A DNA stretch of 31,458 nt from a virus: IMG/VR virus record IMGVR_UViG_3300038301_000365, positions 1 through 31,458 of that record; one strand, written 5' to 3'. Under the pieces are notes generated by a model. The model made no database searches. It was not told where the DNA came from and saw nothing but the letters and a program-made list of their open reading frames with translations. This document shows, one piece after another, positions 1 to 31,458 of the stretch (positions are counted from its first letter, which is position 1; each line of letters starts with the position of its first letter). Made by a program: the position numbers and the translations under genes.

Positions 1-1155
1 CATTTGGCTTCGCTCCGAGACTGTCCAGTCAACGCCTGCCCCACTGGATGCGTCATTCAGGGCCTCGCCAACACTGCCAACGCCAAGGTGACCTGCAATA
101 GGCTCATCCCATACGGCATCAACACCGGCAGCAGTGAGACCCATGTTGTCTCCAGCTACTGCGAATCCAGTAGCCGTAATGTATGAACCAACGCCATGAC
201 TAGCTGTAACCAGGGCATCCACGTCTGCGGCTGTGTGACTTGACCTGCTGGAGATCGCCGCGTCGATATCTGCCCCAGGAAATGGCGTTGCATCAGATAA
301 AATATCTGCTTGGACCAGCGTAGACCTGGAGCTTACGGTGGCGTTCAGGTTCGTGGACACCAGCGGCTCCATCGCCGCAGTATCCGCAAGGACATCCTGA
401 AGTTCGCCCGCAGCAGTCGCAGCCGTGAGACCCGTAACACCTAGCGCTTGACGAATCTGTTGCTTCTCTGCGCCAGTCCAGTCTGTTGCGCTTGCAGACT
501 CCCAGTTTCCAGCGCCGTGAGTTCCACTGAGTTGGGCATCAATAGCTGTTCTCTCGCCTGCGGTCAGTGTCATTGCGTCACCGGGATTGGCAGTGCCTCG
601 ACTTGAAATAGTCGCGTCTATGCTTGCTCCAGCGAATGGAGTAGCATCACTTAAAATGTCAGCCTGAGTCAATGTTGAGCGAGAGCTAACAGTTGCATCA
701 AGATTGGGTATCAATGCTCCCGCGAACGGAGTAGCATCGCTTAGGATGTCCGCCTGCGTAAGAGTAGACCTGCTGCTGATGGTGGCGTCTAGGTTGGTGC
801 CAACAATGCTGCCTGCCGAGCCAGCACCAAAAGCGCCAGGAAGGGCTTCTGCCCAAACATCGTCCTGCACGGCGTTCGTTACCCGCATATGTTCAGAGAC
901 ACGCTCGATGTTTCCGACCAGCGTCGTATGCAGCGCGTCGCTATATGTAATGTAGATAATCGAATATCCGCCGATGGCAGGAGCAGTAAACGTACCTTGA
1001 TAAAGGCCATCTGCAACATGGGAAAGGTTCACCGGGCTTGCAACGATGGCAACACCAGCACTATCGTATATTTCAGCCTGCGGAAACCTTGTGGTGTCCC
1101 CATCTGCCAAAACAAGCTCCAGTAAAACTGTATCGCCTGTGATTACTTCAATCAT
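1..1155 (-). CDS. Repeat-containing tail/structural protein (3' end outside window)
   Basis: The reading frame starts at ATG 1155 and stays open for 385 codons to the left edge, so the C-terminus is missing. The start follows a strong SD, GGAGG, five bases upstream. Residues 1-95 look like a small beta-rich domain (MIEVITGDTVLLEL...). After that the protein has three 27-residue copies of a unit reading roughly NLDATxSSRSTLTQADILSD, plus two partial copies (IDATISSR, IDAAISSR). I know this 'NLDATVSSR' style of repeat from uncharacterised phage structural proteins encoded near tail fibre genes. It is the last visible gene of the late operon, 27 bases after the small CxC gene. A tail or fibre-associated role is inferred from position. 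No enzymatic motif was seen. Confidence 0.8.
   Translation of the reverse strand, partial: MIEVITGDTVLLELVLADGDTTRFPQAEIYDSAGVAIVASPVNLSHVADGLYQGTFTAPAIGGYSIIYITYSDALHTTLVGNIERVSEHMRVTNAVQDDVWAEALPGAFGAGSAGSIVGTNLDATISSRSTLTQADILSDATPFAGALIPNLDATVSSRSTLTQADILSDATPFAGASIDATISSRGTANPGDAMTLTAGERTAIDAQLSGTHGAGNWESASATDWTGAEKQQIRQALGVTGLTAATAAGELQDVLADTAAMEPLVSTNLNATVSSRSTLVQADILSDATPFPGADIDAAISSRSSHTAADVDALVTASHGVGSYITATGFAVAGDNMGLTAAGVDAVWDEPIAGHLGVGSVGEALNDASSGAGVDWTVSERSQM
271..351 (-). repeat. 81-bp coding repeat, copy 3
   Basis: This is the third in-frame copy of the 27-codon unit of the left-edge gene. It is separated from the first two copies by about 90 codons of different sequence. Its protein form begins NLNATVSSRSTLVQADILSD. 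It is diverged at the DNA level, mostly in third codon positions. Confidence 0.75.
625..795 (-). repeat. Two adjacent 81-bp coding repeats
   Basis: Two 27-codon units lie at 715-795 and 625-705 and are separated by 9 bases. Both encode (N)LDAT(I/V)SSRSTLTQADILSDATPFAGA, nearly identical in protein but with many synonymous differences. This suggests an old duplication held by selection on the protein. Confidence 0.85.
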
Positions 1156-1182
1156 CGCTTCCTCCACTAATAATCTCTACGC

Positions 1183-1344
1183 TCATGACGGTTCTTCTGG
1201 GTTTGACGCAACGACTGACGCATGAACGTATTCTTCCGATGCTGTATGGTCCGGGTTGGCCTCCAGATGGGCATCCATTCCTGCATAGTTGTCGATGTCG
1301 AAAGTCTCTCCGCACGAGCAAATAAAAAGCATCCTTGTAGCCAT
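1183..1344 (-). CDS. Small CxC/His protein, possible zinc-binding
   Basis: This is a 53-residue protein. I chose ATG 1344 because an SD-like GAGGT lies eight bases upstream and because it begins directly after the stop of the upstream fibre gene. A longer frame back to 1428 would overlap that gene without need. Visible features are CSCG near residues 9-12 and a later DAHLEANPDH stretch with two histidines. A CxC...HxnH layout could bind one zinc ion, like a degenerate zinc finger. Residues after 35 are acidic and probably flexible. It sits between fibre genes in the late operon. No function can be assigned. Confidence 0.6.
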   Translation of the reverse strand: MATRMLFICSCGETFDIDNYAGMDAHLEANPDHTASEEYVHASVVASNPEEPS

Positions 1345-1346
1345 TT

Positions 1347-2828
1347 TTACGACCTCACAAATTCTAGGGTTAACCACATCCTGTTGCCCTGGCCGATTGC
1401 CGTTCCGTTTGTACCAGTTGACTGGCATCTCAGGCGAACGACATCAGAGGCGGCAAGCTGGACCAAAAACGCAGCGCTGCTGTTGGCAGTGTCGTCAATG
1501 GTGTTACGAGAATAAGAGGACGACCTAGAAGGAACGATTTCGACCGTATTGTTCTCCACCCATCCATCAACGGTTCTTCGAGCATTTGCATTCGTGTCAA
1601 ACATTATGGAGTATGAAATTCGGTAAACGCCAGCCGTGTTGATCGTTACATTCTCGCCTGACCGAGTGTAGCTTGAGTCCTGAAAGTCGTTAGCGTTCAG
1701 AACCACCGTTGTTGCCGTTGTGTTGATAGTTAGATTGCCGGTCTGTCGGTACTGAGATACGTTCGGGGTGAAGCCGTCTATAGAAATGTTGGCCACCCCG
1801 CTTCCTGCGTCCGTTACGGTGACCGCATCGCCAACAAAGTCAAGGTTTGTATGAGGGCCACCCGCAACAACTGAACCCTCATCCTCGACAATAATACTGC
1901 TGCCGGACCCTGCTGGGCCTTGTGGACCCGTCGCTCCTGCTGCCCCGTTCGCTCCCACCGTTTGGATGCTTAGGCGAAGGCTGTTGGCAAGCGTGTTTAC
2001 CTGATCGCTGCCATCAACAACCTGACCCCTAATGCGAATCACGTCGGAGGCGTTCAGCTCCAAGATGGCAAACCCGGAATTTCCACCCTCTTCTTCGCCT
2101 GAGTCGTGAAACCACCTAGATCTAGTTCCGCCAACCTCGGCAAAACCACCGCCCGTGTCTAGCTCCACCCAGAACCCAACAGTTGCGTCGTTATTACTTG
2201 TCTCGCTTGAAGAACACCCGAAATCGATACGATATGTACCATTCGCGTTAATGGTAAGCTCGGAAGATCCGCTTAGGGTGAAAGCCGCATTCGTTATTCT
2301 TGCCGTGTTGAAAGGGAGGGTACTAGCCGACGTGGTAATCCCGGCATAAGAAACAGAATTATAATAGTTTGCGAAAGCAGCTTCTGGCAGGTCAACCCAT
2401 GAAAGCCCCGAGGGCTGAACGCTGTTTGCCGTCAGAACCTGCCTTGTTGACCCCACCGGAAATCTCGCAACAGTGTCCGCAGCCGTTGCAACAATCAGGT
2501 CACCCTTTGCGTCCACAATGGTGTCCAAGATTCCATCAACAGACGTGGTTTGCAGAGATGCCGTTTCGCCTGGGTTCCGAATCGACGCCAGGGCGACGTT
2601 CATATCGACCAAAACCACTGTCCCAGAATGAGAACCTGTCAGCGTTATGGTTAGAGCATTTCGTGGATCTGCCGACGAAAGCTCAATGACATCAATCAAG
2701 TCTGTTCGAGATACACCGTCAACCAGGACCATGGCTCCAAGTTGCACACGGTCAAGATTATGTGTAATCGGTATCGACGAGGACGACGAGAATGTTTGAG
2801 CAAAAAGTTCTTTCCATGCACCAGCCAT
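1347..2828 (-). CDS. Tail fibre protein with two C1q-like beta domains and a short collagen-like linker
   Basis: The protein has 493 residues. Residues 1-80 form a beta-rich N-terminal domain. Residues 105-149 carry the common phage fibre motif DAKGDLIVATAADTVARFPVG...GLSWVDLP. Residues about 152-290 look like a C1q/TNF-like jelly-roll domain (INANGTYRIDFG, FAILELNASDVIRIRGQ). A short collagen-like Gly-X-Y stretch (GAAGATGPQGPAG) lies near 296-307. Residues about 355-493 are a second C1q-like domain with the same pattern (INTAGVYRISYS, FLVQLAASDVVRLRCQ). C1q-like domains are typically trimeric and ligand-binding, so a trimeric receptor-binding fibre is likely. The start overlaps the upstream stop as TAATG, with GGAGG nine bases before it. 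The receptor is unknown. Confidence 0.8.
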   Translation of the reverse strand: MAGAWKELFAQTFSSSSSIPITHNLDRVQLGAMVLVDGVSRTDLIDVIELSSADPRNALTITLTGSHSGTVVLVDMNVALASIRNPGETASLQTTSVDGILDTIVDAKGDLIVATAADTVARFPVGSTRQVLTANSVQPSGLSWVDLPEAAFANYYNSVSYAGITTSASTLPFNTARITNAAFTLSGSSELTINANGTYRIDFGCSSSETSNNDATVGFWVELDTGGGFAEVGGTRSRWFHDSGEEEGGNSGFAILELNASDVIRIRGQVVDGSDQVNTLANSLRLSIQTVGANGAAGATGPQGPAGSGSSIIVEDEGSVVAGGPHTNLDFVGDAVTVTDAGSGVANISIDGFTPNVSQYRQTGNLTINTTATTVVLNANDFQDSSYTRSGENVTINTAGVYRISYSIMFDTNANARRTVDGWVENNTVEIVPSRSSSYSRNTIDDTANSSAAFLVQLAASDVVRLRCQSTGTNGTAIGQGNRMWLTLEFVRS

Positions 2829-4975
2829 TACAACGCTCCTCCAAGGCTAAACTTTATTCCGTTAACGACAAGGGCGATAATGATCACATCCTGGTTTGGC
2901 GTCCCATCGTCGGTCAGTTCGACACGGACAAACAAAACGTCGCCTTCGTAATATGATGACGCATCGAATGCGGCGAACTCCTGGTCAATCGCGTAGTCAT
3001 CATATGTTGCGGGAAGGACCGCCCCCGCAGGCACTAGGTTCTGGGCGTCAAACTCTGCGATACCGGTCGTTAAGACATCCGTGTTTGCCAGTATTCTTGG
3101 GGTTGGATCGATACCGCCTGCTGGGTCTGCCACCAGATTCCCAGCGACCTCTGCCGTGTAGACAGACATCGTAAGCTCCGGCGCAACAGTGATAGGGGTT
3201 GACCCATCAACCTTGTAGACGACGGACATGTCCAAGGGATGGGCCGTGCAGATGCCTTCAGGGATTGCGAATTGGAAGTAAATCGCATCACCCGTTTGAT
3301 TGAGCCTGCTGTTCGGCATTGGGTGTGTCCAACCTGTCGGAGTCCCTCCAGACCCAACGTCAACATTGGCCAAAACAACCCCGCCGCTTTCACCGAAAAC
3401 ATTTCCACTGGCAGAAAGGGTTCCGCGCCACTTCGCAAGACCGGATGCTGTTTTTCGCCCTCTCCTATTTATTTGTGAAGTGGAAGGCGTCAGCCAGGTC
3501 CGCTCAAATGTGGGAAGCACAGATGGGGCAGAAATGATTTCGACGCATGACCAATATGCCGTTACTGCATCCACTGACGTGGTTGCCCACGTTGAATCAT
3601 CGTCAATGCCGTAATGCAGCTCCTCCTCAGAGGATGCGCGAAGAAACACATCATTCGCATATCGGTATGATTCTTCTTCGCTTACGGCTTCGACGCCGAC
3701 ATTCTCCCACGCGGCTCCATTCCAAATCTTAAACTCGTAAGACCCACCCACCCCAGCGGCGCTTTGGGCTATTTGAAGTCCCCAGTGCTTAATCACTGAA
3801 GCTGTATCCTGTCGCAATGACCCGAAATATATCCTGTGTCCTGCGGCAGTTCCCTGAAACGTGATCGTTGACCCAGAAATACTCGAAGCGTCTGCCGTAA
3901 CATCCACGAGGCCACCAGTGCCTGTGGCGTTCGAGGTGACGACTTTTATCCCGTCCGCATATGGCGAACCGCTTCCAGCGTACACGCTAGATCCCTTTTC
4001 TGGGAATCCAAAAACGGAGTCAACACCGAATGTCCTTTGTTGCGAAAAGCTGGTGTCATTTTGCTCTCGGAAGAAACTCAAGCCAAAGTCAGAGTTCAGC
4101 ATCGCAGGGGGAAAGTTGTAAGCCGTTTCATGATTTGCAGTAATGCGAACAACTGTACCGGTGCCGAGAAGGGCTGGGTCAGCCAGTACGGCAAACGCCG
4201 ACTGGTCCATCTTCCCACCGAGGACAGAAAGGTTTATCCCATCGCTGACTATGTGAATACTGTTTGACAGGTCAAGGGTATTGATTCCGAATATCAAAGT
4301 TGTCGAGGTGCCATCGCAGTAGACGCCATCGGTAACATTCGGTGATCCGACGTTAAAGTCGGCAATCTGAAACCTGCCAGCCGATTCCCCTCTCACAACA
4401 GCGTCAATCGTTCCAGGACCGGGAGGAACATGTATCGACTCAACCGCAATAACGCCGCTTTCGTTGACCATACACGAACGCAGGCCGCCAGTGTCAAAAC
4501 GTATCTCAGCTCCGATAATCTTGCCGCCGCCTATTTTTCGCAGCCCGTTCCCTTGGCCCACAGCCCCATCGCCGTGAAACTGGCAGTTGTATATCGATGA
4601 TGTACTAGAAACGCCACCATCAAACAAGACACCCGATAATCCCAGGGTGTCCGGGCAGTCAACAGCAAATCCCTCAATCTGCGAGTCTGCCGAAAGGGTT
4701 ACAATGTCCGCAACAGCCGATACGTCTCCGATGCGCGTAACCTGGTATCCGCCAGAGCTTTTTAGGGTTGTCCCAGCCGGCACAGTGATCCCAGACTCAG
4801 CGTAGGTACCTGGATATACCAAGATCTCATCACCAGACACAGCAACAGCCAAAGCTGCGCCAACCGTCAAAAACGGGTGCAGAGGGTCGCCAGACGTACC
4901 GCTGGCATCATTGCCGTTGACGGCGTCTACCCAGACGACGTTTCCGGTTCTTTGTAGCAGGCTGGCTGTGGGCAT
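2828..4975 (-). CDS. Putative tail spike/fibre protein with N-terminal parallel beta-helix-like region
   Basis: The protein has 715 residues. The N-terminus (about 12-80) reads VVWVDAVNGNDASGTSGDP, then PFLTVGAALAVA and ILVYPGTYAE. This is the typical opening of pectate-lyase-like right-handed beta-helix proteins (DUF1565-type). The helix may run to about residue 280. The middle and C-terminal parts are beta-rich, with no catalytic motif I can identify. Many phage spikes with this fold bind or cleave surface polysaccharide, but enzymatic activity here is unproven. It has a good SD (AAGGA, eight bases before ATG). It follows the hub/LamG gene after 16 bases and overlaps the next fibre gene by one base. 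Confidence 0.75.
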   Translation of the reverse strand: MPTASLLQRTGNVVWVDAVNGNDASGTSGDPLHPFLTVGAALAVAVSGDEILVYPGTYAESGITVPAGTTLKSSGGYQVTRIGDVSAVADIVTLSADSQIEGFAVDCPDTLGLSGVLFDGGVSSTSSIYNCQFHGDGAVGQGNGLRKIGGGKIIGAEIRFDTGGLRSCMVNESGVIAVESIHVPPGPGTIDAVVRGESAGRFQIADFNVGSPNVTDGVYCDGTSTTLIFGINTLDLSNSIHIVSDGINLSVLGGKMDQSAFAVLADPALLGTGTVVRITANHETAYNFPPAMLNSDFGLSFFREQNDTSFSQQRTFGVDSVFGFPEKGSSVYAGSGSPYADGIKVVTSNATGTGGLVDVTADASSISGSTITFQGTAAGHRIYFGSLRQDTASVIKHWGLQIAQSAAGVGGSYEFKIWNGAAWENVGVEAVSEEESYRYANDVFLRASSEEELHYGIDDDSTWATTSVDAVTAYWSCVEIISAPSVLPTFERTWLTPSTSQINRRGRKTASGLAKWRGTLSASGNVFGESGGVVLANVDVGSGGTPTGWTHPMPNSRLNQTGDAIYFQFAIPEGICTAHPLDMSVVYKVDGSTPITVAPELTMSVYTAEVAGNLVADPAGGIDPTPRILANTDVLTTGIAEFDAQNLVPAGAVLPATYDDYAIDQEFAAFDASSYYEGDVLFVRVELTDDGTPNQDVIIIALVVNGIKFSLGGAL

Positions 4976-4991
4976 TTCTTATTCCTTCTGG

Positions 4992-7900
4992 TTAATCGTT
5001 TTCTGAGAATTTTATAGATATGTAAGATAGATCGCCAAAGTCTGAGCCTGTTGCACTGATGTCCATATCCGTCGAAGGATAAGCAAGGAGTGCTGTAGGA
5101 ACAGACCAAAGAGAAAAAGAAAGCCTGTCGCCCCTGGTAAGAAGAAGCCCAGGCATGTTAATAGAAATAGGGTTTCCAGGCAACGCCCTGTTTAGTGCTG
5201 CGTTGTCTCCAATCGTAAAGGTTGTCGATGTTTGAGCAAGCGCCGTCCCAAAAACCGTAAGAAGCCCTGTCGGTCCGTACTGATTATTGATCGACGCCAA
5301 AACTCCACCCGTCCAAGATGGAGGAGGAGGTATTATGGTGCTAGTGATTGGGGGTACATGACTGTTGAAAAGAACCTGTAGAGATCCACCTGGAAACACT
5401 ATATCCTCCCAGTAGTCCCAGGGAATAGCCTCGCTGGGCGTTATTCCGACATATATAGCTCCTGACACATCATAGTACCCCGTAGCTGGCACATCAAAGT
5501 AAGTCCCATTATGGTTCCCTGCCGCTGTTGACGTATCGTCTACCCAATTTCCCCCGAAATCATAGGAGCCAGCCGTAGAGACATTCGATGCCCTAATGTT
5601 TAACCCGCCACCAGCCTTTACGTTTGCACTGAAATCGGTTGACACCCAGTCACCCGTCGTTTGAAGCGTCGTTCGGCTTCCATACGCATTCCTATAAAGA
5701 GAAACACTGTCAACTATGACCTCATTTGCGATGCCGCCAAAGTTTGCCCCCATGTTGATCTGAGCATAAACAGCGCCGGCAACACCGGAAAGGCCCTGGT
5801 ATCGATGTGTATGCCACTCTGCCGACCCTCCAGGTCCAGGTATAAGAGCCTCAAGAGGGCCGGATGTGCTAACCACGTTAAACGCAGCGTCAAGCCATTT
5901 AACGAAAAAGCTAGGGCGTGACGAGGTGTTTGCCCCCGCGATTCTCTGCCATGTAACCTCCAGGCAGTATGGCACGTTTGCGTCGCCATCTAATGGAATT
6001 AAATCCGAATCCACCCGTGGGTTTGTTCCACCATCCTCGTGCATGGCTATTGCCAGAGGGCCAGTCAGCGATGTGGATGTAGCCCTTATCGTATCGTTAT
6101 CCCAGATATCACCGGTATCCATATCCCAAGATGTGGGGGGATTTCTCTTCCCATTGGTCCAGGTAGAAAAGCTGCTGTTCCTTACTTGGACAAATTTCCC
6201 ACCTGACATCCAATTCGTATTCTCCAGAATGGACTGCATGGGGTTTGCGCGTTGAGTTTTCTGCATCGCATTTTGCGCCTGCATTGGCGTATTGGCGGGA
6301 TTGTTTGCAAGGCGAGACTCTATCGACAGCCATCTTCTTGACCCAAGGCCTGGTTTGCCCCTTACGTCAATACTTGTGGACGCATCCTTGCCAAACGTAT
6401 GACTAACTGATGACACCGCGAGATACTGCCTCTCAGTATAAAGCTTTTCATTTGGGGCAAACCCTATGATGTCATGTATGTCTATTTCAGGCGTTAACTG
6501 TATTTTTATTGAGTGGGTAAACTCAGGCTCAGAGAGGTCTGTCAGCATTCGATACGCCATCTCTGTGGCTTCCGTGCCAAGGTCTATATGGCTCGTGCTG
6601 GACTCCTGCACCTCCATAAATCTTCTTCCGTATTTATCTCTTGAGTCTTCGTCCTGAATCATCACATAAGCTGGAAGTCTTTCACCATCAACAGCACTTA
6701 CTGCCGAATTCGATATTTTGCTGAAGTTCGCAGGAAAAGGTATGGAGGCAATGGCACTGTTAACATTCGCCTCCTGGGTCCCTGCTGCTCCCCCAGTCTC
6801 AGTTGAGTCATAAGAAACCCTGACGACATTCCTTATTCTTTGAAGCGCAACCTCGGCAGAGGAAACAGAAACAATCTCATCTGGAGAGATAACAATCGCT
6901 GGCGTCGTACTATCAGCCTCTGGCTGGTAAAGGGTAAGTTTGAAGTCATCAAGAGCATCGCTCCACTTATATTTTACATCATGACCAAACTGCCCGGCCA
7001 GTGTTCTCAGGGCAACGATCACAGGCTCACGCCTCTGTTCAAATGACTTTATTGCCCAGTTTATTGACGGATCGTAGGTAAGGGTTGGAGACTCATAGGA
7101 GCTAGTTTTAAAGTCAGAGCTGTTGTCATCAAGAATCTGCTGCATTTCGGTAGCTACGAGAATCCCAACGTCGCTGCCATACTCCAGCTCCTCCTCTATG
7201 AAGGTATCAACGAGAACTCCACCGTTATCTCTGAAGTTTACCTTTACCTCGTCTGAACCCCAGTTGAAAATATCAATCGTGCCATCAAGAAATGACCACA
7301 GCTCTCTTCCGCTTGCCGTGATTCCAAGAGGGGTTCTCGCTGCATAAATCTTTATTCCCCTTCCAGCGTCAAGAAATCTTGGCCCTGCAATGCTGGACGG
7401 GTCTGAAAAGTTTATTTTTGTGTCATTTTTCAGGTAGGCAACAGATAGATTCTCCTGTTCGCGAGAGAGGCTAAGGCTTCCCTGGACCACTGCGTCATCT
7501 GGGGATGTGGAGACAGACAGGGAAGAGACAAAATCAACGCCACTGATATCCGTGGTGTCAACGTAAACCTCCTCTGAGGAGAGTCCTGATGTTTGAGTTT
7601 GTCCGTTATCTATGTAAACCTTGAGATCATCCCCAGTGTGAAAGGTCTTAAGGAGTCCCCTTTGAAAGTCTTCCATTATTTCGTCTGCTGAAAGAACATT
7701 GCTCCAGGTGTAAATGCCAGCCAGTTCAACGTCATCGAGAAGGTATGCAATATTTCCACCGCTCCCTCTTATTCCACCAACCTGCCAGTATGCGTCAGCA
7801 CCACCACCTGGCGCATTTAAGCTCCCGCTTGACTCTATGAATCTTCCATTTATGTAAATGTCGTATCTTGCGCTTCCCAGAACGTCGTTTCTTGTGATGC

Positions 7901-8441
7901 AGATGTAAAACCACTTGTTCACAGGATAATTATAAGCAGTGTTATAAAATGCGTTGTTCGAGGTGGGATATTCATGTCCAATGTTAAAGTTTCCAGTAGC
8001 CTGAAGCCGAAGCGTAAACAGGTAGTTAGATGCAAGAGACTCTGTATCCCACTCGCTCACAAGAGCGGCAATGTTTCCTGTGTCTGGCGCTGTCTTATTT
8101 ACCTTTACCCATGCCGCAAACGTAACCTCAATCTGGTCAAATACGGCAACAGACGCAGCATCACCATCCCTGGCGACATTGGTTGCCTCCAGAGCCATCC
8201 CCTGAAACGCTGCTTCCTTAATGAACTTCCTCCCCATCCCGACGGGTGTGTCCACGATGAATGGGTCAGAAGAGCCAAACCCAGAATTTATCTTTAGGTC
8301 CATGTTGAATGCCTGAGACACGCCAGGGGAAGACCAAACACAAGGCGAATTTACCTCGTTCGTTTCATCTAGGTACCAAGCCCTGAATGAAGAAGGTCTA
8401 ACCTTTGGGTGTGAACCCATCCTGTGTGAAGGCATTCTCAT
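4992..8441 (-). CDS. Large tail-tip protein: N-terminal LamG-like domain, central hub-like region, C-terminal carbohydrate-binding-like region
   Basis: The protein has 1149 residues. Residues about 30-265 look like a LamG/concanavalin A-like domain: VTFAAWVKVNKT, PVNKWFYICITRN, YDIYINGRFIESSG and a DDVELAGIYTWSNVLSADEI ending. Residues about 290-690 resemble the baseplate hub or tail-associated proteins of siphoviruses (LRTLAGQFGHDVKYKWSD, VALQRIRNVVRVSYDST, DIHDIIGFAPNEKLYTERQYLAVSSVSHTF). Residues about 720-880 look like a carbohydrate-binding module-type jelly roll. Residues about 890-1149 are a C1q-like beta region. It probably forms the tail tip and carries host-binding domains. Translation is coupled to the upstream 78-codon gene (TAATG). 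A second in-frame ATG two codons on is possible. Domain calls are by eye. Confidence 0.75.
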   Translation of the reverse strand: MRMPSHRMGSHPKVRPSSFRAWYLDETNEVNSPCVWSSPGVSQAFNMDLKINSGFGSSDPFIVDTPVGMGRKFIKEAAFQGMALEATNVARDGDAASVAVFDQIEVTFAAWVKVNKTAPDTGNIAALVSEWDTESLASNYLFTLRLQATGNFNIGHEYPTSNNAFYNTAYNYPVNKWFYICITRNDVLGSARYDIYINGRFIESSGSLNAPGGGADAYWQVGGIRGSGGNIAYLLDDVELAGIYTWSNVLSADEIMEDFQRGLLKTFHTGDDLKVYIDNGQTQTSGLSSEEVYVDTTDISGVDFVSSLSVSTSPDDAVVQGSLSLSREQENLSVAYLKNDTKINFSDPSSIAGPRFLDAGRGIKIYAARTPLGITASGRELWSFLDGTIDIFNWGSDEVKVNFRDNGGVLVDTFIEEELEYGSDVGILVATEMQQILDDNSSDFKTSSYESPTLTYDPSINWAIKSFEQRREPVIVALRTLAGQFGHDVKYKWSDALDDFKLTLYQPEADSTTPAIVISPDEIVSVSSAEVALQRIRNVVRVSYDSTETGGAAGTQEANVNSAIASIPFPANFSKISNSAVSAVDGERLPAYVMIQDEDSRDKYGRRFMEVQESSTSHIDLGTEATEMAYRMLTDLSEPEFTHSIKIQLTPEIDIHDIIGFAPNEKLYTERQYLAVSSVSHTFGKDASTSIDVRGKPGLGSRRWLSIESRLANNPANTPMQAQNAMQKTQRANPMQSILENTNWMSGGKFVQVRNSSFSTWTNGKRNPPTSWDMDTGDIWDNDTIRATSTSLTGPLAIAMHEDGGTNPRVDSDLIPLDGDANVPYCLEVTWQRIAGANTSSRPSFFVKWLDAAFNVVSTSGPLEALIPGPGGSAEWHTHRYQGLSGVAGAVYAQINMGANFGGIANEVIVDSVSLYRNAYGSRTTLQTTGDWVSTDFSANVKAGGGLNIRASNVSTAGSYDFGGNWVDDTSTAAGNHNGTYFDVPATGYYDVSGAIYVGITPSEAIPWDYWEDIVFPGGSLQVLFNSHVPPITSTIIPPPPSWTGGVLASINNQYGPTGLLTVFGTALAQTSTTFTIGDNAALNRALPGNPISINMPGLLLTRGDRLSFSLWSVPTALLAYPSTDMDISATGSDFGDLSYISIKFSEND

Positions 8442-8677
8442 TAGTCTACGACCACGTTTGCTGGATTATCGCTTATCGCTATTGATGCGGAAAGACAGCT
8501 TACATTAATGGTTACGCTTGAAGGCTCTCCAGACTTCATGGCTGCATCAAACGCTGAAACCCTTGTCCCATCTATAGTTAAAACTATAGACTTTCCAATA
8601 AGTTGGTCAGGGGAAGGAGAACTTATTTCACCCTCAACATCGATGATTATTCTTCTAGTTAACGGTTTTTTCGACAT
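8441..8677 (-). CDS. Small hypothetical tail-region protein
   Basis: This is a 78-residue protein I do not recognise. It reads as a small mixed-charge protein with alternating beta-type segments (RRIIIDVEGEI, KSIVLTIDGTRV, SSVTINVSCLSASIAI) and no signal peptide or membrane segment. A good SD (AGGAG, eight bases upstream) supports the start. It is locked between two large tail-tip genes: 11 bases after the LamG gene, and its stop overlaps the start of the hub gene as TAATG. This makes a real, co-translated gene likely. A role as a minor tail-tip component or assembly factor is only a guess. Confidence 0.7.
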   Translation of the reverse strand: MSKKPLTRRIIIDVEGEISSPSPDQLIGKSIVLTIDGTRVSAFDAAMKSGEPSSVTINVSCLSASIAISDNPANVVVD

Positions 8678-8688
8678 TTCGCTCTCTC

Positions 8689-10986
8689 CTACCTAAATAT
8701 TCTTCTTTTCCTGCCCTTGTTGAATACCACACTAAGCTCATGGTATGGAACTTCTCTTCTCCAAAACATAATGTTCTTTACTTTTCCATCCATTGGCTCC
8801 TGTGTTCCACTTCCGTACACGCCTATCTTTGTGTTCCCCTCTTCATAGGTAAAATGGTCCTCAAGCCATCCTAGACCCGTATTGTTTCCCAGGTACAGCA
8901 GCTCGTCAGAAGCGCCTGACGCGCCAACATTCCCAAACAGCTTCATTGACCCTGAACCCTGGGGGGCCAGGTTAAATGAAGCCGCAACAAAGTACCACTG
9001 GTCAAGGGCAACGTGGGCAGTCCCAGAGCTTCCGCCAAATGCACTGGGGTCAGATGGCGAACTCCTAACTGTGGCAAATATTGGATACGGATTAAGGTTG
9101 ACTCCAAATCCAAGCCGAGTCAGACCCGCTGAATCCACGCATGAGAATATATAATTTCTGCTCGCTGGGAATGAATCGAGATAAAACCATCCCGCTATGG
9201 TTACCTGTGATAGCCCAGCCAGGTCTACGCAAAAGTTTGGCGAACCTGGAACAGGTGGGCTTGCGTGAGGAAGGTCAAAGCTGGGATAGGGGCTTCCGCC
9301 ACCGCTTGAAAACTCATAGGAAAAGCCATACCCATCGACAGCATCGTACCCTAGAACGGGATCGCTAGAACCCCCTCCAATAAAATCATATCCAGAGCAG
9401 GGGTCAATCAAGGCAGGGGGGCCAGAGTCATTTAGGAACTTAGGCTCAAGCAAAAAGTGAGAATCCGGCTTTGGTATTCCCTCTTCCCTTCTTGGCGAGA
9501 CCTCCTCAAGGACGAACGCCACGGATCTGTCATTTGGGCTTGAGGCATGGGTGACATATGTTTCGTCCTCCACTTTGCCCAATGTCTCTATCGCCTTCTT
9601 GCTCCCAATTACGTCACCTGAAACATTTACCCTTGGAAGAGAGGAAGACGGCCTCTCAGACGGAGGAACAAAGCTGTACCCAAAGTACGCCTCGTTCAGG
9701 TGATCAATTATGTCCTGCCTTGCAAGCTCTGAGTTGTAGACCCTAAAGTCATCGATATAGCCAGCCATGGAGTCAACCCCCAGGGGATCTCCAAGGTAAA
9801 GGGGCGTCACGGGCGTCCCAGGGGTCAGTATGGTAGTCCCATTCGTCCCCTGTGAGGCTCCATTTATAAAAAGCTCAATCCTGCCTGTTGATGCAACTTT
9901 TTGATATGTAAAGCACACATGGGTAAATTCCCCAGCGGCAATGGGCAATATCGAATCAACAAGCCTTGTGGATGCACCCGCCTCATAGGTGACCCTAACG
10001 CTGCCAGATGGGAGAATGCTTATCTTCCAACCTATATTTGGCATATTGCTGAAATGTTCAGCCACCTTCTGGATGCTGACAAGTATGGCTGTCGGGTTAA
10101 CCCAAAGGGAAACTGTTATGGTCTTATCTGTATTAAGCCGAATAAGGTCCCCTGAAGATGTTGTAAACTCAACATAATCGCTAGGCTGGTCCATATACAG
10201 AGAGCCGCTGCCGGACTTTCTTGTTGGGTCGCCAGCCTCTGCTGTCCCTGTTGGGGTCCCAAAAAGACCACCCACCCTGTCGGCAAAATCTGTCTTATAA
10301 TCAAAGGGACACTGCATCACGCAGTTGTTTGCTGTTTGGTGCTTGTATGTATCCAAGGCAAAGGTAGAATCGATCTTGAATGGAAGAACAACTAGATCAT
10401 CCATCCTCATTTCGGCATCTGGAAAATCCGCCGACGATATAACAATTGAACCCTGAGAAGACACAGAGACAAAAGAGGTGTAGGACACACTTGCGCCATT
10501 AATATACTGGGTGCCATCTGAAGTCTCAATGTACTGGTCGTACACTATGACAGGCGGAGACGCAGCGGGGTCTGAGTCTGTAGAATTGTAAACCCAAACA
10601 ATTACGGCCCACTTGTCTGGTGGAAGCTCAAGGCCAAAGCTAAGGTCTCCAGATATGACAGCACTGCCGAACCCGAAGCACGATCTGCTTTGCTCTACTG
10701 AAATGTTTGAGAATGTGGCAATGGATGCGGTATATCCAGAGTCGCTCCATGCGTCATTGTCAAATGGGAAGTGATGACCCCTGCCAGAAACAAGACCTTC
10801 AACGGCATCAGCGATCTCAGGTGACTGAAAGAGCATCTCTCCCTTCCAGGACCTTGGTATCATCCGACGGCTTATTATGTTTCTGTTCGTAAATGATGGA
10901 CCAAGATTGCCAAACTGAGTGGAGGTTTCAGACATCCCTCCATTCACAATGGGAACATTCCATCCATTTATTGAGAAAAAAGACAT
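8689..10986 (-). CDS. Distal tail protein paralogue carrying two LamG-like domains
   Basis: The protein has 765 residues. Residues 1-215 match the neighbouring 322-residue protein in pattern: IADAVEGLVSGRGHHFPF versus IADNFIHLINGQGHAVRF, DKWAVIVWV versus DKWTVILVV, and MDDLVVLPFKI versus VSDFIMLPYVM. Residues about 225-440 form a LamG-like domain (KTITVSLWVNP, GEFTHVCFTYQ, RIELFINGAS, GYIDDFRVYNSELA). Residues about 445-500 return to the paralogue pattern (LPRVNVSGDVI, RSVAFVLEEVSP). A second LamG-like domain follows at about 530-755 (QVTIAGWFYLDS, LDQWYFVAASFN, GKVKNIMFWRRE). LamG folds usually bind glycans or proteins, so a receptor- or glycan-binding role at the tail tip is likely. It starts seven bases after the paralogue's stop. 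Confidence 0.75.
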   Translation of the reverse strand: MSFFSINGWNVPIVNGGMSETSTQFGNLGPSFTNRNIISRRMIPRSWKGEMLFQSPEIADAVEGLVSGRGHHFPFDNDAWSDSGYTASIATFSNISVEQSRSCFGFGSAVISGDLSFGLELPPDKWAVIVWVYNSTDSDPAASPPVIVYDQYIETSDGTQYINGASVSYTSFVSVSSQGSIVISSADFPDAEMRMDDLVVLPFKIDSTFALDTYKHQTANNCVMQCPFDYKTDFADRVGGLFGTPTGTAEAGDPTRKSGSGSLYMDQPSDYVEFTTSSGDLIRLNTDKTITVSLWVNPTAILVSIQKVAEHFSNMPNIGWKISILPSGSVRVTYEAGASTRLVDSILPIAAGEFTHVCFTYQKVASTGRIELFINGASQGTNGTTILTPGTPVTPLYLGDPLGVDSMAGYIDDFRVYNSELARQDIIDHLNEAYFGYSFVPPSERPSSSLPRVNVSGDVIGSKKAIETLGKVEDETYVTHASSPNDRSVAFVLEEVSPRREEGIPKPDSHFLLEPKFLNDSGPPALIDPCSGYDFIGGGSSDPVLGYDAVDGYGFSYEFSSGGGSPYPSFDLPHASPPVPGSPNFCVDLAGLSQVTIAGWFYLDSFPASRNYIFSCVDSAGLTRLGFGVNLNPYPIFATVRSSPSDPSAFGGSSGTAHVALDQWYFVAASFNLAPQGSGSMKLFGNVGASGASDELLYLGNNTGLGWLEDHFTYEEGNTKIGVYGSGTQEPMDGKVKNIMFWRREVPYHELSVVFNKGRKRRIFR

Positions 10987-10993
10987 TCAAACC

Positions 10994-11962
10994 TCATGGA
11001 CCCGGCACGGGTATTCTGGTTAATTCTCCCTCTCCATCAGAGAGGACATCGCCAGAAAGGCGCAAAACGGGAAGATCAAACGGGGAGACTGGCGCTGTAG
11101 CGCTAGGGTCATTTCTGTATCCAGGCAGATATTCTACAAGAGAGAACGAGACAGACTTGGCATTATTTACCCCCTGACCTGGTTTCTGTACGTATGTTAT
11201 CCCTGTTACCTCTCCTGTTACTGGCACACTTGCAACCTCTATGTTTGTTATCGCTCCGCCTCCTGTTGAGATCTGAGACACAAAATAATCAGACATCACA
11301 TATGGAAGCATGATAAAATCACTCACCCTCACCTCGGGGACTATATCGATCTCAAGGCTCAGTGAAACAGACCCATCCCTTACGGTGATGAAATACCCAG
11401 TCGAGTTCGCGGCATACGCAAAGCCAAACGACACGTCTGTTTTCACGCCATCAATAAACACGTCACCATCTGACCTGAATATTATCGGAAGAAACCCAGG
11501 GGTATCCTCGACCACAAGTATCACAGTCCACTTGTCGTCGTCAAACTGGCATCCCCAGGCAAAAGCGTCAGGAAACGATTGAAACGGGGAAAGATACATG
11601 TCCAATGTCCCGGTTGACCAGTAATCCCCTGTCGCCCCAGTGAACGTAAATCCCTCGTTGGCCCCAAGCCCCCTCATGCCCCTCCCTGTAAACCCAGGTA
11701 TGGGGGATAATCCGGTTGAGGAGGTTGGGCCATCGCCGAACCTAACGGCATGTCCTTGGCCATTTATTAGATGAATGAAGTTGTCAGCAATCTGATAATC
11801 CTGAAACATCGCCGTGGCTTCCCATGTTCTCCTGTAGCCACGCGCCATGTTTCTGGCGTCACCAGAAAAGGCCCTGTCGTTGTCGCCCATTTTTGTCTGC
11901 CCCCTTCGGCACTGGCCGAGGGCGATAGGGACAACAATACTGTTTAGGGCAAGAAACGGCAT
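10994..11962 (-). CDS. Distal tail protein-like minor tail protein
   Basis: The protein has 322 residues from ATG 11962. I chose this start because GGAGGT lies eight bases upstream and the ATG overlaps the tape measure stop as TGATG. An ATG six codons earlier lacks a good SD. The gene directly follows the tape measure gene, the usual place of the distal tail protein (Dit), which forms the ring joining the tail tube to the tip. It begins MPFLALNSIVVPIALGQ, with a later stretch RGYRRTWEATAMFQDYQIAD. It is a paralogue of the N-terminal part of the next gene. No LamG domain is present here. Assignment rests on position and on this paralogy, not on a diagnostic motif. Confidence 0.7.
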   Translation of the reverse strand: MPFLALNSIVVPIALGQCRRGQTKMGDNDRAFSGDARNMARGYRRTWEATAMFQDYQIADNFIHLINGQGHAVRFGDGPTSSTGLSPIPGFTGRGMRGLGANEGFTFTGATGDYWSTGTLDMYLSPFQSFPDAFAWGCQFDDDKWTVILVVEDTPGFLPIIFRSDGDVFIDGVKTDVSFGFAYAANSTGYFITVRDGSVSLSLEIDIVPEVRVSDFIMLPYVMSDYFVSQISTGGGAITNIEVASVPVTGEVTGITYVQKPGQGVNNAKSVSFSLVEYLPGYRNDPSATAPVSPFDLPVLRLSGDVLSDGEGELTRIPVPGP

Positions 11963-14900
11963 CAGTCGCCACCTCCCCACTGACCACCTCTTCTTGTGTC
12001 AGAGTTGAACGGGGTGCCAAGCTGCTGCATCGAATCTCTTTCAACCCTTCTTGCGACCTCATTCCCGAAGTCTGCTGGGCTGGATATGTCGTTAATGTTC
12101 ATATCATTAATATAAACATTCGTGACACTGCCTCTTCCTTCCGATGCAAAGTTGTTGCCCATGCCTCCAAGAAGGTTGTTTTCCCCTCTCTCGAATGCCT
12201 CTCCTGGGTCAACGAGGGCGGACATCACGAAGTCTGCTGCCCTTGAGAATGCCTCTTCAAATCCATGAAGGGTTCTGTCGAGCGAGCCATTAAGCACATC
12301 ACCAAATATGTCTGCCCAGTCGTTTGGATTCATCACTTCTGTCAGCCGCTCAATGTCGTCCTTAAGTTGACCAATGACGGGATCACCACTTCCATAAGCT
12401 CCAGACCACTCTGAACCCAGCCTGTTAAAATAGTCATTGGGATCCATGTCGGCAAGTTTCTTTCTGCTTACGCCTGCCACTGCCGCCCCTGGGTTTTCAT
12501 CGTCCAGGCTTAAGTATCTGGCAAGATTGACCCTGAATCCCTCTGGGACATTTGTTAGCTGCTCCCCAAACTCGGAAAGGTCCATGTTCTTTCTAGCTGC
12601 TATCTCCTCGGCTATCGCCAGAGCCTCTTCGTATGTGAGATTCATAAGTTCTTGTATCGCCAGAGCCATGGCACCAAGATCTGGCTTCAGGTCCCTTGCT
12701 GCGTCTGCAAGGTCTTGAAGTGTGTCCCCGGCAGATCCAAGGGAAAACTCATCAAGGCCATCAGCAACCGTGATTATTGCTGTCTTGCTAAGCCCCAAGG
12801 CACCGGCGAAATCTGCCAATCCCCTGAGTATCCAGGCAAGCCCCCCAAGGAGTGCCTTCCCAAATTCATCCATAAAGGTGTTCACCTGGGAGGGAACATT
12901 TTCCAGTAGCCACGCGATTACTTCAAGAACCCCTGTGGCGAAATATCCAACAGCGAGCATCGACGTAGCAAATATAATGGCTAGATTTTTAAGCGCATAA
13001 AACACTGTTCGGGATAATCCCCCCACGTTGGAAAACCCCTGGGCAAGCGGAAGCATCACGTTTACAAGCGCCGAGAAAAGTCCAGCAAGAGGCATGACGC
13101 CAGCCCATAGACTATCAAGTGCTATAATGAGAGGGTCTAACGCCCCAGAAAAGGCAGCTTTAACGTCTTTCCTTTTGGACTTAAACTCTTCTTGAACATT
13201 TCCCTCTTCATCAACATACGGACCTTCCACGTCCTTGAATGCAAGGGCAGTGAAGAAGGTAAGCACCCCAGCAAGACCGGCCGTAAGTGCAGCGGCAATG
13301 CCTGCGAGAATCAATCCGATCCCAGCGGCTATAACCGCAGGTATACCAGCAGCTATAACAGCTCCAAGGGCAAAAATGGCTGTCATTGCCGCCCCCACGG
13401 CCACCGCAAGCAAACTAAACACTGCTGGGTTCATTGCGGCCAGCATAAGGTTCCAAATGGCGAAAAACTTTATGACTGAATCAATGATAATAGCGGCAGC
13501 GGCAAGTATCGCCAGATCAATAATTAAAAAGGTTGCCACTAACGTGCCGACTACCGCGGTAAGGACTAAGAGTATGCCTGTAAGTACCCCTGTAATCACT
13601 GCCAGCAGCGTTAGCTCTGGAAGAAAGTGAAGAGTGACCATCGCCAGCAACCCCATCGCGGCAGCAGCAAGGGCAAGGACGGGAACAATCGAAAGTGCGG
13701 CAATGCTGACAACAGCGAGTGCAGCGGCAATGCTCGCGCCGACGTTGAATACCCCTCCACCAGGCGTTAGCTGCTCGACTGATGTCGAAAACGCAGATCC
13801 CGCCCTTTCCTCTGGGAAGTAATCCCCAAGAGCCATGAGGCCAGACTTTACGTTTTCACCAAACTTCTTAATGCTGTCAAAAATAAACTTACCAGCCTGC
13901 TGAAGTTTTGACGCAATAAATTTAAACGCCCCAGTTATGGCACTGAGGGCCTTGCCGGCAAACTCAGGGATCCTTTTAGCAAACCCCTCCACAAGATCTC
14001 CAGCTATGGAACCAACTATTGGACCCCATACCGCTCCCCCGTAGGCCGAAAACGCAGAGCCAACTGCTGTACCAACAGCCCCTCCTATCGTAGCCCCCAC
14101 CCCAGACGGCAGCTCTATGCCCTCAAACAGTCCAGCCATCTCGTTGCCAATGGCGTCGCCGCCCTCCTTGCCGAGTCCTCCAAACATATCCTGAACCCAG
14201 TCCGATATTTCCTGATTGATCTCCATATCTTTGATGGCGTCTATGTCGCCAATGGTTTCAGGGAGCTTCGCGTTTGGATCAATAACGTCTTCTTCTGGGA
14301 TATTAATCCCCTCAAGCCTCTCGTTTAATTTTCTTGCTTCCTCGGCTGTCATGCCGAACTGTGCCGCGACAAGAAGTACCTCTTCACTCAACCCGCTAAA
14401 GTCAGGTGCCAATTTATCCGCCCACTCACCAAGAGTTTTTATGCGAAATTCCAAAAATCTTATCTCAAGAGCAAGATCTTTCGCTTCTTCTGATGCCTCG
14501 CCGAGACCCTTCAGCCTCTTCTTCATCTCAGCAAGCTCTTCTCCTTTGTCCTCTAGGCCCCCCTTTGCCTCCTTATGCCGCCCTGTTGCCTCATCGACCT
14601 TCTCCACAAAGTCAGAAAAGTTGCCAAAACTCTTTAGGTCTTTATCGTATTCAATGTCTGAAATCTTTTCAGCCGCATCACTAAGACTATCCGACACGGC
14701 TTTAACGGCAGGTTCAAGAGCGGTCGCCACCTTCTCTGATACCAGCCCCTTGTCAACACTGAAGATCTCAGGGTTAACGCTTAGCGTCTCCGCTGCCTTC
14801 TTTGTTATCGCGTCAACAACGCTTAAATACTTGCTCTGGCCGTCTTTAAAGCTTATCGCCCCATCAGAGATAGCTTTGGCCAGGTCTGTCGCCGCCTTAT

Positions 14901-17900
14901 CTGTTACCTGGGTAATCCCGGCCTGTGTTATATTTTCTAACTGCTGTTTTTGGGGCTTATTGAGCCTTACATTCGACTTGGCAGCCGTACTTATGGCTTT
15001 GTTAATCTGATTCATTTCAAAGGAAAAAGCTTTCAGCGCATCCATTGATGCAGACAACTCTTTCCCAGACCTTTTTTGAAGGTAGACGTACTTTTCAAAC
15101 TCTTTCTTGTTTAGGAGATCTCCAATGGAGGCCTTCGCGGCCTTCCATCTTTTGGTTGCGGCCTTCTTCTCAAGCTTCATGATTGTCTCTAGCTGACTTT
15201 TACGTTTAGCGAGAGTGTCTATGAGTATTTCCGTGTGCTTAATCTTTTTCAGCTCAGCATCTGACGCGGCCTCTGTCGCGCTGGCAAGATTTACGCCGAG
15301 TTCCTCACTTGCTACATTTATAGCCTTCCCAATAGCCAAGCTCATTGCACCAAGCTTCTCGTTCAGCGTTTTACCCTTGTCTTTGTATATTGCTGTTATT
15401 TTTTCAGTCGCGACGCCCATATCTTTAAGGTTGTTCACGATATTCTTAAAGCCCTCACCGCTAATATCGCCCTTAATCGAAGCACCAAGCTTGATCTGCA
15501 TGTTGTCGGCAAAATCTTGAATGACCTTATCTGTGTTGCCGACAGTGTTTTTTATCTCTGTCACAACCTTTCTTCTCGCCTGCATCTCCTTTTGCATCTC
15601 GCGAATTTGATCTCTTGTTGTGGATAAAGCAAGGCTGTCCCTCTCCTTTATCTTCTCTTCTGACTGATCGACCCCGGCACCAAATACTCCAAACTTTTCA
15701 TCAAGTACAGACGTGGCGGCTTGGGCGTCCTTTATTGTCGCTATGTAGTTGCCATACAGGGGGCCGCCCTTGCTTAACTCGGTCACACTGTCCCCTAAAA
15801 CGCCTGCGAATGCCTTCAGGCCAGATGAAACCTTTACTAACTCCCCCTCCTCTTCCATGCCTTGCCTGGAAAATTTTACTTCGCCCCTCTCCTCCCTGAC
15901 GCTACCCATTATTTTATCAAGGCTGGTCTGACCTGACGCATCGTTGCCAAACCCAATCTGCTCGGCCACTTTTTCCTGGGCGTCTGTCAGCCCCGTACCC
16001 TCAAATACACCCTTTAGCTTATTACTTGCATTCTCCATCGTCCCAAAGGTTGCAAGCAGACCAGTGAAGCCCCCTAACAATGCGCCAGCAGCAATAACCA
16101 AAGTCGCAAACCCTCCACCAACAGCCGTGATTGTACCCATGAAACCGTTAAAGACAGTCGTGGCAAGGCCGCCAATTTTAAGGAACATTCCACCGGTATT
16201 TTTTAAGGTCCCTCCCAGCTTTTTCGCAACCTCTTTAAGTCCCGAACCAGTCCCGATGAAGGTGGGAATGTTGCTGCCTCTCGCAGAGGCCGCACTGGAC
16301 GACATCTTCTTCGAGGTACTAAAAGCAGTGCCGATAGCCCCACCGAAGGCCCCGCCTGCGCTGACAGCACTTGATACAGTTTTATTTTTGAGCATTGACG
16401 CCGTTAACAGCTCCAACGCAGTTTTAACTCGCGTGATCCCGCCTATGGCAATGCCGGTCCAGCTCAAAAACCAGCCTGCAATGTTAAGGGCCATCATTGA
16501 GGTAAGAGCAACGCCGATACCAAGAAGAACCTTTGCGATTTTGGCCAATCCATCCTTATTCTTTGCCAGCTTGTTAAAGAACTTGGTAAGCCGAGAGGAG
16601 ACCTTGGCTATCGTCGGCAAAAGAGCGTTTCCTATGACGACGGCAAGGTTCTGAAATGAGCTTTTCAGTATATTAAGTTTACCCAGAGCGGTATCAAGAA
16701 GCTGCTTCTCAAGCTTCTCCCCAAATTCCATCCAGTCAGATTCTTGAATGTTGTCCCTGAGCCTGATGAACTCCTCTGTTCCCTGGGCGAGAGCGGCAGC
16801 AATCTTGGGACCAGCCCTCTCTCCAAATATTTCGACTAGGCCAGTAAGAAACTCTAGCTTCTTGCCCTTTTTGGTGAACGCATCCATCGCTCCGCTGAGT
16901 TTCTGAAGGACCTTGAGCTGCCCAAAATCGCCCTGTAGGTCCTCTTTGTTAAGTCCAAAAGATGCCATTGCGGCGCGGGACTTCTCAGTGGTCTTCATCA
17001 TCGCAAAGAAAGACCTTTTCAACGCTGTACCGGCCTCTGTGCCTTGGATGCCCACGTTACCGAGAAGACCAATCATGGCGAAGAGATCTTCTTTCGGCAT
17101 GTCGAGAAGCTTTGCGTTTGACCCTGCAAGCTTAAACGCCTCACCCATCTGCATGAGGTCAACATTGGCATTGGTGAACGTGCCAATGAGCATGTTTGCC
17201 GTACTCTCCATCTCAGCCCTAAAGCGAGAGGTGACATCTGCACTGGTGAGCATCTGTTGGTTGAAAATGCCCTGCTCTGCATTCTCTGCTCGAAGTGTCT
17301 TCTCCACGTTCGAGAGAGTGATTCCGTACCCAGCCATGACATTGGTTACAATGTTTCCTGACTGCGCCATGGAAAGACCACCGGCAGTCGCAACCCTTGC
17401 TATCGTATCAATCGAGTTGACGATTGCATCAGGCTTAAACCCGGCCATCGCCATAAACTTCATGCCCTGGACAATCTGGTCTGCCGTATGCTCTGTTCTC
17501 GATGCGGTCTCCAAAGCCTTCTTTGACAGCAGGTCAAAATCCTTGCCGACACCCCTCGTCGTACCAGTGGAGATGGCCGTAACCCTTGTCATATCCTGGT
17601 TAAACTTGGCCGCGAATATCCCAGAAGCAGCACCCGCCCCAAGAAGAACCGCGCCATACCTTCCCATGCTGTTTGCGGCAGACCTCATGTCTGTCCCCAT
17701 GTTCCTCAAGGTCACGCCAAGTTTTGCGAAGTTTTTACGGGACGAGGCGGCCTTACTGCCTGCCTTTTTGACAGAATTTCCAGCCTTGTTGAAGGCGCCG
17801 GAAGCCTTGTTTATCTTCTGGGCAGCCTCTTCAAATTCTTTTGATATTTTAGAGAATCTAGTGGTAAGGCCACTTAGCTTCTTCCCCATCTGGAGAATAG

Positions 17901-17979
17901 CCTTGTTTGCCTTGGTCATATTAGCAACGAACTGGGCTGTCTCCCCTACAAGCGTAACCTTCGTCTTCGTATCAACCAT
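11962..17979 (-). CDS. Tail tape measure protein (TP901 family)
   Basis: This 2005-residue protein is the longest in the window. It sets tail length and is normally ejected ahead of the DNA. The N-terminus is helical and Lys/Ala-rich. Residues about 130-480 match the TP901-type tape measure core (FNQDMTRVTAISTG, HTADQIVQGMKFMAMAGF, VTNVMAGYGI, GTALKRSFFAMMKT). Hydrophobic segments lie near 483-520 and 615-640. A long run of membrane-like helices lies near 1413-1570, which fits the membrane-crossing part of such proteins. Long charged coiled-coil regions lie between. It begins one base after the GT chaperone stop, with an AGAGG SD. Its stop overlaps the next start. At about 0.15 nm per residue, the tail would be near 300 nm. 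No lytic enzyme domain was seen. Confidence 0.95.
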   Translation of the reverse strand: MVDTKTKVTLVGETAQFVANMTKANKAILQMGKKLSGLTTRFSKISKEFEEAAQKINKASGAFNKAGNSVKKAGSKAASSRKNFAKLGVTLRNMGTDMRSAANSMGRYGAVLLGAGAASGIFAAKFNQDMTRVTAISTGTTRGVGKDFDLLSKKALETASRTEHTADQIVQGMKFMAMAGFKPDAIVNSIDTIARVATAGGLSMAQSGNIVTNVMAGYGITLSNVEKTLRAENAEQGIFNQQMLTSADVTSRFRAEMESTANMLIGTFTNANVDLMQMGEAFKLAGSNAKLLDMPKEDLFAMIGLLGNVGIQGTEAGTALKRSFFAMMKTTEKSRAAMASFGLNKEDLQGDFGQLKVLQKLSGAMDAFTKKGKKLEFLTGLVEIFGERAGPKIAAALAQGTEEFIRLRDNIQESDWMEFGEKLEKQLLDTALGKLNILKSSFQNLAVVIGNALLPTIAKVSSRLTKFFNKLAKNKDGLAKIAKVLLGIGVALTSMMALNIAGWFLSWTGIAIGGITRVKTALELLTASMLKNKTVSSAVSAGGAFGGAIGTAFSTSKKMSSSAASARGSNIPTFIGTGSGLKEVAKKLGGTLKNTGGMFLKIGGLATTVFNGFMGTITAVGGGFATLVIAAGALLGGFTGLLATFGTMENASNKLKGVFEGTGLTDAQEKVAEQIGFGNDASGQTSLDKIMGSVREERGEVKFSRQGMEEEGELVKVSSGLKAFAGVLGDSVTELSKGGPLYGNYIATIKDAQAATSVLDEKFGVFGAGVDQSEEKIKERDSLALSTTRDQIREMQKEMQARRKVVTEIKNTVGNTDKVIQDFADNMQIKLGASIKGDISGEGFKNIVNNLKDMGVATEKITAIYKDKGKTLNEKLGAMSLAIGKAINVASEELGVNLASATEAASDAELKKIKHTEILIDTLAKRKSQLETIMKLEKKAATKRWKAAKASIGDLLNKKEFEKYVYLQKRSGKELSASMDALKAFSFEMNQINKAISTAAKSNVRLNKPQKQQLENITQAGITQVTDKAATDLAKAISDGAISFKDGQSKYLSVVDAITKKAAETLSVNPEIFSVDKGLVSEKVATALEPAVKAVSDSLSDAAEKISDIEYDKDLKSFGNFSDFVEKVDEATGRHKEAKGGLEDKGEELAEMKKRLKGLGEASEEAKDLALEIRFLEFRIKTLGEWADKLAPDFSGLSEEVLLVAAQFGMTAEEARKLNERLEGINIPEEDVIDPNAKLPETIGDIDAIKDMEINQEISDWVQDMFGGLGKEGGDAIGNEMAGLFEGIELPSGVGATIGGAVGTAVGSAFSAYGGAVWGPIVGSIAGDLVEGFAKRIPEFAGKALSAITGAFKFIASKLQQAGKFIFDSIKKFGENVKSGLMALGDYFPEERAGSAFSTSVEQLTPGGGVFNVGASIAAALAVVSIAALSIVPVLALAAAAMGLLAMVTLHFLPELTLLAVITGVLTGILLVLTAVVGTLVATFLIIDLAILAAAAIIIDSVIKFFAIWNLMLAAMNPAVFSLLAVAVGAAMTAIFALGAVIAAGIPAVIAAGIGLILAGIAAALTAGLAGVLTFFTALAFKDVEGPYVDEEGNVQEEFKSKRKDVKAAFSGALDPLIIALDSLWAGVMPLAGLFSALVNVMLPLAQGFSNVGGLSRTVFYALKNLAIIFATSMLAVGYFATGVLEVIAWLLENVPSQVNTFMDEFGKALLGGLAWILRGLADFAGALGLSKTAIITVADGLDEFSLGSAGDTLQDLADAARDLKPDLGAMALAIQELMNLTYEEALAIAEEIAARKNMDLSEFGEQLTNVPEGFRVNLARYLSLDDENPGAAVAGVSRKKLADMDPNDYFNRLGSEWSGAYGSGDPVIGQLKDDIERLTEVMNPNDWADIFGDVLNGSLDRTLHGFEEAFSRAADFVMSALVDPGEAFERGENNLLGGMGNNFASEGRGSVTNVYINDMNINDISSPADFGNEVARRVERDSMQQLGTPFNSDTRRGGQWGGGD

Positions 17980-17980
17980 C

Positions 17981-18894
17981 TTAGACCTCTGAATCCAAAT
18001 CTAATGCCGAACTGACATCAACGCTTTCATCGTAACCAGACAAGTCCACGCTTTCACCACCCAGACCATCCACTTCTGATTCGCCACCATCATCATCTTC
18101 GACCTTGATATCCTTTTGAATGCCCCGCATCATCGTCTGGAACGCACCCATATCTTTCTTGTTTGATATCATCTTCTGCTCAAACGCAGAAAGGCGCGGC
18201 TGTTTCGCCTTTTCGTTCTCCTTTTTGAAAAACTTTCCCTTGGGAAGAAGGTCTGCTGGCTTTATCTTCTTTTTGCTCCAGCAATTCATCAAATTGGCAC
18301 ACGCCCACGCTAAACGCTCCATCTCGTGGGTGGAGCGTTCCTCGTAGCCGTCTGCAATTATCTTAAACTCGCGCAAGGTCATCCCCGTGAATATATCATC
18401 GGGTCTACCCCAAAATTCATTGGGACTAATGCCGAGCGAAGAAGCTGATCGAACTAGCTCGCCAAACTGGAACCGCTTGCCGTGAGGCTCGCGCCGAAAG
18501 GGCTGGAGTTTTCCATTCCTCCCGTGTTCTCTTCTTCTTCTTCATCCTCTTCTTCTTCCATTAACTCTTCGGCACCAGGAAGACCCATTGCAATAGTTTC
18601 AACAACACTTGTCAGCAGCTCGGTAAAATCACCGTAATCGTCAATCCACCTAGACACCTTGGTTGTTGTAAGCTTGGCTTCTTTGCCCTTTTTGCCTGCA
18701 AACTCGTGCATGACACCGACAAGAATAGCCTCCCTTAAAATACGAATACCAATAAGATCCTCAGAAAGGATCTTGCTGATACCCATCCCTAAACGCTCCT
18801 CCAACATGCAAATCTCATGGGATCGAAACCGCAAGGTTCTCGATTGACCACCAAGTTTAATGTGAAGAATACCTCTTTGCTTATTTTTAACCAT
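17981..18894 (-). CDS. Tail assembly chaperone GT fusion made by -1 frameshift
   Basis: This is the predicted product of 304 residues. The first 133 come from the G frame (18894-18496). After a -1 slip at C CCT TTC, 171 residues follow in the frame ending at 17981. The -1 frame is open through the junction and encodes HGKRFQFGELVRSASSLGIS, then PNEFWGRPDDIFTG before the internal ATG 18382 (MTLREF). Segments like LGISPNEFWG...MTLREF are typical of tail assembly chaperones in siphoviruses and gene transfer agents, and they lie upstream of any in-frame ATG. Their presence strongly suggests the frame is used. The C-terminal tail is acidic (DDDGGESEVDG). By analogy with lambda gpGT, the T part would bind tail tube subunits while G binds the tape measure. 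A separate start at 18382 cannot be ruled out. Confidence 0.8.
18454..18894 (-). CDS. Tail assembly chaperone G (unshifted product)
   Basis: The product has 146 residues from ATG 18894. This start is preferred over GTG 18900 because GGGAG lies five bases upstream of the ATG. The body (about 8-105) is helical and basic to mixed (LRFRSHEICMLEERLGMGIS, REAILVGVMHEFAGKKGK). A strongly acidic Glu-rich stretch follows (ELMEEEEDEEEEE), then a Ser/Gly-rich end. It lies between the tail tube genes and the tape measure, the place of lambda gene G. Such chaperones coat the tape measure and recruit tube subunits, and are not part of the finished virion. The stop TAG at 18454-18456 lies well inside the overlapping -1 frame. 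Confidence 0.85.
   Translation of the reverse strand: MVKNKQRGILHIKLGGQSRTLRFRSHEICMLEERLGMGISKILSEDLIGIRILREAILVGVMHEFAGKKGKEAKLTTTKVSRWIDDYGDFTELLTSVVETIAMGLPGAEELMEEEEDEEEEENTGGMENSSPFGASLTASGSSLAS
18496..18502 (-). promoter_or_regulatory. -1 programmed ribosomal frameshift heptamer CCCTTTC
   Basis: In the G frame the site reads C CCT TTC, a perfect X XXY YYZ heptamer. The frame was checked from the TAG at 18456. After slipping, the codons read CCC TTT and enter the GT frame. An internal SD-like GGGAGG lies 15 bases upstream (18518-18523), somewhat like the stimulator in dnaX. A possible hairpin lies just downstream: CGC and GCC pair with GGC and GCG across a GA/AA internal loop and a TCAC tip. 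Confidence 0.8.
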
Positions 18895-18933
18895 TTTCAC
18901 TCCCTTTCCAAGCCCCCCTAGAGCGGCTCACTA

Positions 18934-19518
18934 TTAAAGAATAACCATTACAGATCCACTCAACCTAAGAGAAATGTCCAAGGTTGCAACATCATCCAAG
19001 GGACTACCAGGCGAGAAGCTTGTTGCAAAGGCTGCGCCGTTAAATTGTCGCGCATTCGTTGCCGGGATCGCACCCAAGAAGGCAGGTCCGTCTGGAAGAT
19101 ACCAATAATAAAAAAGCTTTGATTGCATGGCGCAAAAAAGAATATTCGCCTGAGCAACATCGCTTTCGTCGTATCGCAGCGTTAAGTCCAAGGTCTCATC
19201 ATGGAAATTGGGGATGTAGGTCCTTGCTGTGTTGTGGTCTACTGTGGACAGTCCGTATGTGCCTGCCGTATTATGAACCGTTGTTTCCAACTCATCGACA
19301 TTGCCGTTGAATGTCGCATCAACCAAGGAACTCAGGATAATACCTGTTGGCGCTGATGCTGAGCCTACTGGCACCTCAATGCTCTCAGGATCAGGACCTG
19401 GAGTCGCTACACCTAAGGTGCCACCGTCTGCTGTTGGCTGGTCAACATTGGTCGCCACACCTGCGGCAACCTCTGCACCAACCCAAAATTCACCTAGTCT
19501 ACCTGCTATTGCTGTCAT
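18934..19518 (-). CDS. Major tail (tube) protein paralogue 2
   Basis: The protein has 194 residues and is a close paralogue of the next protein to the right. Shared stretches include MTAIAGRLGEFW, LSSLVDAT, NGNVDELETTVHNTAG, DHNTAR, YIPNFHDET, TSFSPG and PLDDVATLD. The pattern NGNVDELETT...FHDETLDLTLRYDE fits phage tail tube proteins, which polymerise into the tail shaft around the tape measure. The start has AGGAG eight bases upstream. It lies 27 bases after its paralogue and just before the chaperone genes. Which of the two makes the bulk of the tube cannot be told from sequence. This copy is next to the chaperones that would act on it. Confidence 0.85.
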   Translation of the reverse strand: MTAIAGRLGEFWVGAEVAAGVATNVDQPTADGGTLGVATPGPDPESIEVPVGSASAPTGIILSSLVDATFNGNVDELETTVHNTAGTYGLSTVDHNTARTYIPNFHDETLDLTLRYDESDVAQANILFCAMQSKLFYYWYLPDGPAFLGAIPATNARQFNGAAFATSFSPGSPLDDVATLDISLRLSGSVMVIL

Positions 19519-19545
19519 TTTCTTATCTCCTAGATTTAAAGAGTT

Positions 19546-20121
19546 TTAGTTAACAACCAAGATGGTTCCACTTAGGCGAAGCGTAAGGTCCAGCGTGGCA
19601 ACATCATCAAGAGGGGTTCCAGGGCTAAAGCTTGTGATAAACGAAGAACCCATCCAGCATCTCGTGCCGGCAGTTCCAGCGTCAAACCCCGGACCATCAG
19701 GAAAATACCAAAACCAAAACAATTTCGATTCAAAGGCGCAGAACATCATATTCCGCTGACATAAATCGTCCTCGTCATATCGAACAGTCAGATCCATGGT
19801 TTCATCGTGAAAGTTTGGAATATACTGACGCGCCGTGTTGTGATCAAGGCTGCTTCCAGTGTGAAATCCAGCCGTATTATGCACTGTAGTTTCAAGCTCA
19901 TCGACATTGCCGTTCATTGTCGCGTCAACGAGAGAGCTGAGAACAAGCGGCACCGCGGAACTTACCGGCCCTAGAGCGGCTACGGCCTCCGGGTCTACTC
20001 CCGGCGTAACCAGTGTTGCTTGTGGAACGTCAGTAATCGTTGGGTTCTGCGGGGGGCCGGCCAAAACGCTCAGGTCCACACCGGCCCAAAACTCTCCTAG
20101 TCTACCTGCTATCGCTGTCAT
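19546..20121 (-). CDS. Major tail (tube) protein paralogue 1
   Basis: The protein has 191 residues, and most residues are shared with the downstream paralogue across the C-terminal two thirds. The N-terminal region between about 15 and 60 is the most diverged part (LSVLAGPPQNPTITDVP here). A strong SD (AGGAG, six bases before ATG) and a leader with several hairpins precede it. This is the first gene after the only sizeable non-coding gap in the late block, which suggests it may be specially regulated for high expression. The two paralogues could form different rings (for example shaft versus neck or tip), mix in one tube, or one could carry a surface-exposed loop. None of these is shown by sequence. 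Confidence 0.85.
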   Translation of the reverse strand: MTAIAGRLGEFWAGVDLSVLAGPPQNPTITDVPQATLVTPGVDPEAVAALGPVSSAVPLVLSSLVDATMNGNVDELETTVHNTAGFHTGSSLDHNTARQYIPNFHDETMDLTVRYDEDDLCQRNMMFCAFESKLFWFWYFPDGPGFDAGTAGTRCWMGSSFITSFSPGTPLDDVATLDLTLRLSGTILVVN

Positions 20122-20284
20122 TTTTCTCTCCTAGTGGGGTCAATCCCCTGTTAGTAAGGATGTCCCCCCGATAAGAGGGGCGGCGGAAAACCGCAACAGC
20201 CAAAAGGGGGGGGTTGGCTGTCCATAAAATGCACCCCATATAAACAAACTTTATTAGGTCACATACGTCAAGTGTTTTTCCCTT
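20122..20284 (-). promoter_or_regulatory. Non-coding island with several inverted repeats before the tail tube genes
   Basis: This 163-base gap is the largest in an otherwise packed late operon. Perfect short inverted repeats occupy much of it. On the plus strand they are GGGG/CCCC (20136-20148), CCCC/GGGG (20166-20180), GCGG/CCGC (20183-20194), an 8-bp pair (20196-20221), and another 8-bp pair overlapping the upstream stop (20258-20293). A minus-strand TTGACG at about 20266-20271 could be a -35 box, but no convincing -10 box lies at the right distance. It may end or attenuate transcription, process or stabilise mRNA, or start tail transcription. No ORF was seen in it. Confidence 0.5.
20196..20221 (-). 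repeat. 8-bp perfect inverted repeat with C8 loop (stem-loop)
   Basis: On the minus strand ACAGCCAA and TTGGCTGT flank a loop that starts with eight C residues. The stem is stable, but no U-run follows it. A standard intrinsic terminator in the late direction is therefore not well supported. Confidence 0.6.
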
Positions 20285-20293
20285 CTATGTGAC
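20258..20293 (-). repeat. 8-bp inverted repeat GTCACATA/TATGTGAC spanning the terminator-gene stop
   Basis: The arms are 20286-20293 and 20258-20265, with a 20-base spacer. The first arm includes the TAG stop of the tail terminator gene. It could act as an mRNA hairpin or as a palindromic protein-binding site. A T-rich stretch follows but is not a clean U-tract. Confidence 0.5.
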
Positions 20294-21010
20294 AGAAACC
20301 GTAGAAACTCCAAGATTATCTGAAGATGACATCCATACCTGGTATGGAGTACCATCAACTGCACTGGTAGATGTTACAGAGAATGGAACACTAAATGCAA
20401 CACTTCCGATAGAAGAATACTCCTCTGGAAAACAATAGTACATATGCTCACCCGCACCTGTAGTGAGAGAGAAATTCCTGTATCTATTTGTAGAATATGC
20501 GTTATCTGAAAGACTTGTGATGAAAGCCTCCCCTGTCCCGCCTGCTGGGGCGACCCCCCAATATACAAGATATTCCTGTAGCCAGTACATCATATTTATA
20601 TTTACAGACCAGGAATGATGCCCATCTTTATCTTCCCCTAAATAATTTGGAGATCCATCATTAACTTGAGAATCTATATATGTCCCAATTTGTTTCCTAT
20701 CTACAGCATTCAGGATCGCATCTGCCGTATTCTGCCCTTCGCTGAAATTATACGGGTTCGATCTATGCTTTACGTGAACCATGGGCTTCTTTATCTGGAT
20801 CCTCTTAACCGAGCCATTTATGAAGGTTGTTGGGTTTCTCCCCCCAGTATTCAGACAGAAGGTGGCAGAATGGGGAACGCCATTTGGATCTGGATTTTGA
20901 GAGTAAGCCCTGATGGGACCAGCAAACAGATTGACGCCAAGCGTCAACTGAGGGAGGGAGGCATTTAGGTAGTTAACCACATCTAGGTCAGGTTGATAAA
21001 CTATTGACAC
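20285..21010 (-). CDS. Tail terminator-like protein with extra C-terminal tail-fibre-type domain
   Basis: The protein has 241 residues. It starts at GTG 21010, with AAGGAG nine bases upstream. Residues 1-145 look like a tail terminator (tail completion) protein: an N-terminal helix (VVNYLNASLPQL), NLFAGPIRAYSQ, VPHSATFCLNTGG, a segment around IKKPMVHVKHRS, and a final strand HSWSVNINMMYWL. Such proteins cap the tail tube and join it to the head. Residues about 148-241 do not belong to that family. The pattern (VYWGVAP, RYRNFSLTTGAGEHMYYCFP, PYQVWMSSSDNLGVSTVSV) matches a beta domain I know from phage tail fibre and baseplate proteins. The position, between the gp10-like gene and the tail tube genes, fits a terminator. 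The fusion is the odd point. Confidence 0.75.
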   Translation of the reverse strand: MSIVYQPDLDVVNYLNASLPQLTLGVNLFAGPIRAYSQNPDPNGVPHSATFCLNTGGRNPTTFINGSVKRIQIKKPMVHVKHRSNPYNFSEGQNTADAILNAVDRKQIGTYIDSQVNDGSPNYLGEDKDGHHSWSVNINMMYWLQEYLVYWGVAPAGGTGEAFITSLSDNAYSTNRYRNFSLTTGAGEHMYYCFPEEYSSIGSVAFSVPFSVTSTSAVDGTPYQVWMSSSDNLGVSTVSVT

Positions 21011-21016
21011 TGTGCG

Positions 21017-21484
21017 TTACTCCTTTTTCTTTGCTAGAGGCCCTTTGGAGCCTTTTCTTCCCTTGAGTCCCCGTATTCCCCTTTTCTTAACTATGTTTTC
21101 TGCTGTTGCTTGCTCAATCCTGTGTTCCATGGGTCCATCCACTGCGTGATTTATAGCATTAATAAGATATCCAGCCTCTTTTCCGTGCTGAAAATTCATC
21201 TCATAGCCCTCATGAACAATCCCAGCGTAGTCTCGCTGGTTCTTTGGTATGGTATCATAGGTTATCTCACAGGATGGATTGGCCCTTGTGGGAGGCTCTA
21301 GGCGTCCAGAGGCTCTCAGGTCTCCGGTGTCCACCGGAACTCTCTCCTGGCTATCCTTAAATATCTCCACGGCTTCATCGTACACAGCCCTTAAGAATGC
21401 GTCTGGAGCGTCCTTCTCCATTCTATTCATCATTCTTTTGGCTCTTTTCATCCCTGCCTTATCAACTTTCATATACAGAGGCAT
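21017..21484 (-). CDS. HK97 gp10-like neck/tail protein
   Basis: The protein has 155 residues. The motif RVPVDTGDLRASGRL (about 53-67) is characteristic of the HK97 gp10-like family, and YAGIVHEGY (about 86-94) fits the same family. These proteins take part in head-tail joining or tail completion. The C-terminus is very basic (KKRGIRGLKGRKGSKGPLAKKKE). The start has a strong SD (AGGAG, six bases upstream). The gene lies 9 bases after the head closure gene and 6 before the terminator gene. The basic tail might contact DNA, but this is only a guess. Confidence 0.85.
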   Translation of the reverse strand: MPLYMKVDKAGMKRAKRMMNRMEKDAPDAFLRAVYDEAVEIFKDSQERVPVDTGDLRASGRLEPPTRANPSCEITYDTIPKNQRDYAGIVHEGYEMNFQHGKEAGYLINAINHAVDGPMEHRIEQATAENIVKKRGIRGLKGRKGSKGPLAKKKE

Positions 21485-21493
21485 AAGCTTCTC

Positions 21494-21817
21494 CTAAAAG
21501 TAAAGGTGGTAGATGACGATATCGCCCGCTGGGGTCTGCGCTGAGGATATTGCTATTGGGACAATGGAGTCGTTGGGGTTTGTTGAGTCTGTACCTGGAA
21601 GCCACACTCTGTCAGACGGATTAATTTGCTCAAGAGTAACAATCTGCGTAGAGCTGACCCTTTCATCCCCATCCCTGTCTCTAACCAGCTCCATTTTTGA
21701 CTCAACTCGTGCGGCTGAGACTATTTGAGTGGGCGAGAACTGGGGCTGACCATAAGAGTTCCTTCCCGAGAAACGCTCTATGGTTACAGTCTGGGTGAGC
21801 ATATCAGTTAGCGACAT
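21494..21817 (-). CDS. Head closure / head-tail adaptor protein
   Basis: The protein has 107 residues and matches the pattern of phage head-tail adaptors (SPP1 gp16-like): MLTQTVTIERFSGRNSYGQPQFS at the start, then a beta barrel with DRVWLPGTD and a closing strand IVIYHLYF. It would form the ring that closes the head pore below the connector. The ATG overlaps the stop of the connector gene as TAATG. Gene order connector, closure, gp10-like, terminator is the standard neck order. Confidence 0.85.
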   Translation of the reverse strand: MSLTDMLTQTVTIERFSGRNSYGQPQFSPTQIVSAARVESKMELVRDRDGDERVSSTQIVTLEQINPSDRVWLPGTDSTNPNDSIVPIAISSAQTPAGDIVIYHLYF

Positions 21818-22509
21818 TACGCACCTGGGATTCGTCTGTGTGGAACCAGCATCTGAGTAACCTGCGATGAAAAAGGAGAAGCAGGGTACATCTTATGCAG
21901 TGTAGCTTCACCTATTCCCGTTCTCTCGTAGGTGACGCTGTACGACATTAGCCGCTGGCTCTTTATGTCCCTATCCAGCCCCCTTTTTCTGTAGTCAGAT
22001 GCGACAGCCAGAGAGCAAGCCCTTTGGATATCACCAGGAAGCGTGGGAGAGGCGGAAGATGGAAGATCGTAACCTCCATCATAGGTAACTTCGATCACTG
22101 GCCATTCTTGACCAGGCATAGGGTCGCCAGCAATGGTGCCAGGAGGACGTGGAACAGTCCATGGCCATCCTGCCCTGTAGTATATCAGCCCGCCTAACGC
22201 ATCCTTTATCTCCACATCGTCAACATCGTATGGAAATAAAATGGGAGTATTCATTGAGGTAAGCTCAATGCTGGTTAGCGATAAGACAGGAGTTCTTGAC
22301 AATATCAGAGTGTAGTTTCCATACCCTGATATCCTATCCACCTGAGCAGTGTTTCTGGATAGATTCCTGTTAAGAAATGTCTCAATCTGTGAGGATGTTG
22401 AGTTTATCAGTGTCTGCAAGTATCTGTCATTCGATACATCAACACTGGATATGCCAAGTTCAAGCTTGACATCCTGCAAAGTAGTAAGGGCATTCGCTGC
22501 AAGGGCCAT
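21817..22509 (-). CDS. Head-tail connector protein (gp6-like)
   Basis: The protein has 230 residues. The N-terminus (LTTLQDVKLELGISSVDVSN, then LQTLINSTSSQIETFLNR) is the helical pattern of gp6/gp15-like connectors. A beta-rich middle with a VTYDGGYDLP motif and a C-terminal helix with RACSLAVASDYRKRGLDR follow, as in related connectors. It would attach below the portal ring. The SD is AAGGA about nine bases upstream. It follows the small Pro/Lys-rich gene by 14 bases and overlaps the closure gene by one base. Confidence 0.88.
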   Translation of the reverse strand: MALAANALTTLQDVKLELGISSVDVSNDRYLQTLINSTSSQIETFLNRNLSRNTAQVDRISGYGNYTLILSRTPVLSLTSIELTSMNTPILFPYDVDDVEIKDALGGLIYYRAGWPWTVPRPPGTIAGDPMPGQEWPVIEVTYDGGYDLPSSASPTLPGDIQRACSLAVASDYRKRGLDRDIKSQRLMSYSVTYERTGIGEATLHKMYPASPFSSQVTQMLVPHRRIPGA

Positions 22510-22523
22510 TAATAACCATCCTT

Positions 22524-22799
22524 CTACTCTTCTGCTTTCTTCTTCACCTTAGAAAAAACCCTTCTTTTCTTTTTCTTCTTAACGGGTTCTTTTTTCGGCT
22601 CAGGAGAAGGAGCAGGTTCGGGAGATGGCAAAGGTGGTACAGAAACCTTAGTCACGGGAGCGACTGACACCTCGACAGTCACATAAGAAGCAACGCCTTT
22701 TTTGACGAAAGTGGCCGCCGCCTTTTCATCAAACACTGCTTCATCCCCAGGACAATAAGGCGAACAAGATTTTTGAAACCTAATACACACCTTTGCCAT
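22524..22799 (-). CDS. Small Pro- and Lys-rich protein of the head module
   Basis: This is a 91-residue protein. The second of two tandem ATGs (22799) is preferred because GGGAGG lies four bases upstream of it and only one base from the first. The N-terminal half (VCIRFQKSCSPYCPGDEAVF, then AAATFVKKGVASYV) matches a small conserved type often found between capsid and connector genes in siphoviruses. The C-terminal half has a Pro-rich run (PSPEPAPSPEPKKEP) and a strongly basic end (KKKKKRR...KVKKK). Three Cys lie in the first 17 residues. A minor head protein or assembly factor is possible, but no function is established. Confidence 0.65.
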   Translation of the reverse strand: MAKVCIRFQKSCSPYCPGDEAVFDEKAAATFVKKGVASYVTVEVSVAPVTKVSVPPLPSPEPAPSPEPKKEPVKKKKKRRVFSKVKKKAEE

Positions 22800-22812
22800 C
22801 ATTCCTCCCTTT

Positions 22813-23310
22813 TTACGATACTGGCTTAACTACTGTTCCGCCACAAATGGCAGCACAGTGATAATCCACTGTATCCGCTCCGCCACTAATCGTCCAGAGA
22901 GACTGAACGCGAACATGCCGTCGAAGGCGATGCAGTGGGACATTAAACGAAAAGCTACCAGCTTGTGTTGCGTTATCGAGAGAGATGACAGGGTTGGTGG
23001 GCAGGCCATCAGCTCCGTCAGCAGCTCCCATGAACACATCAGCAGCCACGTCAGCGAAAGTATCTGGCGAACCAGTACCATCATCGGCAGCATCCTGAAG
23101 CGTAATCGCCAAGGTTGCAGTTTCGGCAGGGGCAATGGTTCCGGCCGCATCACATTGGATGAGAGCTGAACCAAGCTCTTGCTCGTTACTGGGAATGGTG
23201 TCAAGTGACGCCCCATCATTCTCTGGATCTCCAGTTGCAAAGCGATCTTGCAAAAGAAGATTAGATACAATGTATGCGCCAACATCATGCACGAATGAAA
23301 TACCAGACAT
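22813..23310 (-). CDS. Putative capsid decoration (cement) protein
   Basis: The protein has 165 residues, directly after the major capsid gene, with an excellent SD (AAGGAG, seven bases upstream). It is beta-rich, with ETATLAITLQDAADDGTGSP, then NATQAGSFSFNVPLHRLRRHVRVQ near 117-140. I recognise the pattern loosely from capsid-associated proteins of the Bordetella phage Bbp16 type, which may act as cement. Position after the capsid gene, small size and lack of enzymatic motifs agree. An alternative frame of similar length at 22830-23288 is a shadow. The exact role is inferred. Confidence 0.65.
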   Translation of the reverse strand: MSGISFVHDVGAYIVSNLLLQDRFATGDPENDGASLDTIPSNEQELGSALIQCDAAGTIAPAETATLAITLQDAADDGTGSPDTFADVAADVFMGAADGADGLPTNPVISLDNATQAGSFSFNVPLHRLRRHVRVQSLWTISGGADTVDYHCAAICGGTVVKPVS

Positions 23311-23332
23311 TGTTTTACTCCTTTACCTAGGA

Positions 23333-24577
23333 CTATACGCCCCAGTCTACTCCGGTGATTACAGAAATCTCTTGTCCGCGCTGCCTCGCACCGAAATCGT
23401 GACGTGAAAGTGTACGAATAACGGTTTGATCGGAAGAGATGCCACTTACAACCCCAGTGCCGTCGTTGAAGGCTCCGCCTTCGTAGACACTAACCTCAAG
23501 CGATGTGCTTTCAGCGATAACCAGGGATGAAAAATCACAAAAGTAAACTTCTGTGTCATTTCCTGCGCCACTTACGTTCAGATTGGTTGGAATCTGAGTG
23601 GTGCTGCTATAGCGAAAGCCCATAAGGGTTCCACGAAGCATCTCATCACGGAAGACAAAGTTTCCATTAAGGTCTCGCTGACGCATAAGCCCTGCTTTTG
23701 TGCGGGGAGTCATGAGCCATCCAGCGTTATTTAATGGAATGTTAAGATTTTCCAGGTTTAGCATTGCCGTGAAAAGATCGTTTGTGATCTCATCTAGCGT
23801 TGCGGCACCAGCGCCACCTGCCGAAGTACGTTGAAATACGTTGGCTGGTAATGCCCAGAATCGCATACCTTTAGGGGTATTTGATCCGCCGTTATCCCGA
23901 ATGAACGCAATGTCTTCCCGAAGAGACATACTGCGAACCATATCGTCGCGAACCATGGCATCAACATTAATTGACGCATCGCGAAGAAGGTCGTTGGAAA
24001 TCGGAACAAGAGAAACAAGTTTCTTTGCCGAAAGAGTCAACTGACCAAAGGATGGTTGGCTTTGTGGAATATTCTGCAACTCTCCAATATAGTTTGCCGT
24101 AGAGGCAGTATCTTGGAAAGGCATTGTAATGGAACCCATGTTCATGGGGATACTTGGTGTACCCATGGCACGAACAACAGTCTTTGCACGAAGAAGTTCA
24201 ATAACTTCATTCATGAAATCCTCTGGAACCAATGCGCCGCCAGCCTGGAACACGGATTCGTTCAAGCTTTTTTGCATATATTGATCACCCCAGCTTTTGG
24301 CGATCTCTGAGGCACGTTGGGGATCACCCCGACCTGCTGCTAACAGTCGAATAAATCGAGCTGCCTTCACGCCTTTTTCTGGATGTGACTTAAGGTTGTC
24401 CTCAACTTCAGGGCGAGCAGATTCACCGACGAAAGCGTGTGTGTACTTTCGATCAGTTTCTTTCTTTTCCTGATTGTCTTTGGACATTTTAACAATTTCT
24501 TCCCTGAGATCAGCGATTTCCTCACCCAAGGCTTCTTTAACGAATGACTGAACATCTTCTTTCGAGACAATACTCAT
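23333..24577 (-). CDS. Major capsid protein, HK97 fold
   Basis: The protein has 414 residues. The first ~103 residues are helical and charged (IADLREEIVKMSKDNQEKK), the delta domain that acts as an internal scaffold and is removed by the prohead protease. The mature part probably begins near residue 104 (SLNESVFQAGGALVPEDFMNEVIELLR), a classic HK97-type opening. Later family features include SAKKLVSLVPISNDLLRDAS, MRFWALPANV, a loop with NAGWLMTPRT, and GFRYSSTTQIP. A GGAG SD lies inside the end of the protease gene and the start overlaps its stop as ATGA, so the two are coupled. No separate scaffold gene is seen. The exact cleavage site is inferred. Confidence 0.95.
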   Translation of the reverse strand: MSIVSKEDVQSFVKEALGEEIADLREEIVKMSKDNQEKKETDRKYTHAFVGESARPEVEDNLKSHPEKGVKAARFIRLLAAGRGDPQRASEIAKSWGDQYMQKSLNESVFQAGGALVPEDFMNEVIELLRAKTVVRAMGTPSIPMNMGSITMPFQDTASTANYIGELQNIPQSQPSFGQLTLSAKKLVSLVPISNDLLRDASINVDAMVRDDMVRSMSLREDIAFIRDNGGSNTPKGMRFWALPANVFQRTSAGGAGAATLDEITNDLFTAMLNLENLNIPLNNAGWLMTPRTKAGLMRQRDLNGNFVFRDEMLRGTLMGFRYSSTTQIPTNLNVSGAGNDTEVYFCDFSSLVIAESTSLEVSVYEGGAFNDGTGVVSGISSDQTVIRTLSRHDFGARQRGQEISVITGVDWGV

Positions 24578-26070
24578 CGTTGTTCTCCTTGTTTACCACT
24601 GAGTTGACAAATAAGGCTTCTCAGGGCGTTCATTTCTTCTGTTACGGCAGCTTTCACTACCTGTTTTGCCTGTTTATGGTCAAACACAGTCTTACTGCAT
24701 TTTTCCTGTATGTCTACACCAAGATTACCAATATCTTTGCGAGTATCTTCAATAGCATCATTATTGGTATCATCGGTAACGTCAACATTATCAGCATCTG
24801 CTTTTGATTCGCCATCACTGTATGGTGGTGGCTCTTTGCCGAAGTCACTGTAATGTTTTGCTAAATGGTCATAAACTGCGCGTTTATTTTCTTCTGGTAT
24901 ATCCACCCCTCCCCTGGCCCCAAGCAGGGAAGCCATTGCGGCAGTTACGCCACGCCAGACCAATACGTAGTCATCGGCAGAGTGATGTGGAAGCTTATAT
25001 GCACTTTTCGTGTCTTCTTCCTTTTCATCATACCATGCACACATGTGATACAATTCTTCCACGTCTGCCTTTGACTTCTCGGCTGGTCCATCCCATGCTG
25101 TATCATCTGCGGCCTTTGGTGTCCCGTTTGGATGCGCTGCGTCATAAGAGATCGCTCCCTTTTCTTTCCTTGGCTGCGCTTCTCTCTCTTCGTCTTCTGT
25201 TATCGCAGGCTCATCCAAGATAGAACCGTCTTCTTTCTCTTCAACTGATCCCTCATCATCAGAGAAAAGCATCTCCTCCTGGCTCGCCGCGACAGATTGC
25301 GCCTCTGCTCCGCCTTCTTCGCTGTCTTCCAGCTCCAGCCATCCACCCTTTGGAACAAAGAAGCACTTTCCAGTTTTGGCATCCTTGTACATTTGAAATA
25401 CCTGTTGGCGCGACATTAGATGCTGGGCTTCTTTTATGACTAAAATGCCCTCGCCATCCAGTATCTTCTCTGCCCAGGACACCATAGGGCTTACGTCAAT
25501 GCCCCAGCTTCTTGCCTGAGATAGCCCATCTGGATTGCTTGGAACTGGAACAGCCGACCACTCTAAAAGCTTTTGCTTTTTAAAGTCTGTGGGGTGAAAC
25601 CCATCTCTGTCTTTGCTTATTTCAAACTCTGTCGGGATAAAGCCAACGCTCGCCCCTCGCATGAATTGGTTTGCGTATAAGCGTCCAATCATGTTCCCAA
25701 ATGGGTACAGGTCTTTCGACGGGAAAACGGCAGTGGATTTTAGCACTCCACCATTGCCGTTCGCGTTATCAACAAAGATGCTTGTAGATCGAGCAACAGG
25801 CGGAGACTTTGCATCATGAACCCAAAGTACGACTGGGTTCTTCTGGTAATCAGATAGCTCCCATCCTCCCTGGTTTATAGTATCTCCATCCCTGTCAACT
25901 GTAGGGGTGGATACGTTAAAGGATAGAGAAAACCCATCCTCCTCGCTTGATGCGTCAACTGTTTCTGGTTGGACTTCCACGTTGGTAAACTTAACAACGC
26001 CGTCTGCCTTGGATAACTTTTCCTCAAAATCCCCATCTCTAGGTTCTTGAGAGAGATCAAACCACTTCAT
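24574..26070 (-). CDS. HK97-type prohead protease with long C-terminal extension
   Basis: The protein has 498 residues, about twice the usual size. Residues about 45-190 are the S78-type protease domain: FSLSFNVSTPTVDRDGD, NPVVLWVHD with likely catalytic His85, GASVGFIP with likely catalytic Ser141, and LLEWSAVPVPSNP. It cleaves capsid delta domains during head maturation. Residues 240-300 are a very acidic linker. Residues about 306-418 hold a second conserved module (YKLPHHSADDYVLVWRGV, AAMASLLGARGGVDIP, RAVYDHLAKHYSDFGKEPP) that I know from other phage protease-type proteins, with unknown role. Residues 430-498 are acidic then helical and might act as a scaffold. The SD is GGAGG six bases upstream. 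It overlaps the portal by 14 bases and the capsid by 4. Confidence 0.9.
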   Translation of the reverse strand: MKWFDLSQEPRDGDFEEKLSKADGVVKFTNVEVQPETVDASSEEDGFSLSFNVSTPTVDRDGDTINQGGWELSDYQKNPVVLWVHDAKSPPVARSTSIFVDNANGNGGVLKSTAVFPSKDLYPFGNMIGRLYANQFMRGASVGFIPTEFEISKDRDGFHPTDFKKQKLLEWSAVPVPSNPDGLSQARSWGIDVSPMVSWAEKILDGEGILVIKEAQHLMSRQQVFQMYKDAKTGKCFFVPKGGWLELEDSEEGGAEAQSVAASQEEMLFSDDEGSVEEKEDGSILDEPAITEDEEREAQPRKEKGAISYDAAHPNGTPKAADDTAWDGPAEKSKADVEELYHMCAWYDEKEEDTKSAYKLPHHSADDYVLVWRGVTAAMASLLGARGGVDIPEENKRAVYDHLAKHYSDFGKEPPPYSDGESKADADNVDVTDDTNNDAIEDTRKDIGNLGVDIQEKCSKTVFDHKQAKQVVKAAVTEEMNALRSLICQLSGKQGEQR

Positions 26071-27484
26071 AGGTTCCCTCCGGGTTCATTTTTTCGCTTC
26101 CTGACTGTAGCTCTTCTTCCACCTGCTCCTCTTCTACCTGTGGAATATCGCTGTCTTCTTCGATTTCTTCCTCTTCCTCATCCTCATGGAGGTTCGCAGC
26201 TCCTAGGTCGTCAACCAAGGCCCCATTGAGCGGTACCCAGTGGGAGTCCCCTCCATCTCCATCCAGGGGCTGATGTGATCCCATGGCTCTAATCTCATTA
26301 ACAGTGAACGCATAGGGTGCAGCCTTCGCAACCTGTAACATGTGTTCCTTGTCTTCTGGCACAGGATTTATATACTCTAAAACTAAATCTTCACCAAACA
26401 TAGGAACAAGCGACTGCTGAAGCTCTGTTCTCAAAAATTCAAGTCTCGGAACAACCACCCACCTAGTAAATAGGTAATCGGCGCTTTCAATGGTTGCCCT
26501 GTTGCTGTTCTCTAAAATGCCAAGAATCTCAGGGGGAACACCAAAAGTGTTAACGATTAAGTCTCGCTGGAACTCTCTGAATGCAACAAGCTGCTGATCT
26601 GCAAATGTCTGACTGAGTTGATTGACTTGCATTTCGCCAGAGTGCCAGTGGGACCCGAACGCCCTTTCAGATCCCTTGTGATTGTCTTCCCATGCCTGTT
26701 TCGCTCCCCTCAGTTGCGACTCAGACGCACCTTTTATTCCAACCAGAATGTCTGGGGTGGCGCGATTGTAGAACCATGATTTAACATGCTTTGCCGCATA
26801 CTCATCTGCGTCCAGCTCATCCCCTAGGGCCTCTGAAATACCTGTGCCTCTTCCGTATGGGTTTGATGGGTCTGGGTTTCTCATCCAGATCATATCGTCC
26901 TTTGCCACTTTGAGATCTAACCCATTGTATCTAACCTCGAAAAAATCGCTCTCCTTACCTGGTATCTTTCTGACCCATGTGGATGGGACAGGCCAAAGCT
27001 CTGCTGGAACCCCGGCTGAGTCTCTCTCCAGCATAAGAAATGCTTCCCCAACAAGCTCCATGTAGTTTTGAATGAGTAATCTTACAGCCCTGCCGGTCAT
27101 GGAGGGGTTGGCGGAATCTAAAATGCCCAGCAAAGGGGTGTCAACCTCCTCCATCCTACCTTCAAGACCTATTTCTGACTTCATTTCCAGTCGTTCTTCA
27201 AAGGTGGCATTCTTAAATTTTCGCCTATCAAGCCCCCCTGGGACCTTATATACCACCCACCTTGCAGATGCCACGGCACTTGATATGCGATCCACAACAC
27301 TTCTGAGCCACGGAAGAGTTCTGTAAGCAATCAGCAACTCAGGGCTTCCCCTCCTTGGTGTTGTCTGAGATTGTATTATGGACTTCACCAGTGATGTGTC
27401 ACCAGACCCAAGTGCCTTTTGGGGCTGTCTTTTTGACTTAAACATCCCACCGACTGAAGAATTTATCTTGCTAAAGAAACCCAT
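26057..27484 (-). CDS. Portal protein, HK97 family
   Basis: The protein has 475 residues. Family features include LIAYRTLPWLRSVVDRISSAVASARW, WMRNPDPSNPYGRGTGISEALGDELD, AAKHVKSWFYNRATPDI and FGVPPEILGILENSNRATIESADY. It forms the twelve-subunit ring at one capsid vertex through which DNA is packed and ejected. The C-terminus is highly acidic (EEEEEIEEDSDIPQVEEEQVEEE). It starts 37 bases after the terminase stop. That gap contains a small inverted repeat GGTTG/CAACC, and the SD (AAGGA) is rather far from the ATG. The end overlaps the protease gene by 14 bases. Confidence 0.93.
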   Translation of the reverse strand: MGFFSKINSSVGGMFKSKRQPQKALGSGDTSLVKSIIQSQTTPRRGSPELLIAYRTLPWLRSVVDRISSAVASARWVVYKVPGGLDRRKFKNATFEERLEMKSEIGLEGRMEEVDTPLLGILDSANPSMTGRAVRLLIQNYMELVGEAFLMLERDSAGVPAELWPVPSTWVRKIPGKESDFFEVRYNGLDLKVAKDDMIWMRNPDPSNPYGRGTGISEALGDELDADEYAAKHVKSWFYNRATPDILVGIKGASESQLRGAKQAWEDNHKGSERAFGSHWHSGEMQVNQLSQTFADQQLVAFREFQRDLIVNTFGVPPEILGILENSNRATIESADYLFTRWVVVPRLEFLRTELQQSLVPMFGEDLVLEYINPVPEDKEHMLQVAKAAPYAFTVNEIRAMGSHQPLDGDGGDSHWVPLNGALVDDLGAANLHEDEEEEEIEEDSDIPQVEEEQVEEELQSGSEKMNPEGTYEVV

Positions 27485-27521
27485 AAGGTCACACTATCCT
27501 TTGGTTGCGAATGAGACAACC

Positions 27522-28940
27522 TTAAACGAAAAAGAACTCTGAACCATCATCTAGGTTCCCGACAGCCATAGCAACTGCATCGGCCTCATCTGGTGATTTT
27601 ATCCCTCTTTTTCTCATGTCATCTTTGGACTCAATCTGTATTAACCCCCTGGAATTTATCTTCCATCTCATAGAAGTCAACTGGGAGGTGAGCATAGAGT
27701 CTTCTGGGAGTGCAATTGGCTCATCTGACTCAGGATCGAGCCTTTCCCTTAGTCTCCAGTACCATTCTGCCCTTCTATTTAGGTATCTTTCATTGTTTAG
27801 GGGTCTCATTCCTCCGCGCATTTCTATTGCGACTGAACCCATTTGCTCTTTCAGTCTGTCATAAACACCTGCCCCCAGGCCATCTGCGTCGATTCTGCAC
27901 TCCAGTATGTTTCTGTGAGTTCTAAGAAGATGCGCTATGTGTCCAGTTGTTTCCATTGTATCCCCCTTTGGAAACTTTATAAGCTCTTTTATTCCATGTT
28001 TCTGATGAAACAGCGCAGCAACAGTGGAATCTTCTCCATATCTTGCTACGTCAACTGAGAGTATCTCTGGGTTGTTCCACTCCAGATTTTCAAGAGCTTC
28101 GTACCTGGCGTTCGCCTGCTCGACCCATGAAAGTGGGACCAAAGAAGCGTCTGAGGTGTCTGGGAACTCGCCCAGGACGCGAGACTTCCACATTGGAGTA
28201 TCTCTCCCCCATTCAGCCTTTCGTTCATCTACCCACGACTTTGTACATAACCCTGGTATTCTGTCTTCTCCCTCAATCACATTCGGAACATCAAAAGCAG
28301 AAATGTGAAACTTTGCAACGTCATCCCCTGCTGAGAACATCTTATAGAATGGTCCTGCCGCCTCTGTAGGGTTTCCAATGCAGACAAGCCTATCTTCTCT
28401 GCCAACAAGAACGCCCAAGACTGCCTCCCATATTTCATACCCTATGCCTGGAGCCTCATCAAATATGGCGAGTATCCCCCCAGCCGAGTGCCATCCCTGA
28501 AAGCTTGTGGGGTCATCAGTGGAGAACCCTATGCAGAGCCAATCATCATCGATAACAAGCTTAGGTGCTTTCGGTAGGATATTTCCCCCAAGCCCTGAGA
28601 AGCCAAGCTTATTTAGACTGATAACGGCAGATGCGTAGGACTTTCGTATCTCTTTCCATAAAAGCTCAGTAACCTGCCTCCCAGTCGGGGCAGTCGTGAT
28701 CACAGTGGACCTCACCCTTGTAAACAGCCACCACAGGGCAATCTGTGCCGCCAAGAAAGTTTTACCTGAGCCATGGCACGACCTAACAGCAACTCTTCTA
28801 TGGTCTGTCAGGCTTGTGGCGATGTCTCTTTGTTTTTGCCATAGCTCTACTCCGAGTATTTCTGTGATGAACTTGCAGGGATTGTTCCTGTAGGAAAGCA
28901 TCAAGTCTTTTTTTGATATTTCCTTATTCTTCATCTTCAT
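27522..28940 (-). CDS. Terminase large subunit
   Basis: The protein has 472 residues. The N-terminal ATPase has a Walker A SCHGSGKT (54-61) and a Walker B ILAIFDEA (156-163), with the TTAPTGRQV motif at 82-90. The C-terminal RNase H-like nuclease starts with SVDVARYGED (Asp297), followed by IDADGLGAG and a final DEADAVAMA near the C-terminus, giving likely metal-binding acidic residues. It drives DNA into the prohead and cuts the concatemer. The start overlaps the end of the methyltransferase gene by 17 bases. An ATG two codons later is also possible. The gene lacks an obvious small-subunit partner in the window. Confidence 0.95.
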   Translation of the reverse strand: MKMKNKEISKKDLMLSYRNNPCKFITEILGVELWQKQRDIATSLTDHRRVAVRSCHGSGKTFLAAQIALWWLFTRVRSTVITTAPTGRQVTELLWKEIRKSYASAVISLNKLGFSGLGGNILPKAPKLVIDDDWLCIGFSTDDPTSFQGWHSAGGILAIFDEAPGIGYEIWEAVLGVLVGREDRLVCIGNPTEAAGPFYKMFSAGDDVAKFHISAFDVPNVIEGEDRIPGLCTKSWVDERKAEWGRDTPMWKSRVLGEFPDTSDASLVPLSWVEQANARYEALENLEWNNPEILSVDVARYGEDSTVAALFHQKHGIKELIKFPKGDTMETTGHIAHLLRTHRNILECRIDADGLGAGVYDRLKEQMGSVAIEMRGGMRPLNNERYLNRRAEWYWRLRERLDPESDEPIALPEDSMLTSQLTSMRWKINSRGLIQIESKDDMRKRGIKSPDEADAVAMAVGNLDDGSEFFFV

Positions 28941-30861
28941 CCTCGCCCTTCATCCAGACAAGAATATCTTCCTCGCACTTGCCCCTGTCTGTTCCTATGT
29001 TTTTATAGGAGCAATGCACTGCCGCCTGCGATGCCGCCTTGTCAGTGTTCCACGTTTTAAGGAAAATGTTCCCTCCCTCATGGTCACGCGATGCCGCCTC
29101 TATGACCATCAAGAGAGAGGAGAGGTCAGTGTAGGCGACTCTCTCTATGAGCAGATCCCCTTTTTTGTAGTTGAACCCTGGCATTCTGGTGGACTTCCCA
29201 ACGACCCTTACAGATGCCGCTGCCTGCAACTTCCCTTCTGGGTCCCTTACGATTTTCACCTGGCCTTTCCTTATTAGGCTTTGCCCGTCTGTTTTTCTGA
29301 ATGAGCTGTCTGGACCCATTGAGTGTCCCTTGTCGCTGCTCGTAAAAAGCTCATGCAGTTCTACGTCGCCCACCTCTGGCGCTGCCTTCTTTTTTGCTGC
29401 CTTCTTTTTTGGCTTTTCCTGCTTGCCTGGCTTTCTGAAAATATACACAGGCTCAAATGATTCTTGATGGTCTTGGTCTTGCCCGTACCCTGTTGTTATT
29501 GGGAACTCCCATGTGTCTTCATGGATAAACCCAGCCTCTATGGCATCATCAACCACCCACCTGGAAAGCTCTATAATCTTATTGTTGATTCTAACGTCTG
29601 CGATGTTGACGGCAGAGATGCACCCAGGCTTAAGAGCCTCAAACTGTAGCTTCAGCATCTTCTTGAGGAAACCATTTCTCCAGTCCTCTGGTTTTTTATA
29701 TCTAACCCATGACTGGGTTTTATCCTTAGAGTAAATCTCCTTGCAGAAATATGGAGGCGACGTAAACGCAGCATCGCAGGACTCTTTTATTTGCGACGCA
29801 TCATAATCCTCAGCCGGGATATTGCTAAGACGCGCCTTCCTGTCCCACCCCATGTCTTTGGCGAGCTTCGTATTTGCCTCATGTGTTGGCACGTTGGGGT
29901 CTATGCCTATGTACTTATCGATGCACCCTGACGCTATCGCGCCGACTAGCCTTCCTCCGTACCCTGTTGAGGTATCCAGCACGACAGATGAATCACTGGG
30001 ACATATTCTTCTGTAAACATAACAGGCAAACCCAGGACGAAAATTTGCGGCAGCCTGAGTGCCACGCACCATTGAAAGAATCCCTCTGAATGTGCCTACA
30101 GTATATTTTGACTCAGTAAGGCAAATCTCCAACGCCCTGTGAAGTCTGTCATCACTCTCGAAGCTGCTTAAGGGAGACTTCTTATTTTTTGCATGAGAAG
30201 CATACCTATGGCTATGGTAGCTATCGGCAACCTCATAGGCCGTATTTGTCTTCTGAAGTTTGTCGAACTCTGTATTGGCAAGTTTCGATATTAAATATTT
30301 ACACTCCCAAGCAGGCAAGGACGGATAAGGAAACCCAGCATTTCGCCAATAATGCGTTGCGTCATCGAGGACTTCTTCTTCTGAGAATGGCTGTTTGTAT
30401 TCTGCGAGCTGTGGCGCATCTGTGTTGTCGCCTTCTTTTTCCTTTGGAAGGAACTCATCAAGAAGGAGTTCAGAAAACATTTCTTCATCGAATGCCGATA
30501 TTGAATCCAGAAGATCATCTAGCTGATTGTTAAAGTCACCAGAGATATGCGGAGAGTTAAGCGCAATGTTTAACGCCTTCTCTTCTTCTTCACCCAGGTC
30601 CACCCATACGACTGGGACTTCTTCATCAGTTGCAACAGACTTAAGGGCATCTACTCTTTGGTGTCCCCCTACGATTCTGTTGTTTCTTTTGTTGACTACG
30701 ATTTCTTGAACGACGCCAAATCTCTTAAGGCTTGACTTTAAGCCTGTCATGGCAGCCTTTGAAATTTTACGAGGGTTATATGGGGCGGCAACGAGGTCAG
30801 AAAGGCTTGCCATTCCTCTTTCGTGTAATGGAAATGTATCGACAGGTTTATCTACTTGCAT
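28924..30861 (-). CDS. ParB-like / DNA methyltransferase fusion with extra C-terminal domain
   Basis: The protein has 645 residues from ATG 30861. AAGGGG seven bases upstream supports this start over a frame beginning 28 codons earlier. Residues about 15-110 are a ParB/Srx-like domain (PYNPRKIS, FGVVQEIVV, RIVGGHQRVDAL). Residues about 150-480 are a class I methyltransferase: SAM-binding motif I VVLDTSTGYGGRLVGA (293-308), IGIDPNVPTHEAN, and catalytic TSPPYF (367-372), typical of N4-cytosine or N6-adenine amino methylation. A Lys/Ala linker (KKKAAKKKAA) follows, then residues about 505-640, an unassigned alpha/beta domain weakly like a GNAT fold. It probably marks phage DNA against host restriction. 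The target site is unknown. It is the first gene of the late block. Confidence 0.85.
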   Translation of the reverse strand: MQVDKPVDTFPLHERGMASLSDLVAAPYNPRKISKAAMTGLKSSLKRFGVVQEIVVNKRNNRIVGGHQRVDALKSVATDEEVPVVWVDLGEEEEKALNIALNSPHISGDFNNQLDDLLDSISAFDEEMFSELLLDEFLPKEKEGDNTDAPQLAEYKQPFSEEEVLDDATHYWRNAGFPYPSLPAWECKYLISKLANTEFDKLQKTNTAYEVADSYHSHRYASHAKNKKSPLSSFESDDRLHRALEICLTESKYTVGTFRGILSMVRGTQAAANFRPGFACYVYRRICPSDSSVVLDTSTGYGGRLVGAIASGCIDKYIGIDPNVPTHEANTKLAKDMGWDRKARLSNIPAEDYDASQIKESCDAAFTSPPYFCKEIYSKDKTQSWVRYKKPEDWRNGFLKKMLKLQFEALKPGCISAVNIADVRINNKIIELSRWVVDDAIEAGFIHEDTWEFPITTGYGQDQDHQESFEPVYIFRKPGKQEKPKKKAAKKKAAPEVGDVELHELFTSSDKGHSMGPDSSFRKTDGQSLIRKGQVKIVRDPEGKLQAAASVRVVGKSTRMPGFNYKKGDLLIERVAYTDLSSLLMVIEAASRDHEGGNIFLKTWNTDKAASQAAVHCSYKNIGTDRGKCEEDILVWMKGEDEDEE

Positions 30862-30891
30862 TTGAGTCCCCTTTGTGTACTGTGGTTTATG
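30862..30891 (+). promoter_or_regulatory. Weak candidate promoter for the rightward genes
   Basis: TTGAGT (30862-30867) and TTTATG (30886-30891) are separated by 18 bases and lie just before the plus-strand small ORFs. Both boxes are imperfect matches to sigma-70 consensus. This lies in the divergent gap next to the methyltransferase start. Confidence 0.2.
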
Positions 30892-30911
30892 CGAGAAAAT
30901 ACAAAGGAACG

Positions 30912-31028
30912 ATGTGTTCACACTTGGTTTTTCCAGGGTACACACTTCGAGCCGGTGAAAAAGAGTACCCGATCTTCTTCAAAAGTCAAACCAATGAAGA
31001 AGATATGGAAGTGCAAAAGCTGCAATAA
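30912..31028 (+). CDS. Doubtful 38-residue ORF
   Basis: ATG 30912 has a fair SD-like AAAGGA four to five bases upstream. The product is MCSHLVFPGYTLRAGEKEYP and 18 further residues. It overlaps the next small ORF in another frame by 35 bases. I recognise no family. It is kept because the SD is better than that of the neighbour, but it may be a chance frame or a short leader peptide. Confidence 0.35.
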   Translation: MCSHLVFPGYTLRAGEKEYPIFFKSQTNEEDMEVQKLQ

Positions 31029-31113
31029 GATCATTTTGGCCACTGAAAACGAAAAAAGAATGGGTAACAATTGCAAACCTATATCCAAGCCCCAGTCAGA
31101 GAAGAAATCTTAA
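30994..31113 (+). CDS. Small CxxC (possible zinc ribbon) protein
   Basis: This is a 39-residue product starting MKKIWKCKSCNKII, with a third Cys in MGNNCKP. It is strongly basic. CxxC followed by one more Cys suggests a small zinc-binding protein like many phage early proteins, but the fourth ligand is not clear. No good SD is seen. An ATG at 30889 in the same frame would add 35 residues but also lacks an SD. It overlaps both neighbouring ORFs. The Cys pattern is the main reason to keep it. Confidence 0.4.
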   Translation: MKKIWKCKSCNKIILATENEKRMGNNCKPISKPQSEKKS

Positions 31114-31283
31114 GCCTGCATAAGGCAGGAGTGGGACCCATGTCCATAGCTGTACGCCTGAACTTACAGGCATACCATGTCAGGGTAATACTCTCCCAGA
31201 AGCCGCACCCTCTGACCAAAGAGCCTATTAATCCATTTAACCGGAGCTTTACAGCAGACGAGTACGTAACGAGAGGAAGGTAA
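31071..31283 (+). CDS. Small helix-turn-helix DNA-binding protein
   Basis: The product has 70 residues if it starts at TTG 31071. Residues about 10-42 fit a helix-turn-helix: REEILSLHKAGVGPMSIAVR then LNLQAYHVRVIL. This is the 'I..L...G.....IA..L......V..IL' pattern of resolvase/sigma-region-4-like HTHs. An ATG at 31140 has a better SD (GGAG, eight bases) but would cut the first helix, so the TTG start is preferred with doubt. The C-terminal 25 residues are polar. It could be a phage transcription regulator. It overlaps the CxxC ORF by 43 bases and lies seven bases before the next gene. Confidence 0.6.
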   Translation: MQTYIQAPVREEILSLHKAGVGPMSIAVRLNLQAYHVRVILSQKPHPLTKEPINPFNRSFTADEYVTRGR

Positions 31284-31290
31284 GCGTAAA

Positions 31291-31458
31291 ATGAAAGACA
31301 TCAAAGCCCTCACAGAAACGCTATATGATATGGAGATCAAGACAACAGAAGAGCAGCTTGAGGTTGTCAGGGAGATGATGGACACAAATATGGATCAAAT
31401 ACTTCTGCTGGCGCAAGAGAACGGGTTCGCCACCACTGAAGAACCTTTATCTGTAGAG
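31291..31458 (+). CDS. Hypothetical protein, 5' end (cut by right edge)
   Basis: 56 codons from ATG 31291 are open to the edge: MKDIKALTETLYDMEIKTTE and so on. The visible part is acidic and helical (EEQLEVVREMMDTNMDQILLLAQ), possibly a coiled coil. An AGGAAGG lies upstream at a somewhat long spacing. It is probably co-transcribed with the HTH gene. No family is recognised. Confidence 0.65.
   Translation, partial: MKDIKALTETLYDMEIKTTEEQLEVVREMMDTNMDQILLLAQENGFATTEEPLSVE

Follow-up and report, generated by a model that had tools for sequence, protein, structure and literature searches.

Frameshifting in phage tail genes is said to be a widely conserved device, a catalogue of such frameshifts having reportedly been assembled by Xu, Hendrix and Duda in 2004. 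In the lambda gpG/gpGT model the -1 frameshift takes place at G_GGA_AAG (PMC5009743). In phage TP901-1, mutation of the slip site results in capsids without tails only, and a permanent fusion of G and T results in non-infectious particles (PMC4493119). The E. coli phage 9g offers a third G/T pair, for which a -2 shift has been reported at 5'-CCCUUUUUUU (PMC4276943).

Here we describe a locus on a record of 31,458 bases from an uncultivated tailed phage (the window, by which we mean the whole stretch of DNA that was analysed), in which the G and T genes lie on the minus strand. As in lambda, a pair with a short upstream ORF is situated between the tube and tape measure genes, a -1 heptamer lies near the 3' end of the upstream ORF, and the downstream ORF appears to lack a start of its own; unlike lambda, which has G_GGA_AAG, the family of the window uses C_CCT_TTC/G. 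The architecture is the same as that of gpG/gpT from TP901-1, but the heptamer there is GGGAAAG and was tested by mutagenesis. In phage 9g, too, the slip stretch where G meets T consists of C followed by U, although its shift is -2 and the one proposed here is -1. A search of the literature, which did not extend to the 2004 catalogue, yielded no phage tail precedent for CCCTTTC, and CCCUUU in combination with tail assembly led to phage 9g only. That the locus is a new instance of a well-known, widely conserved device is well supported, and we put the probability that it is a lambda-type G/GT tail chaperone pair joined by a -1 slip at CCCTTTC at about 0.95.

Architecture of the locus and its proposed slip heptamer

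The gene order in the window is tube-G-T-tape measure, as a lambda-type G/GT pair requires, and comprises the following features:

19546..20121, minus strand: probable major tail (tube) protein, copy b, 58% identical to copy a
18934..19518, minus strand: probable major tail (tube) protein, copy a, adjoining G upstream, with a weak match to PHROG 1407 (major tail protein)
18454..18894, minus strand: G, candidate tail assembly chaperone ORF, 146 aa, from ATG 18894 to the stop TAG at 18454
18496..18502, minus strand: slip heptamer C_CCT_TTC in the G frame, with a predicted change from CCT to CCC in the P site and from TTC to TTT in the A site
17981..18496, minus strand: T segment of GT, 171 codons and the TAA, predicted to be reached only through the -1 slip
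11962..17979, minus strand: tape measure protein, 2005 aa, matching Pfam PhageMin_Tail with E=1e-26

The ATG of G at 18894 is preceded by AGGGAG, and an alternative start at GTG 18900 is possible. The protein consists of a helical domain followed by an acidic linker and a Ser/Ala tail, and is expected to be the main product of the locus. The heptamer starts 46 nt ahead of the G stop. The -1 frame has no stop codon between a point 39 nt upstream of the heptamer and the TAA at 17983-17981, and encodes a T segment that runs from RREPHGKRF to DLDSEV. The first in-frame ATG of the -1 frame, at 18382, comes 38 codons past the slip, with no ATG, GTG or TTG in between. From ATG 18894 the predicted fusion comprises 133 and 171 residues, which agrees with the 304 aa given in an earlier sequence-only reading of this DNA.

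That reading also took the heptamer to be the only canonical X_XXY_YYZ in the G frame, which is incorrect, as A_AAG_GGC occurs in the same frame at 18691-18685. This second site was considered as a fusion site and rejected: the -1 frame there soon meets stops, and no fusion is therefore possible from it. When the open overlap was recoded synonymously with the codon usage of the window, some in-frame XXXYYYZ arose with a probability of ~0.14, and the value for NNC-CCT-TTC given Ser-Pro-Phe was ~0.03. On its own the heptamer counts for little; what goes beyond chance is its retention in diverged relatives. All 64 heptamers have been measured in E. coli by Sharma and colleagues, who singled out C_CC.U_UU.C for high-level frameshifting; H_HH.U_UU.Y ranked among the most efficient heptamer classes in this host, and C_CC.U_UU.G exceeded 0.10% without stimulators (PMC4066793). 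These E. coli efficiencies may not transfer to the host of the phage described here.

Family matches come mainly through the homologues of the two proteins. PHROG 2115 (tail) is matched by all 14 G homologues and PHROG 183 (tail chaperone) by three of the 14, while Pfam Phage_TAC_11 (PF11836) is matched by 10 of 14 (best 5e-6) and Phage_TAC_6 (PF09550) by eight of 15 T homologues (best 5e-7). In contrast to these homologues, G and T of the window itself fall short of the curated Pfam cut-offs; the profile matches of T are weak, as is its similarity to the lambda T family of Pfam (E=0.05). An AlphaFold model of G, confident over most of residues 8-110, matches viral models (BFVD) named tail assembly chaperone, and GT of the lambda relative N15 is among the weaker hits (E=0.08), a further likeness to lambda. 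The PDB fold search with this model gave nothing below E=1.5, and when PDB sequences were searched using profiles of G and T, the hits were weak and unrelated, S100 proteins being among them. The model of T is of low confidence (pTM 0.41). Together, the family matches indicate that G and T are homologous to known TAC proteins, weakly so for the window's sequence alone.

Conservation of the junction and alternative accounts

Profile searches of IMG/VR recovered 25 further contigs, which are not independent samples; because several are near-identical, the codon test was restricted to distinct sequences. CCCTTT[C/G] occurs exactly at the G-to-T handover in 16 of the 25 viral contigs (11 distinct sequences), which answers the earlier proposal that homologues be aligned for conservation of CCCTTTC. 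T is in the -1 register relative to G in every relative, its identity to the T of the window falls to ~32%, and the G stop lies 7-73 nt past the slip. Across six diverged G genes, 24 residues are invariant and belong to amino acids with 4- or 6-fold codon degeneracy; 23 of them vary in codon, and the sole invariant codon is the slip-site Pro CCT. The same test leaves one invariant codon of 19 with seven G genes and one of seven with eight. Searches of annotated phages and of bacterial and archaeal genomes recovered no convincing match to T. G matched only Paenibacillus phages among the annotated phages, very weakly (E about 1), and even though some of these proteins are annotated as tail assembly chaperones we kept them out of the evidence.

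The part of the T frame that precedes the first ATG corresponds to the following feature:

18383..18496, minus strand: T codons from the slip to the first ATG, n=38, containing GISPNEFWGRPDD

Constraint was measured on the 23 codons of this stretch that are read in the T frame only, from the G stop to the first ATG. Their dN/dS is 0.02/0.21 against L008, a small count of four changes, and 0.12/1.59 against L009, where 11 of 17 substitutions fall at T-frame third positions; over all comparisons of these T-only codons dN is 0.02-0.15 and dS 0.21-1.59. If the 23 codons are read in the other frames, nearly all changes become non-synonymous. The 15-member T alignment begins directly after the heptamer, and the segment before the ATG aligns family-wide. 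These comparisons indicate that the -1 frame evolves as T-frame protein before its first ATG, and with dN well below dS they bear out the earlier claim that a two-gene annotation would lose 38 real codons.

The same evidence bears on the possibility that G and T are separate genes, with T initiated independently or by coupling, at ATG 18382 or at another start, an account that we regard as very improbable. Standard ORF callers would pick ATG 18382, which has GGGG right before it; however, this GGGG abuts the ATG, so that the spacing is wrong for a Shine-Dalgarno (SD) element, and the ATG itself falls inside the conserved T domain, after codons that are constrained in the T frame. There is also no start upstream of the T domain that is common to the lineages. 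A start before the GISPNEFW segment in related phages had been named in the sequence-only reading as evidence against frameshifting, but between the slip and the conserved FW neither ATG, GTG nor TTG is present in the window, L009, L011, L012, L016 or L005, and the starts of other relatives are at unshared positions; several go 35-54 codons without an ATG or lack one altogether. Separate initiation would, moreover, leave the invariant CCT codon unexplained. The site, its conservation, the protein-level constraint on the -1 frame, the homology and the gene order are all observed directly, and the principal claim of the earlier reading, that a -1 frameshift at CCCTTTC joins lambda-like G and GT, is upheld by them.

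The T domains of the near clade share an eight-residue insert (the GRPDDIxT region) after the conserved FW, at around 18382-18412 on the minus strand of the window. It is absent from the T domains of distant relatives.

The junction takes other forms in the distant relatives, namely A_AAA_AAG in L040 and L045-L048, A_AAA_AAA in L043 and G_GGA_AAC in L042. L041 and L044 have no XXXYYYZ in the overlap and keep the -1 register, a point that tells against the proposal; their slip site may perhaps be of another type. Runs of at least seven A in L040, L043 and L045 would allow slippage of the polymerase there, and the -2 shift at CCCUUUUUUU in phage 9g (PMC4276943) illustrates a different step size. 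Nevertheless, transcriptional slippage or a -2/+1 shift in place of a tandem -1 tRNA slip has a negligible chance of explaining the frame change: CCCTTTC is without a long homopolymer, T is at -1 in every relative, and all seven bases fit the X_XXY_YYZ rule, with both the CCC and the TTT blocks kept. Scarcely credible too, and already refuted for the family as a whole, is a single gene that an indel in sequencing or assembly has broken in two. Adjacent frames from one domain family can give such a picture, and one relative (L004/L010, one contig) has a broken G, but the identical -1 offset recurs at the same place in more than 12 separately assembled contigs from several lineages.

On the contig shared by L004 and L010 the middle of G is absent at about 2830-2980 and there is a change of frame ahead of the acidic linker; neither T nor the CCCTTTG junction is affected. 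The broken G is probably an assembly fault or a deletion.

Candidate stimulators of the slip

Two elements flanking the heptamer had been suggested to stimulate slipping:

18518..18523, minus strand: GGGAGG, SD-like, a possible but unproven candidate stimulator, 15 nt 5' of the slip
18416..18495, minus strand: 3' region examined for a stimulatory structure, none detected

Neither suggestion gains support from the calculations. The duplex of GGGAGG with the anti-SD has an energy of -10.0 kcal/mol at a spacing of 14-15 nt to the slip, and its pairing strength is equalled in 21% of synonymous recodings (p=0.21), no more than expected because the linker is rich in Glu and Gly. An SD-like element is also strong in L021, L022 and L005, and the similar elements of L021 and L022, with a spacing of 12 nt, keep the idea alive. 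The downstream hairpin fares no better, as pseudoknot-free folding of the RNA 3' of the slip gives a z of +0.51, with 144 of 200 shuffles folding as well or better; the corresponding z values in relatives, again from pseudoknot-free folding, are mixed (+0.77 to -2.8).

Proposed mechanism and consequences for tail assembly

Under the lambda-type reading, the majority of ribosomes would finish the 146-aa G, stopping at 18454, and a minority would slip one base back on C_CCU_UUC. This would be a standard tandem -1 slip, with tRNA-Pro in the P site re-pairing with CCC instead of CCU and tRNA-Phe in the A site with UUU instead of UUC, and the reading of 171 more codons would then give the 304-aa GT. 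The T segment, being without a start of its own, would exist solely within GT. By analogy with lambda, G is likely to bind the 2005-aa tape measure protein and the T domain of GT to recruit the tube protein, and the slip would matter through the ratio of G to GT that it sets. From the sequences we infer the slipping itself, the slip level and the chaperone function, the last following the lambda and TP901-1 models.

The tape measure ATG lies one base past the T stop in the window (17979-17983, minus strand), and its offset from the T stop is -1 to +2 in L008, L009, L010, L014, L017, L022 and L040. It is conceivable, if rather unlikely, that the slip also sets the output of the tape measure gene, with the ribosomes that make GT re-initiating on it, in which case the amounts of GT and tape measure protein would be coupled. 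The tape measure gene has an AGAGG of its own, through which its initiation may be independent of GT.

In most relatives, too, G is immediately preceded by a tube protein homologue. Tandem tube-like copies like those of the window are seen in L002, L003, L010, L014 and L017, and a single copy in L005, L011, L013, L016 and L021; the tandem genes may represent a two-subunit tube or a pattern of duplication and loss.

The finding leaves the understanding of tail assembly unchanged. What it provides, for a group of uncultivated phages in which the chaperone genes otherwise resemble two unrelated ORFs, is a well-defined and conserved slip site, C_CCT_TTC/G, together with alignments that mark where annotation should fuse G and T, restoring ~38 codons to the protein.

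Follow-up and report, generated by a model that had tools for sequence, protein, structure and literature searches.

A phage ParB-methyltransferase protein with a predicted GNAT-fold tail that seems to lack the CoA-binding loop

A ParB-methyltransferase gene next to the terminase

The window analyzed here, that is, the whole 31,458-base stretch of an IMG/VR virus record that ends at position 31458, carries on its negative strand a long gene (28924..30861) in which the open reading frame, Pfam and a full-length AlphaFold2 model delineate a ParB part, a methyltransferase, a linker and a GNAT-fold domain. The frame is open from the ATG at 30861 to the stop at 28924 and encodes 645 amino acids. 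By eye, a GGGGA stretch lies 5 nt upstream of this ATG, and an alternative in-frame start, the GTG at 30945, lies further upstream and would extend the protein to 673 amino acids. Past this gene come, in order, the terminase large subunit gene (27522..28940, negative strand), the start of which overlaps the end of the ParB-methyltransferase gene by 17 nt, and then the portal, protease and major head protein genes. On the other side, a small helix-turn-helix-like open reading frame is transcribed divergently (31071..31283, positive strand).

The ParB N-terminal region comprises residues 1 to 150 (30412..30861, negative strand) and contains a Pfam ParB_N match (PF02195, residues 19 to 97, E value of 3.3e-6) above the family cut-off. 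Against the PHROGs families, the ParB part matched phrog_498 and phrog_620 strongly, the best phrog_498 stretch covering residues 18 to 173 only, while the middle of the protein matched phrog_12517 weakly. The methyltransferase region spans residues 160 to 478 (29428..30384, negative strand). It is marked by a Pfam N6_N4_Mtase match (PF01555, residues 363 to 493, E value of 1.1e-6), a motif I-like DTSTGYGGRL near residues 296 to 306, and SPPYF at residues 368 to 372; TSPPYF is invariant in all 12 aligned relatives, and in the alignment of relatives the AdoMet motif comes first and SPPY second. NCBIfam and PADLOC assigned ParB-type and type II methyltransferase labels, plus one weak ketoarginine methyltransferase match. 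In a VIA structure comparison, the best matches of the methyltransferase were class I methyltransferases (Z up to 18.5), headed by TrmN/Trm14/Trm11-type tRNA enzymes (Z of 17 to 18.5). Enzymes of this type methylate an exocyclic amine. We infer that the middle part is an exocyclic-amine methyltransferase, acting on N6-adenine or N4-cytosine; its location in a phage and its fusion to a ParB head suggest that the substrate is DNA.

A Lys/Ala-rich linker (residues 479 to 498; 29368..29427, negative strand), delimited by its sequence and by pLDDT values below 50 at residues 481 to 495 of the full-length model, connects the methyltransferase to a C-terminal domain of approximately 140 amino acids (residues 499 to 638; 28948..29367, negative strand). 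The first-pass annotation had described a ParB-methyltransferase fusion with a further domain behind a Lys/Ala linker, and both parts of this description are borne out, the former by the two Pfam matches and the latter by the linker and domain boundaries. Phage ParB-methyltransferase fusions (phrog_498 and similar; Bce_0392) share with the window protein a ParB head and an amino-methyltransferase and often lie near terminase genes; however, the known fusions examined stop at the methyltransferase, whereas the window protein adds a GNAT-fold tail. In Bce_0392, the ParB-methylase of Bacillus cereus, the ParB domain nicks DNA, as stated in PMC5512222, which also describes GNATs in phage polyvalent proteins. 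Within the partial texts that make up our literature sample, no ParB-methyltransferase-GNAT protein was found described.

Fold and cofactor site of the C-terminal domain

The final 140 residues of the window protein matched no Pfam family at E values up to 10, and PHROGs yielded no match to the C-terminal part either. Three low-scoring hits were set aside: a PDB sequence match of the domain profile (E value of 0.31) and a Pfam match of one of the three domain members to a Borna virus family (E value of 0.011) were taken as chance, and a match of the L003 domain to phrog_6026 (E value of 0.02) was too weak for use; a search of six records for this family gave no match. The fold was assigned by structure prediction. 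An AlphaFold2 model of the domain, computed from a three-sequence input (pLDDT 74, pTM 0.67), has the element order helix, β2, β3, hairpin, β4, α3, β5, α4, β6, β7 (strand names are our own), and the same elements reappear in the full-length model, which was computed from a different, 12-row alignment (pLDDT 70). The classic first strand of GNATs was not seen; residues 499 to 511 form a helix in the full-length model. When the domain model was compared with the PDB by Foldseek, 40 matches had E values of ≤0.001 (best E value of 6e-5), and 49 of the 50 PDB rows listed are titled GNAT, acetyltransferase or Nat complex, the exception being 7ypv, the title of which does not say. VIA-align gave Z scores up to 10.2, with nearly all listed rows titled acetyltransferase, and many of the named matches among viral structure models are acetyltransferases. 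Two rows among the viral models are 'internal virion protein A' of other phages.

According to these models, the third domain has a GNAT fold. The strand-helix order initially read from the letters (LLIERVAY strand, SSLLMVIEAASR helix, IFLKTW strand, helix) is seen in both AlphaFold2 models despite their different alignments, and the GNAT idea, which had been put forward as weak, proved right at the level of the fold, as judged by the element order and the acetyltransferase matches of Foldseek and VIA. With canonical GNATs of the RimI/Ard1/PaiA type, the domain shares the order of helices and strands and the Foldseek and VIA matches; unlike them, it lacks both the Q/RxxGxG/A loop and a match to a Pfam GNAT HMM. 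T7 gp13 (Pfam PF11090) is a phage protein with a diverged GNAT-like fold. In contrast to the fused window domain, gp13 is a stand-alone internal virion protein, and the likeness is supported here only by the two 'internal virion protein A' rows from other phages.

In working GNATs, the CoA pyrophosphate loop Q/RxxGxG/A lies between β4 and α3. In both AlphaFold2 models of the window domain, DSSP reduces this junction to two residues (578 and 579; 29125..29130, negative strand) without such a motif; in the full-length model, residue 577 is the last of β4 and residue 580 the first of α3. A pattern search of the C-terminal 150 residues in the window protein and in that of L003 likewise found no Q/RxxGxG/A. 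Both models are only moderately reliable, and so short a junction may be an artifact of the prediction. Nevertheless, the domain seems to have lost the CoA-binding loop and, with it, would probably have lost CoA binding itself. Because this cofactor loop seems to be missing, the tail more likely serves to hold or guide the protein than to modify DNA a second time.

As described in part of PMC7824862, proteins of the Mom family and other GNATs are phage DNA modifiers, and Mom of phage Mu (PF25680) has the GNAT superfamily in common with the window domain. The more specific suggestion of the first-pass annotation, a Mom-like domain, is not supported. Neither Pfam Mom nor any other GNAT family matched the domain, while Mu Mom as a positive control matched PF25680 at 2.4e-75. 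The motifs HY(S/T) and ELxR, taken as the residues invariant in an alignment of 10 Mom proteins, were likewise missing when the same 150-residue C-terminal stretches of the window and L003 proteins were searched by pattern. In the Mom proteins, approximately 10 residues separate the ELxR strand from the next helix (as read from the alignment, no Mom model being used), versus 2 in the window domain. Profile-profile comparison of the domain with Mom by hhalign gave no match (probability of 0.1) but had little power, the query profile having a Neff of 1.5. Aligning the domain, Mu Mom and T7 gp13 with MAFFT (three sequences) produced a meaningless result, which was discarded. On the motifs and the HMM, membership of the domain in the Mom family was rejected.

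Distribution, conservation and the slot beside the terminase

The domain occurs in four IMG/VR records, namely, the window, L001 (87 % identity in the domain), L002 (100 %) and L003/L008 (45 to 46 %). When 3,443 open frames from 44 loci were searched with the domain HMM, only proteins of these four records scored above the threshold. Scans of viral records with the domain or its alignment returned no records beyond the same three, a phage-record search for domain relatives returned none, and genome-contig scans with the ParB-methyltransferase alignment and with the domain alignment returned no further relatives. A plasmid match to the domain (E value of 2) lies inside a catalase gene and was considered chance. 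The domain profile matched none of 12 related records, in a search run without a positive control. The scan with the whole-protein alignment yielded 39 loci with related methyltransferases; proteins were read from 30 of them, and 28, all but L001 and L008, are without such a domain. Methyltransferase relatives at approximately 40 % identity stop directly after the core. Except for L021, the relatives in the 12-row alignment with a complete N terminus carry ParB. In five records (L032, L035, L036, L038 and L042), more than one open reading frame matches the methyltransferase, and in L022 and L024 (6924-8945) the methyltransferase relative appears, by eye, to be fused to an N-terminal LAGLIDADG-like homing endonuclease stretch.

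Between the window and L001, dN/dS is 0.055 for ParB, 0.024 for the middle part plus methyltransferase and 0.096 for the third domain, within which it is 0.041 for residues 501 to 577 and 0.214 for residues 578 to 640; because dS is high in several comparisons, these ratios are rough. They argue that the third domain is under purifying selection. The recurrence of the domain in three further IMG/VR records and the ratio of ~0.10 against L001 rule out a chance open frame, and on this evidence 28924-30861 is a genuine open reading frame. Compared with L003, the window protein is 90 % identical in the methyltransferase stretch 363 to 478, 62 % in the first half of the domain and 27 % in the second. 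Identical residues are frequent in α1 (11/13), α2 (7/9), the β3-β4 hairpin (12/16) and β4 (6/8) and rare in α3 (2/13), β5 (2/6) and α4 (1/9). The substrate-side half thus appears to be kept while the CoA-side half (α3, β5, α4) drifts, on thin evidence because there are only three distinct domain sequences. The kept half is rich in Lys and Arg (13 K/R versus 6 D/E in residues 512 to 577), which would suit contact with DNA or a partner.

In all four domain-bearing records, the gene runs directly into the terminase large subunit gene. In the domain-less L009, L011, L014, L016 and L017, the next gene is small-terminase-like, as judged by eye and confirmed by PHROGs for L014 only. In L017, a GIY-YIG-like endonuclease frame (7275-7913, by eye) was also observed between the terminase and the next structural gene. 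Among seven terminase relatives of 62 to 64 % identity (L058 to L064), a methyltransferase gene immediately precedes the terminase gene in six, while the sequence of the remaining one breaks off at the terminase. In one of them, the sister phage L062, the slot enzyme (3439-4998) is a ParB-methyltransferase matching phrog_67, the ParB part of which is 49 % identical to that of the window protein over 128 amino acids, whereas the remainder has no meaningful match. It has no GNAT domain, and no gene lies between it and the terminase; the small terminase gene is located in a divergent operon (phrog_4102, E value of 8e-13), beside a homolog of the window frame 31071-31283. Within the window, up to its end, no small terminase subunit was recognised. 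From this comparison, the modification slot of these phages retains the ParB head and exchanges the methyltransferase, and the GNAT-fold tail is present only in the window lineage. Computation thus shows the GNAT-fold domain as an optional add-on.

Possible roles of the three-part protein

The explanation we favor, to which we give about an even chance, is a late-region self-methylation protein of the phage, the GNAT-fold module of which is accessory, probably does not acetylate, and serves to place the enzyme on DNA or a partner. The ParB-fold head would contact DNA or a nucleotide, the middle part would methylate an exocyclic amine and thereby mark the DNA of the phage itself against restriction, and the diverged GNAT fold, devoid of the CoA pyrophosphate loop, would anchor the enzyme to DNA or to another protein. 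Against this explanation, some phages carry a Mom-type GNAT gene as a neighbor of a ParB or methyltransferase gene, which fits a chemical role just as well. A two-step base modifier, in which the methyltransferase and a Mom-like GNAT act on the same or neighboring bases after ParB has brought both to DNA, would agree with the predicted fold and with the 10 Mom regions examined: Mom adjoins a ParB gene in Appa, is one gene away from it in StevieBAY, and in P12002L and Alsa_3 has a DNA methyltransferase gene as its immediate neighbor. These four regions were found in a sample hand-picked from a spread list, 9 of the 10 with 300-base flanks, and therefore provide no statistic; all they show is that these three functions can come together in phages. 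Given the lack of Mom motifs and of a Mom HMM match, a β4-α3 junction far shorter than in Mom, the poor conservation of the CoA-side half, and the negative but weak hhalign comparison, we regard such a modifier as distinctly unlikely. The missing CoA loop and the CoA-side drift also speak against ordinary acyl transfer as the second step of the original proposal that the protein methylates and further modifies DNA. The related scheme of a hypermodifier in one polypeptide, in which ParB places the protein, the methyltransferase acts on the base, and a GNAT fold without the usual CoA site adds a second group from another donor, has a low probability in our estimation.

The remaining alternatives take the tail away from base chemistry. 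Strictly speaking, the tail may be the part of the methyltransferase that recognizes its target, for which the basic character of the conserved half would speak. However, the relatives of approximately 40 % identity end after the core, which therefore does not need the domain, and specificity may already reside in residues 160 to 285, so this assignment appears unlikely. A contact of the domain with the terminase, or its use in place of the small terminase subunit, would tie methylation to packaging and would fit the gene order, in which the domain-bearing gene abuts the terminase gene in four of four records while a small-terminase-like gene intervenes in domain-less relatives. But L062 lacks the intervening gene without having the GNAT domain and keeps its small terminase gene elsewhere; replacement of the small subunit is therefore unlikely and was largely rejected, and the terminase link as a whole seems slightly more doubtful than the two-step modifier. 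Finally, the tail may be a passenger acetyltransferase, carried by the methyltransferase, that acts on a host protein such as RNA polymerase or a restriction enzyme. Phage GNATs acting on host proteins, e.g., Rac of phiKMV-like phages, are described in PMC7824862. Two points stand against such a passenger, namely, that the tail is fused to a protein acting on DNA and that the CoA loop seems to be missing; we hold it to be very unlikely.

Whichever role applies, the protein is a new combination of known parts, namely, ParB, a methyltransferase and a tail with a GNAT fold. A catalytic tail would represent a new DNA-modification architecture; a noncatalytic one would exemplify a GNAT fold put to use for binding and would caution against naming every phage GNAT an acetyltransferase. 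Elsewhere in the window, we observed two large proteins with Laminin_G_3 or concanavalin-like domains (4995-8441 and 8692-10986, negative strand) and a weak BclA_C/C1q-like match (1350-2828), all of which are probably tail or receptor-binding parts.
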